Below are positions 1 through 64,000 of a stretch of 64,000 nt of DNA, piece after piece. Origin of the DNA: Calothrix anomala FACHB-343 (GTDB lineage Bacteria > Cyanobacteriota > Cyanobacteriia > Cyanobacteriales > Nostocaceae); the NCBI RefSeq assembly GCF_014696435.1, contig NZ_JACJQG010000001.1, positions 62,001 to 126,000 on the forward strand, written 5' to 3'. A model generated the notes under the pieces. That model was not told the origin of the DNA and did not search any database. It worked only from the letters and a program-made list of their open reading frames with translations. How positions within the stretch are numbered: position 1 is the stretch's first letter; each line of letters opens with the position of its first letter. The position numbers and the translations under genes are program-made.

Positions 1-2
1 CC

Positions 3-959
3 ATCTATCCTGTAGTCTGGAATTCAGGCTATGTGATGTATCCTAGTGCTGTAGCCAAGCGTACAGGTATTCAACCCTTTGTGTTGCGAGGTACAGACGG
101 ACATGATATTTTAGCAGACTTGATTAACCAAGCCCATCGCCAAGGATTACTTGTGATTCCTTGGTTTGAGTTTGGCTTTATGGCTCCACCAACATCAGAA
201 TTAGTGATGGAGCATCCTAACTGGTTTACCCAAAAGCAAAACGGCGCTCAAACTTCCATTAGTGCAGCTGGGGAAGTGATGTGGCTGAATCCCTTCCATC
301 CGGAAGTGCAGCAGTTTATTACCAGTCTCGTACTAGAAAACATCAGCCAATATGATGTTGATGGGATTCAGTTTGACGATCACATGAGTTTGCCAGTTGA
401 ATTTGGCTACGATAAATACACAATTGCCTTGTACAATCAAGAAACTAAGAAAAACCCACCGAAGAATCCAGAAGATCCGGAATGGGTGCGTTGGCGAGCC
501 GATAAAATCACAGCATTCATGGTAAAACTCAACCAAGCTGTCAAAGCGCAAAAACCTCGCTTAATTTTCTCTGTTGCGCCTAACTACTACGACTTTGCTT
601 ACAAGTTTCAACTCCAAGACTGGCTCAACTGGATCAAGCTGAATATTGTCGATGAGCTAATTGTGCAAATTTATCGCCCCAATCTCCAAAGTTTTGTGGC
701 GAATATTTCTCGTCAAGAAATTCAAGAAGCACAAAAATCAATTCCCACCGGTGTGGGGATTATGGCAGGATTGCGTAATAATCCCGTACCAATACAGCAA
801 ATTAAATCTCAGGTGCGTGCTGCTCAAGAACGAGGTTTAGGGGTGTCTTTCTTCTATTATGAAAGTCTTTGGGATTACCCACAAGAAACATCTGCACAAA
901 GACAAGAAGCTTTCCAAACCCTGTTTCGCTCTCCTGCACTGCGGGCTAGATTGGAGTAG
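3..959 (+). CDS. Glycoside hydrolase-like GHL10 (YngK-type) protein, 5' truncated
   Basis: The reading frame is open to the left edge, so the gene starts outside the window; the GTG and ATG codons near position 33 are internal. The visible part reads as the C-terminal half of a (beta/alpha)8 hydrolase of the GHL10/DUF187 family. Key segments are PWFEFGF, a strand ending DGIQFDDH that resembles the family's DGIxFDDY acidic site, and a late strand with LIVQIYRP. These proteins are usually exported or lipoprotein enzymes thought to act on cell-wall or extracellular glycans, but the substrate is unproven. The family assignment is good. Localisation cannot be judged because the N terminus is missing. 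The gene stands alone, with the next gene convergent. Confidence 0.8.
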   Translation: MYPVVWNSGYVMYPSAVAKRTGIQPFVLRGTDGHDILADLINQAHRQGLLVIPWFEFGFMAPPTSELVMEHPNWFTQKQNGAQTSISAAGEVMWLNPFHPEVQQFITSLVLENISQYDVDGIQFDDHMSLPVEFGYDKYTIALYNQETKKNPPKNPEDPEWVRWRADKITAFMVKLNQAVKAQKPRLIFSVAPNYYDFAYKFQLQDWLNWIKLNIVDELIVQIYRPNLQSFVANISRQEIQEAQKSIPTGVGIMAGLRNNPVPIQQIKSQVRAAQERGLGVSFFYYESLWDYPQETSAQRQEAFQTLFRSPALRARLE

Positions 960-1060
960 TAGCAATTCGCAATTAGTAATTAATCCTCCTTTAATTAGGT
1001 TCGTAAAGAGTCCAGAGTTATTTTGACTTTGGACTCTTCGCTATATCGATGGTTAATCGT

Positions 1061-2131
1061 TCAACTTCTTTCTCTCATTAAATTTGTATCCCAAGTGTAC
1101 AAGCCAACCTTTTCGGGAACTCTGGAGAATCGCCCTGTACGATAACCTCGCGATAGCTCATTTAGCACCTTACTTTTAATCTCTCGCAGTTCATCCGCAT
1201 CTAGTTCGCCATACAGCCCAGCGATCACTTCCGCTACGGTAAAAACTTTGCCGGAATTTTGCCTTAACAGAGAGGTGATAGCATCAATTAAAAATTGACC
1301 CTCATAAGCTCTGAGCATTGGTACTATTTTTGTCTTGGGAAGAATTATAGGTTTCTTCTTTTTCTGGGAGAGAGTCTTGGTAGATGCGTGACTGTGATTT
1401 GCATTGAGCAACTTCAGATCCAAGGTATAACAACCAGGTTCATCGGGTATGGCTGACCAACTACTACCTTTACCTTGAGTGAGTGAAGATTGGACTCTAC
1501 CTTTAACTATTTTGAAGATACTGGGGTCTAAATCTCCATAGAGCGATCGCACAATGAAATCGATATGACATACTGTACCGCTATATGCCTGCAACACCCT
1601 TTTAATCGCTTCAATCCGATTGATACAGTCTCGATACTCCGGTAGCATCGGAAAGTCCTGTCCTTTGATTGATTGCTCTTTCGCTTCTACAGAGGACTCG
1701 CTAGAATCTGTAGTTGCAGATTCAGACTGTGCAGATTCAGACTGTGCAGATTCCAATTCTTGATCGTTGGCGATCGCAAATGATAACTGCAGTGGTTCCA
1801 ATTTTGGCGAGTCTGGAAGTTCCGAGTCTGGAGATGGAGCTTTAGTGGACTCTAACAAATCGGTATCAGCATCAGCAATACCATTTAGCGATAATATCTC
1901 TTCTGCTTGACGAGCTAATGTCTCATCAGTCACATCAGACTTAACAATTTTGTTGCTGTTATCTAAATTTGACCAGTTAGATAACAAAGCTTCTACATGA
2001 TTGAGATGCGATCGCGCTTGTGTATATAAGCGTTCGTACTCTTCTACAATCCGCGCATAGTAGTCTCTTAATTCCAATAGTGGAGAGAGGTAAGTATCTG
2101 GAGGAGGTTCTAATTTTCCCTTAACAGTCAT
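1061..2131 (-). CDS. Conserved hypothetical protein with two tandem winged-helix-like repeats
   Basis: 356 residues, not recognised as a named family. Residues 15-50 are helical with coiled-coil character. Residues 60-160 are an acidic, Ser/Glu-rich linker with a short exact repeat (SAQSES twice). Residues about 162-240 and 272-349 are two copies of one module: a helix, then SGxV, then I/VxxLYGxLD, then a helix ending in KxxVxxxL, then VP/IPxxxGxYTxD. The module looks like a winged helix, similar in plan to HARE-HTH domains, so DNA binding is possible but only inferred. It lies 10 bp downstream of a small zinc-ribbon gene on the same strand and probably shares its transcript. Codon use matches its neighbours. 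Confidence 0.75.
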   Translation of the reverse strand: MTVKGKLEPPPDTYLSPLLELRDYYARIVEEYERLYTQARSHLNHVEALLSNWSNLDNSNKIVKSDVTDETLARQAEEILSLNGIADADTDLLESTKAPSPDSELPDSPKLEPLQLSFAIANDQELESAQSESAQSESATTDSSESSVEAKEQSIKGQDFPMLPEYRDCINRIEAIKRVLQAYSGTVCHIDFIVRSLYGDLDPSIFKIVKGRVQSSLTQGKGSSWSAIPDEPGCYTLDLKLLNANHSHASTKTLSQKKKKPIILPKTKIVPMLRAYEGQFLIDAITSLLRQNSGKVFTVAEVIAGLYGELDADELREIKSKVLNELSRGYRTGRFSRVPEKVGLYTWDTNLMRERS

Positions 2132-2141
2132 AAGACATTAA

Positions 2142-2387
2142 TCAATCCAAATCAGATTTACTTTTGTAAGTCATGGGCCTGGGCTTGGCTTTAGCTGCTG
2201 GCTTCTGCGGTTTCTTCGGCGCTTGGGGAGGGCGACAACGTTCGCAATATAACGGTCGAGGCCCATAAGTCTCCCTTTGCGTACTCTCATTACACTCCTT
2301 GCAGATAAAGTGAAATACACGAGTGTGGATTTCTCTTTGATGTGCGCGAACTGTGTACTCTCTAACGTTTATTAACTTACTAGGCAT
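2142..2387 (-). CDS. Small zinc-ribbon protein
   Basis: 81 residues. The central part has two CxxC knuckles (CKEC near residue 30 and CERC near residue 49) in a compact zinc-ribbon layout, followed by a Lys/Pro/Ala-rich basic tail. The N terminus [20 protein letters not shown] is predicted to be beta-rich. This looks like a nucleic-acid-binding or adaptor protein of a conserved cyanobacterial family; the function is unknown. It is the first gene of a two-gene leftward operon with the winged-helix-repeat protein 10 bp downstream, which suggests a joint role, perhaps in DNA or RNA binding. Confidence 0.7.
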
Positions 2388-2461
2388 AATAACAAGTGGT
2401 GAATTTCTGTCCTATCAATATAGCTATTCAAGCAAATGAAATAGCATCAGTGTGTATCTAG

Positions 2462-2485
2462 TTGCCGATTTTCGGCAATTTTTTT
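2462..2485 (+). terminator. Terminator-like hairpin with no upstream + strand gene
   Basis: TTGCCGA, a three-base loop, TCGGCAA, then seven T on the + strand. The shape is that of an intrinsic terminator, but the nearest gene to the left is on the other strand. It may end an antisense or small RNA, or be incidental. Confidence 0.5.
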
Positions 2486-3015
2486 GCCTAAGCTAGAGAC
2501 TTTGTCATGACAAGAATCTTAATTAAGTGGGAAATAAATATTATCCACGATTGTCAGAGACTGTCCTAAAAGTCATTACCGATACACAAGCAACTTAACA
2601 CTCCTCTAAATCACCCCAAAAAAGGGAGACTTAAAGCTGCACTTCTCCCAGTTTGCAGTTGGCTAGGGAGTAAGAAGAAAATATCTAATATTTCAAGATA
2701 CATCCTATCCGCAGAATTTTGCTTCTAAATTAAGTCATACTTTATCAAGAAAACTAGATAACAGTTATGTAGGGTGAATGCAATTTTTGCATTGCGATAT
2801 ATGAACTTGGAGTAGAGGGTAGGTATAGCAAAAGGCAGATGGCAGCAGGCAGAAGGCAGAAGGTAAAATTATTGCTATACCTAAAGTTCACGCTTTCAAG
2901 ATGTTCTAACCTATGTGACTACAGCTATAAGGAAGCAGTCTGGTTGAAAAAAATTGTCATCCCTATGGATGAAAGAGGGACAAGGAGGACAAGGGAAGGA
3001 AGACAAGGAAGACTA

Positions 3016-3047
3016 TTGTACAGACGCGATTCATCGCGTCTCTGACA
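3016..3047. repeat. Dispersed palindrome, copy 1 (variant)
   Basis: TTGTACA followed by GACGCGATTCATCGCGTC and TCTGACAA. It is one of five copies in the window of a palindromic repeat centred on GACGCGATTAATCGCGTC; this copy has one changed base in the centre. It directly follows a GACAAGG-type tract, as does the copy at 46733. Confidence 0.8.
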
Positions 3048-3055
3048 AATCCCCA

Positions 3056-3754
3056 TTACCTCCTTTGCAATTTCATCACAACCGCACCAATAATTAATCC
3101 TGCTGCTTGTGCCCAGTAACCAATGCTAAATTGATTCACACCACTAGGTGGGATATTTAAACTACCAATACTATAAAAAAGCTGTTGAATAAACCACCAA
3201 AATAAATAGACAAAAGCAGGTAATTTTGCCGGAATATATATAATTATCAAGGGAATGACGCTATCTATTTTGGCTTTGGGAAACTTCATCATATATGCGC
3301 CTAAAACAGAAGCGATCGCTCCATTCGCCCCAATCAAGGGAACTGATAAACTTGGTTCAGCGACAATTTGGACTAATGCTGTCCAAATACCACTTAATAA
3401 ATAAAATCCTAAATACTTTCCATGTCCGAGAATGTTTTCTAAAGTCTTGCCAAAAACCCACAAGAATAAGAGATTTCCTAAAATTTGGCTAAAACTACCA
3501 TGTAGAAACATTCCCACAGGTAAAGCAATCAACCGCAAGCAAACAACTACCCAAGCTGCGGGATTTGCGATCGCATTTGCGATCGCGCCAGTAATTTGTG
3601 CAGGTATTACACCCCAACTATAAATCACTTCACCTAACTTATTACCGAGTTCTAGCTGGATTTCCCAGAAAAACACGGCAATATTGATGCCAATCAGCCA
3701 GTAATTCATAATTGGGCGATGGCGAGTGCGCACATTATCACTAATAGGAATCAT
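3056..3754 (-). CDS. Rhomboid-family membrane protein, probably catalytically dead
   Basis: 232 residues from the ATG at 3754. A start 17 codons upstream falls in the CCCAATG/CCCCATG tandem repeat and would add a repeat-encoded leader, so it was not used. About six membrane segments. The rhomboid fold signatures are present (HGSFSQILGNLLFLWVFG; then GANGAIASVLGAY; then GYWAQAAG). In active rhomboids these read HGxxxHxxxN, GxSG and AH. Here the serine is Asn144, the catalytic His is Gln216, and the oxyanion-side His is Gln90, with Asn94 kept. All hydrolytic residues are therefore missing, and it should be a pseudoprotease that binds or chaperones membrane clients. The fold assignment is firm; the client is unknown. 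Confidence 0.85.
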   Translation of the reverse strand: MIPISDNVRTRHRPIMNYWLIGINIAVFFWEIQLELGNKLGEVIYSWGVIPAQITGAIANAIANPAAWVVVCLRLIALPVGMFLHGSFSQILGNLLFLWVFGKTLENILGHGKYLGFYLLSGIWTALVQIVAEPSLSVPLIGANGAIASVLGAYMMKFPKAKIDSVIPLIIIYIPAKLPAFVYLFWWFIQQLFYSIGSLNIPPSGVNQFSIGYWAQAAGLIIGAVVMKLQRR

Positions 3755-3756
3755 TA

Positions 3757-3838
3757 AGGGGCATGGGGCATTGGGCATTGGGCATTGGGCATTGTCAACA
3801 GTCAACAGTCAACAGTCAACAGTCAACAGTCAACAGTT
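3757..3838. repeat. Heptanucleotide tandem repeats (CCCAATG then TTGACTG type)
   Basis: About four GGGCATT/GGGCATG units followed by about six units of TCAACAG (TTGACTG on the other strand). Two different heptads abut here, upstream of the rhomboid gene. Confidence 0.9.
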
Positions 3839-3964
3839 AACCTTTCAGAATAGTACTCAGCAGATGTTAGGATAAACCATCATGAAAAATGATTATGAAA
3901 TCATAAATAAATGTAAAATTTAATTGCGGTATTGTAAAAAGAAGCTTGCTATTAAATTTAAGCT

Positions 3965-6238
3965 ATGAGCCAGTCAGAAGACAATCTTGCCTCAACGGCT
4001 TCTTTGACGAACCACGATCGCAAATTAATTCACCTACCTGGCTCTATCCAACCTCATGGTGTACTCTTAACTCTCAATTCTCAATTACAAATAGTACAAG
4101 TTAGTAATAATACCCAAGAAATTTTGGGTAAATCTATTTCTGAATTGTTGGATAAACCGCTAACTAGCTTACTGGATAATCAACAAGTTGCTGCTATTAG
4201 GCAATGCTGGACAAAAAAGCATGGTATTTACACTAGTTGCAAAGTATTTATAAATACTAATAATTCCGAACAATATTTTGATTGTATTGCCCATCGTACA
4301 GAAGAAACTTTAATTTTAGAACTAGAACCGACTCAATCTAGTTCGGAGTTGAGTTTTTTAAGTTTCCATGCTTTAGTCAGTGAAGCGATCGCGGATATTC
4401 AAAAAACATCCAATTTGAGTGACTTTTTGCACCTCGTCACCAGCCAAGTTAGAGAAATCACAGCTTTTGACAGGGTAATTATCTATCAATTTGACCATAC
4501 GGGAGCCGGTTCTGTAGTTGCGGAAGCAAAACGGGAAGATTTACCGCCATACTTAGGGTTACATTATCCGGCTACAGATATTCCGCTACAGGCGAGAAAT
4601 TTATACAAGCGGGGTATGTTGCGATTTGTACCGAATTTAACTGCAACGGCTGTGAAGTTAGTTCCCCTCGACAACCCCATCACTCAGCAACCTCTGGATT
4701 TAAGCTTATCTATCCTCCGGAGTGTTGATACTTGCTGTATGGAATATTATCAAAATATGGGCGTGTCGGGAATTTTGGTGATAGCGCTGATTCAAGATCA
4801 GCAGCTTTGGGGTTTAATTTCTTGTCATCACCAAACTCCTAAGCAGCTTTCCTATGAAATGCGGCAAATTTGCGCCTTTTTAGGGCGAATTGTCTCATCG
4901 GAGTTAACCCATAAAGTTAATGAATTGGAATTAGATTATCAAGTCAAACTCAAATCTCTTCAATCTGAGTTTATTGAATCGATTTCCCTAGCTGATAATT
5001 TTATTGATGCGCTGATTAAACCAGAAATCCGGTTACTAGATGTTGTCAGTGCTTCTGGTGCTGCAGTTTGTTTAGATAATGAAATTACCCTAGTTGGCAC
5101 AACACCAGAGATTGAGCAAGTTCGTGCTGTAATTGAATGGGCAGATACTCAAATTAAAGACAATCTGTTTTCTACCAATTCTCTACCCCAACTTTATCCA
5201 GAAAGCGTTGCGTTTAAAGATACAGCTAGTGGATTGTTACTACTGCGAATTTCCCAAGTTCGGCGTTATTATATTCTCTGGTTTCGTCCTGAAGTGATTC
5301 AAACGGTAAACTGGGCAGGTAACCCTCATCAAGCTTTTCAAGTCACAGAGGTAGATGGTACAGTTACCCTGAGTCCGCGTAAATCTTTTGCAAAATGGCA
5401 AGAAACAGTTAGGTTAACTTCTCTACCTTGGAAAGAATGTGAACTTGATAGTGCGATCGCACTCAGAAATGCGATCGTTGGTATTGTACTTTCTAAAGCC
5501 GATGAATTAGCCAAAATTAACCGCGAATTAGAGCGCAGTAACCGTCAGTTAGCCTCTTTTGCTTATGCTGCTTCTCACGATCTCAAAGAACCTCTGCGCG
5601 GTATCTATAATTACTCAACCATTCTCCTAGAAGATTACGCTCAAGTTTTGGATGATGAGGGAATTGAATGTCTACAGACAGTAGTTAATTTATCAGTGCG
5701 CATGGAAACTCTGATTAATGCACTACTGCGACTGGCGCAATTAGGACAAGCACAATTACGTAAGCAAGCTACCAATTTGAACGAATTACTCACCGAATTA
5801 ATTGATATTCTCCGTGCTAGTCGTCCCGATTCTCACCTGTTTGATATTCGCATCCCTCGACCTTTACCCACAATTGATTGTGATGCGGTTCTCGTCAACG
5901 AAATATTTAGTAACCTGATTACGAATGCCTTTAAATACAATGATAAAACTGACCAATGGGTGGAAATTGGCTACTTAGATTCCCATCCGCAACAAACGCA
6001 AGCGCAAAGTTTTGTAAATCCTGTATTTTATGTCCGCGATAACGGCATTGGGATTCCTCAACATCATCGAGAAACCATCTTCCGACTATTCAAACGTCTC
6101 CACTCTCAAGAAAAGTATGGTGGGGGTGTAGGCGCAGGATTAGCCATTGTTAAGAAAATTGTTGAGCTGCATAATGGGCGCATCTGGGTTGAATCATCCC
6201 CAGGTATGGGTTCGACTTTCTATTTGACCCTGGAATAG
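3965..6238 (+). CDS. cphA: CphA-type phytochrome histidine kinase
   Basis: 757 residues with the order PAS (about 20-115), GAF (about 145-310), PHY (about 330-510), HisKA with phospho-acceptor His538 (ASHDLKEP), and HATPase to the C terminus (NLITNAFKYN, DNGIGI, GGGVGAGL). It is a red/far-red photoreceptor kinase. The GAF pocket has the PATDIP motif (202-207) and a Cys at 257 in the cyanobacterial/plant-type bilin-attachment position. The N-terminal Cys of BphP-type phytochromes is replaced by His17, so phycocyanobilin attached at Cys257 is expected. The PHY tongue keeps PRKSF (about 470-474). Oddity: the residue after the chromophore Cys, normally His (Cph1 His260), is Cys258. The response regulator follows after 53 bp, the usual cphA-rcpA pairing. 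Confidence 0.92.
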   Translation: MSQSEDNLASTASLTNHDRKLIHLPGSIQPHGVLLTLNSQLQIVQVSNNTQEILGKSISELLDKPLTSLLDNQQVAAIRQCWTKKHGIYTSCKVFINTNNSEQYFDCIAHRTEETLILELEPTQSSSELSFLSFHALVSEAIADIQKTSNLSDFLHLVTSQVREITAFDRVIIYQFDHTGAGSVVAEAKREDLPPYLGLHYPATDIPLQARNLYKRGMLRFVPNLTATAVKLVPLDNPITQQPLDLSLSILRSVDTCCMEYYQNMGVSGILVIALIQDQQLWGLISCHHQTPKQLSYEMRQICAFLGRIVSSELTHKVNELELDYQVKLKSLQSEFIESISLADNFIDALIKPEIRLLDVVSASGAAVCLDNEITLVGTTPEIEQVRAVIEWADTQIKDNLFSTNSLPQLYPESVAFKDTASGLLLLRISQVRRYYILWFRPEVIQTVNWAGNPHQAFQVTEVDGTVTLSPRKSFAKWQETVRLTSLPWKECELDSAIALRNAIVGIVLSKADELAKINRELERSNRQLASFAYAASHDLKEPLRGIYNYSTILLEDYAQVLDDEGIECLQTVVNLSVRMETLINALLRLAQLGQAQLRKQATNLNELLTELIDILRASRPDSHLFDIRIPRPLPTIDCDAVLVNEIFSNLITNAFKYNDKTDQWVEIGYLDSHPQQTQAQSFVNPVFYVRDNGIGIPQHHRETIFRLFKRLHSQEKYGGGVGAGLAIVKKIVELHNGRIWVESSPGMGSTFYLTLE

Positions 6239-6291
6239 TTTAAGATTAGTAACAAAAATCTTTTAATTATTACATTTTGTAAAGACAACTA

Positions 6292-6741
6292 ATGACAATG
6301 AAACTTCATGAACCTCTACTTGTGGTTGAGGACAGCAATGAAGATTTTAGGATGCTACAACGCCTCATGCGTCGCATGGCGGTGCAGAATCCTATATATC
6401 GCTGTACTAATGGAGATGAGGTTTTAGATTTGCTTTATCAAGACAGTGGTAACGAAAATCCGCAGACAAAACTCAGACCTTCTGTAATCCTGCTAGATTT
6501 GAATTTACCAGGGATTGACGGTCGGGATATTTTGGAGCGGCTTAAACAAGATATCAGCCTCCGAGAAATCCCGATAGTTGTTTTCACCACATCCTCTAAT
6601 CCCAGGGATATTGAGTTTTGTTACCAAAAAGGCGCGAATGGCTATTTAGTTAAGCCAATGGATGCACAAGAACTACAAAAGACAATTCAAGCATTTGTAG
6701 ACTATTGGCTAGCAACTAATACTCCGCCTGTCTCAACGTAG
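6292..6741 (+). CDS. rcpA: Rcp1-type response regulator of the phytochrome
   Basis: 149 residues, a single receiver domain with no output domain. The acidic pair is E13/D14, the phospho-acceptor is Asp69 (ILLDLNLPG), the switch Thr is at 99-100, and Lys121 is in the YLVKP motif. The N terminus (EDSNEDF, LRR-type helix 1) and the LREIPIVVFTTSS segment match the Rcp1 subfamily, which takes phosphate from cyanobacterial phytochromes. It begins 53 bp after the phytochrome gene on the same strand and is probably co-transcribed. ATG at 6292 is taken; a second ATG lies two codons later. No DNA-binding domain, so the output is by protein contact. Confidence 0.92.
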   Translation: MTMKLHEPLLVVEDSNEDFRMLQRLMRRMAVQNPIYRCTNGDEVLDLLYQDSGNENPQTKLRPSVILLDLNLPGIDGRDILERLKQDISLREIPIVVFTTSSNPRDIEFCYQKGANGYLVKPMDAQELQKTIQAFVDYWLATNTPPVST

Positions 6742-7136
6742 TTTGCATGTTTCTAGTTGATGGGATAGTCGGGAGCAGAAAAGTACGCGGAGCTTGATAC
6801 AGCATCAGACTTTGTTCGTCTATTGATGCTGATGTTTCGTACTCATACTGCATATAAGTTCTGAGTAAGTCTGTGTCTCTGTATCTTCTCGATCTCTTAT
6901 TTCTCCGCGTCACGCTGTTTCCCCCTCTTAACTAGCAATTCTTGGGATTTACTGTGTAACTACCGACTCGCAAATTCATGCATACTTACTTATCCAAACA
7001 GACAAGTTAGCCGAGTACTTAAAGTTATTTCAAAAAATTTTAGATTTTATTTATATTTATTTTAGATTATTTTTAGAATTATGCAATAGCTACATAAGTT
7101 AAAAAAACACTATTATTCCCCGATCCTCATACTTAT
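6742..7136. other. Intergenic region, 395 bp
   Basis: Nothing firm. The right half is AT-rich and probably contains the promoter of the sensor kinase at 7137. A leftward 65-codon frame here has no recognisable product. Confidence 0.5.
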
Positions 7137-8813
7137 ATGGTGGATACATGGACGCTACTGATCGTAGATGATTGTGCGGCGGATCGAAAAATTTATCGTC
7201 GATATCTTTTACAAGATCCGTACAATTCTTATCAAATTTTCGAGGCAGATTGTGCAGAAAGCGGGCTAGCTTTGTGCCAAAAAGTGCATTGCGATGTCAT
7301 TCTGCTAGATTTTTGCTTACCAGATATGAGTGGGTTGGAACTATTCGATCGCTTAAATAAAGAAATATTCGATACTCCCAAAACAGTAATTATGCTGACG
7401 GGGAGAGGCGATGAAGAAGTTGCTGTACAAGCAATGAAACGAGGTGCGCAAGATTATTTAGTCAAGCAATATCTCAAACCAGATGTGCTGCAAATAGCTG
7501 TTCGCAATGCCATTAAACAATCGTATTTGCAAGCCCAACTCTATAAAACTCGCGAAAAACAGCGCTTAATTGCAACCACAGCGTTACGTATTCGCCAGTC
7601 TTTAGATTTAGAGCAAATCTTGAATACAGCAGTAGTAGAAGTGCAGCAACTTCTCAAATGCGATCGCGTTTTAGTGTATCAATTTACCCCAGATAATGGC
7701 GGTAAAACTGTAGCTTGCTCAGTTGACTCCGGAGAATTTATAGCACCACTTCATAATATCCAAGATATTTGTCATGAAGTAGGGGGTGAAAACCATGTAT
7801 GGGGATGTAAATTAGCAATTACTCAAGTATGTAAAGCTAGTTTAAGTAATAATTATTTACATTTATTAGAACAATTTAAAACAAAGGATAATTTAGTAGT
7901 TCCAATTCAGTTGAGTAATAATTGCGATCGCGAAAATCCGCTTTGGGGATTGTTGATAGCGCATCACAGTTCCCAAGAACGCAAATGGCAAGCCGATGAA
8001 GTAGAAATGCTTAACGAATTATCGGTACAATTAGCGATCGCAATTCAACAAGCAGAATTATTCGCCCAAACCCAAGCAGCGCTAATCAAAGAAAAGCAAC
8101 TCAATACCTTTAAATCGCAAATCGTCGCCACAGTTTCTCACGAGTATCGTACACCTTTGACCTCTATTTTGGCGGCGGCATCAACTTTAATCAAACATGG
8201 TCAACAATTAGATGAATTGAAACAGCAGCGATTTTTAGGCATTATCGAGCAAAAAGCTCGGTCAATGTCCAAATTGGTAGATAATATGCTGATGGTGAAC
8301 CAAATTGAACTGGATAAAACCCGATTTAAGCCTATTCCCCTCGATTTACTACCATTTTTCGCTGATATTCTCCAACAAGCAAGAGAAACATTAACCGAGG
8401 AACATGAATTAATTTTTAATACCAGGGGAAACTATCAAGGCTTCTGGGGCGATCGCGGATTATTGCAACAAATCTTTATGAATTTAATTTCCAATGCGAT
8501 CAAATATTCGCCACATGGAGGGAGCATTGAATTTGATTTAATTGGCACAGAATCAGATGTGATGGTTTACATCAAAGATGAAGGTATTGGTATCCCCATA
8601 GCCGATCAAGAAAAGCTATTTCAATCCTTTAGCCGGGGTAGTAACGTCGGTACAATTCCCGGTACAGGTTTAGGATTAGCGATCGCTAAATCTTGCGTAG
8701 AATTACATGGGGGTAATATTAAATTATTTAGCCAAATTGGGCAAGGAACCAAAGTTACAGTCAGCTTACCCAAACAAAGTATAGGGCATGGGGCATGGGG
8801 CATGGGGCATTGA
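7137..8813 (+). CDS. REC-GAF-histidine kinase hybrid
   Basis: 558 residues. The receiver domain (about 5-125) has D11/D12 and phospho-acceptor Asp58 (ILLDFCLPD). A linker helix leads to a GAF domain (about 150-310) of the kind common in cyanobacterial sensors. HisKA follows with His335 (VSHEYRTPLTS), then HATPase with NLISNAIKYS, DEGIGI and GTGLGLAI. The GAF region has no evident bilin-binding Cys-His in the usual place (CDRVLVYQF is strand 1), so the ligand is unknown. An N-terminal receiver suggests it sits in the middle of a phosphorelay, perhaps downstream of a kinase such as the adjacent phytochrome, but this is inference. The last nine or so residues (GHGAWGMGH) are encoded by a heptanucleotide repeat that has run into the gene. 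Confidence 0.88.
   Translation: MVDTWTLLIVDDCAADRKIYRRYLLQDPYNSYQIFEADCAESGLALCQKVHCDVILLDFCLPDMSGLELFDRLNKEIFDTPKTVIMLTGRGDEEVAVQAMKRGAQDYLVKQYLKPDVLQIAVRNAIKQSYLQAQLYKTREKQRLIATTALRIRQSLDLEQILNTAVVEVQQLLKCDRVLVYQFTPDNGGKTVACSVDSGEFIAPLHNIQDICHEVGGENHVWGCKLAITQVCKASLSNNYLHLLEQFKTKDNLVVPIQLSNNCDRENPLWGLLIAHHSSQERKWQADEVEMLNELSVQLAIAIQQAELFAQTQAALIKEKQLNTFKSQIVATVSHEYRTPLTSILAAASTLIKHGQQLDELKQQRFLGIIEQKARSMSKLVDNMLMVNQIELDKTRFKPIPLDLLPFFADILQQARETLTEEHELIFNTRGNYQGFWGDRGLLQQIFMNLISNAIKYSPHGGSIEFDLIGTESDVMVYIKDEGIGIPIADQEKLFQSFSRGSNVGTIPGTGLGLAIAKSCVELHGGNIKLFSQIGQGTKVTVSLPKQSIGHGAWGMGH
8784..8812. repeat. GGGCATG heptad tract overlapping a stop codon
   Basis: Four units of GGGGCAT type supply the final codons of the sensor kinase, and the TGA follows in the last unit. 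Confidence 0.85.
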
Positions 8814-8816
8814 AAG

Positions 8817-8846
8817 GCGGTAGTTTCGGCTTCGCTCAACTACCGC
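8817..8846. terminator. Hairpin between convergent genes
   Basis: GCGGTAGTT and AACTACCGC form a perfect 9-bp stem between the convergent genes ending at 8813 and 8862. There is no T-run, so a role as a bidirectional transcription end is only possible. Confidence 0.4.
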
Positions 8847-8861
8847 TTGAAGTGTGCGCTG

Positions 8862-10373
8862 CTAAGGCAACCAGAAATCGGGCAGAATAGATTTGCTGAG
8901 ATTGCGTACTGTTTGATTGAGCGATCGCGCTACTTGGATATGGGCTTCATCGGCTTCTACTGGTAAAATCTCAGATGGCTGTCCTTGTCCTAAATAAGAA
9001 ATTACCAAATTTGCCGCTTCTAAACCTGTAACATAAGCCTTTTCTTGCGACCAAGAACCGTGACGGTTAACAATCCAATCCCCACTCATAAACACATTTG
9101 CTAAACTCGTCTGGGCTGGTAACATATGACGATAACTTCCCGGTGCAAAATGAGTTACCGCATTCGGTAATCTAATCACACTGCTATCAATCACTTTGGC
9201 TTCGCGAAAATCAGGAACGCAAGTTGTTAAATAACGCTGCACTATAGGAATAATTTCTTCATCAGCTAAATGTAAAAACTGATTTGCATGATAAAAATCA
9301 GCTTCAATTACTGTTCCTGATTCATTTTTATATTCATCATGCAGCGCATTTAAATCAAAAAATGTCCAGCCTGTAGTATTATCAAATCCAAAACAAGCAT
9401 TAGAAGGGCGAGGAATATTAACTTTTCTATCAAACCATAAGCGAGTTGCTAAAACATCAATTGCACCTAAATTATTTAAATCGCGAAATTCTTGCCGACT
9501 TTGTAAACTGGGGCTATTGGCAACAATTTTCTTCATTCCCGTCACCCCCACAGCAAAAACTACAGCGTCAGCCTCAAATACTTCATCATCGCAAACTACA
9601 CCCTTAGCGCAATTTTTATCATCAATAATTACATCAGTTACCCGCCGTTTTGATAATACTTTAGCCCCAGCCTTCTCAATTTTATCTACCCAAGGGCGGA
9701 ATATTTTTTCGCCTACAGTTCCCCGACACCAAACAACATCAAAATCGCTTTGATGCGCCAAAATAAAAAAGTACAGCATTCCTAAAGTTGCAGCAGCAGA
9801 ACACTGTTCTCCAGGTGCAAATAAACCTACCAATAACATTGGTTCAAATGCATCTTTATATAGCCTTGCTGACACGCCAAAATCCTTAAATAATTCTCGC
9901 GCCGTGACAAAATCATAACGCCGCCATGCATCAGGAGAATTATCAAAATCAACCACAGCATATAGTAAAGGTAAGGCACTCAAACGGTCAATTAATGGTA
10001 GACGCTGAAAGTGAGTATAAACAAAAGTTCCTAATGGTGAAGGAAGCCGGGGTAATTCTTGAAAAATTGGTGATTCCACTTCCAAACCCGCCGGGGAATA
10101 TTGCGCCGAACGAGTCCAAGAAGTAAAAGGATTAATATCTAATTCATTAATCAGGGCAAAAATATTTCTGTAAGGATACCAAAAACCATGTATACCTGCT
10201 TCTACAGAACGTCCTGCGGCGGTTTTCCAACCCGCAACGAGTCCCCCCGGATAAGCCCCGGCTTCTAGAAGCGTCACATCATATCCTTGTTTGGCTAAGT
10301 GATAGGTTGCGCCTAAACCAGCCCAACCTGCACCCACAACTACTACCCGTTTTTGTTGTGACTCTTCATTCAT
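8862..10373 (-). CDS. FAD-dependent amine-oxidase/carotenoid-desaturase-like oxidoreductase
   Basis: 503 residues. The N terminus has the dinucleotide-binding motif VVVVGAGWAGLGATYHLAKQ with the downstream acidic residue in LLEAGAYPGG, then a GG doublet, as in phytoene-desaturase and amine-oxidase flavoproteins. The C-terminal FAD motif reads NVFMSGDWI...GSWSQEKAYVTGLEAAN. This is a soluble or membrane-associated flavoenzyme of the zeta-carotene desaturase-like group. It is not close enough to CrtP or CrtQ, as far as I can judge, to name a reaction. No pathway partners lie beside it: the left neighbour is a convergent sensor kinase and the right a divergent methyltransferase. Carotenoid or other isoprenoid metabolism is the best guess. 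Confidence 0.82.
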   Translation of the reverse strand: MNEESQQKRVVVVGAGWAGLGATYHLAKQGYDVTLLEAGAYPGGLVAGWKTAAGRSVEAGIHGFWYPYRNIFALINELDINPFTSWTRSAQYSPAGLEVESPIFQELPRLPSPLGTFVYTHFQRLPLIDRLSALPLLYAVVDFDNSPDAWRRYDFVTARELFKDFGVSARLYKDAFEPMLLVGLFAPGEQCSAAATLGMLYFFILAHQSDFDVVWCRGTVGEKIFRPWVDKIEKAGAKVLSKRRVTDVIIDDKNCAKGVVCDDEVFEADAVVFAVGVTGMKKIVANSPSLQSRQEFRDLNNLGAIDVLATRLWFDRKVNIPRPSNACFGFDNTTGWTFFDLNALHDEYKNESGTVIEADFYHANQFLHLADEEIIPIVQRYLTTCVPDFREAKVIDSSVIRLPNAVTHFAPGSYRHMLPAQTSLANVFMSGDWIVNRHGSWSQEKAYVTGLEAANLVISYLGQGQPSEILPVEADEAHIQVARSLNQTVRNLSKSILPDFWLP

Positions 10374-10629
10374 TGCCGCACAGTCTCCGATAATTGCACT
10401 CTATAATTAAATGTAAAGGATTTGTAAACTGATTTAACTGATTGATAGTAAAATTACGGAAAACTGGCAATATTTTTATTTGCGAAGCTTGAGCAAATAT
10501 TGTTCAGAATATATACGTAATAATTTACCTAAATAGACTTTAATTACTATAGATATAATCACACTTGCTGATAATTATTATTTAGGAGTATAACAAGAAA
10601 AAATCTAGTTATATTTCCCAAATAGTCAA

Positions 10630-11532
10630 ATGACTCAATTAGCCGATTCTCAACCTAGTTTAAATGACTTTCAATTGATTGATGGTATATATTTCCCTAA
10701 AAATTATGAACAGTTAAATAGTACTAAACATAAACAAAAATGGGATGCAATCGGCAAAACCTACTATGGTTCCCAAAAAATTGAGCAAGTAACAGAAACA
10801 TCTGCCATTAAACAAGATTACACTTTATTAGGTGGCAGACCTGGGGGAACTTGGAATAAGTTTCCTATGGATAAATCTGTAGATTCTATTCTCGAAATTG
10901 GTTGTGGTTATGGTCGCGCTCCCTTACATCTTTCTAAGGAAAAAAATCTCCAATGCCAAAAATATTATGCTATTGATATTTCTGAATCTTTATTAAGGCG
11001 ATTAATTAAGGTCAAAGCAGAGTATAACTTTTTCCCAAATGCCGAATTTAATATAATTTGTAATTCTGCAGAAACATTACCTTTAGCAGGCAACTCCATA
11101 GATTTAGTAATTTCTAACTGTGTATTTATGCATATACCAGATGCACAGTTAAGAAACTTATTAAGCGAGATATTCCGGGTTCTCAAGCCTGGAGGAATGT
11201 TTGTATTTAATCATTCCTTTCATAACAAAGCTTGTCCTTCCCATATCATCCACAATTCTATTAGGAACCTGAATATATTTAGCAAAAATCCCATTTACCT
11301 CAAGCAATATTCAGCAATAGAAATTCAGGAGATGTTGAATAATGCAGGGATTCAAGCTAAATGTCCTCAATATATAGTTGAACCAACAACAGAATATGCA
11401 ATTTTACCGGAAACTATCAAAGGTATTCCTGTACCTTTTGCTAAAGCAATTAATAGAAGTCTCAAGCCATCAGATGCTTGGAAAGAAACTTTAGCTTATG
11501 GCTTTAGTGCTTACAGTATTCCTTTGGAGTAA
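10630..11532 (+). CDS. Class I SAM-dependent methyltransferase
   Basis: 300 residues. Motif I is SILEIGCGYGRAPLHL (about 87-102), followed by the acidic end of strand 2 in YYAIDIS, then LPLAGNSIDLVISNCVFMHIPD and the LLSEIFRVLKPGGMFVFNHS segment. This is a complete Rossmann-type methyltransferase core of the Methyltransf_11/25 type. The N-terminal 80 residues and the C-terminal 100 are specific and not recognised. A small-molecule or lipid substrate is likely for the fold; none can be named. It is transcribed away from the flavoprotein. No good ribosome binding site stands before the ATG; a TTTAGGAG lies about 45 bp upstream. Confidence 0.85.
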   Translation: MTQLADSQPSLNDFQLIDGIYFPKNYEQLNSTKHKQKWDAIGKTYYGSQKIEQVTETSAIKQDYTLLGGRPGGTWNKFPMDKSVDSILEIGCGYGRAPLHLSKEKNLQCQKYYAIDISESLLRRLIKVKAEYNFFPNAEFNIICNSAETLPLAGNSIDLVISNCVFMHIPDAQLRNLLSEIFRVLKPGGMFVFNHSFHNKACPSHIIHNSIRNLNIFSKNPIYLKQYSAIEIQEMLNNAGIQAKCPQYIVEPTTEYAILPETIKGIPVPFAKAINRSLKPSDAWKETLAYGFSAYSIPLE

Positions 11533-11561
11533 TTAGGGAAAAAGACTTGTAGCGATTGTCT

Positions 11562-11765
11562 TAGATGTTAAATTGTGCGATCGCTCAACAATAAAAAAAT
11601 ATTAAGTATATGTAGGGTGCGTTATCACGAAGTGTAACGCACCGTATTATGGGATTTGGTGCGTTGCGCTGCGCGACAACACACCCTACGTATTTGTTCA
11701 AAAATCAAATATGAATCCTATAGATGTTAAATTGTGCGATCGCTCAAAAATAAAAAAATATTAAG
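11562..11765. repeat. 45-bp direct repeats flanking a palindromic insert
   Basis: 11562-11606 and 11721-11765 match at 44 of 45 bases (both contain TAAATTGTGCGATCGCTCAA). Between them lies an element with inverted ends, TGTAGGGTGCGTT near 11611 and AACACACCCTACG near 11690, with further inner pairing. It resembles a small non-autonomous element inside a duplicated flank. Confidence 0.75.
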
Positions 11766-11809
11766 ATTGATTTCGTAGTGAGAACTAAATTCCTCACTAC
11801 ACGAGTATC

Positions 11810-12193
11810 TTATTTTCTCAAACCAGAGAGGGAACGCTCCACACGAGTCAAACGTTCTGAGTAGTTTTTCATAACTTGTAGTGCAAACAAAGGAGTTTCT
11901 TGCACTACAAACAGAAACCTTTGCTCATCCAGGAAAGCAAGCTGACAATCGGTTTTGGCAATAGCGGTATAAGTTCTATTTTTTACACCTACAAGTGCGC
12001 CGATCGCAAAAACTTCTCCGGCGGAAATTGTTTCTACAACCTTGCCATCAACTAATATATCAACCGAGCCTTGGATAATGCCATACATACAATCACCAGG
12101 CTCTCCTACCTCAAATATTACCTGGCCTGCTGAAACCACTTTCGGATTTGGTTGTTTTTGAAAGATACTGATAGTCTGTACAGCATTTAACAT
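11810..12193 (-). CDS. Single-domain cyclic nucleotide-binding (CNB) protein
   Basis: 127 residues, all of it a cNMP-binding beta-roll: VVSAGQVIFEVGEPGDCMYGIIQGSVDIL, then VETISAGEVFAIGALVGVKNRTYTAIA, then the C-terminal helices. There is no DNA-binding, kinase or channel domain, so it would act by contact with another protein. In the phosphate-binding cassette the usual FGExALL is FAIGALV: the Glu that contacts the ribose is absent, while the later Arg (NRTYTA) is kept. cAMP/cGMP binding is therefore doubtful. ATG at 12193 is followed by a good core. It is a stand-alone gene, convergent with the methyltransferase. Confidence 0.85.
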   Translation of the reverse strand: MLNAVQTISIFQKQPNPKVVSAGQVIFEVGEPGDCMYGIIQGSVDILVDGKVVETISAGEVFAIGALVGVKNRTYTAIAKTDCQLAFLDEQRFLFVVQETPLFALQVMKNYSERLTRVERSLSGLRK

Positions 12194-12681
12194 TTAAACT
12201 GCCCTGAAATTGTGTATTTTTTACTTATGTTTGCTCTGTTACAGCCAATGAGCAAGATCAAAAACCATTGGTAAGACTTGATGGGGAATTTTGCACAGAG
12301 ATATTTAGTAGTTCACTACAACAACGGCATCTTTATGGGTAAATTCGTAGTCAGGAATTGAGTCCTGACTACGAACAAAACAAATTTCAACTACTAAATT
12401 ACATGCTAGGGTACAACAGGCAAGGTTAAAGAAAGATTAAGCTTTGGTGAAACGTAATTTTATATTTGTTGCCAAAATTTCTTTTCTAATTGCATAATTA
12501 GTTTTGATTTATACCCAAGTCTTGTCTCATACAAATTTTTGCAACACAAAACTGGAAGAATCTCCACTGGGGCTGAATATTTGAATAAGCTCAACGAGAC
12601 AGACATCACATCAACCACTCGGAAGTTTTTTTCCGGTTGAGTTTTGAAGTTCTCTGTGAAAAACTACATGCAATTAGTTCT
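12194..12681. other. Intergenic region upstream of the lipoxygenase
   Basis: No gene seen. It holds a perfect hairpin at 12344-12375 (TTCGTAGTCAGGA, six-base loop, TCCTGACTACGAA) of a kind that looks like a dispersed repeat, with no T-run. The last 45 bp could be coding if the lipoxygenase uses a TTG start at 12637. Confidence 0.5.
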
Positions 12682-14571
12682 ATGAATGCATCACCAGATA
12701 ATTTGCTCCGTCGGCCGATTACTCAAAGCTTAGAGACAGCTAGACAGGAATATCGCTATAACTATAACCATATTCCAGCGATCGCAATGGTGGATGAGTT
12801 ACCGGAGACAGAAGGTTTTTCTACTAGCTGGTATTATTTGTTGGCGCAGCAGTTAAGAGTGCTGTTTGTCAATACTTTGATTACTAACCGAGGTAATCGG
12901 GGTTCTAAGTCAATTCGCGATGATGTCAGATTGTTTATTTTAGAAGCCATATTCAAAGGGGCGATTCCTTTGAATATCACGATTATTGCTAGGTTGTTAC
13001 AGATTGTTCCCCAGTTTTTAATTAAAGGAATCTCCAAAGATTTTCACGAACTTGACAATTTGTTGTTTGCTATTCTCAAGGAGAATGGAGTCCAGATTCT
13101 GAGAGATGCTTTAAATGGGGTAATTGAACTGTTGTATGCAGAACATCCCACAGGACATGTAACCAGCCTGACAGACTACGAAAAGCTATTCCCAGTAATT
13201 GGTGTACCAGCGATCGCGCAAACTTTTCAAGAAGACGCAGTATTCGCTTATATGCGGGTAGCGGGTTACAATCCCGTGATGATAGAGAGAGTGAGTAAAT
13301 TAAGCGATCGCTTTCCCGTTACCGATGAACATTATCAAGCTGTGATGGGAAGTGACGATTCCTTACAAGCAGCAGGGGAAGAAGGAAGACTTTACCTCAC
13401 AGATTATGGCATTTTTGAGGGTGCGCTCAACGGAACCTACCCCACAGAACAAAAATATGTGTATGCACCCCTAGCGCTGTTTGCTGTACCCAGAGGTTCC
13501 AATAGCGATCGCTTTCTGCGCCCAGTCGCTATCCAATGCGGACAAACCCCAAGCCCCGATTATCCGATTATTACGCCTAATTCTGGTAAATATGCTTGGT
13601 TATTTGCCAAAACAATCGTGCAAATCGCTGATGCTAACTTCCACGAACCAGTTACCCACCTAGCGAGAACTCATTTATTTGTCGGTGCTTTTGCGATCGC
13701 TACCTATCGACAACTACCAGCTAACCATCCCCTGAGCTTACTCCTACGTCCCCATTTTGCCGGCACTTTAGCGATTAATGACGCCGCCCAAAGGATTTTG
13801 ATTGCTCGTGGTGGTGGTGTAGATAGATTACTCTCATCCACAATTGATAACTCACGGGTGCTAGCTGTTAAGGGATTGCAAAGCTATGGCTTTAATAGTG
13901 CCATGTTACCCAAGCAATTTGAACAACGCGGAGTAAGCGATCGCAATTTACTACCGATTTATCCTTACCGAGACGATGCTTTATTAGTCTGGGATGCCAT
14001 TCGTCAATGGGTAAGCGACTACCTTCAACTTTACTACGCCACAGATCGAGATATTCAAAACGATACCGCCCTACAATCCTGGGCGGCTGAAGTTCAAGCT
14101 TATGAAGGTGGGCGCATCAGCGAATTTGGTGAAGATGGACGTATCCAGACGCGAGACTACCTAATTGATGCTGTCACACTGATTATATTTACCGCCAGCG
14201 CCCAACACGCAGCAGTGAACTTTCCCCAAAAAGACTTAATGGGCTACGCCGCCGCTTTACCATTAGCAGGTTACGTACCCGCCTCAGCTCTTAAAGGAGA
14301 AGTCACCGAGCAAGACTACCTCAAATTACTCGCACCTCTAGATCAAGCCCAAAGGCAATATAACTTGCTTGCTTTGCTAGGTTCTATATATTACAACAAA
14401 CTCGGTGAATATCCTCAAGCACACTTTACCGACAGCCGCGTCAAACCCTTATTGCAGAATTTCCAAGAAAATCTCCAACAAGTTGAACACGCTATCAATC
14501 AGCGTAACTTAAGCCGCCCAACCTATAACTATCTCCTCCCTTCCAAAATTCCTCAAAGCATCAATATTTAA
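12682..14571 (+). CDS. Bacterial lipoxygenase
   Basis: 629 residues from the ATG at 12682; a TTG at 12637 would add 15 residues, and neither start has a strong ribosome binding site. It oxygenates polyunsaturated fatty acids at a non-haem iron. The catalytic domain is complete without a PLAT domain. Iron ligands can be read: H and H in VTHLARTHLFVG (HxxxxH), H and N in SAQHAAVNFPQ (HxxxN), and the C-terminal Ile in SINI-COOH, as required for lipoxygenases. Further family marks are IATYRQLPANHP and LLLRPHFAGTLAIN. Oxylipin formation from linoleic/linolenic acid is expected. No allene oxide synthase or catalase-like partner lies nearby, so the product fate is unknown. Confidence 0.92.
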   Translation: MNASPDNLLRRPITQSLETARQEYRYNYNHIPAIAMVDELPETEGFSTSWYYLLAQQLRVLFVNTLITNRGNRGSKSIRDDVRLFILEAIFKGAIPLNITIIARLLQIVPQFLIKGISKDFHELDNLLFAILKENGVQILRDALNGVIELLYAEHPTGHVTSLTDYEKLFPVIGVPAIAQTFQEDAVFAYMRVAGYNPVMIERVSKLSDRFPVTDEHYQAVMGSDDSLQAAGEEGRLYLTDYGIFEGALNGTYPTEQKYVYAPLALFAVPRGSNSDRFLRPVAIQCGQTPSPDYPIITPNSGKYAWLFAKTIVQIADANFHEPVTHLARTHLFVGAFAIATYRQLPANHPLSLLLRPHFAGTLAINDAAQRILIARGGGVDRLLSSTIDNSRVLAVKGLQSYGFNSAMLPKQFEQRGVSDRNLLPIYPYRDDALLVWDAIRQWVSDYLQLYYATDRDIQNDTALQSWAAEVQAYEGGRISEFGEDGRIQTRDYLIDAVTLIIFTASAQHAAVNFPQKDLMGYAAALPLAGYVPASALKGEVTEQDYLKLLAPLDQAQRQYNLLALLGSIYYNKLGEYPQAHFTDSRVKPLLQNFQENLQQVEHAINQRNLSRPTYNYLLPSKIPQSINI

Positions 14572-14573
14572 GC

Positions 14574-14629
14574 TAGAGACGCGATTAATCGCGTCTGTAC
14601 AGTTTCATCCCCCATGCCCAATGCCCAAT
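14574..14629. repeat. Dispersed palindrome copy 2 plus CCCAATG heptads
   Basis: An inverted copy of the GACGCGATTAATCGCGTC palindrome (14574-14602) followed by a short CCCATGC/CCCAATG tract (14611-14629), between convergent genes. Confidence 0.8.
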
Positions 14630-14631
14630 TT

Positions 14632-15516
14632 TTACAACTTCTCCAACAACTCCTGGGCTAATTGAAGAAACGCTTTAGAACCAGGAGATTGCGGATTCAT
14701 GACAACAGCCGGCATAAAACTATCAACAGCTTTAGCCACATTTACATCAACAGGAATTTGGTTCTTACAAATTTTGTCAACACCAAAATCTTCCACAACG
14801 CGATGCATAACTTGTTTATAATATCTGCCAGTCAGCAGATTTGCACTCGACATACTAAATACAATCCCCAGCATTTTTATATTAATTTTTGCCTCATGCT
14901 CGTGACTATCTTTTAATTGTCCAATGCGTCTTTCTAACAATTGAATACCCACCACCGATAAAGGTTCTGGTTTAGCAGGTAAAATATAAAAATCGCTGCA
15001 AGCTAAAGCACTACGAGTTAAAAGATTATAGCCAGGGGCACAGTCTAAAAGAATAAAATCATATTCGTCCCGCACTGGCTTTAAGATGTTATTAATTAAC
15101 ACCCGTTCAAAGCGATTCCAAACAGTTTCAAAATCTTGCTCGCCTAAAGCTACCGATTGTTGATGCAGCATTTCTGAAACAACAAATTCATCATATAAAT
15201 CGATATCTCCCGGCAACAAATCCAACCCAGGCAAGTTACAAACCTTGCTCTGAACGATATCATGAATCGCAAATTTAGCGTTTGGTTCAGGTGTAATAAC
15301 TTGATCTATTAGATATCTAAAAGTCTTTCTCGTCTTCCGTCGCTTGGCAAATTCTAACGGCGACATCAAGCTGAGTGTCGCACTAATTTGACTATCTAAA
15401 TCGAGAACTAACACCCGCTTGCCATGATACTTAGCCAAGCAAGTAGCCAAATTTACTGTAATGGTGGTTTTGCCGACACCACCTTTCATATTTGCAGTTG
15501 CAATTACATATCCCAT
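14632..15516 (-). CDS. ParA-family ATPase (orphan)
   Basis: 294 residues. Deviant Walker A MKGGVGKTT (about 10-18), the Walker A' aspartates in VLVLDLDSQISAT, and Walker B FILLDCAPG. This is a MinD/ParA-type ATPase of the kind that moves DNA or protein cargo on the nucleoid. No ParB gene lies on its own side. It is divergent from a second ParA locus (15774) across 257 bp, and the two proteins are only distantly alike outside the ATPase motifs. It may be an orphan chromosomal ParA or half of a two-sided partition-like module. ATG at 15516 gives the P-loop at the usual distance from the N terminus. Confidence 0.88.
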   Translation of the reverse strand: MGYVIATANMKGGVGKTTITVNLATCLAKYHGKRVLVLDLDSQISATLSLMSPLEFAKRRKTRKTFRYLIDQVITPEPNAKFAIHDIVQSKVCNLPGLDLLPGDIDLYDEFVVSEMLHQQSVALGEQDFETVWNRFERVLINNILKPVRDEYDFILLDCAPGYNLLTRSALACSDFYILPAKPEPLSVVGIQLLERRIGQLKDSHEHEAKINIKMLGIVFSMSSANLLTGRYYKQVMHRVVEDFGVDKICKNQIPVDVNVAKAVDSFMPAVVMNPQSPGSKAFLQLAQELLEKL

Positions 15517-15773
15517 TGGTAAGTCCTTTGATGACGCATTCCCATCCAGGTAGCGTACACCTCTCCTGATATATGAAAATTTACGTTCAATTTAATCTTT
15601 CTGGAATACACAAAGTAATTCCAGTGACATGCCACAATTGAGGCAGTCAGAATTATAGCAGTGAGTAACACATTGCTGCGAGTAACGATAGGTTATGCAA
15701 AGCACATTTACAAAAGTGCATAGACAAAAATTTTACACATAATAGTGATTAGTGGATAAAATTGTAAAGTTGG
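15517..15773. promoter_or_regulatory. Divergent intergenic region between two ParA loci
   Basis: 257 bp that must hold both promoters. Two similar 12-mers, GCAGTGAGTAAC (15658-15669) and GCTGCGAGTAAC (15675-15686), lie 17 bp apart and could be operator or ParB-type sites. This is suggestive only. Confidence 0.35.
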
Positions 15774-17279
15774 ATGCCTTTCTATGCTAGTATGACTACT
15801 GACTATGGCTCGACGTTAAAAAGCATTTTTCAGTCCATCAGCCCAAATAGTAGCGAATCTGATGTAGAGCAAAAGGTAGTAGTTCCTTTACTACGTATTC
15901 TTGGTTACAATAACGCAGATTGGCAGACTCAGGTTGTAATCCTAAACTCAAAGCTTGACTTTCTTGTAAGCCTACCAGACTCAGAATTAATAACACCAGC
16001 TTATTTAATTATTGAAGTTAAAGCACCCAGTAAAAATATTGCTCATAGTGTTTGGCAAATCAATAATTATATGCGCCGCACCGGATCTGTGCTTGGTCTA
16101 TTAACCAATGGTGATGATTTTCATATACTTTATAACTATGATAAAAAAATCACAACTATTATAGAGTTAACTCAAGAAACACTGATTCAAAAATATATTT
16201 TATTTTACAAAATTTTATCAAAAAAAACTTGTTTAAGTTTTAATTCAACGTTATATAAAAATCAACAGAATATTCGGTTACATTTTTTAAATTTAATTTC
16301 ACAAGAAGTGCAACAAGAAAATATGTTGGGATTATTCAACAAAGGTAAAGCCTCTCCTCCAGACACCAAAGTTATCAGTAAAGACAAAGTTTCAATTTTA
16401 GAAACTAAAGAGGAATCTAATTCGATGATTATTACTGTTTTCAATAATAAAGGTGGTGTGGGTAAAACCACAACGACTATTAACCTGGCTGCTGCTCTCA
16501 ACAAACTTGGTAAGCGAGTTTTACTAATCGATATTGATGCTCAGGCAAATCTAACAATGGGGTTAGGCATCGATCCTTTAGAGGATATAGAACAGCAAGG
16601 TAAGAAAGATATTACCCATCTACTAACTGAACCGAGAACTAAATTAGAAGATACGATCATTAAAACTAATTGGGCAGATATTCAATTAGATTTAGTTCCT
16701 TCTCATATTCGTTTAAGTCGAATGGAAACTACTCTGAATCAAACAGTAGATAGTGATAGATTACTGGCAAAAAAACTTAAAAAGCATGATTATGATTTCA
16801 TCCTTATAGATCCTCCTCCATCTTTCGGTAAAGTTAACAACATATCATTAATGGCATCATCAGGTATTCTGATTCCTACTCAGTTATCAGCCTATGCAAT
16901 ACGAGCCTTGGAATATGTTCTAAATAGAACAAATGAAATAGAGCAATTAAAAGATGAAGCATTACCCATTTTGGGGATAGCAGTGAGTATGTATGACCAG
17001 AAATCAGTTAAGTTTAATCAGTCTATGGTTGCCAGACTCTTCGATATTTTAGAAAAAAGTGGTGGTAGTAACAAAGTAGAACTTTTTCCTGAAAGTACTT
17101 GGGTTCCACGCTTAAATATAATTTCTATTTGTCAAGATAAAGGTTATCCACTGTATCAAGGGGAATTTGATGAGAAATTGATGTCTCAAGAAAAAGAGGC
17201 AGCACAGAAAGTACTTGAACGCTATGCTAATTTAGCGCAACATTTTATCAAAATCACTAATGGAGTTTCAAAAAATTAA
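15774..17279 (+). CDS. HsdR_N-type nuclease domain fused to ParA ATPase
   Basis: 501 residues in two parts. Residues about 25-150 match the N-terminal domain of type I restriction R subunits (PD-(D/E)xK fold): E32, D62 in KLDFLV, E81-x-K83 in IIEVKAP, and Q95xxxY99. Residues 218-501 are a full ParA: MIITVFNNKGGVGKTTTT (Walker A, K231), LLIDIDAQANLT, and FILIDPPPS. All catalytic residues of both parts appear intact. Inside the gene, ATG 16425 has AAGAGGA 10 bp upstream, so a ParA-only product is possible. The stop overlaps the ParB-like gene's start by one base (TAATG), implying coupled translation. Cleavage of DNA or partition-linked defence is plausible but unproven. Confidence 0.85.
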   Translation: MPFYASMTTDYGSTLKSIFQSISPNSSESDVEQKVVVPLLRILGYNNADWQTQVVILNSKLDFLVSLPDSELITPAYLIIEVKAPSKNIAHSVWQINNYMRRTGSVLGLLTNGDDFHILYNYDKKITTIIELTQETLIQKYILFYKILSKKTCLSFNSTLYKNQQNIRLHFLNLISQEVQQENMLGLFNKGKASPPDTKVISKDKVSILETKEESNSMIITVFNNKGGVGKTTTTINLAAALNKLGKRVLLIDIDAQANLTMGLGIDPLEDIEQQGKKDITHLLTEPRTKLEDTIIKTNWADIQLDLVPSHIRLSRMETTLNQTVDSDRLLAKKLKKHDYDFILIDPPPSFGKVNNISLMASSGILIPTQLSAYAIRALEYVLNRTNEIEQLKDEALPILGIAVSMYDQKSVKFNQSMVARLFDILEKSGGSNKVELFPESTWVPRLNIISICQDKGYPLYQGEFDEKLMSQEKEAAQKVLERYANLAQHFIKITNGVSKN

Positions 17280-18112
17280 TGGATAGTTCTGAACGTCGCG
17301 CTCGTATTAGAGCAAATTTGGGTATTGAGCCAATTAGTCATGGTCAAGTTTACACTTTTCAAATTGCCATACCAGAGTCGGAAAAAGAGAATATTTCTCT
17401 TGAAAGGAGCCAGCTTATAGAAGATACTCTTATTCAACATAAAAGTAATCTCATTCCTCTAATTGTGCGTCGTACTGACAAATATTCTGAAGAGGAAGAG
17501 TATGAAGTTATCTATGGCGCTGATTGGTGCATTGTTGCTAAACAACTTGATATAGAAAAACTATGGGTTTGGGTTTTTGATATGAACGATGAGCAAGCTG
17601 TTGCAGTTCAAGAAGAAATGCAGCAATTGCTTGGTTCGTCAAGTAATAGAGAAAAACCTATAAACCAAGAAACTGATGTTGCTACCTTACTTGAAAGTAA
17701 GCTGAAGCCAATTTACACTAAGCTAAACCAGTTACTTTCTGACACTACAGCTAATGTAAGTAAATCAGATTTAGAACAAAAAATAATAACAATTGAAAGT
17801 CAAGTTAAAAATTTGTCATTCGCTATTGAAAGACTTGCAGTGAGCCTCCAAGAATTAATGCCTCGGCCTAAGTTGAATTTGCTAACTGCAAATGAGGAAG
17901 ATATTAAGAATGCTTTAGATGAAACAGGAGCAAATAAAAATCAAAGAAACGCTGCCTTGAAAGCTCTTCAATACTGGAAACAACCTGGCAAAACTTTAAG
18001 CTGGGAAAACTTGAGAGAATCAGCAGCATCAGGCAGTGAATATAAGATTAAGAATTTTGCGTATGGTACTTACGAAAAGCTCAGAAAAGTTTCAGAGATA
18101 CGCAGTAAATAG
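17279..18112 (+). CDS. ParB-like partition protein partner
   Basis: 277 residues. Residues about 30-115 look like a ParB/sulfiredoxin-like N domain: LERSQLIEDTLIQHKSNLIPLIVRR, then YEVIYGADW where canonical ParB has YELIxGERR, then a hydrophobic strand VWVFDM. The GERR box (CTPase/box II) is changed to GADW, so CTP hydrolysis as in canonical ParB is uncertain. Residues 155-205 are coiled coil. The C-terminal 75 residues form a helical domain (KNQRNAALKALQYWKQPG...) that could bind DNA. The start codon overlaps the ParA stop, so the pair is one transcript and probably one machine. Confidence 0.75.
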   Translation: MDSSERRARIRANLGIEPISHGQVYTFQIAIPESEKENISLERSQLIEDTLIQHKSNLIPLIVRRTDKYSEEEEYEVIYGADWCIVAKQLDIEKLWVWVFDMNDEQAVAVQEEMQQLLGSSSNREKPINQETDVATLLESKLKPIYTKLNQLLSDTTANVSKSDLEQKIITIESQVKNLSFAIERLAVSLQELMPRPKLNLLTANEEDIKNALDETGANKNQRNAALKALQYWKQPGKTLSWENLRESAASGSEYKIKNFAYGTYEKLRKVSEIRSK

Positions 18113-18212
18113 CAGGATATTATCTGTGGCGATCGCAGTCTTATCCATGACAGTAAATTTTGGTATTAACTCTCTTTTGTTTCTATACTTTGCTTTTATG
18201 CGTGAGACATTC

Positions 18213-19160
18213 TTACCTCTGTACCCTCCGCAACACATTAAACACCCGATCGCACAATCCACCAGGTAATAAAGATAACCCTAACCCAATCCAAGCTTTA
18301 GTATGAGAAAAAGACTTACCAGCTAACACCAACTCCCTACCGGCTTGCATTTCACCTTTTTCTATCAAACGCAAACCTAATATTAACTTAGCTTCTGCTA
18401 GTCGAGTCTTCCGAATAATTTCTAATTTCTCTGACTCAAACTTATAGCTTTCTAAATAGCGAATCTTATCAAATAAATAAGGAATCGCGCGATTAATACC
18501 TTGCTGTTCTGTATGGTAGCGATATTCCATCAATAATTCTGGTAAATAATAGCCTTTTTTACCAGCCAAAGCTAACCGCACAAATAAATCATTATCTTCA
18601 CAGTTTTGCATATTGGGAAGCATAAACCCCAATTCTTGCAAAGTCTGAAGCCGAAATAATGTTGCACCAACTTGAAAGCTTTGATAAATAAAAACTACTT
18701 CTAATAAATTATCGACAATACCAGCCGATAATTTTGTTCTCCCCCAGCGACGAGAATTTTCCTGAGTCAATTCATCATTTCTGGCGTTGTTAATATCGAT
18801 AATCCAGTGATCGGTACCAACAAAATCAAGGCTCGAATCTTGCTTAAGAATAGCAACAGTACGCGCTAGAAAATCTGGTGTCAGTCTATCATCATCATCA
18901 AATTTAATAAAATATTCGCCTATAGCCGCATTAAAGCCAGAGCGCATATTATTACTTTTACCAACATTTTGGTGATGACGGATATATTTAATCCGCTTAT
19001 CTGTATACTGTGACATTAGATTGCTTGTACCATCACTAGAACCATCATCACAGATAATTAATTCAAAGTCCTGATAACTCTGCTGCATTACACTTTCAAT
19101 AGCGTAAGGCAATAAATTTACTCTATTAAAAGTAGGAATACAAATACTAATTTTACTCAC
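18213..19160 (-). CDS. Family 2 glycosyltransferase
   Basis: 315 residues. The GT-A fold begins ISICIPTFNRVNLLPYAIESVMQQ, with LIICDDGSSDGT (first acidic motif) and YFIKFDDDDRLTP, which contains the metal-binding DxD (about 92-96). The C terminus is helical without clear membrane segments, so it is a soluble or peripheral enzyme that adds a sugar to a surface glycan or protein. The acceptor is not predictable. It is convergent with the ParB-like gene and divergent from another glycosyltransferase at 19458. Confidence 0.88.
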   Translation of the reverse strand: MSKISICIPTFNRVNLLPYAIESVMQQSYQDFELIICDDGSSDGTSNLMSQYTDKRIKYIRHHQNVGKSNNMRSGFNAAIGEYFIKFDDDDRLTPDFLARTVAILKQDSSLDFVGTDHWIIDINNARNDELTQENSRRWGRTKLSAGIVDNLLEVVFIYQSFQVGATLFRLQTLQELGFMLPNMQNCEDNDLFVRLALAGKKGYYLPELLMEYRYHTEQQGINRAIPYLFDKIRYLESYKFESEKLEIIRKTRLAEAKLILGLRLIEKGEMQAGRELVLAGKSFSHTKAWIGLGLSLLPGGLCDRVFNVLRRVQR

Positions 19161-19457
19161 AATAACTAAAAGCTTTCATAGATAAAAATTAGCCTATATT
19201 TTAGTATTCCCAATACTACAGCTATCTTAACACCAATCTTAAAAATATTAACCGCGAAAATACTTAGTTAACTGTACTTACAACTAGAAATTATAGTTAG
19301 GGTTGTCAACTGTGCTGTACTAAATTTCGCGTAGTTTTGATTTAGTGAATTTCTAGCAAAAATATCTCAGGGATATTCGTGATGACAATCAACATTAACT
19401 GAAGTCATTGTATATATATGATTGCCTTTATTGGTGTTATTACAGAAATTATTTTAT

Positions 19458-20678
19458 ATGAATATACTGATGCTATCTTCTACTTTTCCCTATCCACCCA
19501 CGCGGGGGGGAACCCAGGTGAGAACTTTTAATTTACTCAAATATTTGAGCCAACGTCACCATATTACTCTGCTAACTCAGCGCGATCGCACTGTCACAGA
19601 AGCGGAAATAGCAGGATTAAAGGATTGCGTAGATCTGGCGGTGATTTTTGAAAGTCCCTCAGAAATCGACACAACTGACGGAATATTCAAGAAACTCCAG
19701 CGCTTCAGCTCATTTTTGCAACAGGGTACACCGCCGAGTGTACTCAGCCGCTATTCTATTGAAATGCAAGAATGGATTGATCGTGCTGTTGAAGCCGAAA
19801 AATATGATGCGATCGCTTGCGAACATAGCGTGAATGAAATTTATATTCGTCCTCATTTCCAAAAACAGCTAAGAACTGTAGTTAATATCCACAGTTCAGT
19901 CTACGGTAGCTGCTATAACCAACTCGCCACTGGTATTTCCGAAAATAAATTGAGAGATCAAATTAATCTGCCACTTTTACGGCGTTACGAGCAAAACTAC
20001 TGTTCTAAGTTCTCTGCAATTGTCGTCACAACCGCAGAAGACAAAATCCAATTACAAGAATTTAACCCTAATAGTGAAATTACGGTAATTCCCAATGGTG
20101 TAGATTTAGTATCTTTTCCTTATAGAAAAAGCGATCCGGGAGGACATCGCTTAATATTTATCGGTGCAATGGATAATTTAGCCAATATTGATGCAGTGTG
20201 CTTCTTTAGTCAAGAAGTACTACCAGAAATCCAGAAAATTTACCCCGATACCACTTTAGATATTGTCGGTAGTCATCCAGCACCAGAGGTTTTAGCCTTG
20301 AAAAAACAACCAGGAATTACTGTGACTGGGCGCGTGCCTTCAATGGTAGAGTATTTACACAAATCAACCGTCTGCATTGTACCAATGCGGACGGGTTTTG
20401 GGATTAAAAATAAAACTTTAGAAGCAATGGCTGCCGGTGTACCGATAGTAGGAAGCGATCGCGGTTTAGAAGGGTTAGGTGTAGATGGTAAAGATACACC
20501 ACTAAAAGCGCTCAGAGCAAATACACCAGCAGATTATGTGACTGCGATTAGTCAACTATTCGATGTTCCACAACTACGACACGAGTTGTCTGTTCGTAGT
20601 AGAGAACTTATAGAAACAGAATTCACTTGGGAGATTGCTGGTAAACACTACGAACAAGTATGTTGTCCTCAGCAATGA
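19458..20678 (+). CDS. Glycosyltransferase family 4/1 type
   Basis: 406 residues from ATG 19458 (MNILMLSSTFPYPP, the typical first strand); a start 12 codons earlier would put a poorly matching extension before it. The GT-B fold has GGTQVRTFNLLKYL near the N terminus, a linker with VIPNGVD, and the donor-site segment FGIKNKTLEAMAAGVPIVGSDRGLEG, where the Glu of the EAMAAG motif binds the nucleotide sugar. It resembles PEP-CTERM/exosortase-associated or exopolysaccharide glycosyltransferases. The divergent neighbour at 18213-19160 is also a glycosyltransferase, so the two may serve one surface glycan. Confidence 0.88.
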   Translation: MNILMLSSTFPYPPTRGGTQVRTFNLLKYLSQRHHITLLTQRDRTVTEAEIAGLKDCVDLAVIFESPSEIDTTDGIFKKLQRFSSFLQQGTPPSVLSRYSIEMQEWIDRAVEAEKYDAIACEHSVNEIYIRPHFQKQLRTVVNIHSSVYGSCYNQLATGISENKLRDQINLPLLRRYEQNYCSKFSAIVVTTAEDKIQLQEFNPNSEITVIPNGVDLVSFPYRKSDPGGHRLIFIGAMDNLANIDAVCFFSQEVLPEIQKIYPDTTLDIVGSHPAPEVLALKKQPGITVTGRVPSMVEYLHKSTVCIVPMRTGFGIKNKTLEAMAAGVPIVGSDRGLEGLGVDGKDTPLKALRANTPADYVTAISQLFDVPQLRHELSVRSRELIETEFTWEIAGKHYEQVCCPQQ

Positions 20679-20803
20679 TTAGGGAACAATCGCGATCGAG
20701 TATAAACAAGCAATGGGTAGGAGTCACAAATATCTATCTTCTTTGTTCTCCTTGTCTTCCTTGTCCCTTTTGTTAATACATCAAATAGGATTGCGATATT
20801 TAA

Positions 20804-21136
20804 TTACTGTTCCATTGTCGGTACAGGAAAAATCCTACTCGATATGGGAATACGTGGATTGGATGTTGTAGCTGTTGTAGTTGCAGCAGCATTTGGAGTG
20901 GTATTATCAGAATTTTCAGATAAAATATCTGCTTTTTTATTTGTTGAATTGCTGGAGTCAGAGTTATTAGATACAGCTTTTTCTGAATTAGTAGATAACT
21001 CCGAAGAGATAGGACTAATGTGATTAACATTGCTGTTATGCACTTCTACCAAGACTTGCGCTTGAGCAGGAATAACAACAAAGGCAGAAAATGTTGTGAA
21101 AATTAGTGGTGTCAGCTTATAAAAAAATTGGGACAT
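20804..21136 (-). CDS. Small secreted Asn/Ser/Thr-rich protein
   Basis: 110 residues with a clear signal peptide: FFYKLTPLIFTTFSAFVV followed by IPAQAQ, with cleavage expected after AQA (about residue 26). The mature part is low-complexity, rich in Asn, Ser, Thr and Ala (SSELSTNSE, NAAATTTATTSN), with no domain recognised. The start is ATG at 21136. It is probably periplasmic or released. An overlapping frame (20800-21030) in another phase lacks these features. Function unknown; the signal peptide is the main support for it being real. Confidence 0.6.
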   Translation of the reverse strand: MSQFFYKLTPLIFTTFSAFVVIPAQAQVLVEVHNSNVNHISPISSELSTNSEKAVSNNSDSSNSTNKKADILSENSDNTTPNAAATTTATTSNPRIPISSRIFPVPTMEQ

Positions 21137-22056
21137 ATTTCTTAATTTCTTGGTAAAATGTTACTCATGAAAAATCAAGTTTTAGTTATCAACAAAGAGG
21201 AAATTTGCATAAATACACTCTTTGACCAGATATATTATTTTGTATATTTATCTGGTGTAACTAATAAAAATATAAGCTGAGTAACATTTCCCATATAAGA
21301 GGAATTATACGGATTTTTTGATAGGCAATTATTTTGTTATTGTTAAATACTAATTTATCTTTTGAACCTAAATAAAAATAAAATATGAGGTTTTGAATAA
21401 CTACAGTAAGATTTCTGAATGCTGTTTAAATCTCTACGCTGCAAAGGTCATGCTAATAAGCGGTTAGCTCAAATTAACTTTAAAGTTGCTTGTCTAGGCA
21501 ATCTTAACAACTTTACAGTGGATAATATTTCATTAATTTTGGTTATATCTTTATAAAATTTGAATGAAGAGGAATCTCTGCACCCGAACTAAAATTGAAT
21601 TTATTATGTAGGCTAAAGCTTAGGGTGCGTTACCCTGAGCTAACGCACCCTAATACAGTTTTGTTATTAATGTCTAATTACAAAAATATAAGATTTTAAC
21701 TTTGATTAATTAAAAAATTATCTTTTTTTATTACTAGCACAGTTACTATTAAAGAGATTTTGCAAGTAGGAGAGGGTAAATCTAGCTTGAAATAAGGTAG
21801 AAAAGCTATGAGAAAAGCACCCTGTAACTATATAAAAAGTTCAATCAACTGCTGATTAATGGTAGGTATCAATTTTTGACAACTCTGAAAAAATGCTATC
21901 GAGCTACAAACTTGCGAAATCTGGAGAAATAGGTTTCTCTGTTGAGGTAGATAAATGGTTAGATGCAACAAGGACAATCCACTATAAACAATAACGTTTT
22001 CGTTCGATACTTTACCAACTTCAATTACTCCACTTTAGAGTTATTGAAAGAGCTAA
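21137..22056. other. Long intergenic region, 920 bp
   Basis: AT-rich, no gene seen on either strand. It contains one perfect hairpin (21620-21653). No T-run terminator or clear promoter could be fixed. Confidence 0.5.
21620..21653. repeat. Palindrome of the TAGGGTGCGTTA family
   Basis: TTAGGGTGCGTTA, eight-base loop, TAACGCACCCTAA: perfect 13-bp arms. The same arm sequence is seen in the element at 11607-11693, so it belongs to a dispersed family. Confidence 0.8.
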
Positions 22057-22701
22057 CTAGGCTGTAACCTTCTTTTTAGCTAAGTTTTGGACTTGTTTTT
22101 TCTTCAAAGCAACTCCCATTCCTAAAGCTGTTACCGATCCTAGAATGGTTAAAGGTTCGGGTACATTAATAGTCATTGAGTAGCTACCTGGTTTTCCACT
22201 AATTTCATTTGCAGTCAAAACCCCTGTACTTACATATTTACCATTTTTGTAAAATGCTCCTAAGAAGTCAAAACCTGCTCTTGTAGTATTTCGAGCTGAG
22301 TTTCTGGTTCTGGTCGCTTCAAATGGGTTATTGATTTTGAAACTTAGAGCGGGGTCACTAGTAAATGTAATGAATGGATTGCTTGATGTCCCTGTATAAT
22401 CGGCTATCGTTCTTGATCCTAAAGTTGTTATATTTGTAGGGTTGGTGAGTTTAACACTCGATACGTTAACCTGTGAATTTAGTGTTAAACCAGAAAACAG
22501 CGCACCACCGAAACTTTCTACTTTACTGTTCTTGAAAAAGATGGTGTCAGTTGTTGGACTCTTCTGACCTCCATTCAAAAAATCGGAAGTTCCAACAATA
22601 TTGAGAAAAGCTGCTTGAGCTGGTGAAACACCGAAAGTGCTACCTACAGCGAAGGCGCTACAAGTTACAGCAATCCCAATGCTGATGGTTTTGAAATTCA
22701 T
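22057..22701 (-). CDS. PEP-CTERM sorting-signal protein
   Basis: 214 residues. The N-terminal signal peptide (ISIGIAVTCSAFAVGSTFGV, then SPAQA cut site) is followed by a beta-rich mature domain. The C terminus has VPEP at about 180, a hydrophobic helix TILGSVTALGMGVAL and a basic tail KKKQVQNLAKKK: the PEP-CTERM tripartite signal handled by an exosortase. The product is expected at the cell surface or in the extracellular matrix. AAAGGAGA lies at proper distance before the ATG at 22701. Many paralogous PEP-CTERM proteins are known from filamentous cyanobacteria; a specific role is not evident. No exosortase gene is in the window. Confidence 0.88.
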   Translation of the reverse strand: MNFKTISIGIAVTCSAFAVGSTFGVSPAQAAFLNIVGTSDFLNGGQKSPTTDTIFFKNSKVESFGGALFSGLTLNSQVNVSSVKLTNPTNITTLGSRTIADYTGTSSNPFITFTSDPALSFKINNPFEATRTRNSARNTTRAGFDFLGAFYKNGKYVSTGVLTANEISGKPGSYSMTINVPEPLTILGSVTALGMGVALKKKQVQNLAKKKVTA

Positions 22702-23380
22702 TATTTTCTCCTTTGAAAAATAATTTGTTGAGTCCGATCTGCAAACATTTTCAACACAAGAACATTAAGTTGGTGTTGATTTGGCAAGCATTCATTGCCT
22801 GAATTGTATAAGCTTTAACTAGCAGTTACAGTCATGAATTAACCTGATTGTTGCAGATATATCTCTATTATTAAGTATTCATCCTGAAAAAACGTAAAGT
22901 TTTGATGAAAGCAACACGTTTAATTATTAACTTTATTTAAAGTAGTAATTATCCCTATATAACAGGGAATTGCTTTAGACTACCTACTTGATTAAGAAAC
23001 TTTGAAATGTATAGTTAATCTAAAAAAATTAGAAAAATCAGCTAACAGATAGATGGCAATACTTTGACAGTAGTATTAAATGAACGACTGACAAAGAATC
23101 GAACGCTAAAAATAACCTAAATACTGTAATGAATTGAGTTGTTGGCTTACTAACTGCATTATTGCTGGACGGTGCTACGCAGTCAACAAATACCCATATT
23201 TTTGTCTTGAATCTTAAAAGGCATATAAAAAAACTCATAAATAAAATATCCAACCAATCAGGGCTTGTTTGCCAACTGTTGGTTGGATATTTTAAACAGG
23301 CGATCGCCAAATTTTTATCAACCTATATTAAGGTAGTCTATGTCTAAATTCTTCAATAAAACATCACCCTAAAGGGTAAT
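22702..23380. other. Intergenic region, 679 bp
   Basis: No convincing gene. The right part holds the hairpin at 23242-23294. A 90-codon leftward frame at 23038-23310 runs through this hairpin and has no recognisable domain. Confidence 0.5.
23242..23294 (-). terminator. Hairpin downstream of aroF
   Basis: Perfect arms of about 15 bp (AAAATATCCAACCAA at 23243 and its complement ending 23293) around a 21-base loop, about 90 bp beyond the aroF stop. The flank on the aroF strand is T-rich but not a clean T-run. Either a transcript end or a repeat. Confidence 0.45.
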
Positions 23381-24253
23381 TTAAGCAGCACAAAAAATCG
23401 GGGCTGATTTTAAATTTACCCCGCTTAATTCCGAAATATTTCGCCCAACAGCTGTAGCTAGAGGTTTTAAACTAGCAACCAAATTCACCATATCTTCTAA
23501 AGATAGAGCTTGACGCGCATCGGAAACAGATTGTTCTGGTTCTGGATGACATTCAATAATTAATCCATCTGCACCACAAGCAACAGCTGCTTTAGCCATA
23601 GGTGCGACTAATTCCCGCTTACCAACGGCATGGGATGGATCTACGATTACAGGTAAATGAGTAATTTGCTTGAGAGCGGCTACTGCTCCTAAATCTAAAA
23701 CATTGCGAGTGTAATTATCAAAGCTGCGAATACCTCTTTCGCAGAGTACTACATGGGGATTGCCGTGACTTAAAATATATTCTGCTGCCATGACGAATTC
23801 TTCAATCGTCGCTGCTAGCCCGCGCTTGAGTAATATTGGTTTATTAACTTGTCCTAAAGCTTTGAGTAAATCGAAGTTTTGCATATTTCGGCTACCAACT
23901 TGCAACATATCAGCATGGGCGGCCACTATATCTATTTGGGCAATTGACATAACTTCAGTAACTACTGGTACATTGTAGCGCGATCGCACAGCTGCCAAAA
24001 TTTCTAGCCCGTCTTCTCCCATGCCTTGAAAAGCGTAAGGAGATGTGCGCGGTTTGTAAACACCGCCACGCAAGGCTTGTACAGGTGCAGCTGCTAACTT
24101 TTGGGCTACAGTCTCCATTTGCTCTAAACTTTCTACCGTACAAGGGCCACCAATAATAACAATTTCTTCACCGCCAAAGCTGACTGTTTCGGAAATTTTA
24201 ACAATTGTTTTGTGGCTGGTGTGGGATTGTGCAGCGAGTTGAGCATGAATCAT
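23381..24253 (-). CDS. aroF: 3-deoxy-7-phosphoheptulonate (DAHP) synthase, type I-beta
   Basis: 290 residues. It condenses phosphoenolpyruvate and erythrose 4-phosphate to DAHP, the first step of the shikimate path to Phe, Tyr and Trp. Recognisable family segments: [78 protein letters not shown] and [11 protein letters not shown] (metal- and substrate-binding). There is no extra N-terminal ACT/ferredoxin-like or chorismate mutase domain, so classic allosteric feedback is not obvious. CAAGGAG precedes ATG 24253 at good distance. A terminator ends about 42 bp upstream and a short aromatic leader ORF lies before it, so expression is probably controlled by attenuation (see the leader entries). 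Confidence 0.95.
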
Positions 24254-24294
24254 GGGAAATTCTCCTTGTAATTAGTTATCAGTGTGAGTGGGCT

Positions 24295-24333
24295 AATAAA
24301 AAAGCCCGGAATCTCGTTTTGAGAGTTCCGGGC
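24295..24333 (-). terminator. Attenuator terminator directly upstream of aroF
   Basis: On the aroF strand: GCCCGGAACTCTC, loop AAAAC, GAGATTCCGGGC, then TTTTTTATT. The stem has one bulged C. It lies between the leader ORF and aroF, so it must be bypassed for aroF to be transcribed. Its 5' arm (24325-24332) is complementary over 8 bases to 24365-24372 at the end of the leader ORF. Confidence 0.88.
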
Positions 24334-24361
24334 GCGTTCTGAATCATCGACATGACGCTAT

Positions 24362-24430
24362 CTACCCGGAACTTGCTCTGGGCCAAAAGTAAAAACCATA
24401 AAACCAGCTACCGAAATAGATCGCGATCAT
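24362..24430 (-). CDS. Aromatic-rich leader peptide of the aroF attenuator
   Basis: A 22-codon ORF, ATG at 24430 and TAG at 24362-24364. AGGAG (24437-24441) stands six bases before the ATG. Nine of 22 residues are aromatic: Tyr5, Phe6, Trp9, Phe10, Tyr11, Phe13, Tyr14, Phe15, Trp16; the C terminus is P-R-A-S-S-G. Such density just upstream of a terminator and of the first enzyme of aromatic amino acid synthesis fits a ribosome-stalling sensor. Ribosomes that stall at codons 9-16 would leave GTTCCGGG (24365-24372) free to pair with the terminator's 5' arm and allow aroF transcription. Ribosomes reaching the TAG cover that segment, and the terminator forms. The mechanism is inferred; the elements are seen directly. 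Confidence 0.85.
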   Translation of the reverse strand: MIAIYFGSWFYGFYFWPRASSG

Positions 24431-24441
24431 AAAAAGCTCCT

Positions 24442-24475
24442 AAAAAACAAAAACCGCAGAGTTTGCTCTGCGGTT
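24442..24475 (-). terminator. Second, upstream terminator in the aroF leader
   Basis: On the aroF strand: AACCGCAGAG, loop CAAA, CTCTGCGGTT, then TTTGTTTTTT. A perfect 10-bp stem with a T-run, placed just before the leader ORF's ribosome binding site. It would end transcripts before the leader peptide unless the competing helix with 24512-24523 forms. Confidence 0.85.
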
Positions 24476-24523
24476 CACCGGGCGGTTTCCATTAGGAAAC
24501 TGTATTCACCGCCGGTGAACCGC
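24470..24523 (-). promoter_or_regulatory. Alternative RNA helix competing with the upstream terminator
   Basis: 24512-24523 (GCGGTTCACCGG on the aroF strand) is a perfect 12-bp complement of 24470-24481 (CCGGTGAACCGC). The second arm overlaps the 5' arm of the terminator at 24466-24475, so the two helices exclude each other. Inside lies a small hairpin, GTTTCC-TAAT-GGAAAC (24485-24500), with a GGCGGT/ACCGCC helix next to it. This is antiterminator geometry, possibly a riboswitch or protein-binding leader. Confidence 0.65.
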
Positions 24524-24623
24524 CTTTTGCCAAAAATAAAAGTAAGATTTGCTGTTGAACATTTTTAGGGCACGCAACTAGATAATATTTGATGTAAATC
24601 AATGTAAACCTTATATAGAATCC

Positions 24624-24652
24624 ACGATAACAGACACAGTTGGCGGCGTCAA
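24624..24652 (-). promoter_or_regulatory. Candidate sigma-70-type promoter of the aroF leader
   Basis: TTGACG (24647-24652), 17-bp spacer, TATCGT (24624-24629), read on the aroF strand. The start of transcription would fall near 24617, about 95 bases before the first leader helix. The -35 is good and the -10 is weak; TATATAAGG just downstream is an alternative. Confidence 0.4.
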
Positions 24653-24714
24653 TACCTCCACAACTCTCAAAAAAGGGTTAAACTCAGTACTATTGCGCCA
24701 ACTAAGACGGTTTC

Positions 24715-24810
24715 CTAGGTTGAAAATAGGGTTGACTGTTGACTGTTGACTGTTGACTGTTGACTCTTAAGAGAGATTTTCATGCTGGGTTGTGGGATTT
24801 TCCCGTGATT
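24715..24810. repeat. Dispersed repeat copy A with embedded TTGACTG heptads
   Basis: A flank GGTTGAAAATAGG, five TTGACTG units, then GAGAGATTTTCATG, GGTTGTGGGATTTTC and CGTGA. The same flanks recur at 27053-27228 (twice) and 34612-34684 with other or fewer heptads. Confidence 0.75.
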
Positions 24811-24964
24811 GACTGCCTTGTAAACCGTAGGATTTATATTAACTTACCAGTATTTTTGGGTCATGGGTTATGGGAAGCGATTAACTCTCAAATATCTAAA
24901 AATTCAGCATTTTTCTCAAATACCACATAGACCCTATCACCTCACTAGTGACACTTAAGTATAT

Positions 24965-25456
24965 ATGATGCCTCGCTCCAAACTTTTAGCCACATCTTTC
25001 GACTATCAAGGAGTTTACCCTTGCCCGGTTTGTCGTGTTGGTAAGATTACTCACATGCCATTAATGGAAGCAGTGGCTTGTGACTTTTGTCAAGAAATTT
25101 TTACTGTGAACCTCGAACAACAGCAAATCAAAATGGCTTCTCGTCAACCTCCCTTGATTTGGCGTTGGAATGGTTTTAGCTGGACAGAAGCTCAGTTAGA
25201 AGGGGTGGAACTTGGCTGGGGCTATGGTTTGGCAGCTATTGCTTTCATACTATTACCCACAACTTTGATTGGCATTATAGCTTACAATTTTCCGCCAACT
25301 CCCCATCAATTTATTACTTGGGTTCCATATATCTGGACTATATTGACTTTTTTGTTACATTTAGCAATTATTCTTTGGATTGTGATTGAAGTTTATCAAA
25401 TTCCCGTCACAGCATATTTAAGAGCGATAAATCGCTGGAGAAGTAGACAAATGTAG
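24965..25456 (+). CDS. Conserved membrane protein with N-terminal zinc ribbon
   Basis: 163 residues. Residues about 19-42 carry CPVCRVG and CDFCQE, a zinc-ribbon pair. A loop follows with PPLIWRWNGFSWTEAQL, then two membrane helices (about 90-110, GLAAIAFILLPTTLIGIIAY; and about 120-145, WTILTFLLHLAIILWIVIEVY), ending in a basic tail. This looks like a conserved cyanobacterial membrane protein without a known role. No gene is close enough to form an operon. It is transcribed away from aroF. Confidence 0.75.
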   Translation: MMPRSKLLATSFDYQGVYPCPVCRVGKITHMPLMEAVACDFCQEIFTVNLEQQQIKMASRQPPLIWRWNGFSWTEAQLEGVELGWGYGLAAIAFILLPTTLIGIIAYNFPPTPHQFITWVPYIWTILTFLLHLAIILWIVIEVYQIPVTAYLRAINRWRSRQM

Positions 25457-26278
25457 ATATAGGTAGAGGTAGAACTTTGAATATTAACTATTAACTAAAG
25501 CCTGGCATAAAATCGTGGCTGATTGAGGGTGGAAATTGAAACGCAAAGGATCGCTAAGGTAAGCGCAAAGGTACGCAGAGAGTGAGCTACGAATTCAGGA
25601 AATGTTGTACTAAGACAGGGTGATATTATATATTGATGATGGAGTTTGTCAATGGTTAATAGTTAAGAATTTCTAAATGTATACCAGGGATAATATTTCA
25701 CCAAATCCTTCTCTAGTGACAGTTGGTAAATCTAACCTGATATTGATTATTTTTGTGGCGTAAGTCTATATATTTATCACTTTTAGGACTGACGTATAAT
25801 CTGGGAATGATTGGCGTTCTTGGCGTCTACCCTGGGGGAAGCCACTGCATGTCTAATGGAGTTGAATAAATTAAGGTTTTTGCTAATTTCTGCGTCAGTC
25901 CTGAGTTTACGCAGCCGCAGAATTATTCTCTATGTTAATGGTGGTGCGCCTGCAGAAAGGTTATTGATGGACTTAGTTAGTCACTACTGGCTTGTATAAT
26001 AACTATGAGAAAGTTTTTTGCTGTAGGCAGGTACTCCTGATAAAATTGCCGTACTGCATCAGTTAGCATGTTAATATAGCTTTTTTTTAGCTGAAACCTG
26101 CTGCTGCTCAAATATGATGTTGAGCAACTCCAGGAGCTAAAACTATTTTCCCTGATAGTAAAAATCTCAACTTACATACGATCGTAAATATCCTATTTAA
26201 ATAGATATTTAATCATGAATTAAGCCGATAGAGGGATGCATTACTCATACTTAACTTGATTGTCAACTAAAACATCTT
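25457..26278. other. Intergenic region, 822 bp
   Basis: No gene accepted. It contains degenerate GCAAAGG-type repeats (about 25540-25585) and a 118-bp element with inverted ends (25785-25902). A 62-codon frame at 25811-25999 lies mostly in that element and is probably fortuitous. Confidence 0.5.
25785..25902. repeat. MITE-like element, 10-bp terminal inverted repeats
   Basis: AGGACTGACG at 25785-25794 and CGTCAGTCCT at 25893-25902 are perfect inverted ends of a 118-bp segment with no gene. No clear target duplication was seen. Confidence 0.5.
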
Positions 26279-26977
26279 ATGAGCGAGTTGGAACGGTATT
26301 ATAGAATCTTGGAATTAGAGCCTGGGGCAACAATTGAGGAAGTGAACCAGGCTTATAAAGATTTGGTTTTTGTTTGGCATCCCGATCGCATTCCCCAAGA
26401 TAATGTCCGTTTACAACAAAAGGCGCAGGAAAAAATTAAAGCAATCAATGAAGCGCGAGATAAATTGCGTTCGCTAAAAGTTAAGCATCAATCGCCAACT
26501 TATTCACAGCCTTATTCACCACCTTACGCACAGTCTTATTCACCACCATATTCACCACCACCCCCGCAACCGAAACAGCCAGCACAAACTAACTATCAAA
26601 CAGCACAGAAAAATCCCGATTTGAGTGGACAAGATTTTAGTCGGGCAAATTTGAGTAACAAAGATTTATCGGGGAGAAATTTGAGTTTTGCTAATCTGAG
26701 TGGGGCAAATCTCAGCGATACTTTTATGCACAAGGTTAATTTGCGAGGAGCCAATTTATCGGAAGCAAATTTATTTAGAGCTAATCTACTTTTAGCGGAT
26801 ATGCGGGAAGCAAATTTACGCTCGGCGAATTTAATTGGTGCAGATCTCAGTGGCGCTGACTTGCGCGGGGCTGATTTAACGGGGGCGCGGATTCGTTCTG
26901 GCGATCGCCTATTGGTAAAATTGATTGGTGCTAACTTAGCTGGCGCGATTATGCCAGATGGTGCAATTCACAGTTAA
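26279..26977 (+). CDS. J-domain protein with C-terminal pentapeptide repeats
   Basis: 232 residues. Residues 1-67 are a J domain (YYRILELEPGATIEEVNQAYK, HPD in VWHPDRIP, then KAINEARDKL), which stimulates Hsp70 ATPase. Residues about 72-108 form a Pro/Tyr/Ser/Gln-rich linker with repeated SPPY units. Residues about 115-225 are pentapeptide repeats of A(D/N)LxX type (SGANLSD, RGANLSEANL, IGADLSGADLRGADL), a right-handed beta helix. The pentapeptide part probably docks a client or partner and the J domain brings DnaK. The linker is encoded by short DNA repeats. It is a single gene with wide gaps on both sides. Confidence 0.9.
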   Translation: MSELERYYRILELEPGATIEEVNQAYKDLVFVWHPDRIPQDNVRLQQKAQEKIKAINEARDKLRSLKVKHQSPTYSQPYSPPYAQSYSPPYSPPPPQPKQPAQTNYQTAQKNPDLSGQDFSRANLSNKDLSGRNLSFANLSGANLSDTFMHKVNLRGANLSEANLFRANLLLADMREANLRSANLIGADLSGADLRGADLTGARIRSGDRLLVKLIGANLAGAIMPDGAIHS

Positions 26978-27052
26978 CCTCAAGTCAAGTTCACAATCAG
27001 CATTCAATTCCTGACTCCGGATTAACTAAAATTAAGGTGATGTCTGCATTCC

Positions 27053-27228
27053 TAACCTGAAAATGGGCATGGGGCATGGAGCATGGGGCATTGGGCATGG
27101 GAAAGACAGATTTTCATGCTTGCTTGTGCCAAAACCTGGCGTGAATGGCTAACCTGAAAATAGGGGCTAGGGACTAGGAAAGAGAGATTTTCATATTTGG
27201 TTGTGTGATTTTCTCGTGAATGGCTAAC
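27053..27228. repeat. Tandem dispersed-repeat copies B and C with heptads
   Basis: Two adjacent copies of the AACCTGAAAATAGGG ... GAGATTTTCAT ... CGTGAATGG unit (27053-27148 and 27149-27228). Copy B holds GGGCATG/GGGCATT heptads; copy C holds only GGGGCTA, GGGACTA. They compare directly with copies A (24715) and D (34612). Confidence 0.75.
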
Positions 27229-27293
27229 CTGGGATAGGCGTTTAATACTTCAGTTGAGAGGAATAGGCGCTAGACTCATCCTTAATCGTTAAG

Positions 27294-28307
27294 ATGAATA
27301 AATCGATACAGTTAATTTTTACTAAATACCGTTTACTTTGGGCTGTTTTACTATTAGCAACAGCACTGGTAGTAACTTTAGCTCTTTCTCTGTCTCAAGG
27401 TGCAGTACCTTTGAGTGGGAGAGAATTATGGCAAGCAATTCTTCATCAAGGCGATCCGATTAAGCAGACAATTCTCTGGGATTTGCGGCTACCGCGCATT
27501 GTCGCCGCTTTAATTGTCGGTGCGGCGTTGGGAATGTCTGGTGCGTTGCTGCAAGGAATGTTACGTAATAGTCTGGCCGATCCTTTTATCTTAGGTATTT
27601 CCGCAGGTGCAGGACTAATTGTTATTGTTATGGTAGTGCTGCAAATCTTTCCGGCGGCGATTCCCTTAGCGGCGTGGCTAGGTGCTATTTTAACTTCAGC
27701 GATCGTGATTTTCCTCGGTCGTGCAGGTTCGGGAATTGCGGTGGAGAGGTTAATTTTAGGCGGAGTTGCTGTTAGTTCTTTGTTTGGTGCGGTGCAAAGT
27801 ACATTACTTTTATTAGCGGAAGATGGTCAAATTCAAATAGCCCTGAATTGGCTAGTGGGTAGTTTAAATGGCCGGGGTTGGAAAGAAATTACTACGGCTG
27901 GCCCCTATATTATTTTGGCTTTGTTGGGGGGATGTTTGCTGGCGCGATCGCTTAACGTGTTGGCTTTGGGTGATGATTTAGCTTTAAGTTTGGGAGTATC
28001 ATTAACGCGATCGCGTTTATTAATTGGTGGTGTCGCTACTTTACTCGCCGCCGGTGCAGTCAGCATTAGCGGGTTAATTGGCTTTGTCGGCCTTGTCGTT
28101 CCCCACGGTGTACGCCTCATTATCGGCACAGATCATCGCTTCGTCTTACCGCTTTCCGCCTTAGCTGGTGCATGGTTACTCATTTTTGCCGATTTACTAT
28201 CTAGACTGGGAGCCATAGAATTACCTGTAGGTTCCGTCACCGCTTTGCTAGGTTCACCTTTATTTATCTGGTTACTTTATCGCCGTTCTTCTGGGATGGA
28301 AAGATAA
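27294..28307 (+). CDS. FecCD/BtuC-type ABC transporter permease
   Basis: 337 residues, about ten membrane helices. Family marks: LWDLRLPRIVAALIVGAALGMSGALLQGMLRNSLADPFILGISAGA near the N terminus, then GGVAVSSLFGA, and late SGLIGFVGLVVPHGVRLIIGTDHR, which is the coupling helix contacting the ATPase. This is the channel of an importer for iron-siderophore, haem or cobalamin. The ATPase gene follows 50 bp on. No substrate-binding protein or TonB receptor is in the window, so the substrate cannot be named. Confidence 0.9.
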   Translation: MNKSIQLIFTKYRLLWAVLLLATALVVTLALSLSQGAVPLSGRELWQAILHQGDPIKQTILWDLRLPRIVAALIVGAALGMSGALLQGMLRNSLADPFILGISAGAGLIVIVMVVLQIFPAAIPLAAWLGAILTSAIVIFLGRAGSGIAVERLILGGVAVSSLFGAVQSTLLLLAEDGQIQIALNWLVGSLNGRGWKEITTAGPYIILALLGGCLLARSLNVLALGDDLALSLGVSLTRSRLLIGGVATLLAAGAVSISGLIGFVGLVVPHGVRLIIGTDHRFVLPLSALAGAWLLIFADLLSRLGAIELPVGSVTALLGSPLFIWLLYRRSSGMER

Positions 28308-28326
28308 ATAAATCATTCAAAATCAT

Positions 28327-28364
28327 CCCATGCCCCATGCCCCATGCCCAATGCCCCATGCCCA
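28327..28364. repeat. CCCCATG/CCCAATG heptads over a start site
   Basis: Five heptad units fill the gap between permease and ATPase genes. Every unit carries an ATG, and those in frame extend the ATPase reading frame upstream. Confidence 0.88.
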
Positions 28365-29134
28365 TAGAATTACAAAATCTCACAGGCGGTTACAGTAGTA
28401 CGCCAATTATTCAAAACATTAACCTCTCGTTGCAAACGGGAGAATGGTTAAGTTTAGTCGGTGCCAATGGTTCTGGTAAATCTACATTACTGAAATTACT
28501 CAGTCGAATTCTCTCCCCACAACAGGGAACCGTACTACTTGATGGCAAAGCAATTCATTCTCAACCACCGAATGTAGTTGCTCAAAAATTAGCTTTATTA
28601 CCTCAACAGCAAACGGTTCCTGTGGGTTTAACTGTGCGACAATTAGTCAGTTTAGGACGTACACCGCATCAACCTTGGTGGCAATGGGAATTAACGGCTC
28701 AAGATAGGCAACAAATAGAAGCGGCAATTGTCAAAACACAACTAGAAAAATTAAGCGATCGCTTAGTGGAACAACTCTCTGGTGGTGAGAGACAACGGGC
28801 TTTTTTAGCTTTAGCCTTGGCGCAAGAACCGCAAGTTTTATTGTTAGATGAGCCTACAACTTATTTAGATATTAACTATCAATTACAATTATTAGAATTA
28901 CTTAAAACTTTAAACCAGCAACAGAATTTAACTATTGTTACAGTTTTACACGAATTAAATTTAGCTGCTCGTTATAGTTCTCGCATTGCTTTATTAAAAC
29001 AAGGTTATCTTTGGGATGTAGGTACGCCGGAAGCAGTACTTACCCCCGACGCGATCGCTCAAGTATTTGGGGTGGAATCGGTAATTATTCAGACACCTGT
29101 GGGGTTACAAGTTTGTGCGATCGCTGCTGTCTAA
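28358..29134 (+). CDS. ABC transporter ATP-binding protein, FecE/BtuD type
   Basis: 258 residues from ATG 28358 (MPIELQNLTGGYSS). An ATG seven codons earlier is in the heptad repeat and was set aside; even the chosen ATG is the last unit of that tract. Walker A GANGSGKST, Q-loop in LLPQQQ, signature LSGGERQR, Walker B VLLLDEPTT and H-loop (VLHELN) are all present, so it should be an active ATPase. It powers the FecCD-type permease directly upstream. No conventional ribosome binding site is visible because the repeat occupies the spacer. Confidence 0.92.
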   Translation: MPIELQNLTGGYSSTPIIQNINLSLQTGEWLSLVGANGSGKSTLLKLLSRILSPQQGTVLLDGKAIHSQPPNVVAQKLALLPQQQTVPVGLTVRQLVSLGRTPHQPWWQWELTAQDRQQIEAAIVKTQLEKLSDRLVEQLSGGERQRAFLALALAQEPQVLLLDEPTTYLDINYQLQLLELLKTLNQQQNLTIVTVLHELNLAARYSSRIALLKQGYLWDVGTPEAVLTPDAIAQVFGVESVIIQTPVGLQVCAIAAV

Positions 29135-29731
29135 ATTTCTGCATCAACAAATGCAAATTATCGTTGATTGTAGGTGCATGGTACTGCCCATACCTGTCAA
29201 TTTAAGTTAAAAATAGCCTCTGTCTTAGCTTTGTCACCCGCCTTGGAATAAATTCCAAGGCTAATAACCAAAGTAGGGGCGGGTTAAGCGAGATAGTCGT
29301 GAATTATGGGAGCATATCTGTGAACCCGCCCCTACTGAAGTAGACTCAAGATTTTGAGGATATTTAGTCATCTTTAGATGACTTTGGCTATTAGCAAGGA
29401 ACTTCAGTTCCTTGCGGTAGACGGGTTTCGCGTTAAATTGATACGTATGGGCATGGCACTTGCGGTAGCTGGGTTTAAGTGCAAAATTTATCTTATTTTA
29501 GCAATGCGGCAGTAACAAAAAGGTAAATTAGCTCAACTTATAAACCAGTTAAAATAAATTTAAATTACTCAAAATAAGAACATAATAAGATAAACATTTT
29601 TATCAAAATCTCATAACTTTTGCTGATTCACCTCTTCACAAGAATCTCACAAGATGTTGTATATCCTTTTCAAATCAAGTACTATCTGACAAAATATCAA
29701 TTCACCCTACTGGATAATTCTATAGGAGGTG
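29135..29731. other. Intergenic region, about 595 bp, with two hairpins
   Basis: No gene. It contains GCCTTGGAA-TAAA-TTCCAAGGC (29240-29261) and GTAGGGGCGGGTT/AACCCGCCCCTAC (arms 29273-29285 and 29323-29335, perfect 13 bp). Both look like dispersed palindromes, not terminators: no T-run follows. Confidence 0.6.
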
Positions 29732-29959
29732 ATGCTTGGTAGGTTCTGCGTGCTATCTCTGGTAATAGCAAGTCTGATGACAGCTATCTATCCCTGGCGC
29801 TTAATCGCTGGGGTGAAAAGTTTTATCAGACAACAGCCAAAAGTTAAACCGTTTAACTTGTTAGATGAAAGTACTTATTTTGTCGTACCTACTGTAAATG
29901 AGGAACAAATCTTTATATGTCAATTTGGTTATGGGTTGCTCTTTTATCTTATCTTTTAG
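29732..29959 (+). CDS. Small membrane protein (75 residues)
   Basis: ATG at 29732 or GTG at 29729; AGGAGG at 29724-29729 is a strong Shine-Dalgarno but very close to both. The N terminus LGRFCVLSLVIASLMTAIYPW is a membrane helix, followed by a basic segment. No family recognised. The reading frame overlaps the next small gene by 43 bp. Probably real because of the ribosome binding site, but not certain. Confidence 0.45.
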   Translation: MLGRFCVLSLVIASLMTAIYPWRLIAGVKSFIRQQPKVKPFNLLDESTYFVVPTVNEEQIFICQFGYGLLFYLIF

Positions 29960-30120
29960 GAGCCATTATCCAATGGTTACAACTTAGCAATAAATGTCGG
30001 GAATTTGAGGAATACAGTCACTTTCCTTTTGTTTGGGTAGCAGATTTAATTTCAAAATCTACTTGTTTGTTCAAGGCTTTGTTTTGGCCTTATAACTTAA
30101 TTATCGATCGCGACGGATAG
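29917..30120 (+). CDS. Small membrane protein (67 residues)
   Basis: MSIWLWVALLSYLLGAIIQWLQ is a single N-terminal membrane helix. A cytoplasmic part follows with EFEEYSHFPFVWVADLISKS and ends IIDRDG. The composition is protein-like and GAGGA stands about 14 bp before the ATG. It overlaps the end of the preceding small frame, which suggests coupled translation of two small membrane proteins. No function can be assigned. Confidence 0.5.
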   Translation: MSIWLWVALLSYLLGAIIQWLQLSNKCREFEEYSHFPFVWVADLISKSTCLFKALFWPYNLIIDRDG

Positions 30121-30614
30121 ATTTTTATCATTATTGCGTAGATGCGTAGCAGCTTGTCGCCAGACATCGCTATTTGGAAATATACAGCAGATTCCTGTAG
30201 CTAACAGCTAACCCTTTTGGGCAGAATCGTTGAAGTTTATACAAATTAACCAAGAGAATAGGATATATGGATAGGTACAACAATGTTGTGCCTATTTTTA
30301 TGGCATTATCAGTTATTTTTACCCTAATTTTAAATTTTTTTCAAATCTCAATTTGATACGGATAAGTATATCAGAAAATAACGTCTTTTTTATGACTCAA
30401 TATTTACTATAGTAGTCAGTATATTAATTGCTCTAATTGATACTAGTATTTTGGCTTGATGTTATATCTACTTAATTAAGAATTGTAAAGTAAAAATCAT
30501 AAAATCCGAATAGGGATCGCTTGTGATTGATTGCAATTATATGGAACGCAATGCTTTCTAGCATTGAATGCATTCCAGACTCAATCAAGTTTATCCCTAT
30601 CACCAGAGAATATT
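30121..30614. other. Intergenic region, about 490 bp
   Basis: AT-rich; no gene or clear signal. The frame of the next gene is open to 30531, but that extension lacks a plausible start. Confidence 0.45.
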
Positions 30615-31373
30615 ATGTTAGCTAAAAATACTGATGAGGTAATCCAATACTTAGACAACATTATTGCCGAAGCGATCGCAGAACGTAGTCGGAGGGGATT
30701 TTTCGCTGCACTGTATCGTCAAGTAACTTTGAAAGTAAAGATAGGTATCAAACATGGCTTTTTTGACGATTCAGCCAGAATGGAAGAATTCACGACGCAA
30801 TTTGCTAATCGTTATTTTCGTGCTTTGGATGATTACCAAAAAAATATCAAATCAACTCGCAGTTGGCAGCTAACATTCGACGCAGTACAAAAACCAGACT
30901 TACTAATTTTGCAACATTTACTGTTAGCAATTAACTCTCACATTAATTTAGATTTGGGTATTGTAGCTGCTAAACTTTGTCCTGGTGAAAAAATACATAC
31001 GCTACGAGATGATTTTATTAAGATTAATGCTATTCTGAATGATTTGCTTGAACCTACAGAGATGGTTTTAGGGCAAATGTCACCGCTAATTGAGATTCTG
31101 GATAGATTTGGTGGCAGAAAAGATGAAATTATCTTTAATTTTAGTATTCGTAAAGCCAGACAAGCAGCTTGGAATCATGCCAAAATTTTAGCTTATCAAA
31201 CTCCTGAGATTCAACAGGATATTATCACAGTAATTGATAGTAAGGTATCATTTCTCGGTCGAGCGATCGCTAATCCGAACCGTACCTTTGATCGGGTTGT
31301 CGAACTAATCAAAAAATCAGAGAGTGATGATACGGTTGCTATTATTAATGCTCTCAATACTATTGTTAAATGA
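30615..31373 (+). CDS. DUF5995-family protein
   Basis: 252 residues from ATG 30615 (MLAKNTDEVIQYLDNIIAEA). An upstream start at 30531 would add 28 unlikely residues. All-helical: RRGFFAALYRQVTLKVKIGIKHGFF, DDSARMEEFTTQFANRYFRALD, then LQHLLLAINSHINLDLGIVAA, where the HINLDL segment is the family signature. A helical-bundle enzyme-like fold is likely because the INxHINxDL motif (H and D) could bind metal, but no activity is known to me. It stands alone between two long gaps. Confidence 0.8.
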   Translation: MLAKNTDEVIQYLDNIIAEAIAERSRRGFFAALYRQVTLKVKIGIKHGFFDDSARMEEFTTQFANRYFRALDDYQKNIKSTRSWQLTFDAVQKPDLLILQHLLLAINSHINLDLGIVAAKLCPGEKIHTLRDDFIKINAILNDLLEPTEMVLGQMSPLIEILDRFGGRKDEIIFNFSIRKARQAAWNHAKILAYQTPEIQQDIITVIDSKVSFLGRAIANPNRTFDRVVELIKKSESDDTVAIINALNTIVK

Positions 31374-31889
31374 AAATATGACTAGTCAATTACTTATAGG
31401 GTGCATTTTATGGCATTGAATCTGTCAGTTATTATTTATCTTGGATTTGGTTGAGTCAGTTAATGATAGACATTAATTACTTCTTTTCAACTGAATATTA
31501 CGCAAAAGCCAGAATTTGATTGTTCGCAGTCATAAAATTGCGATCGCTCTTAACACACAAGATATCTGCGTGTATAAAAAGATATTAAAACAATACAAAT
31601 CTTGCTCAAAAATTTTTTGATTACTATCTAGCCAAATATCAACACACTAGCTGGTTAATAAATAGCTTTTCTTAGCGAAACCATAGTATAGTAAAGGGTT
31701 TGCGATATGAGCAGCCAATATCTTATGAGGGTAATAATCAGAGCGATCGCTTGACAAACATTTGCGGAAAATAATTTACGGTTTCATTACACAGGAGACT
31801 AAAAAGTTAAAAAAAAAGTATTTCTAGACATTTTCGTGTCAATTAATTGTATGTTTGTTGTGTTTAACAATGAACAAACAAAAAAATTT
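31374..31889. other. Intergenic region upstream of the MscS gene
   Basis: No gene seen. AGGAGA at about 31794 has no start codon at proper distance. The MscS frame is open from 31836, so the last 54 bp could be coding. Confidence 0.45.
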
Positions 31890-32741
31890 ATGAAGCTTAA
31901 TGAAATTGGCCAAGTTGCCCTTCAACTCTTAACAGAGTTTGGGCTAAAGCTGGTAGGCGCTATCCTGTTGTGGATTATCGCTCAACGATTGATTGACTTT
32001 GCAATAAAGTTAATAAAACGCGCTTTCCGCAGTCAAAACGTCGAGCCAACACTCATTAATTACCTTCTGAATATTATTTCTGTGACCTTGAGAATTGTTC
32101 TCATTGTCGCAATTCTTGGTTTCTTTGGTGTTGAAACTACCTCATTTGCAGCTTTATTAGCAGCTGCTGGTGTAGCGATTGGTGCAGCTTGGGGTGGATT
32201 GTTAGCAAACTTTGCCGCAGGTGCATTTTTAATTGTTTTTCGTCCATTTAAAGTTGGTGACTTTATCACCGCAGCAGGTGTTACGGGAACTGTCACAGAA
32301 ATCGGACTATTTACAAGTAGCATCAACACACCAGATAACATTTTGACGATTATTGCGAATAACAAAATCTTTTCCGACAATATTCAGAACTTTTCCGCCA
32401 ATCCTTACCGTCGGGTTGACCTAGTAGCGCAACTGCATCACGATGTAAATCATAACGATGCGATCGCGCGTTTGAAAGCTAAAATTAGCAATATTCCCAA
32501 CGTTCTCAGAGACCCTGCACCAGATGTAGAAATTATTACCTTCAATTTGGCAGGCCCGGTATTAGCAGTACGTCCTTATTGCCATAACGATCATTACTGG
32601 CAAGTGTACTTTGACACCAATAAAGCTATCAGAGAAACCTTTGGTGAAGCAGGTTATCCAGTTCCCGAACAACGCTATTCAGTTAGTAGTTTATCGTCCA
32701 ATGGCATTGAGCCGATAATTCCCGCATCGAATATCGGTTAA
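31890..32741 (+). CDS. Small-conductance mechanosensitive channel, MscS family
   Basis: 283 residues from ATG 31890, close to the usual MscS length; GTG 31836 and ATG 31851 are other in-frame starts, and none has a clear ribosome binding site. Three membrane helices. The pore helix is Gly/Ala-patterned (AALLAAAGVAIGAAWGGLLANFAAG), followed by FRPFKVGDFI, the start of the beta domain, and the C-terminal mixed domain. It opens under membrane tension to release solutes on hypo-osmotic shock. An Opu-type osmolyte importer is encoded 6 kb downstream but is not linked. Confidence 0.92.
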   Translation: MKLNEIGQVALQLLTEFGLKLVGAILLWIIAQRLIDFAIKLIKRAFRSQNVEPTLINYLLNIISVTLRIVLIVAILGFFGVETTSFAALLAAAGVAIGAAWGGLLANFAAGAFLIVFRPFKVGDFITAAGVTGTVTEIGLFTSSINTPDNILTIIANNKIFSDNIQNFSANPYRRVDLVAQLHHDVNHNDAIARLKAKISNIPNVLRDPAPDVEIITFNLAGPVLAVRPYCHNDHYWQVYFDTNKAIRETFGEAGYPVPEQRYSVSSLSSNGIEPIIPASNIG

Positions 32742-32812
32742 AACTGCAGTACAAAGCTAAATAATTCAAATAAAAAGTAGGTAAGGATATCTTCCTTACC
32801 TATTTTGCTATT

Positions 32813-33421
32813 TTATCCCTTGTTCCAACCGTCGATAAAGGCAATCACTGAATGTCCACAGGCATTCATCATAACCGCATTGACTGTACCACCAACCGCA
32901 CAACCTACAAAAGGGACTATTTTTGCTACATTCAAGAAAGCTTTTTCACCAGTTTTAGCAATTAACTTAATCCCCAAAGTTTTATTTATCTGTGCAAATG
33001 TTTTATTTGGGAGAGCCATCAAAGCTTTTTGAATAGCCTGTTGTGCTACCTTACTTCCTAAAGTATTAGCCAATTCAGCAACACTAACTCCAGCAGCAGC
33101 AGCTAAAACTAGGGGTTGTGAAGATGGGCTGTAGGTATCAATTCCATAAATAGTAAAAAGGGTAGATGCCAACTTTACTTGAGAATAAAGGGTAGTAGCA
33201 ATTTCAATTGGTATTCCAGCTATCCCAACAACTCCGCCTGCAATTCCGTTGCCCACTGACCACAATGTTGATTCATATATGGCATGATTTGCCATTCTCT
33301 GCTTATCACTTTTCCATGATGAATCTTGAATGAAAGTTTTTCCCCACTTCCTACCATCTTCGATAGCACTAGCAATTATTGGCCCGATACCAGGCATGTT
33401 CATGATCGAGTCAAGATCCAT
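32813..33421 (-). CDS. EcsC-family protein
   Basis: 202 residues. The hydrophobic core GNGIAGGVVGIAGIPIEIATTLYSQVKLASTLFTIYGID matches the EcsC family (Gly-rich segment, Pro, then helices). The C-terminal GxxxG-rich hydrophobic stretch (KIVPFVGCAVGGTVNAVMMN) suggests membrane association. EcsC proteins are of poorly known function; in firmicutes the name comes from an ABC transporter locus, but no such link is present here. It is convergent with the MscS gene. ATG 33421. Confidence 0.8.
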   Translation of the reverse strand: MDLDSIMNMPGIGPIIASAIEDGRKWGKTFIQDSSWKSDKQRMANHAIYESTLWSVGNGIAGGVVGIAGIPIEIATTLYSQVKLASTLFTIYGIDTYSPSSQPLVLAAAAGVSVAELANTLGSKVAQQAIQKALMALPNKTFAQINKTLGIKLIAKTGEKAFLNVAKIVPFVGCAVGGTVNAVMMNACGHSVIAFIDGWNKG

Positions 33422-33643
33422 AAATTTTATAGTTGATTAACTGTGCATACTTAAAGCTTGCTAAATTTAATATTCCCCGTAAATTTAATAAAATAACTGT
33501 CTTTATTTAAACAATAAATTCAGTATTAACCTGTGCTAAGGTAAAGTTTGTATAAACCTCGTTACCATTTCTGAAACGAACCTGACAAAGACTGTAGAGA
33601 CAGGTTAGGTTAACTGTAAATCACAAGCCGCACCTAAGCAGCT

Positions 33644-34594
33644 ATGGTAAAAGAATTAGCAATTCGTACCTCTGGACTGACTAAGCAATTTGATCGGCAT
33701 ATAGCCGTCAACGATGTGCATTTAGAGATCCAAGCAGGTGAAGTATACGGACTAATCGGCCCGAATGGCGCAGGTAAAACCACTCTCATCCGCATGTTAG
33801 CAGCCGCAGAGGAGCCGACTACGGGTGAGATTTATATTAATGGCGATCGCTTGTTGCGTGACAAAAGCAACCCTACTCTTAAGCGTCGTCTGGGTTACTT
33901 ACCTGATGACTATCCACTGTATGAGGATTTAACAGTCTGGGATTATTTAGATTACTTTGCGCGGCTATATCGCTTACGGGAACCTCGACGCACTCAACGT
34001 CTCCATGAAGTATTAGAACTAATCCAACTGGGTAATAAGCGCAATAGCTTAATTTCTACATTGTCACGGGGGATGAAGCAGCGTTTAAGTTTAGCGCGGA
34101 CGATTATTCACGAACCAATTTTACTACTGTTAGATGAACCGGTTTCCGGTCTTGACCCCATAGCGAGGATGCAGTTCCGGGAAATCATCAAAGCTTTGCA
34201 AGAAGCGGGGATGACAATTTTGATTTCCTCCCACGTACTAAGTGATTTAGCGGAACTTTGTACTTCTGTGGGGATTATGGAACTAGGATTTTTAGTAGAA
34301 AGTGCTTCCTTGCAGCAACTTTACCAGCGATTATCCCGACAACAAATAGTTTTATCTACTTTGGGGACAATCGAACCACTTTTGAGCGAATTGAAAAATA
34401 ATCCTTTAGTGGAAGCTTGGGAAGTATTACCCGGAAGGAATAGCGCCAGAGTCAACTTTTCCGGTAAACAGGAAGACTGTGCTGATTTATTGCGATCGCT
34501 AATTCAAGCGGGAATTCCCATCAGTAATTTTCACTGCACTCAAGAAGATTTAGAAACTATCTTCCTCAAATTGGGACATAAACAAGCTTCTTAG
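33644..34594 (+). CDS. ABC-2 type exporter ATP-binding protein
   Basis: 316 residues. Walker A GPNGAGKTT, Q-loop, Walker B LLLLDEPVSG, H-loop (ISSHVLSD). The signature is LSRGMKQR, the SRGM variant common in ABC-2 exporters. The C-terminal 90 residues (LYQRLSRQQIVLSTLG...) are the usual regulatory extension. It powers the two membrane proteins encoded directly downstream (34735 and 36727). The substrate is not known; candidates are glycans, peptides or lipids. ATG 33644. Confidence 0.92.
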   Translation: MVKELAIRTSGLTKQFDRHIAVNDVHLEIQAGEVYGLIGPNGAGKTTLIRMLAAAEEPTTGEIYINGDRLLRDKSNPTLKRRLGYLPDDYPLYEDLTVWDYLDYFARLYRLREPRRTQRLHEVLELIQLGNKRNSLISTLSRGMKQRLSLARTIIHEPILLLLDEPVSGLDPIARMQFREIIKALQEAGMTILISSHVLSDLAELCTSVGIMELGFLVESASLQQLYQRLSRQQIVLSTLGTIEPLLSELKNNPLVEAWEVLPGRNSARVNFSGKQEDCADLLRSLIQAGIPISNFHCTQEDLETIFLKLGHKQAS

Positions 34595-34611
34595 GCTGGG
34601 TACAGTCTTTT

Positions 34612-34684
34612 ACCTGGTTTGAAAATAGCGTTGACTGTTGACTGTTGACTGTTGACTGGAAAGAGATATTTTATCGCGATTAGC
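34612..34684. repeat. Dispersed repeat copy D with TTGACTG heptads
   Basis: ACCTGGTTTGAAAATAGCG, about four TTGACTG units, then GGAAAGAGATATTTTATCGCGA. The same flanks are seen in copies A to C, so the heptads occupy one position inside a larger repeat. Confidence 0.7.
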
Positions 34685-34734
34685 TATCTTCTGAATTACG
34701 AATTATTCAGCTTTCTGCTTTGGAGAATTTTCCT

Positions 34735-36627
34735 ATGACATTTAATTTAATAGACAAAATTGGTGAGTGGAATCCCCAATTATTTAGAGAACTGAAAGGT
34801 CGCCTAAAAGTTTTCAACATCTTAATTGCTTTGGTAATATCGCTGCTGACTCAACTAGGAGTTTTTATATATCAATTCAGCGATTTTCCAACTAAATTCT
34901 ATTCCATGTCAGGAGCATACTGTAATCTCAAGCAAGGTTACGAATTAAAGTATAATTCTGTCAATCAAGCTATTTACCAAATTGAACAAAAAATCACTGC
35001 CTATACCAGTCTTAAAAACTATGACTTGGTAAAAGTTCAGGAATTCAAAGACCAATTAAAACCTCTGAAAGCGCAACATTCTGAGCTTGAAAAAATCTTA
35101 TATCAAAGCTACTGTCCGCCAGAGCAAATTAATATGCAACTTTGGTGGCAAGACCATTGGCAATATATATATATAACTTTAAGTGTGATGTTTGTCTTCA
35201 CGCTTTTAGTTACTGGTACTTATTTATTAATTGCCAATTTAGCCCAAGAAGACCGTCGTGGAACATTGAACTTTATCCGCCTCAGTCCCCAGTCAGAACA
35301 CAGTATTTTGACCGGAAAAATGTTAGGAGTACCAGTTATTATCTACCTCATAGTTTTAGCTGCTGTACCTTTAAATTTATGGTCTGGAATTTCTGCAAAT
35401 ATCCCTATCGGCGCAATTTTTGGTTTCTATGTAGTCCTAATTGCTAGCTGTATTTTCTTCTACAGTAATGCATTATTATTCGGTTTAATTAGTCGCTTTT
35501 TTAGTGGCTTTCAACCTTGGTTAGGTAGTGGGTTAGTTCTGCTATTCCTATTTATCACTTTCAATACTATGAGTTATAGTAATGGAGAACTACATCATAC
35601 CGCTACTTGGTTAAGGCTTTTAAGTCCTTTTGAAATGCTGGGCTATACCTGGCCGAGAAAAAATGAATTATCTTTACACGAATTGCAGTTTTTCTATATC
35701 CCAGTAGGTAAAAGCATTGTTGGTTTGGTTGGCATCCATATATTAAATTATGGTGTTGGTATCTATTGGGCATGGCAAGCTATAAAACGCAGATTTCGTA
35801 ATCCTGAAGGGGCAGCAATTAACAAATTTCAAAGTTATTTGTTAGTAGCCAGCTATCAAGTGATTTTTTGGGGATTTACTTTACAATACCACAAAAATTA
35901 TGTCCCCAATTACAAAGAATATACCCCCTATTATGATGTGAATTATCAAATAGGACAAAATATCTTCTTCATAGTATTTTTTAACATAGTCCTATTATTT
36001 GGATTGCTGGCTATTCTTTCACCTCATCGCCAAACTATTCAAGATTGGGCAAGATATAGACATCAAAATTCAACTAATTATCGTGATATTCGCGGTGAAT
36101 TTTGGTTAAAAGATTGGGTTGTAGACGAAAAAAGTCCGTCTTTATTAGCGATGTTAATTAATTTAGCGATCGCCACCACACCAATCATAGTTTGGATAGT
36201 CATTGCACCCGTTTTGAATATTCACCATAATACCGCTATCAATTGGGTTAATTCTCTGGGTAGATTCAAGTCTATATCTGGTGTATTTTTATGTATTAGC
36301 TTAATGATGATTTACACCACATTAGCGCAATTACTACTACTAATGAAATCTCCCAGACGTGGTTTATGGGCGACTGGTGCTGTAGTTGCAGCGACTATAT
36401 TACCACCCGTATTTTTAGGAATTTCCGGTATTACAGTCAGCAATAATCCTGAAGCTTGGCTATTTTTTAACTTTCCTTGGTCTTTAGAAAATTCAGCAAT
36501 GATGGGTGTTTTTACATCCTTCATAACTAACTTAGGCGTTATCCTGTTATTAAATATCCAGTTAAATAAGCAAATTAATTTAGCCGGAGAATCAGCCACA
36601 AAAGCACTGTTAGCTGGACGCAAGTAA
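34735..36627 (+). CDS. ABC-2 exporter membrane subunit, first paralogue
   Basis: 630 residues from ATG 34735, which has TGGAG eight bases upstream; an in-frame TTG at 34720 lies in that site and is unlikely as start. The N terminus has GEWNPQLFRELKGRLK, then two blocks of membrane helices (about 25-290 and 330-600) with a soluble loop, roughly twelve helices. The C terminus ends GESATKALLAGRK. The second subunit (36727) shares both ends and the middle motif ETLNFIRLSPQS/GTLNFIRLSPQS, so the two arose by duplication. With the upstream ATPase they should form a heterodimeric exporter. Confidence 0.85.
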   Translation: MTFNLIDKIGEWNPQLFRELKGRLKVFNILIALVISLLTQLGVFIYQFSDFPTKFYSMSGAYCNLKQGYELKYNSVNQAIYQIEQKITAYTSLKNYDLVKVQEFKDQLKPLKAQHSELEKILYQSYCPPEQINMQLWWQDHWQYIYITLSVMFVFTLLVTGTYLLIANLAQEDRRGTLNFIRLSPQSEHSILTGKMLGVPVIIYLIVLAAVPLNLWSGISANIPIGAIFGFYVVLIASCIFFYSNALLFGLISRFFSGFQPWLGSGLVLLFLFITFNTMSYSNGELHHTATWLRLLSPFEMLGYTWPRKNELSLHELQFFYIPVGKSIVGLVGIHILNYGVGIYWAWQAIKRRFRNPEGAAINKFQSYLLVASYQVIFWGFTLQYHKNYVPNYKEYTPYYDVNYQIGQNIFFIVFFNIVLLFGLLAILSPHRQTIQDWARYRHQNSTNYRDIRGEFWLKDWVVDEKSPSLLAMLINLAIATTPIIVWIVIAPVLNIHHNTAINWVNSLGRFKSISGVFLCISLMMIYTTLAQLLLLMKSPRRGLWATGAVVAATILPPVFLGISGITVSNNPEAWLFFNFPWSLENSAMMGVFTSFITNLGVILLLNIQLNKQINLAGESATKALLAGRK

Positions 36628-36671
36628 GAGGAATTATTAACTGTTAGCCAATCACCAATGACTAATGACAA

Positions 36672-36702
36672 TTGTACAGACGCGATTAATCGCGTCTCCA
36701 AC
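36672..36702. repeat. Dispersed palindrome, copy 3
   Basis: TTGTACA, GACGCGATTAATCGCGTC, TCCAAC, in the gap between the two permease paralogues. Confidence 0.85.
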
Positions 36703-36726
36703 CAATGACTAACGAGACTTTATAAT

Positions 36727-38433
36727 ATGAATCTCAACTGGATGAATCAAATAGGAGACTGGAACCCGCAACTGTTGCGCGAACTCAAAGGAAGACTGAA
36801 GTCGCGCAATTTATTACTATCTGCGGCTGTTTCTTTGCTGGGTCAATTTATTCTCTTTATGTATTTCCGTACTCAGCTACCAAATAAGCTAGAGTTGGGA
36901 TACAATCCTTCCCACAGATATTGCACCGGTGTTACAGAATATGGCGATCAACGCAAATGTCTTGTTGATGCATTTGGCGAGGTGATTATTAACTGGCAAT
37001 TGTGGCATTTAGATGTATTTACCTGGCTGAGTATTATTGGTTGTTTTACTCTTTTAACAGCCGGAACTTACCTGATAATTAATGATTTAGCATCTGAAGA
37101 AAAGCGAGAAACACTCAATTTTATTCGCCTCAGTCCTCAATCGCCCCAAAGTATTTTATCGGGTAAATTGTTAGGAGTGCCAATTTTATTATTTATTGGC
37201 ATTCTGTTAACAATGCCTTTGCATTTATCCTCAGCTTTAGCTGGGCAAATTCCGATTGTTGAAATTTTCAGCTTTTATTTAGCCGTAGTTGCTGCCTGCA
37301 TTTTATATTATAGTGCTGCACTGTTATTTGGCTTAGTTGGTTCTTGGCTAGGCGGGTTTCAATCTTGGTTAGGTGCTGGCGTAGTTTTCTGTTTTCTCCT
37401 AGTGACTATGCGATTAGCATTAGTAGAACTATCAGATGATTATCCCTTAATTTTTGCTAGGTTGTTTAATCCTACATACTTAATTCCAGACACGGCTATT
37501 ACTGCTGTATTTTCATCTGCTTATTCGCGACTGATTCCTTTTGAATGGTTTACATTCCCTCTCGGTAGTAATTTATTAACAACATTAGGAACTACTCTCG
37601 TAATTTACGGTTTAGGAACATATTTTATCTGCCAATCTTTAAACCGTTGTTTTCGCGATCCAAATACTACTATGTTGAGCAAGCGTCAAAGTTATCTATT
37701 AACAGCTTGCTATGCCTTGGTTACTTTAGGATTTGCGAATTGGTCTAGATTAGTTTTAGAATCAGACCCCGGTGACTACAAGCTTGCTGAAAATTTGGTG
37801 TGCTTATTGTTCTTAGATTTTTGGCTATTTCTCTATTTAATTGCAGCATTAAATCCCCATCGTCAAGCTTTACAAGATTGGGCGCGTTATCGCCGTACTG
37901 CGCGGGTGAAAGGATTAGTAGATAGCCGATTAGTGCAAGATTTAATTTGGGGCGAAAAAAGTCCTGGCTTGTTAGCGATCGCTATCAATGCCATAATTGC
38001 CAGCATTGCTATTAGTGGCTTCATAGTCCTCTCTCAATATTCAGTGAATGAAAAACTCAATGCGCTTTTTGCGCTTGTATTATCTGTGAGTTTAGCTATG
38101 GTTTATGCAGCCTTAGCCCAACTGCTTTTATTTAGCAAAAATCACAATCGAGTATTTTGGTCTGCGGGTACTGTGGGTGCAGCAATGGTATTACCAGCGA
38201 TTATTATCGGTGTATTTACCTCGACTTATAGAGACAACAATTTTCTCTGGTTATATTCAATAGTTGGGCCAATTTTCGCAATTTCTCCTGATGGTAAATA
38301 CCTATCATTCATCACAGCCTTCCTACCAATTTTTAGTTACTTGACTATGATGAGCTTGTTAGTATTCCAATTGCGGCGCAACTTAGTCAAAGCTGGAGAA
38401 TCTGCGACAAAAGCCATGCTTGCAGGTAAATAA
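36727..38433 (+). CDS. ABC-2 exporter membrane subunit, second paralogue
   Basis: 568 residues. The plan matches its upstream paralogue: GDWNPQLLRELKGRLK at the N terminus, the ETLNFIRLSPQSPQSILSGKLLGVP segment, about twelve membrane helices and the C-terminal GESATKAMLAGK. It is shorter because the loop after the first helix (about residues 45-100) is reduced. It is the last gene of the ATPase-permease-permease operon and is followed by a terminator. A heteromeric exporter is inferred; homodimers of each paralogue are the alternative. Confidence 0.85.
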   Translation: MNLNWMNQIGDWNPQLLRELKGRLKSRNLLLSAAVSLLGQFILFMYFRTQLPNKLELGYNPSHRYCTGVTEYGDQRKCLVDAFGEVIINWQLWHLDVFTWLSIIGCFTLLTAGTYLIINDLASEEKRETLNFIRLSPQSPQSILSGKLLGVPILLFIGILLTMPLHLSSALAGQIPIVEIFSFYLAVVAACILYYSAALLFGLVGSWLGGFQSWLGAGVVFCFLLVTMRLALVELSDDYPLIFARLFNPTYLIPDTAITAVFSSAYSRLIPFEWFTFPLGSNLLTTLGTTLVIYGLGTYFICQSLNRCFRDPNTTMLSKRQSYLLTACYALVTLGFANWSRLVLESDPGDYKLAENLVCLLFLDFWLFLYLIAALNPHRQALQDWARYRRTARVKGLVDSRLVQDLIWGEKSPGLLAIAINAIIASIAISGFIVLSQYSVNEKLNALFALVLSVSLAMVYAALAQLLLFSKNHNRVFWSAGTVGAAMVLPAIIIGVFTSTYRDNNFLWLYSIVGPIFAISPDGKYLSFITAFLPIFSYLTMMSLLVFQLRRNLVKAGESATKAMLAGK

Positions 38434-38469
38434 TTCAATTTTGCACAATTTTCTCATAACGTTTTATTA

Positions 38470-38497
38470 AGTCTGGTTAAATTGACCAGACTTTTTT
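38470..38497 (+). terminator. Terminator of the ABC-2 exporter operon
   Basis: AGTCTGGT, loop TAAATTG, ACCAGACT, then a T-run, 37 bp after the last permease stop. A second perfect hairpin (AAACCCAGC/GCTGGGTTT, 38538-38562) follows without a T-run. Confidence 0.8.
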
Positions 38498-38748
38498 ATC
38501 AGCATTTTTATAATCTAGTTTGTACAGACATACTCAAAAACCCAGCGATAATTGCTGGGTTTGAGTTGGGGTATGTCCCCTTACCTTTAGTTATATAGTT
38601 ACTTATAATTTGCTTGTCTAGTAATGATTACAATGGGGCGCTAGGTGATTTCGGAAAATTCCGCAAATTTCTGCAACTAATTTTATGATGACCGCGATCG
38701 CTAGCTACAGGGGCGATCGCAGTTTATTCTCTGACACCAAAATTAACT

Positions 38749-39507
38749 ATGTCACAAAACCAGAAAATCGCTATAGAATTCCGCGATGTCACCTTTAGCC
38801 GCGATCGCCGTCCTTTGGTATCTCATCTCAATTTCTCCATTCCCCCAGGAGAAGCACTGGTATTATTAGGACGCAGTGGTAGCGGTAAAACTACGACCAT
38901 GAAATTAATTAATCGCCTCTTGACACCAACTCAAGGAGAAGTATTATTTGATGGCGTACCGACTACTGGATGGGATGAAATTAAACTGCGGCGAAAAATT
39001 GGCTATGTAATTCAAGAAACTGGCTTATTTCCGCATTTTACAGTGGAACGCAATGTTGGCTTAGTTCCTGCTTTGGAAGGTTGGAAACCAAAACAAATTA
39101 AAACTAGAGTGTACGAATTATTACAATTAATTGGTTTAGAACCAGAAAAATTTGCTGGGCGTTATCCTCACGAACTTTCGGGAGGACAAAGACAACGGGT
39201 AGGCGTGGCTAGGGCTTTAGCCGCCGATCCGCCAGTATTATTGATGGATGAACCCTTCGGCGCACTCGATCCGATTACTCGCTTAGAAATTCAACAGGAG
39301 TTTCATCGATTACAACAGGAATTAGGTAAAACTGTGGTATTTGTCACCCATGATATTCAAGAAGCCTTTGTTTTGGCATCGAGAATTGGTTTAATGTATG
39401 GGGGGGAATTGGTAGTATTAGGAACCAAGGATGAATTTATGCGATCGCACCATCCCGAAAGCCTAGCTTTTCTGCAATGTCTGCGTTCTTTGCAAGACAA
39501 TTTATGA
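38749..39507 (+). CDS. Osmoprotectant-type ABC importer ATP-binding protein
   Basis: 252 residues, of the OpuCA/ProV group without a CBS pair at the C terminus. Walker A GRSGSGKTT, Q-loop VIQETGLFPH, signature LSGGQRQR, Walker B VLLMDEPFGALDP and H-loop VTHD. IKLRRKIGYVIQETGLFP is typical of glycine betaine/choline/carnitine importers. It is the first gene of three; its stop overlaps the permease start as ATGA. The lack of CBS domains means the ionic-strength sensing known for OpuA is not expected here. Confidence 0.9.
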   Translation: MSQNQKIAIEFRDVTFSRDRRPLVSHLNFSIPPGEALVLLGRSGSGKTTTMKLINRLLTPTQGEVLFDGVPTTGWDEIKLRRKIGYVIQETGLFPHFTVERNVGLVPALEGWKPKQIKTRVYELLQLIGLEPEKFAGRYPHELSGGQRQRVGVARALAADPPVLLMDEPFGALDPITRLEIQQEFHRLQQELGKTVVFVTHDIQEAFVLASRIGLMYGGELVVLGTKDEFMRSHHPESLAFLQCLRSLQDNL

Positions 39508-40133
39508 AAGACTTTTTTCTAATTAAGTATGCGCCAGAAATTTTACAGCATACCCTAGAACATTTATTGATGGTGGGTATTGCCATTGGCATTGCTGTGT
39601 TAATTGGCATTCCTTTAGGGATTTTAATTACCCGCAAAACTCAACTACGCCAACCAATTTTAGGTATTGCTAATATCTTGCAAACTATTCCTAGTTTAGC
39701 ATTATTTGGCTTATTAATTCCTGTCCCCATTATTGGCGGTATTGGTATTGTCCCGGCAATTGTAGCATTAACTTTATATTCTTTATTGCCGATAATTCGT
39801 AATACTTATACTGGCATTACTAGCGTCGATCCAGCAATTCGTGAAGCTGGGCGTGGTATGGGAATGACCGATCAACAATTATTATTTCAAGTCGAAATTC
39901 CCCTAGCAATGAGTGTAATTTTAGCTGGGGTAAGAGTAGCAACTGTTATTGGTATTGGAATTGCAACTATCGCGGCTGCAATTGGCGCTGGTGGTTTAGG
40001 TGTATTTATTTTTCGGGGAATTGCTGTAGTTAATAATCAGTTAATTTTAGCAGGAGCAGTACCGTCAGCAGCGATTGCATTAATTGCTGATTTAGCAATA
40101 GGCTGGCTTGAAGGAAAATTAAAGAAAAATTAA
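39504..40133 (+). CDS. Osmoprotectant-type ABC importer permease
   Basis: 209 residues from ATG 39504, which overlaps the ATPase stop as ATGA; an ATG nine codons earlier was not used. About five or six membrane helices. The coupling segment EAGRGMGMTDQQLLFQVEIPLAMSVILAGVR is typical of the binding-protein-dependent permease family (OpuCB/OpuCD, YehY-like). TIPSLALFGLLIPVPIIGGIG lines the pore. One permease gene only, so it probably acts as a homodimer. Confidence 0.9.
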   Translation: MKDFFLIKYAPEILQHTLEHLLMVGIAIGIAVLIGIPLGILITRKTQLRQPILGIANILQTIPSLALFGLLIPVPIIGGIGIVPAIVALTLYSLLPIIRNTYTGITSVDPAIREAGRGMGMTDQQLLFQVEIPLAMSVILAGVRVATVIGIGIATIAAAIGAGGLGVFIFRGIAVVNNQLILAGAVPSAAIALIADLAIGWLEGKLKKN

Positions 40134-40164
40134 TTGAATATGCTGAAAATACCCGAAAATTAAT

Positions 40165-41064
40165 ATGAAGAAATTCGTGGTTTATTGCTTATTAGCCTTT
40201 GCTTTAGTAATGGCGATCGCTAGTTGTAACTCTAGCCCTAATAATAGTAGCAGTGGTGATATTATTGTCGCTTCTAAAGATTTTACCGAACAAGATATTT
40301 TAGGCGAACTTTTAGCCCAGCAAATTGAAGCTACAACTAATTTAAAAGTAGTCCGTCGCCCTCGCTTAGGCGGTTCCTTTATCTGTCATAATGCTATTAC
40401 TTCTGGCAAAATCGACGCTTATATTGAATATACGGGTACAGCGTTTACAGGGATATTAAAACAAAAAGTAATTAACGATCCAAAAATCCTTTACGAAAAA
40501 TTAAAACAAGCCTATGCTCAACAATTTAACTTAGAAGTTATGCCCAGTTTGGGATTTAACAGCACTTTTGCAATTACTATTAGAGGCGAAGATGCTAGAC
40601 GCTACAATCTGCGAACTCTCTCGGAAGCTAGTAAGTATACACCCCAATGGCGTGCTGGCTTTGGCTATGAATTTTTAGAACGGGAAGATGGTTATGCGGG
40701 ATTAGCCAAAACCTACAACCTACGCTTTGCTAAACCACCACAAATCATGGATTTAGGCTTAATTTATCGGGCGTTAATTCAAAAACAAGTAGACTTGGTA
40801 GCGGGTAACTCTACCGATGGACAGATTGCGCGTTTGGGTTTAGTAGTTCTTGAGGATGATAAGCAATATTTTCCGCCTTATGAACCGACGCCAATTGTGC
40901 GACAAGCAATTTTAGCAAAATACCCGCAATTAAAAAAAGCGATCGCGCCATTAGCAGAACTAATGACTGCGGATGAAATGCGCCGATTAAATTATTTAGT
41001 TGAAGGTGAATTACAAGATATTAAAGAAGTTGTCCGAGAGTTCCGTAAAACAAAGGGCTTATAA
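40165..41064 (+). CDS. Osmoprotectant-type substrate-binding lipoprotein
   Basis: 299 residues. The N terminus is a lipoprotein signal: KKFVVYCLLAFALVMA, then IASC with Cys21 as the lipid-modified residue. The mature part is an OpuAC/OpuCC/OsmX-type binding protein: VASKDFTEQDILGELLAQQIE, GGSFICHNAITSGKIDAYIEYTGTA and GNSTDGQIARL. It delivers a quaternary-amine osmolyte (glycine betaine, choline or similar) to the permease 31 bp upstream. The final codons and stop lie in an 11-bp sequence duplicated on the far side of a palindromic element. Confidence 0.9.
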   Translation: MKKFVVYCLLAFALVMAIASCNSSPNNSSSGDIIVASKDFTEQDILGELLAQQIEATTNLKVVRRPRLGGSFICHNAITSGKIDAYIEYTGTAFTGILKQKVINDPKILYEKLKQAYAQQFNLEVMPSLGFNSTFAITIRGEDARRYNLRTLSEASKYTPQWRAGFGYEFLEREDGYAGLAKTYNLRFAKPPQIMDLGLIYRALIQKQVDLVAGNSTDGQIARLGLVVLEDDKQYFPPYEPTPIVRQAILAKYPQLKKAIAPLAELMTADEMRRLNYLVEGELQDIKEVVREFRKTKGL

Positions 41065-41212
41065 CTCAATACAGTTCAGTTAGTGCCAAAAACCTTAAGC
41101 TGCGTAGGTTGGGTTGAGGAACGAAACCCAACATTTTAGACAATTTGTTGGGTTTCACTTCGTTCAACCCAACCTACAATGATCCTTAACTAAACTGTAT
41201 TGGCTTATAACT
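41056..41212. mobile_element. MITE-like palindromic element with target duplication
   Basis: GGCTTATAACT occurs at 41056-41066 and again at 41202-41212. Between them is an element with nested inverted repeats: AATACAGTTCAGTTA/TAACTAAACTGTATT (14 of 15), GTAGGTTGGGTTGA/TCAACCCAACCTAC (41104-41117 and 41164-41177, perfect), and GAAACCCAACA/TGTTGGGTTTC (41123-41133, 41146-41156, perfect). The left duplicate includes the stop codon of the binding-protein gene. No transposase is encoded. Confidence 0.8.
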
Positions 41213-41594
41213 GGAAGCAGTTGGTGATTTAAGTTTTTTATCAATTTTTACCCATGATTTAAACTTGCTATATTAAACTTAATGCTGTATTAAGCTCTAT
41301 TTAATATAGGATGCTTATTTGATTATGGAAATATTGTGTAATAAAAACATGACACACACTACAATGAAACTTCAAAAAGAGGGTTTTCTACGATCAAACT
41401 TGATTTATATATAAATTGAACAAATGATCTTCTATCCTCTGGATTACTTGTTGAACTTTGACATTCAGATTTTGATCCCCGTTTTCGTGTGTACTGTAAT
41501 GTTTACATAGATTTATTTAAATTAACCAAAGTACAAAAATCCCCCATTAAACTTATCCGAGTGCCAAAATTAAGAAAGTGAGAAATTAAATTTT
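41213..41594. other. Intergenic region upstream of mnmH
   Basis: AT-rich, nothing recognised. It presumably holds the mnmH promoter. Confidence 0.45.
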
Positions 41595-42680
41595 ATGTTA
41601 CCTTCAGTTACATATACTCAGCGTCCTTGGGCTGAAAGTTACAGTGAAATCATTGATGTGCGATCGCCTAGTGAATATCTAGAAGATCGCATCCCCGGTG
41701 CAATTAATCTACCCGTTTTGAATGATGCTGAACGTGGAGAAGTAGGGACAATTTATCAACAAGTTTGCTCTTTTACTGCACGCAAAATTGGTGCTGCTTT
41801 AGTCACGCGAAATATTTACCAACATCTCAGTCAACACTTTGCGGCTAAAGACCCAGAATACCATCCTTTAATTTACTGCGGACGGGGTGGACAGCGTTCT
41901 AACAGCATGGCTACTGTGCTGACACAAATTGGCTGGGAAGTCACTGTTTTAGAAGGTGGATATAAGACTTATCGTAATTATGTCCGCCAACAACTAGAGC
42001 ATCTCCCAGAAAAATTTAATTATCGGATATTGTGCGGTTTAACTGGTAGCGGTAAAACCTACATTTTAAGCAAGCTAGAACAACTTGGCGCTCAAGTTTT
42101 AGACTTAGAAAGTTTAGCTAAACATCGCGGTTCTCTGTTGGGGGGAGAATTGCAAACTCAGCGTGCTTTCCAACCTTCACAAAAATATTTTGAAACTCAG
42201 TTATTACAAGTTTTGCAAAAATTCGACCCCAATCAGCCAGTGTGGATCGAATCAGAAAGTAACAAAATTGGGCAACTTTATTTACCTCATGCTTTATGGC
42301 AGAAAATGAGAGAATCTAGTTGTGTAGAAATTCAACTACCGCTAGCCGCTAGAGTCGATTTTCTCTTACAGGAATATAGTCACTTGATATCTAGTCCAGA
42401 AATCTTAAAACGAAAACTGGAGAAACTAAAATATCGCTGTGGTTGGGAAAAATTAATTCAATGGTATCAGTTGATTGATGTGGGTGCTTGGGAAGTATTA
42501 GTACAAGACTTATTAAAATCCTATTACGACCCCATCTATAATCACTCAATTGGGAGCTATTTTCATAAAGCCGACAGAGTTTTAAATATTCCCGATTTGT
42601 CTGATAGAAGTATCGCTAATCTGTTAGATTCTTTAATACCGAATTATGCATCTGTAACATGGCAGCATGTTAACAGATAA
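41595..42680 (+). CDS. mnmH: tRNA 2-selenouridine synthase
   Basis: 361 residues. An N-terminal rhodanese domain (about 10-130) has the active-site Cys95 in YCGRGGQRS. A P-loop domain follows with GLTGSGKT (148-155). MnmH geranylates and then replaces sulfur by selenium in 2-thiouridine at the wobble base of some tRNAs. DVRSPSEYLEDRIPGAINLPVL is the typical rhodanese start and LESLAKHRGSLLG is a family mark. No selD is in the window; where selenium supply is lacking, the geranylation activity alone may be used. It is transcribed alone. Confidence 0.93.
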   Translation: MLPSVTYTQRPWAESYSEIIDVRSPSEYLEDRIPGAINLPVLNDAERGEVGTIYQQVCSFTARKIGAALVTRNIYQHLSQHFAAKDPEYHPLIYCGRGGQRSNSMATVLTQIGWEVTVLEGGYKTYRNYVRQQLEHLPEKFNYRILCGLTGSGKTYILSKLEQLGAQVLDLESLAKHRGSLLGGELQTQRAFQPSQKYFETQLLQVLQKFDPNQPVWIESESNKIGQLYLPHALWQKMRESSCVEIQLPLAARVDFLLQEYSHLISSPEILKRKLEKLKYRCGWEKLIQWYQLIDVGAWEVLVQDLLKSYYDPIYNHSIGSYFHKADRVLNIPDLSDRSIANLLDSLIPNYASVTWQHVNR

Positions 42681-43027
42681 TTTCAGGGATATGGTGGATA
42701 GTTTTTGTTAGTCATTTGTCATTTGTCATTTGTCATTGGTCATTTGTGAGTGCAATAATCATGACTGGGCAAGGAATTATGTATTTTAGTATTAACAATT
42801 ATCCACCGTAGTCTTTAAAAAAGATCTGAAAAATATTTGTTAAAATAGGAATTTATTAAGATTATTTGTCTGGTAAAAAATAAATATAATTAGGGTAGCA
42901 ATGCCCACAAAATAAAGTTTTTTTGGGCTACTATGTAATTTATTAGTAAATAATTTTATATTTTTACGTAATAATTGATTCTCAAAATCTAAATTTATGC
43001 CTGTTTGAAGAAAATTCCAGCTTAAAT
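42681..43027. other. Intergenic region with GTCATTT heptads
   Basis: 347 bp. GTCATTT is repeated about five times at 42711-42747; the rest is AT-rich. No gene. Confidence 0.6.
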
Positions 43028-43693
43028 ATGAAGATTTATCAAGAACATGCTTGGCCGCAAACGGTAGAAGAAGCGATCGCAATTCAGGAGAAATTGCGCG
43101 ATCAAATAATTACAGAAGATAAACTCCCGGAAACTGTGCAATATGTTGCCGGTGTAGATATGGGCTTTGAAGCCGATGGTACAATTAGCCGTGCAGCCGT
43201 GGCTGTATTGAGTTTTCCTGGCTTGCAAGTAGTGGAAACTGCGATCGCTTATCGTCCAACAACCTTTCCTTATATTCCCGGATTTCTGTCATTTCGCGAA
43301 ATTCCAGCTGTACTTGATGCCCTAGAAAAAGTTAAAATCATCCCAGATCTAATTCTCTGCGATGGTCAGGGAATTGCCCATCCTCGCAGACTGGGGATAG
43401 CCAGCCATTTAGGATTGCTGATAGATATACCTACAATTGGTGCTGCTAAATCCTTGCTTATTGGCAAATATGAAGAAGTTCCAGAAACAAAAGGAAGCTG
43501 GCAACCCCTCATTCATAAAGGTGAAACCATCGGCGCAGTTTTACGCACCCGCACAGGAGTTAAACCTTTATATATTTCTAGCGGTCATCGAGTGAGTTTA
43601 GCAACAGCAATTGACTACGTATTACGTTGCACCACAAAATATAGACTGCCAGAAACTACTCGCATTGCTGATAAATTAGCCTCAGATCGCTAA
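43028..43693 (+). CDS. nfi: Endonuclease V (deoxyinosine 3' endonuclease)
   Basis: 221 residues. It cuts DNA one base 3' of deoxyinosine in repair of deaminated adenine. The RNase H-like core is visible: Asp44 in GVDMGF, Glu91 in FREIPA, Asp112 in LCDGQGIAHPRRLGIASHLG, the metal-binding set. PYIPGFLSFRE and the GAAKSLL segment (wedge and lysine region) are typical. Full length and probably active. No partner gene nearby. Confidence 0.95.
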   Translation: MKIYQEHAWPQTVEEAIAIQEKLRDQIITEDKLPETVQYVAGVDMGFEADGTISRAAVAVLSFPGLQVVETAIAYRPTTFPYIPGFLSFREIPAVLDALEKVKIIPDLILCDGQGIAHPRRLGIASHLGLLIDIPTIGAAKSLLIGKYEEVPETKGSWQPLIHKGETIGAVLRTRTGVKPLYISSGHRVSLATAIDYVLRCTTKYRLPETTRIADKLASDR

Positions 43694-43823
43694 ACCGAAA
43701 ACAGAGATAATACCTGTTGTTTGAAGTTTTTCCCAAATACTTGCTTGCTCAAGGCTAAACGTGTTAGGAATCGCACAGGGAGGAGTTGAAGTAACTCAAT
43801 AAAAGTTACTAAGTTAGAAGCAA

Positions 43824-44489
43824 ATGAACGCACTCACTTTACAGTGGCACGATGCAGGTCATGATATAACTCAGAATATTTACGAACAACAACCTAGCAA
43901 AAATCCGGGAACTGTCCGCATCGGTAGAGATCCACTCCGGTGCGACATTGTTGTTAGTAATCCTACTGTATCTGGTTTGCATGTAGAGATATTTTTTAAC
44001 TCACAGCAACAAAGATTTTATATCCGCAACCTGCGATCGCAAAATCCGCCTTTAGTCGATAGACAACAACTAGTCCAAGGTGAACTACCTTTACAGGAAG
44101 GTAGCACCATTCAATTGGGACAAATGTTAGTCAAAGTAATTGCTGTTGCTATCAACAGTATTCCCGCAACAATTTTGACACCACCAACCCCACCAACCCC
44201 ACTCACCCCACCCATAGGTACTACCCAGCCGACCAAAAACCTTATCAATCAACAGCCCATCAACCCACAGCCACCAGTACAACCTAAATATCCCCAGTAT
44301 CACCAACATCACCAACATCACCAGCATCACCAGCACCAACATGTAACTCCTGCACCACAAGGAGTGTATGGCTTAGAATGTCCTAAATGTCACAAAGTAT
44401 CACCCCCAGAAAATCTGCAAGTTGGCTGTCCTTGGTGTGGTACATCTTTAGCAGCAGCCGTCAGCGTCTTAGTCTCACCCAATCATTAA
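43824..44489 (+). CDS. FHA-domain protein with His-rich linker and zinc ribbon
   Basis: 221 residues. FHA domain at about 20-110: TVRIGRDPLRCDIVVSNPTVSGLHVEI, with the Arg, Ser and His that bind phosphothreonine peptides. The linker (about 115-180) is Pro/Thr/Gln-rich and then His-rich (HQHHQHHQ), made by tandem 9-bp CACCAACAT repeats. The C terminus has CPKC and CPWC, a zinc ribbon. The next gene on the strand is a second FHA protein fused to a flavoenzyme; the two are 230 bp apart. A joint phosphosignalling role is plausible but unproven. Confidence 0.85.
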   Translation: MNALTLQWHDAGHDITQNIYEQQPSKNPGTVRIGRDPLRCDIVVSNPTVSGLHVEIFFNSQQQRFYIRNLRSQNPPLVDRQQLVQGELPLQEGSTIQLGQMLVKVIAVAINSIPATILTPPTPPTPLTPPIGTTQPTKNLINQQPINPQPPVQPKYPQYHQHHQHHQHHQHQHVTPAPQGVYGLECPKCHKVSPPENLQVGCPWCGTSLAAAVSVLVSPNH

Positions 44490-44521
44490 GGGACTTACAA
44501 AAAATAAATTACCCAAATTCT

Positions 44522-44577
44522 GTAGTGCGAGCATCTTGCTCGCTTTTGAACACCAGCGAGCAAGATGCTCGCATTAC
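44522..44577. repeat. Long palindrome
   Basis: Arms 44522-44543 and 44556-44577 pair over 21 of 22 bases (core GCGAGCATCTTGCTCGC) around a 12-base loop. No T-run follows, so a dispersed palindrome is more likely than a terminator. Confidence 0.75.
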
Positions 44578-44628
44578 AAATTGATGGGGTATTTAAAAAA
44601 TTGGATATCCCTAAAGTACAGTATTAAC

Positions 44629-44722
44629 CGTTGACTGTTGACCGTTGACTGTTGACCATTGACTATTGTACAGACGCGATTAATCGCGTCTCTAACAACT
44701 GACTATTGACCATTGACCAATG
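44629..44722. repeat. TTGACTG heptads interrupted by dispersed palindrome copy 4
   Basis: TTGACTG-type units at 44629-44665, then the GACGCGATTAATCGCGTC palindrome (44666-44696), then degenerate TTGACCA units to the start codon of the next gene. Confidence 0.8.
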
Positions 44723-46678
44723 ACTAACGTAGAAATTCTATTAAGTTGGGACGATCCAGCTACAGGGGAACGACGAGAACCGAGATTAGCTGTACCTATC
44801 GCTTTTGGACGAGAATTCGCTCGTTTACCTAACGAAGTGGGGGGACAGCGTGTCTCGCGGATGCTGCTAAATAGCGAGCAAGTTTCTCGCTATCATGCGC
44901 TAATAGATTGGGAACAAAATCAACTGGTTATTACCGATCAAGGTAGTGTTAATGGTGTATTTATCAACGGTCAACGCCAAACACGCAGCGTTATAGCTAA
45001 CGGTGATACAGTACAAATTGGCCCCTACCAAATTACAGTAACCTTCAGTGTTAACGCACCACCTCCGGTTACTAGTCCCCCTTCAACTATTCAATTTAAT
45101 CCCACAACCAATATTCCAGATCCGAGTTTACCACCTGCTCCCGTTGTCACACCTTTGGGTAGCAATTTTCCGCCACCAGCATTTCAAGCTCAACATGTCG
45201 TTGTCCAAGCGCTACACGCAACAGGCTTACCTGTAGATGAATGCGATTATCTAGCAGTTGGGGCGGGATTGGGTAGCTTTATCTGGACAGATTTACTGCG
45301 TCTTAGCGGTGTTCGTGCTGACAAAATTGTCGCCTTGGGCTTAGAAGCTGAACCTTACGCCCGTTACAAGCGCCTGTGTTTAAATTCGCAAATTCCTTTA
45401 CATGAAAGATTGCGGTCTAATTCTGATTCCTGTCCTGATAATATTTGGGGCTGGCCTAGCTATGCTTTAAGAGAAGCTTGGCATGATTTTCGGCAAGGTC
45501 AGCTAGAAACAGCTTTTAGATATTTATGGCAGGTATTTGGCGAACCAACACTTGTAGAAACTTATACACCCCGTGCAGGTAATGTCTTTGATTCTATAGA
45601 CCGAGAAGCTAGACGTATTGGTTGGCAACAAATTTATCGTTATGGGCGTGTCAGAGCAATTCGCAAAACTGAAGATGGTAGATATTGCGTAGCTTATTCT
45701 CGCGGCCCGGGAAATTATGCTTTTTTGATTACACGTTATTTGCACTTAGCAACAGGCTATCCAGCAATTCAGTTTTTACCAGATTTACAAGCTTATAGAG
45801 AAAAATATCAAGATTTTAAGGCTGTTGTAAATGCCTATGAAGAACACGATCATGTTTATCAGCAGCTAGAACAACAGGGTGGGATTGTCTTACTACGTGG
45901 GCGGGGAATTGTAGCTTCGCGGATTGTGCAGCGAATTTATGAAGCCCGCAAGAAAAATCGCAATATTACAGTTTTGCATTTAATGCGATCGCCTAAACCC
46001 AAAGGCAACACATTCCAAAAAGCTACCCGCCTAGTCAAAAATCATTATGAATTTCAACCGTTTAACTGGCCGAAAGCCTGTTGGAGCGGGGAATTGCGGG
46101 TCATGCTAGAAAAAGCCACTCCCGACCAACGCAAAAGCCTACTCGCAGACTGGGGCGGTACTACCACCGCCGACCGCTATGATTGGCAACAAATCACAGA
46201 TATAGGCTTAAGTGAAGGCTGGTATCAAATTACCTTTGGTGATGTACTCGGTGTAGAACAAGGTAGCAAAAATCGCACTATTACCCATATCCGCGAAAAG
46301 GGTTTGGGAGAAATGAAGCTAGAAGCCGACTTTATTGTTGACGCCACTGGTTTAGATGCCAAAGTCCAGACTAATCCTTTATTAGATGACTTCGTCAAAC
46401 ATTACAATTTGCCCCTCAATCACCTGGGGCGCTTAGTTGTTGCCAACAACTTTGAGCTAGTAGAAATGCGTAACAACAAAGGTCAAATGTATGCCGCCGG
46501 AGCAATTACCCTTGGCGGCCCCTACGCCGCCGTTGATAGCTTCTTAGGCTTGCAGTACGCCGCAGTCGTCGCCGTTGACGGACTCGCCGCCGCCCGCGCC
46601 CCAGGAGTTAAACCCTTGAACGCCATCAGTTCTTTTAATCAGTGGCTGAAGTGGGTGTTTAATCAGTCTCCCAGTTAG
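44720..46678 (+). CDS. FHA domain fused to FAD-dependent oxidoreductase
   Basis: 652 residues. The FHA domain (about 15-110) keeps FGRE, SRYHALIDW and GSVNGVFING, so phosphothreonine binding is expected. A Pro-rich linker (about 112-165) follows. Residues about 175-640 form a flavoprotein: YLAVGAGLGSF at the N-terminal FAD site (GxGxxx rather than the canonical GxGxxG), EGDVL-type middle, a second nucleotide-site-like segment (GIVLLRGRGIVASRIVQRI), and near the end FIVDATGLD and YAAGAITLGGPYAAVDSFLG, which closes the FAD pocket. It resembles lysine/ornithine N-monooxygenase-like or Trk-type oxidoreductases only in outline. The start codon lies at the edge of degenerate heptads. Confidence 0.82.
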   Translation: MTNVEILLSWDDPATGERREPRLAVPIAFGREFARLPNEVGGQRVSRMLLNSEQVSRYHALIDWEQNQLVITDQGSVNGVFINGQRQTRSVIANGDTVQIGPYQITVTFSVNAPPPVTSPPSTIQFNPTTNIPDPSLPPAPVVTPLGSNFPPPAFQAQHVVVQALHATGLPVDECDYLAVGAGLGSFIWTDLLRLSGVRADKIVALGLEAEPYARYKRLCLNSQIPLHERLRSNSDSCPDNIWGWPSYALREAWHDFRQGQLETAFRYLWQVFGEPTLVETYTPRAGNVFDSIDREARRIGWQQIYRYGRVRAIRKTEDGRYCVAYSRGPGNYAFLITRYLHLATGYPAIQFLPDLQAYREKYQDFKAVVNAYEEHDHVYQQLEQQGGIVLLRGRGIVASRIVQRIYEARKKNRNITVLHLMRSPKPKGNTFQKATRLVKNHYEFQPFNWPKACWSGELRVMLEKATPDQRKSLLADWGGTTTADRYDWQQITDIGLSEGWYQITFGDVLGVEQGSKNRTITHIREKGLGEMKLEADFIVDATGLDAKVQTNPLLDDFVKHYNLPLNHLGRLVVANNFELVEMRNNKGQMYAAGAITLGGPYAAVDSFLGLQYAAVVAVDGLAAARAPGVKPLNAISSFNQWLKWVFNQSPS

Positions 46679-46693
46679 GTAATCGCCCAAAGG

Positions 46694-46802
46694 CAAGGAG
46701 GACAAGGGAGACAAGGGGGACAAGGAAGACAATTGTACAGACGCGATTAATCGCGTCTCTAACAAATGCCCAATGCCCCATGCCCAATGCCCCATGCCCA
46801 AA
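46694..46802. repeat. Composite repeat: GACAAGG tract, palindrome copy 5, CCCAATG heptads
   Basis: GACAAGG-type units (46694-46730), the GACGCGATTAATCGCGTC palindrome (46733-46763) and CCCAATG/CCCCATG units (46766-46802) follow one another. The same tract-palindrome order is seen at 2975-3047. Confidence 0.85.
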
Positions 46803-46810
46803 ATAAATCT

Positions 46811-47701
46811 ATGACAGCCGAAAATTCCCCTAATCCATTTCTCCATCTGAAGGTTCGCTACTTATGTTTGCGGGCTATATTATTAACGATTGGTCTTGGT
46901 ATTGTCCTCGGTCTGGTGGAAGGCTTTCTGAGAGTAAAATTTAACAATCAATTTACTACTCTCTTTCTCTACATATTAATTTTTAGCTTCCTTTGTCTTT
47001 GGCAGCTAGCAGACTTTCAGCGCTTTGGCATTCGATTGCAATATGTGGTTGGCCGATTACCTAAAAAGTATAAATGGCTACCTATGCTTGGGTTAGTCTT
47101 CTTAATAATTCTGTTTTCCCTTAGCGCCTATTTGGTATCATTTTATTTGCTCTCCTTGGCAGCGCCTTCCTTTGTCGAAAATGTTATGCGTCAGCTGGCT
47201 AGTAGTCCATCACCACGCAATACTGCACCACCTTTTTATAATTTATTTTCAGCCATAGTATACATAGTCATTGCGCCAATTACTGAAGAATTTCTCTTTC
47301 GCGGTATTATCTTGCAGCGCTGGGCAAGCAAATGGGGTATTCCTACTGCGTTAATAGTTTCTGGCATAATGTTTGGTATGTTACATGCTAATGTGCTGGG
47401 ATTATCTTTATTTGGCATCATCATGGGGGTTTTATATATTAAAACCCGCACGCTGATTGTACCTATCGCCTGTCATGCATTTAACAATTCTCTCGCCGTA
47501 GGTATGGGATTATTATCTAGTGGTTCTAAAACTACCACTTCAGTCACGAACCAAATCGAACAATTACGTTCTCTTTGGTGGATTGGAGTTGTATTGATGC
47601 TGATTTCCCTCCCTTTGCTAGCCCGCTTTCTCTATCGCAATTGGCCGCGCCAAGGTACATTAATTCCCTACTTGCTTAACTCTTCTCAACATATAGAGTA
47701 G
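46811..47701 (+). CDS. CPBP-family intramembrane metalloprotease
   Basis: 296 residues from ATG 46811 (MTAENSPNPFLHLK). ATG 46766 would add 15 residues encoded by heptad repeats. About seven or eight membrane helices. The CPBP/Abi motifs are complete: ITEEFLFRG (EExxxR), FGMLHAN and CHAFNN, supplying the two Glu and two His of the zinc site as in Rce1. It probably cleaves or protects membrane protein termini. Substrate unknown. It follows the FHA-flavoprotein gene by 132 bp on the same strand. Confidence 0.9.
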   Translation: MTAENSPNPFLHLKVRYLCLRAILLTIGLGIVLGLVEGFLRVKFNNQFTTLFLYILIFSFLCLWQLADFQRFGIRLQYVVGRLPKKYKWLPMLGLVFLIILFSLSAYLVSFYLLSLAAPSFVENVMRQLASSPSPRNTAPPFYNLFSAIVYIVIAPITEEFLFRGIILQRWASKWGIPTALIVSGIMFGMLHANVLGLSLFGIIMGVLYIKTRTLIVPIACHAFNNSLAVGMGLLSSGSKTTTSVTNQIEQLRSLWWIGVVLMLISLPLLARFLYRNWPRQGTLIPYLLNSSQHIE

Positions 47702-47769
47702 GAAGATACACTGTAATGGTGTACAAATGTATAGAATTTTGTAGAGATATAAAATAAACTCTTTTTAAA

Positions 47770-48480
47770 ATGCAAACATTCGCGCGACCTTCCTCAATGC
47801 AGCTGTCCATAGCACCAAATCAATGCCAGCCTTTGAAGATTATCGCACTGGGAGATAGCTTAGTATATGGATTCGGCGATCCAGATAAAGGGGGCTGGGT
47901 CGAACAACTACGGCGACAGTGGATGTTACCGGATAGTAGCGGTCACATACTTTATAATCTGGGAGTCAGAGGCGATCGCACTCAACAAGTCGCCCAAAGA
48001 TTAGAAGTAGAATTTCGCCACCGAGGTGAACTGCGAAATCGCGTCCCCGATTTAATCATTTTATCTGTAGGCGTAAACGATTCAGCGCGGTTATCTCGTC
48101 TTGATGGGCGGAATTATACAGATTTTGGCTTATTTGAATCACAAATTGCCGAATTACTAGAACAAGCGCAACAACTTTGTCCTGTGGTATTTGTGGGGAT
48201 GGTTCCCGTTGATGAAGCCAAAATGCCATTCCTCAATTGCTTCTATTACAATCACGCCGATCAATATCGCTATAAAGAAGCCACGAAAATTGCTTGCAAT
48301 CAACGCCGTATTCCCTATCTTGATATTTTAGACCAATGGATGGAACGTGGCGAACTTTGGCGGCGCAAACGCATCAGCGATGATGGACTTCATCCCAACA
48401 CCTTAGGTTATCAAGCTTTGTTAGAAGATGTAATTAATTGGCCAGCATTAACTAAGTATCAATCTCCCGTAGCGATTTAA
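47770..48480 (+). CDS. SGNH/GDSL-family esterase
   Basis: 236 residues. Block I KIIALGDSLVYGFG (nucleophile Ser), block II with Gly in YNLGVRGDRT, block III GVND in SVGVNDSARL, and block V DGLHPN with Asp and His. The catalytic set is complete. No signal peptide is obvious, so a cytoplasmic TesA-like esterase or thioesterase is likely. Other in-frame starts (MQLSIAP) exist. A strong terminator follows the stop. Confidence 0.9.
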   Translation: MQTFARPSSMQLSIAPNQCQPLKIIALGDSLVYGFGDPDKGGWVEQLRRQWMLPDSSGHILYNLGVRGDRTQQVAQRLEVEFRHRGELRNRVPDLIILSVGVNDSARLSRLDGRNYTDFGLFESQIAELLEQAQQLCPVVFVGMVPVDEAKMPFLNCFYYNHADQYRYKEATKIACNQRRIPYLDILDQWMERGELWRRKRISDDGLHPNTLGYQALLEDVINWPALTKYQSPVAI

Positions 48481-48502
48481 AAAAACTGCCATTTTTCAGA
48501 AA

Positions 48503-48529
48503 AGCTCCACAATCTTGTGGAGTTTTTTA
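48503..48529 (+). terminator. Terminator after the SGNH esterase
   Basis: CTCCACAA, loop TC, TTGTGGAG, then six T, starting about 25 bp beyond the stop codon. Confidence 0.85.
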
Positions 48530-48534
48530 TTGTG

Positions 48535-48634
48535 ATACCAATTTAAATAGCTTTTGCGGCACATCAATATATTCTAGAGGGCATGGCAGTGCCATGCCCC
48601 TACCATCTGTCGTCTTCTTTTTTCAAATTGGTAT
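48535..48634. repeat. 100-bp element with inverted ends
   Basis: ATACCAATTT (48535-48544) and AAATTGGTAT (48625-48634) are perfect inverted ends; inside is the palindrome GGCATGGCAGTGCCATGCC. It looks like a small dispersed element. Confidence 0.6.
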
Positions 48635-48676
48635 GAGTATGATTAAGCTTAATTAAACTAACTACTCAGTACTTTT

Positions 48677-49105
48677 ATGACACCTACTTTATTCGGTCGC
48701 TGGCAAACTCGATTATTATTACTAGCAACTGTAGGCGTAGTAGTATCCTTACCCTTTGCGATCGGTTTAATTGGTAATACACCTAGTACAGCTTATTTCT
48801 GGGTACTCGCTTACGTCGCCATCTTTGGGTTAGGTTGGGATGTACTTTATAACTATCTGCAAAAATTCCGTTGGGATCGAGACTGGCCTGCAGCTTACCA
48901 ACTCTTGGCGGGAATTTGGGAATTTATCTTTGTCTTCTGTGGCGTCAAAATATTTGGCTTTCTACCCATCCCCAAAGAAGAACTAGCACCACAATTCTTA
49001 TTGATCCATTACAGCATTGTTTGGCTAGCAATTTTCATTTCCTCCCAAAGCCTCATGCGCATCATCTTCCCCCGTTGGCGTTTCCGAGGCGGCGAATGGC
49101 TATAG
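48677..49105 (+). CDS. Conserved four-helix membrane protein
   Basis: 142 residues with about four membrane helices: LLLLATVGVVVSLPFAIGLI, FWVLAYVAIFGLGWDVLYN, YQLLAGIWEFIFVFCGVKIF and FLLIHYSIVWLAIFISSQ. Short loops carry a DRDWPAAYQ motif and the C terminus is basic (FPRWRFRGGEWL). Not recognised as a named family. A structural or transport-accessory role in the membrane can only be guessed. The downstream gap is full of heptads. Confidence 0.75.
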   Translation: MTPTLFGRWQTRLLLLATVGVVVSLPFAIGLIGNTPSTAYFWVLAYVAIFGLGWDVLYNYLQKFRWDRDWPAAYQLLAGIWEFIFVFCGVKIFGFLPIPKEELAPQFLLIHYSIVWLAIFISSQSLMRIIFPRWRFRGGEWL

Positions 49106-49110
49106 GTTAT

Positions 49111-49223
49111 TGTTGACGGTTGACGGTTGACTGTTGACTGTTGAGCAATGCCCAATGCCCAATGCCCAATGCCCAATGCCCCATGCCCAATGCCCAATGC
49201 CCAATGCCCCATGCCCCATACCC
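49111..49223. repeat. Longest heptad tract: TTGACGG/TTGACTG then CCCAATG/CCCCATG
   Basis: About four TTGACNG units followed by about ten CCCAATG/CCCCATG units. Units are not identical, so the tract is old or made of mixed types. It makes up most of the 378-bp gap; the remainder is AT-rich. Confidence 0.92.
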
Positions 49224-49483
49224 AAATGTATCCTACATCACACAAGTACCCAAAATCCTTACAGAGCAGGAATATTTGTACTTTTATAAAGTATAATTAA
49301 GAAAAAGATAACAAAAAATCAGCAGTAAAGTAGGCTAAATATTGCCATAAATACTTCCCAGAAATGGGTAAAGCTTTATTGTGTTTTATAACAACTAATC
49401 GGTATCTTTGACTTGCAATGAGCAAGTATTTTTAGAAACCAGAAAAAAGTGTAAATTTCCCAGTTGAAGAGGCAAATAACAGC

Positions 49484-51208
49484 GTGGGTGAGTATCAATC
49501 TGCTCAACTAAGGCGCTACGATCCAGAAGCGATCGCCCGTTATTATCGTTACCGTCCCTGGCTTGTTTGGGGGCGTTTACTGAGAATTATCTGGTCTTTC
49601 TCTGGATTTATTATTAGTTTGAAGTGGGATGAATGGCAAAATCAAGTAGAGCAGAACAAGAGGAAACGCGCCACTCAATTACGTGAACTGCTTACTCGTC
49701 TAGGCCCCACCTTCATTAAAGTAGGTCAAGCCCTATCTACTAGACCTGACTTGATACGTAAAGACTTCTTAGAAGAACTGATCAAGTTACAAGACCAATT
49801 ACCAGCTTTCGATAATGGATTGGCTTATCAAATTATCGAAACTGAACTCGATCGCTCAATTAGCGAAGTCTTTAGCGAACTATCACCTAAACCCGTAGCC
49901 GCAGCTAGCTTAGGTCAAGTTTATCGCGCTCGCTTAATGAGTGGTGAAGAAGTCGCCGTCAAAGTCCAGCGCCCTAATTTACGACCAACTTTGACCAAAG
50001 ACTTATACCTCATGCGTTGGGGTGCAACTTGGCTAGCACCTTGGTTACCATTAAATCTCGGTCACGATCTCTCCTTAATTGTGGATGAGTTTGGTACCAA
50101 GTTATTTGAGGAAATCGATTACATTAATGAAGGGCGCAACGCGGAAAAATTCGCTCATAACTTCCGTGACGATCCTAGCGTCAAAGTTCCTAGTATTTAT
50201 TGGCGGTATACTAATAGCCGCGTGTTAACTCTGGAATGGATTAACGGCTTTAAATTGACAGATACCAAAAGTATCCGTGCTGTCGGTTTAGATCCAGAGG
50301 AGATCATCAAAATTGGGGTTACCTCCGGTTTACAACAGCTATTAGAATATGGTTTCTTCCATGCAGATCCTCACCCAGGTAACCTGTTTGCCACGCCCGA
50401 TGGTAGGATGGCTTACATTGACTTTGGGATGATGGATCAGCTAGAGGAAACTACCAAAGAAACGCTGGTAGATGCTTTAGTGCATCTGGTAAATAAAGAC
50501 TACACCGACTTAGCCGCAGACTTTGTCAAGTTGGGTTTTCTCACGCCAGAGACAAATATTTGCCCGATTGTACCAGCATTAGAATCAGTGTTAGGGAATG
50601 CGATCGGTAAAAATGTTAGCGATTTTAACTTCAAAACCATTACCGATGAATTCTCGGAATTGATGTATGAATATCCTTTCCGAGTGCCGGCGAAGTTTGC
50701 TTTAATTATTCGTTCCCTGGTTACCCAAGAAGGGATTGCTTTAAGCCTCAACCCCAATTTTAAAATTGTTGAGGTGGGTTATCCCTATATAGCCAGACGC
50801 TTGCTGACTGGTGAATCTCCCCAATTACGGCGACGGCTACTAAACGTGCTGTTTAAAGATGGTAGATTTCAGTGGCAACGGTTAGAAAACTTAATTGCGA
50901 TCGCCCGTACCGATGACAGCTTTGATGTCTTACCTACAGCTCAGATGGGGTTACAATTTCTGCTGTCTGAAGAAGGTAAGTTCCTGCGTCAGCAACTAGT
51001 GCTAGCCCTCACAGAAGACGATCGTCTGCATACAGAAGAAGTTCAACGCCTGTGGAACCTAGTTAAAGATGACTTACAGCCAAATCGTCTATTCAATGTG
51101 GCGATCGGTTTTTTAACAGAGTTATCAAGAGAAGGCGCAGCCGCGATTCTCCCAACAGCCACATCCTTTATGACTTTTGGTAGCAATTCTGCGCCAAGCC
51201 AAAACTAA
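49484..51208 (+). CDS. AarF/UbiB (ABC1) family atypical kinase
   Basis: 574 residues from GTG 49484. The ABC1 core reads LGPTFIKVGQALSTRPDL (KxGQ motif), AAASLGQVYRARL (the Ala-rich nucleotide loop), VAVKVQRPN (catalytic Lys), EIDYINEGRN, and LEYGFFHADPHPGNL with DFGMMD (catalytic and metal Asp). One C-terminal membrane helix region is weak. The family supports quinone synthesis or membrane lipid homeostasis (UbiB, plastidic ABC1K). In cyanobacteria a plastoquinone or tocopherol role is the likely counterpart. The next gene, 65 bp on, is a small membrane protein. Confidence 0.93.
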   Translation: MGEYQSAQLRRYDPEAIARYYRYRPWLVWGRLLRIIWSFSGFIISLKWDEWQNQVEQNKRKRATQLRELLTRLGPTFIKVGQALSTRPDLIRKDFLEELIKLQDQLPAFDNGLAYQIIETELDRSISEVFSELSPKPVAAASLGQVYRARLMSGEEVAVKVQRPNLRPTLTKDLYLMRWGATWLAPWLPLNLGHDLSLIVDEFGTKLFEEIDYINEGRNAEKFAHNFRDDPSVKVPSIYWRYTNSRVLTLEWINGFKLTDTKSIRAVGLDPEEIIKIGVTSGLQQLLEYGFFHADPHPGNLFATPDGRMAYIDFGMMDQLEETTKETLVDALVHLVNKDYTDLAADFVKLGFLTPETNICPIVPALESVLGNAIGKNVSDFNFKTITDEFSELMYEYPFRVPAKFALIIRSLVTQEGIALSLNPNFKIVEVGYPYIARRLLTGESPQLRRRLLNVLFKDGRFQWQRLENLIAIARTDDSFDVLPTAQMGLQFLLSEEGKFLRQQLVLALTEDDRLHTEEVQRLWNLVKDDLQPNRLFNVAIGFLTELSREGAAAILPTATSFMTFGSNSAPSQN

Positions 51209-51273
51209 CACATCGAAACTAACAAGTAAAAACGCCCAATTAGTTTGACAATTCTCTGCAATTAGGAGTTTTC

Positions 51274-51648
51274 ATGTACTATTACCCTCTGCATCCGCCT
51301 TATTTCTTACTACTTGTTGGTTTATTGATCGCCGTAACTTCTGGCATTGCTCTGTCTGGTACATTAAAAGTAATTGCGCAGAAATGGGCAAGCAAGCGAG
51401 CAAAAAGTGTGAAACCAAAATCTCAATTAAAAGAACTCTTCGTACCCTTTCTTGGTATCACCGGCGGTATTTCTTTATTTCTCACTTCCGGGTTACAGAT
51501 ATTTGGTTTTCCTGTCTTTTTGGCTTTAGGAATTGGCTTACCAATTAGTTTACTAACTTGTTTACTAGTGTGGTTGCAATTGGGTAGTATGTTGGAGTTT
51601 GTCGAAAGTCGAGGAATGCAATCTCTAGATTTAGATTCTTTATCTTAA
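51274..51648 (+). CDS. Small conserved membrane protein
   Basis: 124 residues. Helix 1 YFLLLVGLLIAVTSGIALSGTL; a basic loop (KWASKRAKSVKPKSQ); helices 2 and 3 FLGITGGISLFLTSGLQIF and VFLALGIGLPISLLTCLLVW; a short acidic tail. AGGAG precedes the ATG at 51274. It follows the AarF kinase by 65 bp on the same strand and ends at a strong terminator, so the two probably form an operon. No family name recognised. Confidence 0.75.
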   Translation: MYYYPLHPPYFLLLVGLLIAVTSGIALSGTLKVIAQKWASKRAKSVKPKSQLKELFVPFLGITGGISLFLTSGLQIFGFPVFLALGIGLPISLLTCLLVWLQLGSMLEFVESRGMQSLDLDSLS

Positions 51649-51691
51649 GACTGATAGCAATAGCTGCCAAAATATAACTACGCAAACTTTG

Positions 51692-51763
51692 CCACTCACC
51701 GGAAACTGACAAACTTTGGAATTAAGTGATTTACTTAATCCAATCCGGTGTAGTGGTTTTTTA
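51692..51763 (+). terminator. Long terminator hairpin
   Basis: CCACTCACCGGA (51692) pairs with TCCGGTGTAGTGG (ending 51756, one bulged T) and a T-run follows. Inside is a second hairpin, ATTAAGT/ACTTAAT. It ends the AarF operon and faces the convergent glycosyltransferase cluster. Confidence 0.75.
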
Positions 51764-51780
51764 GTCTGCGTTTAAGCTTG

Positions 51781-52638
51781 TTAACTAACGCCAAAAAGTT
51801 TGTGGAATTTTTCATCTTTTTGAACCAATATTTTGAGCCTCAATATACGATATAAAAATATGCTGTGTTTTATCAGCTTATTAATTATTCTTCTCAAAAT
51901 TGACAGTTTTGGATATTCAATTTCCTGATGCATCTGGAAGTAAATAGCTTTTTCTTGGAGATCTGATTGGCCATTTTTAATTCTTATTAATTCTATATTG
52001 TCCTTAAAAAAAGGAAATTTATCTTCCCGATCAAATCTAATCATTAATCCCACTTTTTCTGCTGCTAAACCCATAGCATAACCTTCTCCATGATAAATGC
52101 CTTGGGTTTCAAAAAAATAAGAAATAGTTTCCCAGAATTGAAAGAATTTTTTTTCTAATTCATCCTGCTTCCTCATAAAAAACATAAATTCATGAAACCA
52201 TTGCACTTTTTGAATATCGATATCTAGCTTTTGAGCCACTTCTTCTATAACTTGAATTTCTTTGCAACTATTAATATTTGCTATGTGGTGGAGCAAATCA
52301 CAACCAGTTCTCGCTGTGATTCCTGGAAGCGGATTCATTGGTTTTTCGACAGCACCAATAACTCGCACATCAGAATCTAAAAACATACAACTGTTAAATA
52401 GTGAGAGAGACTTTTCCAAGACAAAGCGTTTATCATGATATCCTTTCACGCTTTGAAGCCTGTGCTTGAAGGCGAGAACGTGAGTAAATTCTCGAAAATC
52501 TTCTGGCTCATCGGTGAGGATGCATAAAGCTGTAGCTGGTATGTATTGCTGAATATCTTGGGCTAGCATCCTTGCATGATGACGATACCTTTTACCCACA
52601 GCCAATGTACAAAAGCAGAATTCTTGAGACATCTCCAT
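51781..52638 (-). CDS. Nucleotide-diphospho-sugar transferase-like protein
   Basis: 285 residues. A GT-A-like start (EFCFCTLAVGKRYRHHARMLAQDI, then ALCILTDEPEDF), a DxD in FLDSDVRV (about 101-105), and a late WFHEFMFFMR segment. No exact family named. It is the last gene of a leftward nine-gene cluster for glycan synthesis and begins 54 bp after the preceding gene. It probably transfers one sugar in the same product. Confidence 0.75.
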   Translation of the reverse strand: MEMSQEFCFCTLAVGKRYRHHARMLAQDIQQYIPATALCILTDEPEDFREFTHVLAFKHRLQSVKGYHDKRFVLEKSLSLFNSCMFLDSDVRVIGAVEKPMNPLPGITARTGCDLLHHIANINSCKEIQVIEEVAQKLDIDIQKVQWFHEFMFFMRKQDELEKKFFQFWETISYFFETQGIYHGEGYAMGLAAEKVGLMIRFDREDKFPFFKDNIELIRIKNGQSDLQEKAIYFQMHQEIEYPKLSILRRIINKLIKHSIFLYRILRLKILVQKDEKFHKLFGVS

Positions 52639-52692
52639 AATTATCTCTCCAATGTTGATATAAGTATTTTTAATTGCTGAGTCATGGCAAAT

Positions 52693-53727
52693 TTATTGAA
52701 TAACTTTATTCTTAAAATTGCGATAGTTAAGCTTAATATTGTTAATTTTTTGTTGGATAAAACTGCTAGTCAGATTTTGCATCTGGATTAGCATATTTGG
52801 ACGAATGAATTTTTGCGGACGCTGCTCAGGAGATTTTAAATAACGATAATGCAAAAATACATCTCGGTAAGGAATATCCACATCTTCACCAGCACAAAGT
52901 TTAGTAAATGCTGATGCACCTATGCTCATATAGTGCAGATATGTTAAACGTCTTCCTTTGTCGTAGAGAACATAATCTTGCACATCAAATTGAGAAATCC
53001 AGTGATTACCTGTGGTATTTTCATAATCATCATAGGCGAAATTATAATAGGCAATATCACTTTTTAATACCATGTAGTTAAATAAAGATTGATCTGGCCC
53101 TCCTAAAGCCATAACATCAGCTTCACCAGACTGTAATTTATCCAGGAGAGTAGTTAATAAATCTGCGGAAAAAATTTGTTTTTTAGCCGCAAACCAACCA
53201 GCACAGAATATATGAGAAGGTAACTTTTCTGCTGGTAAAACCTGCTTGATTAAATCTGGAGCGCCATCAAAAATATATTTTAATTCTGACTTATACTGAA
53301 AGTCATTTGTCACCCAATCATATTGATTTAACTTGACATATATATAATCAATCGGACTCATTAACAGTGTATCTGCATCAAAATAAATAAACTTATCGAA
53401 ATTTCCGTCTAAAGCACATAATTTTCGATGCATTGGCAGCCTATATAACTCTGCTAATCCCCATTCTCGCCAAGTTTTTTGCGCTCTTGGATAGTTTTTC
53501 CATACCTGAGTGGCAAAATTATCCCAGTAATTGATAGAAGCATAATCGGCAAATAAAGTCACATTTTCTCTAGTGGCAATTTCTGCTTTTACCTTATCTA
53601 ATTGTTCATTATAAGGAATAACACAAATAGGAATATTTTTACCAGCATTAGCTTCTATACTGTTGAGTAAAGCTACTAATTGGTCATAAACTACATCATT
53701 GGCTAAAGTATAAATACCATCAATCAT
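52693..53727 (-). CDS. GT8-like protein, tandem paralogue 3
   Basis: 344 residues from ATG 53727 (MIDGIYTLANDVVYDQLVALLNSIE); an ATG 12 codons upstream would overlap the previous gene and lies before the conserved first strand. GT-A-like, with DKFIYFDADTLLMSP carrying the DxD and a C-terminal LTYLHYM segment. The N terminus (GIYTLAND) and DxD region match the genes at 54638 and 53744. I believe this type is catalogued in cyanobacteria as Npun_R2821/R2822-like, from memory. Retaining GT8-type sugar transfer is plausible. Confidence 0.75.
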   Translation of the reverse strand: MIDGIYTLANDVVYDQLVALLNSIEANAGKNIPICVIPYNEQLDKVKAEIATRENVTLFADYASINYWDNFATQVWKNYPRAQKTWREWGLAELYRLPMHRKLCALDGNFDKFIYFDADTLLMSPIDYIYVKLNQYDWVTNDFQYKSELKYIFDGAPDLIKQVLPAEKLPSHIFCAGWFAAKKQIFSADLLTTLLDKLQSGEADVMALGGPDQSLFNYMVLKSDIAYYNFAYDDYENTTGNHWISQFDVQDYVLYDKGRRLTYLHYMSIGASAFTKLCAGEDVDIPYRDVFLHYRYLKSPEQRPQKFIRPNMLIQMQNLTSSFIQQKINNIKLNYRNFKNKVIQ

Positions 53728-53743
53728 GGCAATAATCCAGTTA

Positions 53744-54634
53744 TTAAGTATGGGCAGTGACAAAGGGAAATAAACGCCGAGTTAGTTTAGGAATAAATGC
53801 AAATTTCCCTTCATGCAGATAACGATAGTATTCCCATAATTCCCAATAAGGGCTATTGGCTTTTATTTTGATTCCCGCCCAATGAAGATATTTCAGTGGT
53901 TGTCCTCTGTCATAAAGTGCATATCCTTGCTGTTGAAAATTTCGCGAACCAGCCCAACTCCCAGCGCCACCACTAGGAATTTTCACAAGATTACCGCGTT
54001 TAGGAATTAGTTTGAGAACTAGATAATTTAAAATTGGTTGATCGGTAACGCCTTCAGAAAAATCAAAATATTCGCGATGGGCTGCACATTCCCGCAAAGT
54101 TGCATCCATCTTTTCTTCGGTAATCGCACCTTTTTTAGAAGCCCAAAAACCACTATTAAAAACGTCTTCTAGTTGGGTATCGGAAAAAATTTGTTCTTCT
54201 TGGACTAGAGGAGAAAAGATATTGCGTAATTTATCATTTGCGTGATGATAATCGCAGCAGAAGAAATCAACTTCAGATAGTTTACCTAAATTGTCAGCAA
54301 TTTTTTCAAAAACAACAATATCAGTGTCAATATAAATAAACTCATCTAAAGGGCCAAACCAAGTGACTAGCTTGCGCATTTTGTTAGGTAAGGCGAGAAA
54401 ATCTCTATTGAAAATTTCGCTGATGCGCTTGGTAAACTGCTCAATTAATTCTAGGTTGGGGAAAAGTTTGACATTATGTAATGTACTGAGTTTAGCGAAA
54501 ATATTGTGATAATTTTCATTAAAAGGTATGAGATAAACGAGAACTTCTGGGTCAAATAGGCGAATACTATTAAGTAACGCGATCGCATTATCTATTACCT
54601 TGTCGTTAGCGACGATATAAATACCTCGATTCAT
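53744..54634 (-). CDS. GT8-like protein, tandem paralogue 2
   Basis: 296 residues, beginning MNRGIYIVANDKVIDNAIALLNSIR. DEFIYIDTDIVVFE has the DxD and VFNSGFWASKKG matches the paralogues. The C-terminal LKYLHWAG replaces LTYLHYI/M. It is the most divergent of the three. It starts 3 bp after its upstream neighbour's stop, so translation is probably coupled. Confidence 0.75.
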   Translation of the reverse strand: MNRGIYIVANDKVIDNAIALLNSIRLFDPEVLVYLIPFNENYHNIFAKLSTLHNVKLFPNLELIEQFTKRISEIFNRDFLALPNKMRKLVTWFGPLDEFIYIDTDIVVFEKIADNLGKLSEVDFFCCDYHHANDKLRNIFSPLVQEEQIFSDTQLEDVFNSGFWASKKGAITEEKMDATLRECAAHREYFDFSEGVTDQPILNYLVLKLIPKRGNLVKIPSGGAGSWAGSRNFQQQGYALYDRGQPLKYLHWAGIKIKANSPYWELWEYYRYLHEGKFAFIPKLTRRLFPFVTAHT

Positions 54635-54637
54635 AAA

Positions 54638-55612
54638 TTATCCTTGGGGAATTAGCTTGAATTTTCTTAATGCTCTGGTTAATAAATTAGGTGGTGGAGC
54701 ATTATATGGTTTAGGAGAATGAGCAAATACTGGACGCTTTTCGGGTTCGTGTAAGTAGCGATAATATAGAAATAATTCTCTATAGGGAAACTCGATATTT
54801 TCTCCTGCACATACTGCTTGGTGAATGTTAGGAGGAATGCCGATATAGTGTAAGTAAGTTAATCGCTTACCTTTGTCATATAAAATTTTATCCTGTTCTA
54901 TAAAATGCTGAGAAGTAACTGTACAGCCTGTAACTTGGCTTGCGGGTAAGTAATGGGCAAAGTTATAAATGGGAATACCAGAGCGCATAAACATATAATT
55001 TAGGACTGGCTGATCGCCTGTGGGATAAAGAATTTCTCTTTCACCTGATTGTAAATGCGCTGATAATTCAACTATTTTTTCTGGGCTAAATAATCCTTTT
55101 TTTGAGCCATAAAAGCCAGAGCAAAATATTTCTTTATCTACCCGTTCTTTTGTAAATACATTCAAAAATTTATCTGATTTTATGTTGTAAACTTTATCTG
55201 GAAATTTAAATTGAAAGTCATAAACTACACAATCATATTCCTCTAATTTCTGCCATACTATATCTAGTGAATTCATCACTAAAGTATCAGCGTCTAAATA
55301 AATAAATTTATCAAAAGGCCCGTCAAAAGCACAAAATCTGCGATGTCCCCCATATATTCTATATTTATTTCTATTCATGCTTGCTGGGCTAGCCTCTAGC
55401 ATAAATTTATCCCAGCGTTTAATTGATTCTTGATTATCGTAAAGAAAGACATTAGGACGTTGCGCGATCGCATCTGCAATCCGTTGAGTTTGCTCATCAA
55501 AAGGATAGATACAAACAGGAATATCTTTACCTAATATTGCATCAATACTATTTAGGAGCGCAATCAACTGATCGTAAACATAATCATTACCAAGAGTACA
55601 AATCCCATTCAT
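54638..55612 (-). CDS. GT8-like protein, tandem paralogue 1
   Basis: 324 residues, beginning MNGICTLGNDYVYDQLIALLNSID. DKFIYLDADTLVMN contains the DxD, EIFCSGFYGSKKGLF follows, and the late segment is RLTYLHYIG. It is close to the third paralogue (52693), with IPVCIYPFDEQ against IPICVIPYNEQ. Three tandem copies suggest stepwise addition of similar sugars or different acceptors. It lies 3 bp after the GT10 gene. Confidence 0.77.
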   Translation of the reverse strand: MNGICTLGNDYVYDQLIALLNSIDAILGKDIPVCIYPFDEQTQRIADAIAQRPNVFLYDNQESIKRWDKFMLEASPASMNRNKYRIYGGHRRFCAFDGPFDKFIYLDADTLVMNSLDIVWQKLEEYDCVVYDFQFKFPDKVYNIKSDKFLNVFTKERVDKEIFCSGFYGSKKGLFSPEKIVELSAHLQSGEREILYPTGDQPVLNYMFMRSGIPIYNFAHYLPASQVTGCTVTSQHFIEQDKILYDKGKRLTYLHYIGIPPNIHQAVCAGENIEFPYRELFLYYRYLHEPEKRPVFAHSPKPYNAPPPNLLTRALRKFKLIPQG

Positions 55613-55615
55613 AAT

Positions 55616-56572
55616 TTATGATTGTTGAATAACAAAATTTGACAGCCAATTTAATAAATTTAATTTGTGTAAAATAATTTGCCTTGCTTGCGCGATCGCA
55701 TCTTTCGCTGCATACCAAGCATCTGGTGTAGCAGTCACTTCTTTAATGTAAGCAATACCTTTCTCATCTAAACTAGGTAATCTTAAAAAACTACCTGGTG
55801 GTAATAATTTATCTGCGGCAGAGCCGCCATAATAAATTGGTAAACACCAAGCAAGTAAACTATCCCAAAGTTTCTCGCTAACATACCAATTATTATCAGC
55901 ATAATTTTCAATTGCTAAGTTGTAATAATATGGTGCCATGCCATACCATTTATTACCTAATTCTCCCGATATCTTTGCCCATTTAGGTAAATTACGCCCG
56001 TACAAATCAAACTGAATTTGGCTATTTTGTAGAGAACGCAAAAACTCTAAACGCTGGCGATGATTGGCTGTGCGATTAATTCCTGAAGTAATCCAACTAC
56101 AGGAAGAAATTTTTTCTGGACATGGCATTTCATTTAAATCTTGGAAAGAATTAGAATGATACCAAATCGCCGGCATATAATCGGGAGTCGGTGCAAAATC
56201 ATCGGGGCCGGAAACGTAGCCACAATAATTTTGTGCTTGTTGATAATTAGATTTATTAATTTCTAGAATTTCGTCTAAAGGTGGCTCTCTTAATAAATAT
56301 ATTATGCGCTTTTTGTCAACGCCACGCAGCAGATAATTCTCATCAATTACTGACTGTTTGGCTGGTTTACGAAATTTATCTAACCAAGATTTTTTTGCAG
56401 ATGGTTGGACAAAATCGAACTGATACATGAGCAGAAAATCTGGTTTTGCTGCTAGTGCTTGCATTTGGATATTACCCCATCTGCCAAAGGGATTTGGTGT
56501 TTGTTGCCATAGCCAATCGGCTCTAGTTTCTAATCCCCGATAGCTGCTAATCATGCCAATAGTTTTCATCAT
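55616..56572 (-). CDS. Family 10 (fucosyltransferase-like) glycosyltransferase
   Basis: 318 residues. The C-terminal half has the GT10 signature: YYYNLAIENYADNNWYVSEKLWDSLLAWCLPIYYGG, in which the Glu-Asn and EKLWDSL segments bind GDP-fucose in alpha-1,3-fucosyltransferases. KWAKISGELGNKWYGMAPYY and DLYGRNL precede it. No signal or membrane anchor, as expected for bacterial enzymes. Fucose or a similar deoxysugar is the likely donor. In the middle of the cluster, 20 bp after the GT4 gene. Confidence 0.83.
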   Translation of the reverse strand: MMKTIGMISSYRGLETRADWLWQQTPNPFGRWGNIQMQALAAKPDFLLMYQFDFVQPSAKKSWLDKFRKPAKQSVIDENYLLRGVDKKRIIYLLREPPLDEILEINKSNYQQAQNYCGYVSGPDDFAPTPDYMPAIWYHSNSFQDLNEMPCPEKISSCSWITSGINRTANHRQRLEFLRSLQNSQIQFDLYGRNLPKWAKISGELGNKWYGMAPYYYNLAIENYADNNWYVSEKLWDSLLAWCLPIYYGGSAADKLLPPGSFLRLPSLDEKGIAYIKEVTATPDAWYAAKDAIAQARQIILHKLNLLNWLSNFVIQQS

Positions 56573-56592
56573 TTTAATTATTGAAAATTAAC

Positions 56593-57801
56593 TTAAGTAA
56601 CAAATCCTGGAAGTAGAGATTGATCGACATAACTTAAGATTTTGGCAGCGCGATTTTCCCAAGAAAACTGCTGCACAAACTCCACGCTATCTGCATAACC
56701 TTCTACTTTGTGGGGATGAGTTTCTAAAACGCGCTGTAAAGATTCAGCAAACTTTACGGGGTTATCTGGTTCGCACCAAGCAGCTATAGCTTTACTATGC
56801 TTAAATTCAATTAATGACGGAATTTCTGTGGCGACAATTGGGGTTCCGGAAGCGAAGTAATCAAATAACTTTAATGGTGATGTAAAAGTTGCAGCTTTAC
56901 CAGCACAGTGAGGGTGAACTAAAACATCGGCAGCTTGAAGCAAAGAGGCTAATTCATGATGTAAAATATAGCCTAAAAAGCTAATATTAAAAACTTGCTT
57001 TTCTGTAGATAATTCCTGATAATATGCAACTTCATTACTATTACCACCTGCACAAACAAAATGTACATCTGGCATTTGCTTGGCAACTTCAACTAGCATA
57101 TCAATACCTTTAAATTGCTGTAGCGCTCCGGCATATACTACTAAATATGCATATTTTTGGAGTAATTTCTTGCGCCATTCTGCGGCTTTTTCTGGTTGTC
57201 TCTGCATAAATAAGCGATTAAAACCGTTATGTAACTTAATCGCTTTTTCTGCTGGCATACCATTTTTAATTATTGATTCGCGAATGGTATCGGCTACTGT
57301 AACGGTAATTTGTAATAGTGGATTATTGACAATTTCTGACTCAAATTGCTTATCTTCATGATGATGGTGTTCGTAAATTGCTGGCACACCATTTTTAATT
57401 GCTGCTTTGATAAAATTCCAGTTGCGACTATGAACAAGTTTTGTAGTAGGAAGTATATGTAAGGGTAAATAATATTTACAAGTAATAGTGTTGGAATCAG
57501 CTAATTTATGCCTAATTTTGTCAATCGGCCAAGGCATGGGTACAGGAGAAACTTTTAACTTATCCTGCAAGTTGTAATATTTAATCAGTTCTTCTGGTGT
57601 TGTTCGCGGTTGAAAAGGATGAATAAGGTTAATTAAATTGTGCAGTTTTATTTTTTTTTCTGGATATACCAAAACAGTTGAATAACCCAGATTAGCCGCA
57701 CCATTGGCAGCATTGGTAGACTGGACTAAATGGGCTGCTGGCTTAGGTAAAGTCTCGCCAATAAAGAATATATAATGCTTTTTATTATCAAGATTTATCA
57801 T
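56593..57801 (-). CDS. Family 4 glycosyltransferase
   Basis: 402 residues from ATG 57801, four bases after the ABC exporter stop; an ATG at 57846 would overlap that gene. GT-B fold with HYIFFIGETLPKPAAHLVQSTNAA at the start, KLHNGFNR in the middle, VVYAGALQQFKGIDML opening the second domain, and the donor motif SPLKLFDYFASGTPIVATEIPS (Glu in place of the usual ExMA position is I/L-shifted). A His-rich EHHHHED segment is notable. It probably adds a sugar from a nucleotide donor to the cluster's glycan. Confidence 0.85.
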   Translation of the reverse strand: MINLDNKKHYIFFIGETLPKPAAHLVQSTNAANGAANLGYSTVLVYPEKKIKLHNLINLIHPFQPRTTPEELIKYYNLQDKLKVSPVPMPWPIDKIRHKLADSNTITCKYYLPLHILPTTKLVHSRNWNFIKAAIKNGVPAIYEHHHHEDKQFESEIVNNPLLQITVTVADTIRESIIKNGMPAEKAIKLHNGFNRLFMQRQPEKAAEWRKKLLQKYAYLVVYAGALQQFKGIDMLVEVAKQMPDVHFVCAGGNSNEVAYYQELSTEKQVFNISFLGYILHHELASLLQAADVLVHPHCAGKAATFTSPLKLFDYFASGTPIVATEIPSLIEFKHSKAIAAWCEPDNPVKFAESLQRVLETHPHKVEGYADSVEFVQQFSWENRAAKILSYVDQSLLPGFVT

Positions 57802-57805
57802 AATT

Positions 57806-60127
57806 TTAACTGCTGATAATATCTTCAATTTTTTGGAGTTTTTCAAGTAAGTACATAGCAGATTTATAGGACTCTTCTATTATTTTACGCTCTTCTTTCT
57901 GACCATATAAATTGTTTTCTGATAGGGAGCGGAGAGATACAAGTATGAGATTAATATAATGGCGGAAATCATTAGACATTTGCATCAAAGTTGGCATTTG
58001 GAGAATAAAGCCTTTGTGATTTGATTCGAGCAATGCAGTTAAATTTTTATTGATTTGCATGTTGATAATGTCGTCAAAAATATCAATAATATTTAGAATT
58101 CGCCAAGCTAATTTGTAAATTGTTTCTATTATCTCTTGCCGTTCTTGAATATCATCTACCAAATCATCAACTAATAACTGAAGAAAACCAATTATCGAGT
58201 TAAGTTGCGTGCGAATTTCGTGAGAAATACGGCTCAAGCTTTTATTTTGATAAACGCTAACTTCACGAGGATAGGCGATTTGTGTTGAAAATTTACGCAT
58301 TGCACCGAGAATTTTTATCCGTGCTGAGTTCTTTTCAGGATTTTCGGTAAATTGCATAGAGTAGAGGTTGGAGTAATAGCCGGCTTTTTGTAAAAGTTCC
58401 TCATGGGTTCCGACTTCTACCACGCTTCCACGATCTAAGACTGCTATTTGATGAGCTTTTTGAACTGTGGAAAGACGATGTGCAATTATCAATGTGGTGC
58501 GATCGCGGCTTAACTCGTCCAGCGCAGTTTGTACTAAGCGTTCGGAAACCGTATCTAAGGCGCTGGTAGCTTCGTCAAGAATTAAAATCTCCGGGTTTTG
58601 GACTAACGCGCGCGCGATCGCTAATCTTTGTCTTTGTCCCCCAGATAACATAACACCGCGATCGCCAATTAAGGTATCAAATCCTTCAGGTAATTTACTA
58701 ATAAATTCATAGGCGTTGGCTTGCTTGGCTGCTGTAATAATCTCTTCTTCAGTCGCTTCTGGTCTACCATAGGCGATGTTATACCGCACTGATTCGTTAA
58801 ACAGAAAGGTATCTTGGCTAACAATACCCATCCGTTTTCTGAAGGAGAAAATATCGAATTCTCGCAAGTCTGTGCCATCAATGGTAATACGTCCGGCGAT
58901 CGGGTCATAAAATCTGGGTAACAAATCTGCTAAAGTCGATTTTCCCGCACCAGAACCACCCACCAACGCCAGGGTTTGACCGCGAGGTAAATATAAACTG
59001 ATATCTTCAAGGACTAACTTTTCCTGACCGGGATAGCTAAAAGATAGTCCTTCAAAACTCACTCCCTCTTCTAATTGGGTGTAAATCAGCTTACCATTGC
59101 CCATTAATGGCTTATTCTCTAGGCTTAAAAATTCACTGACAATATTGACACTAGCAGCAGTGCTAGCAAATGCACTGCGTAAAGCGTTTAATTGAGAAAT
59201 TAATGGTAGTACCCGCAATAAGACTAATAAATATGTTAAAAGTACGGTGGAAAGGGAGAGAATTTGATCGGCTAAAAAAGTCTTACTTAATAAGACAATC
59301 AGCATTAAAGCTGTGACTCCCATGACCTCACTCATAGGTGCGATCGCTTCTGAATTTACCTGAGATTGAAAATCAGCTTTTTCGCGATTCCTAATTAATT
59401 TTTTAATTTTGTTAAATTCTCGATTTTCATTGCCTGTAGACTTAACTAAGCGAATGCCATTGAGCATTTCTAAAATATTAATAGAATATGCTTTTGACAT
59501 TTCGCTAAGTTGAGTACCAAACTTTTTAGAACGCGCGATCGCAAATTGATTAATAAAGGTCACTATAGATAATAAAAATGTGGCGGCAATTGTCATATGC
59601 CAAGAAATTGACAATAATAAGCCGACGAAGACAATAATAGTAATTATAAGAATAATTAATTTAATTGTATTACCTATACAAGTTGATGCCCGGCCGATTT
59701 CTCCCCCTAGTTTATGGATTAAATCGCCAACTTTTGTTTTAGCAAAATAATCTATATCAACTTCTAATAATAGGTTTAATCCGGCTTCTCGCATATCTGC
59801 TGTTAGCTTCCGAGTTAAAGAACTCGATGCCAAACTGCTACTATAATTAGCTAAATTTTTGAGGGCAATTGTTAATATAATCACCCCAGCCATAACTCCG
59901 ATACCATAAGGTTCAGTGATTTGATCAAACGGAGACATAATAGTTTTTAAAATTGGCGGGCCGTTGCTTAAATCTACTTCGTGACCGACAATTTTTAAAA
60001 TCACTGGGACAATTAAAGTTGTGCTGACACCATTAAATAATGCTCCTGAAAAACCTAAAATTATTGTTAGAATGCACAAGCCTGGATAAGGCTTGGCAAA
60101 TCTTAGTAGGAGGTTTCTAGTAGACAT
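57806..60127 (-). CDS. MsbA/HepA-like ABC exporter with C-terminal DHp (HisKA) segment
   Basis: 773 residues; the usual half-exporter is about 580-610. Six membrane helices lie in about 1-320. The ATPase follows: Walker A GGSGAGKST, Q-loop VSQDTF, signature LSGGQRQR, Walker B ILILDEATS, H-loop AHRLS. After about 590 an extra tail appears. Residues 630-690 contain SRISHEIRTQLNSIIGFLQLL, an H-box with His636 like that of histidine kinases, followed by a second helix. Residues about 710-773 are helical and might be a degenerate second hairpin. No HATPase domain is encoded. The exporter part suggests lipid-linked glycan flipping, as for HepA, by analogy. The tail may be a phosphorylation or docking site. 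Confidence 0.88.
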   Translation of the reverse strand: MSTRNLLLRFAKPYPGLCILTIILGFSGALFNGVSTTLIVPVILKIVGHEVDLSNGPPILKTIMSPFDQITEPYGIGVMAGVIILTIALKNLANYSSSLASSSLTRKLTADMREAGLNLLLEVDIDYFAKTKVGDLIHKLGGEIGRASTCIGNTIKLIILIITIIVFVGLLLSISWHMTIAATFLLSIVTFINQFAIARSKKFGTQLSEMSKAYSINILEMLNGIRLVKSTGNENREFNKIKKLIRNREKADFQSQVNSEAIAPMSEVMGVTALMLIVLLSKTFLADQILSLSTVLLTYLLVLLRVLPLISQLNALRSAFASTAASVNIVSEFLSLENKPLMGNGKLIYTQLEEGVSFEGLSFSYPGQEKLVLEDISLYLPRGQTLALVGGSGAGKSTLADLLPRFYDPIAGRITIDGTDLREFDIFSFRKRMGIVSQDTFLFNESVRYNIAYGRPEATEEEIITAAKQANAYEFISKLPEGFDTLIGDRGVMLSGGQRQRLAIARALVQNPEILILDEATSALDTVSERLVQTALDELSRDRTTLIIAHRLSTVQKAHQIAVLDRGSVVEVGTHEELLQKAGYYSNLYSMQFTENPEKNSARIKILGAMRKFSTQIAYPREVSVYQNKSLSRISHEIRTQLNSIIGFLQLLVDDLVDDIQERQEIIETIYKLAWRILNIIDIFDDIINMQINKNLTALLESNHKGFILQMPTLMQMSNDFRHYINLILVSLRSLSENNLYGQKEERKIIEESYKSAMYLLEKLQKIEDIISS

Positions 60128-60299
60128 CAGTTATGTGTATAATAATTTATTCATTATTAACACAATCTTCAAATTATTGCCAAATTAACTAAAGCAATCT
60201 TTTTGGTTAATTATTTCAGTAAAAATACAGTTATTCTTCAATATAAGTCAATTAAAACTAATATTTATTGAATAGTAACATACCTATTTGTCTAGATAG

Positions 60300-61463
60300 T
60301 TACAACCGAAAAATTACTGATTCTAAACTAGCAGCCATAGCTTCTATACTATATTTTTCTACACATCTTTCTCGCGCTTTTTTACCGCGTTGATTTGCTA
60401 GTTCTAAATTATGAAATATTAATTGAATTTGTGTAGCCAGTTGTTCTGGGTTAGCTGGTGCAACTAAATAACCAGTTTCACCTAAAATTGCGGGAATATC
60501 TCCAACTATGGTTGATAATACAGGCTTTGCCATTGACATCCCATCTGTTAGTTTTAAAGGAAATTGCGCGCGAGTTTCTGGTGTATCTCTTTGAGGAACA
60601 ACAACAATGTGAGCAGCCGCTACTACATCTGGCATGATTTCGGCTGGATAATTGGGTAATTTAACAATCCAACGTCCCCATTTTTGTTGCAATTCTTCAT
60701 CGTAATTATCGTAAGGACTACCACCGACGATGACTAGTTTTAAATCTTGCCGATTAATTTTATCTAGTGCTAATAAAACATCTTCTACACCTTTATAGGG
60801 TCTAGGTGCGCCAGGAAACATTAATATTTTATATCCTGATAAACCATAGCGGATTCTGCTAGCTTCAGGATGATATTTATCTGGGTTAAATAATGCTGTA
60901 TCTTTGCCATTAGGAATTATTTGACCGCCAAAACGCTGTTGCAAAAAACTTGTATGTACTGTGATTGCATCAGCATAAATACAGCAATTCTCCAGCCATT
61001 TAATATATAAAGGATGATAGGGATTTCTCAAAGCACCATTTGGTCTTAATATATCCCTGGCTACCTGTTTTAATGTAGGATGGTAATGCCACTCATCCCC
61101 ACCATGCCAGCTAAGTTCCCAATCATCTATATCTAAAATTATAGGTTTTCTGCTAGATAATTTTTTCAGTAGAGCCACACCAAAGCTAGCTAATTGTGGT
61201 TTAATTGCATAGATAATATCGCCTTGAATTTTTGGTAAGATTTGGAGAATATTCTGGGCAAAGCCGGGAAAATTCATTCCGGGTAAATGATATATTTTAA
61301 ATTCAGGTGGTAAATTACTATATAATTTATCACCAAAGATAAAACCTAAAATTTCTACATCTATATCTAAAGTTTTAATAGCTTTACTTAATAGGTAAGC
61401 ACGCATAATAGCTGCACTAGATAAGTCAGCTACTAACAGTGATATTTTGGTGATTTTTTTCAC
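60300..61463 (-). CDS. Family 4 glycosyltransferase
   Basis: 387 residues. GT-B fold: KISLLVADLSSAAIMRAYLLSKAIK first strand and helix, VHTSFLQQRFGGQIIPNGKD linking, MFPGAPRPYKGVEDVLLAL opening the second domain, and the donor-site PLKLTDGMSMAKPVLSTIVGDIPAIL. IILDIDDWELSWHGGDEW is a distinctive acidic segment in the acceptor half. It lies 7 bp after the first gene of the cluster and 172 bp before the ABC exporter gene. Confidence 0.85.
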   Translation of the reverse strand: MKKITKISLLVADLSSAAIMRAYLLSKAIKTLDIDVEILGFIFGDKLYSNLPPEFKIYHLPGMNFPGFAQNILQILPKIQGDIIYAIKPQLASFGVALLKKLSSRKPIILDIDDWELSWHGGDEWHYHPTLKQVARDILRPNGALRNPYHPLYIKWLENCCIYADAITVHTSFLQQRFGGQIIPNGKDTALFNPDKYHPEASRIRYGLSGYKILMFPGAPRPYKGVEDVLLALDKINRQDLKLVIVGGSPYDNYDEELQQKWGRWIVKLPNYPAEIMPDVVAAAHIVVVPQRDTPETRAQFPLKLTDGMSMAKPVLSTIVGDIPAILGETGYLVAPANPEQLATQIQLIFHNLELANQRGKKARERCVEKYSIEAMAASLESVIFRL

Positions 61464-61470
61464 AAGTTGA

Positions 61471-62313
61471 TTACTTGGTACGCCAAGGATTAGTCAGTTG
61501 ATTGGGTAAAAAGATTTTCGCTAATTTATCGAAGATTCTGGTAAATAAAGAGCGAGTGATATTTTTAGCATACTGGGGTCGATAAGGATAGGTACAGTGA
61601 AGTACTTTAATTTCTCCAGTAATTGTGTAGGCATCTTGCCATTTACTAAGATAATTGTAGTTTGGTGGGAGTATTTTTAGATTTGGTTTGACAGATGCGA
61701 TCGCAGCTGCAAAAGCACCTTGATCTTTGAGTAATAATTTCTCTTGATTATTTTTAACGATTTCAAAATAATGTTTAAATTTTGCAAATAAGGTTTCAGT
61801 TGTTTCACTTTTACGAAAAGCGATGAAACCACCATTGTACTGTATACTATCTTCATCAAGCGGTAGACCTACAGCTTGTAAAGTTGGTAAAACTTGTGCT
61901 AAGTTTTCTTTTTGATTTCCCCGTAATAAATTTGTAGCTTTAGCAATACTTGGTTGTACGTCTTCGGTTAATAATAAATCCTGTTTTTCTAAAAATTCAA
62001 ATACATCATTAATATCTGATAATAAACAAATATCTGAATCTAAGTAAATTGTGCGCTCGAATTCAGAATTTGCATATAGAGATAGCTTTGCTTCTCGTGA
62101 AGCTAAAACAGTATTTTGATTTGTAGGCGCTGGTTTTAAAATAACATTGTTGAATCTTTGGAGCAGAGGATAAAGAATCCAAGGAACGCGATCGATTAAA
62201 ATAATTATCGGTTCTTGGTGAAACTTTCTGACAGATGCTAAAAAATGAATACAATCTTGAAATGAATAAATTCCTGTGAGAATAGTAATAAATCCTCTAG
62301 TTGCGTTTTTCAT
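61471..62313 (-). CDS. GT-A type glycosyltransferase-like protein
   Basis: 280 residues. RGFITILTGIYSFQDCIHFLASV start, RTIYLDSDICLL with the DxD (about 92-96), YNGGFIAFRKSE as in GT8-like enzymes, and a C-terminal basic tail. It is the first gene of the leftward cluster. The AT-rich 200 bp upstream must hold the main promoter. The donor and acceptor are unknown. Confidence 0.75.
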   Translation of the reverse strand: MKNATRGFITILTGIYSFQDCIHFLASVRKFHQEPIIILIDRVPWILYPLLQRFNNVILKPAPTNQNTVLASREAKLSLYANSEFERTIYLDSDICLLSDINDVFEFLEKQDLLLTEDVQPSIAKATNLLRGNQKENLAQVLPTLQAVGLPLDEDSIQYNGGFIAFRKSETTETLFAKFKHYFEIVKNNQEKLLLKDQGAFAAAIASVKPNLKILPPNYNYLSKWQDAYTITGEIKVLHCTYPYRPQYAKNITRSLFTRIFDKLAKIFLPNQLTNPWRTK

Positions 62314-62522
62314 ATATTATAGGAATTTTTAAGACTTAATTTTTGATACAATAAATTAATTTAACTTTTGGATTTTTTAGCGCACAGATGATTGATTAAT
62401 AACAAATTGTTAATTTATATGAATTAAGCAATAAATGCTTGTTGCCCAAGACAACAAGCATAATCCAAGGGTAGATGTTATTGGTTGAATATTTAGAAAA
62501 AAGATATCGCCTACACCATATA

Positions 62523-62750
62523 CTACCAATCCATTAATTTCAATTGTCCGGTTTGTACATGGTCAAATACGCGATTAATTAGGCGGCGATCTCCATCGTT
62601 TATATTGCCATTAGCCAAAACAGTAGAAGTAAGCAAATTATGATCTTGACGACTCATTCTTCCCGACGAAATAATGCGATCTACGATTTGCTGCACTCCT
62701 TTTTCTGGTTGACTAGTGACAGTTTTGTACATCAAAGTCTGATAAGTCAT
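62523..62750 (-). CDS. Small conserved cyanobacterial protein
   Basis: 75 residues from ATG 62750 (MTYQTLMYKTVTSQPEKG); an ATG at 62777 would add nine Cys/Arg-rich residues. The body is RMSRQDHNLLTSTVLANGNINDGDRRLINRVFDHVQTGQLKLMDW, two or three helices with a conserved D-RR-INR-FD-Q-G-LK pattern that I recognise from many filamentous cyanobacteria, without a known function. Probably a protein-interaction module. A TAGGAG lies before the start. Confidence 0.7.
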   Translation of the reverse strand: MTYQTLMYKTVTSQPEKGVQQIVDRIISSGRMSRQDHNLLTSTVLANGNINDGDRRLINRVFDHVQTGQLKLMDW

Positions 62751-62777
62751 AAATCTCCTACAGATGCAATAAAACAT

Positions 62778-63323
62778 GACAATACTTGCTCGCCTTTAAA
62801 TATCTAAAAAGGAGATAGCTAAAAATTTAATAAATATTAAATTTTTACTAAAAAAGCAAATATTGCAGATTCCTGATGATCGACATTCTTTTTGTATTAA
62901 TCACAAAGAGAATAAGTTCACTCTAACTTCGCATTTTAGCTACTTCCAGAGAAATTGTACTGATTAATAACAACATTTATTATGACTGTTGATTATCGAG
63001 TCAGGGTAAATACGGTTGTGTGTGGAGATAGTTAAGAGGTTTTACAGGTAGAATGTACAAAATGTAAACACTTTATATGGCTCAATTAAGGGGGAGCATC
63101 CCAATTTTGACGCAATACCCTAGAAGGGTATTGCTATACCAACAAAGCCTGCCTTCGCAGGCTATCAAACTTTTAGCCTGCGAAGGCAGGCTTCGTATTT
63201 CTAGCCCCACCCTTGTAGGGTGAGGGCGTTTTTGCACATTTGGGATGCTCCCCAATGAAGGTGCCATTTAATTTGTGACAGCAATTATTAGTTATGAGCC
63301 ATTAATCTAAGGAATTTGAAGTT
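62778..63323. other. Intergenic region, about 546 bp
   Basis: No gene accepted. The left part is AT-rich. The right part is the palindromic element at 63090-63253. A 61-codon frame on the minus strand lies wholly in that element. Confidence 0.55.
63090..63253. repeat. 164-bp MITE-like element of stacked palindromes
   Basis: GGGGAGCATCCCAA (63091-63104) and TTGGGATGCTCCCC (63240-63253) are perfect inverted ends. Inside are further hairpins: CAATACCC/GGGTATTG, AGCCTGCCTTCGCAGGCT with a second, inverted AGCCTGCGAAGGCAGGCT, and CCCACCCT/AGGGTGAGGG. It encodes no protein of note. The build resembles non-autonomous transposon or REP-type elements. Confidence 0.75.
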
Positions 63324-64000
63324 ATGCAGGTATTTCGTCTGGAAGCACTTTCCGATAACTACATATTCTTGTTGTACGATCGCACCGAAAATATCGCCGC
63401 AGTTGTCGATCCAGCAGAAGCTGAACCTGTATTCAAGAAGCTGGCTGAACTAAAAGCCGATTTGGTAGCAATTTTTAACACCCACCACCATCACGATCAT
63501 GTGGGTGGTAATCAGCAGCTAATGCAAAAATTCCCAGGGGTGACGGTATATGGCGGAGTTGAGGATCGGGGGAGAATTCCCGGACAGCAGGTATTTTTAG
63601 AAGATGGCTCTCGCGTTCAATTTGGCGATCGCATTGCTGAAGTCATCTTTGTTCCCGGACATACCCGCGCTCACATCGCTTATTATTTTCCGCCAGAAAT
63701 AGCTGGAGAAACAGGGGAATTATTCTGCGGCGATACCTTATTTGCTGGGGGTTGCGGTCGTTTATTTGAAGGGACACCTGCACAAATGGTCAACTCTTTA
63801 AGTAAGCTACGCTCTCTACCTGATAATACTCGTGTATGGTGTGCCCATGAATATACATTGAATAATTTAAAATTTGCCTTGACTGTAGATGGGGAAAACA
63901 GCGATTTACAGCAGAGGTTTGCAGAAGTGACAGCTTACCGTAGTCGAGGGGAAGCGACAGTTCCTTCCCTGTTGGGAGTGGAGAAACGCACCAATCCTTT
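63324..64000 (+). CDS. gloB: Hydroxyacylglutathione hydrolase (glyoxalase II), 3' truncated
   Basis: The frame is open to the window end: 225 complete codons of about 255-260 expected. The metallo-beta-lactamase metal site is THHHHDH at 53-59 (His54, His56, Asp58, His59), with [13 protein letters not shown] giving the next His and [19 protein letters not shown] the bridging Asp. [14 protein letters not shown] carries the last His and the substrate region. Glyoxalase II hydrolyses S-lactoylglutathione to lactate and glutathione in methylglyoxal removal. ATG 63324 gives the conserved start [19 protein letters not shown]. The C-terminal helix bundle lies beyond the window. Confidence 0.93.

Follow-up and report, generated by a model that had tools for sequence, protein, structure and literature searches.

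The aroF gene of Calothrix anomala FACHB-343 is very probably controlled by two ribosome-mediated transcription attenuators placed in series. The DNA that was analysed, referred to here as the window, is a stretch of 64,000 nt (GCF_014696435.1, contig NZ_JACJQG010000001.1, positions 62,001-126,000). At the level of comparative sequence analysis the leader ORFs, a promoter-like sequence, competing helices, a helix at the start of the second unit and the codon content are apparent, and from these we infer the transcription start, the translation of the leaders, ribosome stalling, the amino acid signal and the two-step logic.

Organization of the aroF leader region

The minus strand has two units of one design, flanked by a promoter-like sequence (24652-24624) and aroF (24253-23381). 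The first-pass annotation had proposed a single aromatic leader-peptide attenuator before aroF. For the unit that it described (our unit 2) the proposal is supported, the unit is present in 157/159 distinct orthologous loci (152 with both units and five with unit 2 alone), and the reported details are all right: the 22-codon ORF with Phe 4, Tyr 3 and Trp 2 (24430-24362), AGGAG ahead of it (24441-24437), GTTCCGGG at the stop codon (24372-24365), CCCGGAAC in the 5' arm of the terminator (24332-24325), and the terminator itself, with the hairpin GCCCGGAA (24333-24326)/TTCCGGGC (24311-24304), TTTTTT and then aroF. The single-leader picture was nevertheless incomplete: a second unit directly upstream (unit 1, 24562-24452) had been missed, which makes two consecutive units, and an extra helix lies at the start of unit 2. 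The features are as follows, with the kind of evidence in brackets.

24624-24652, minus strand: sigma-70-like promoter sequence, TTGACG 24652-24647, 17-nt spacer, TATCGT 24629-24624
24506-24562, minus strand: leader ORF1, MFNSKSYFYFWQKAVHRR and stop (translation; aromatic run conserved)
24512-24523, minus strand: antiterminator 1, 5' arm GCGGTTCACCGG, within the 3' end of ORF1 (covariation)
24470-24481, minus strand: antiterminator 1, 3' arm CCGGTGAACCGC, its end common to terminator 1 (covariation)
24452-24475, minus strand: terminator 1 hairpin AACCGCAGAG/CTCTGCGGTT, then a T-rich tract to 24442 (hairpin and T-run in 154/154 loci)
24437-24441, minus strand: AGGAG, Shine-Dalgarno-like site of ORF2, directly 3' of the T-tract of terminator 1 (such a motif in 99/153 loci)
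24362-24430, minus strand: leader ORF2, MIAIYFGSWFYGFYFWPRASSG and stop, 22 aa, its start region joining the start helix (translation, conservation)
24364-24373, minus strand: antiterminator 2, 5' arm AGTTCCGGGT, overlapping the ORF2 stop (covariation)
24339-24361, minus strand: post-stop segment able to pair with the ORF2 start region, giving the start helix (permutation test, 73 representatives)
24324-24333, minus strand: antiterminator 2, 3' arm GCCCGGAACT, its first 8 bases being the 5' arm of terminator 2 (covariation)
24298-24333, minus strand: terminator 2, hairpin 24333-24304 and TTTTTT 24303-24298 (148/159 loci)
23381-24253, minus strand: aroF, type I DAHP synthase of 290 aa that lacks the ferredoxin-like domain (domain and structure matches)

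ORF1 of the window has no clear Shine-Dalgarno site. For the antiterminator stretch of unit 2 in the window the fold energy is -22.3 kcal/mol, whereas shuffled copies average -12.2 (z -4.1), and the unit 1 fold (24520-24451) has a z of -6.8.

Several other elements were seen in the window. Upstream of the promoter-like sequence there are five exact repeats of the heptamer GTTGACT (24731-24765), and similar heptamer arrays occur at several window sites. On the opposite strand a 163-aa ORF (24965-25456), which has no NCBIfam match, adjoins the element, and a close relative of this ORF adjoins the element fossil at locus L270 that is described below. The 214-aa ORF at 22057-22701, without a Pfam match, has a VPEP motif and a hydrophobic C-terminal segment, two traits that it shares with PEP-CTERM proteins.

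Conservation among aroF loci

The scan of aroF orthologues combined 80 named loci (the best 80 of 546) with order and phylum genomes and yielded 166 loci that reach 63% identity and have 300 nt or more of upstream sequence, in a set that leans to Nostocales; 159 of them were distinct as judged over the 300 nt before aroF. Three loci at contig edges with less than 300 nt upstream (L007, L014, L021) and all loci below 63% identity to the window AroF were excluded. Both aromatic frames are found in 152/159 distinct loci, unit 2 only in 5/159, unit 1 only in 1/159, and neither in 1/159, where aroF is truncated. Two of the 152 (L058 and L164) were counted by eye after the filter had missed one ORF and were translated afterwards; the ORF2 frame of L164 is not closed by a stop at the arm and continues through the terminator. 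ORF1 was assigned by hand in L092, L129, L169, L173 and L174. Both units are also present in 7/7 loci from families outside the order and inside the class (L165-L167, L172-L175). The conservation of the unit 2 element is well beyond chance.

Upstream of ORF1 the motif TTGAC-N16-20-TANNNT occurs in 141/152 loci (duplicates kept) compared with 4/152 shuffled sequences, with its end most commonly 48 nt ahead of the ORF1 start. The conservation of this promoter-like motif argues against a main transcription start downstream of unit 2.

Leader peptides and codon content

As is usual for attenuators, the putative leader ORFs are short and enriched in codons of the pathway end products, and the gene that follows, coding for DAHP synthase, belongs to the biosynthesis of the amino acids that would be sensed. 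Phe, Tyr and Trp are all present in 149/152 ORF1 and 155/156 ORF2 peptides. The first-pass annotation had called for conservation, among relatives, of the aromatic content and of the pairing. The aromatic content is kept: non-consensus residues at core aromatic positions are still F, Y or W in 107/132 cases (47/55 plus 60/77, at loci with the standard Trp position), and by the genetic code 1/8 of the one-base non-synonymous changes of TTT would be aromatic. The distance from the last Trp to the stop is seven codons in 135/153 unit 1 loci and six in 141/156 unit 2 loci. The type of the ORF2 stop varies (TAA 69, TAG 40, TGA 6; n=115), and ORF1 ends in TGA in 96/96 standard loci. Codon changes between close pairs gave no synonymous excess (530 synonymous versus 1271 not in unit 1, 611 versus 876 in unit 2), hence what speaks for coding is the aromatic identity, the frame and the stop codons.

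Leader peptides of this kind might instead act as arrest peptides, the nascent aromatic chain, perhaps together with a ribosome-bound free aromatic amino acid, stalling translation in place of a shortage of charged tRNA. TnaC is a precedent for an arrest peptide with a free amino acid bound to the ribosome, and the leader peptides are indeed unusually alike across families (e.g., WFYGFYFWPRxSSG). Against this, one aromatic residue often takes the place of another, in the proportion given above, and conservation of the residues past the last Trp, which fall on the antiterminator arm, needs no peptide function; moreover, induction by a free amino acid has the wrong sign for a biosynthetic gene. 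We thus regard arrest peptides as quite improbable. As far as sequence can tell, the codon pattern fits the sensing of charged aromatic tRNAs (any of the three) better than a fixed arrest peptide.

Competing antiterminator and terminator helices

Covariation was assessed in alignments of unit 1 (63 sequences) and unit 2 (77 sequences). The unit 1 alignment took in every one of the 63 representatives drawn from 155; in unit 2 the pick stopped at 80 of 159 available loci (those above L135 left out), of which 77 were aligned (L094, L113 and L118 left out). All four helices (AT1 and AT2 for the antiterminators, T1 and T2 for the terminators) pair in 90-96% of cells, and when the partners are slid by 1-3 columns, 12-61% pair. 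Double-change cells numbered 40 for AT1 (8.2 in shuffled data), 21 for T1 (7.5), 11 for AT2 (2.3) and 30 for T2 (11.6), in shuffle tests that are inflated by the relatedness of the sequences. AT2 slid by +2 gave 16 double-change cells against 11 for AT2 itself, but only 24% of the cells pair when slid in this way. The further pair types were unremarkable for T1 (287/500 shuffles) and within the shuffled range for T2 (66/500), and the AT1 pairs with a change on both sides were reached in 25/500 shuffles. Examples of arm variants in unit 1 are CACTGGG/CCCAGTG or TTCGCC/GGCGAA in place of CACCGGG/CCCGGTG. Cognate and non-cognate duplex energies separated with 0/10000 permutations both for AT1 (42 representatives) and for AT2 (64 representatives).

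A hairpin with a T-run follows the stop in 154/154 unit 1 and 148/159 unit 2 loci, compared with 7 and 2, respectively, in one shuffled copy of each; no terminator was detected in 11 unit 2 loci. Thus an intrinsic terminator with its T-run precedes the structural gene, and, on sequence comparison, antiterminator and terminator appear mutually exclusive through a common arm. The compensatory changes support competing antiterminator and terminator helices in both units; for the unit reported earlier, the predicted conservation of the pairing is borne out in this way.

The start helix of unit 2

The ORF2 start region pairs better with its own post-stop segment (-14.7 kcal/mol) than with non-cognate ones (-11.5 kcal/mol; 0/10000 permutations, 73 representatives), the cognate partner having a median rank of 11 of 73; a mid-ORF control in unit 2 gave 90/10000 permutations and a difference of 0.6. 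When closed, this start helix encloses the antiterminator arm, so that pairing of the arm would need a pseudoknot. In trp leaders the 1:2 helix gives termination as the default when the leader is not translated, and by analogy the start helix would send a unit 2 that no ribosome translates into termination by default. This step is least sure for the window itself, since the helix is shifted there, extending in the fold also into 24362-24372, and receives little weight (1.1 expected pairs in the partition-function fold before the terminator is complete).

In unit 1 there is no strong equivalent of this helix. The corresponding candidate reached 6/10000 permutations, but with a small gap (-12.5 versus -11.7 kcal/mol) and with the unit 2 mid-ORF control standing at 90/10000, and we make no claim for it.

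Proposed mechanism and folding of the switch

According to the mechanism that we propose, RNA polymerase would start about 55 nt upstream of ORF1, and in each unit a ribosome would translate the short peptide rich in Phe, Tyr and Trp. With plentiful charged aromatic tRNAs the ribosome would reach the stop codon and cover the antiterminator arm, allowing the terminator to form. A stall on the aromatic run, with 6-7 codons from the last Trp to the stop, would leave the arm free to pair with the 5' arm of the terminator and so permit read-through. In an untranslated unit 2 the start region would pair with the post-stop segment and enclose the antiterminator arm, favouring termination. Since polymerase would have to clear both checkpoints, the expression level should come close to the two read-through fractions multiplied together.

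The transcript up to the start of the 3' arm of the terminator was folded with an assumed ribosome footprint that reaches, counted from the first base of the A-site codon, 18 nt in the upstream and 12 nt in the downstream direction. When the ribosome sits at the last Trp codon, an expected number of 4 or more antiterminator pairs was predicted in 138/153 unit 1 and 155/156 unit 2 loci. With a ribosome at the stop no antiterminator pairs were left in any locus, which follows from the assumed footprint covering the arm. With no ribosome the antiterminator would form in 150/153 unit 1 loci; free unit 1 RNA thus favours the antiterminator, and an untranslated unit 1 would read through. For unit 2 this also applies in 87/156 loci, among them the window. 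Equilibrium folds of the complete units did not reproduce the switch, the terminator winning with the ribosome on the last Trp in 148/154 unit 1 and 148/156 unit 2 loci. Since equilibrium folding favours the terminator, the model needs co-transcriptional timing, and kinetics must decide between the two structures.

Distribution and origin of the element

Covariance models of unit 1 (R1) and unit 2 (R2) were each built from 34 sequences out of a pick of 48 (L092, L106, L119 and L129 left out), those of R1 coming from Cyanobacteriia only. Both models match the same 24/40 related genomes at E<=1e-14, with one strong match each per genome, and therefore no wider aromatic regulon was found by R1 and R2 in these 40 relatives. 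The element lies beside aroF in 19 of the 24 matched genomes; in one (G527) the contig ends before aroF is reached, and four (G514, G517, G520, G526) were outside this check. Among the genomes that were also searched for AroF, 7/7 with an orthologue have both units and 14/14 without it give no strong match. Weak matches of R1 (G006, G016, G529, contig C52 of G266 and contig C35 of G525) and of R2 (contig C34 of G011) were taken as chance, as were weak R1 matches in five genomes of family f47, where the one locus inspected (L279) has no aroF.

In 292 genomes of the phylum R1 matched below 1e-9 in 29, in 28 of which the match is beside a long aroF match. In the remaining one (G094) protein searches give no AroF orthologue, and at locus L270 (1270-1720, minus strand) unit 1 leads straight into an internal fragment of aroF, with the 3' arm of terminator 1 gone. 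This locus is a fossil of the element, in which terminator 1 has decayed where aroF is broken.

Over 62 loci the further matches of R1 fell at unit 2 in 23/24 cases and those of R2 at unit 1 in 34/36 (counted by reading). These cross-matches, to which the shared aromatic codons contribute, suggest that the units arose by duplication. Such an origin, together with the 6/159 distinct loci that have a single unit, would also suit a scheme in which one unit alone (1 or 2) regulates aroF and the other is a relic of the duplication. Under that scheme, however, it is hard to see why both units keep the ORF, the antiterminator and the terminator with compensatory changes in the same genomes, or why terminator 1 has decayed in the sole locus with a broken aroF; regulation by one unit only is, in our opinion, very improbable. 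A trans-acting protein or a small-molecule aptamer switching the hairpins, with the ORFs incidental, would account for the strong conserved RNA structure and the additional helix in unit 2, but it is extremely improbable in view of the open frames with aromatic-for-aromatic swaps, the variable ORF2 stop type, the fixed spacing to the arm and the lack of any Rfam family match (no gathering-level match in the window, the T-box riboswitch included, and at E up to 10 in 24200-24750 six sub-threshold matches, none a bacterial amino acid leader and nothing credible).

The tandem attenuators favoured here have counterparts in a second class of the phylum, which we take to be Vampirovibrionia, where short aroF also has aromatic leaders. 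R1 matches 18/45 second-class loci (E<=1.8e-7), all of them in family f59 (18/21 of its loci), with a partial match (4e-4) in one further f59 locus, L238; R2 is weaker in this class, with a best match of 6.9e-6. For 18 unit 1 and 17 unit 2 loci of f59 the antiterminator arms match their own partners (0/10000 permutations); a terminator comes after 18/18 stops in unit 1 and 11/17 in unit 2. Families f57 and f63 have single diverged leaders or none, and among L177-L179 a leader is convincing only in L177.

Several loci deserve separate mention. In the second class, unit 2 has no detected terminator in L232, L233, L239, L246, L248 and L250; a second-class unit 2 hairpin without a T-run may act on translation and not on termination. 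In L232 a chorismate mutase/prephenate dehydrogenase gene follows aroF. In L177 (1311-1430) there is a single leader before aroF, MMKRFYYFSFYPNALRC ending at a stop, which lacks Trp and whose end could, as judged by eye, pair with the following hairpin; this is possibly the ancestral one-unit form. In another class, the region roughly 40 nt ahead of the aligned gene start in L212, L213, L215 and L220 holds an aromatic leader (e.g., MKNTRWQNSFYFFYFYGFPVGVVC) with possible alternative hairpins; the gene there is a diverged DAHP synthase-like one with about 30% identity to the L177 AroF.

In a tree of hand-chosen rows (32 Cyanobacteriia, 25 second-class and 12 paralogue) the enzymes of Cyanobacteriia form one side of a branch (98/97) among f59; with its weak root this tree does not separate inheritance from transfer between the classes.

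The AroF enzyme

The window AroF matches DAHP_synth_1 and lacks the ferredoxin-like domain PF18152, as do the aroF products of L232 and L177; both paralogues in the same genome carry this domain. At nine paralogue loci of 52-56% identity (L144-L150, L180, L181) the same scan, over 900 nt, found no aromatic leader. The solved structures among the best AroF matches include those of short enzymes (1zco, 1vs1), which are not known to be feedback-regulated. Given the missing PF18152 and these short matches, RNA control may stand in for allostery at AroF.

A broader scenario, which we offer tentatively and regard as possible, if somewhat on the doubtful side, is that the tandem aromatic attenuator arose when one unit was duplicated before Cyanobacteriia and the second class split, has been kept since, and controls a DAHP synthase that lacks the N-terminal regulatory domain, RNA sensing of all three aromatics replacing allosteric feedback and the second checkpoint being off by default.

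Discussion

In the trpL and pheL attenuators of E. coli a leader ORF is combined with alternative antiterminator and terminator structures, stalling leads to read-through, and the 1:2 helix uses segment 2 itself. The element described here likewise would have a leader ORF with antiterminator and terminator as alternatives, but differs in that the antiterminator arm overlaps the stop codon, the start helix encloses this arm and there are two units. The E. coli attenuators are also mentioned in a review (PMC11802643).

Leader-peptide attenuation at aroF is already known from Corynebacterium and has been proposed in Acholeplasma. For the aroR-aroF attenuator of C. glutamicum the review PMC11802643 cites Neshat et al. 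2014. In the parts of the sources consulted, a leader peptide with Phe-Tyr-Phe precedes the DAHP synthase gene of this species, and aroF transcription is said to rise by stalling under Phe limitation, with Tyr availability having no effect (PMC4046766, PMC11802643). The aromatic leader peptide before a DAHP synthase gene is common to both systems; as far as those parts go, C. glutamicum has one leader with an FYF motif and belongs to a different phylum, whereas here two units contain Phe, Tyr and Trp, and unit 2 also has a start helix. The uORFC-13-1 motif of Acholeplasma aroF, in which a short ORF containing Phe codons is followed by an apparent terminator, is known from 24 representatives in one genus and environmental sequences, and its function is proposed only (PMC8632094, in part). 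Compared by description only, it is similar in the order of Phe-codon ORF, terminator and aroF, but the portion consulted describes one unit and mentions no Tyr/Trp run, in contrast to the two units with Phe, Tyr and Trp found here. The Salmonella mgtCBR leader, according to the part of the paper available to us, resembles ours in holding two short ORFs, which respond to different signals (ATP and proline), whereas in our case two peptide-terminator units have the same residues; that paper contrasts its own leader with one holding two intrinsic terminators (PMC3641672). Among the matches listed in the open literature, with subscription papers and preprints outside the scope, no leader-peptide attenuator from cyanobacteria was found by title and start of the abstract, nor, among the matches listed there, two same-signal peptide-terminator units in series.

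If our interpretation is true, classical ribosome-mediated attenuation enters the oxygenic cyanobacteria, where the coupling of transcription and translation and the control of the aromatic pathway would become testable directly, and aroF would exemplify a series of two complete units that answer to the same signal. The arrangement suggests a division of labour between a core enzyme controlled by RNA and isozymes possessing the ferredoxin-like domain, and may provide those who produce aromatics in cyanobacteria with a ready-made control element.
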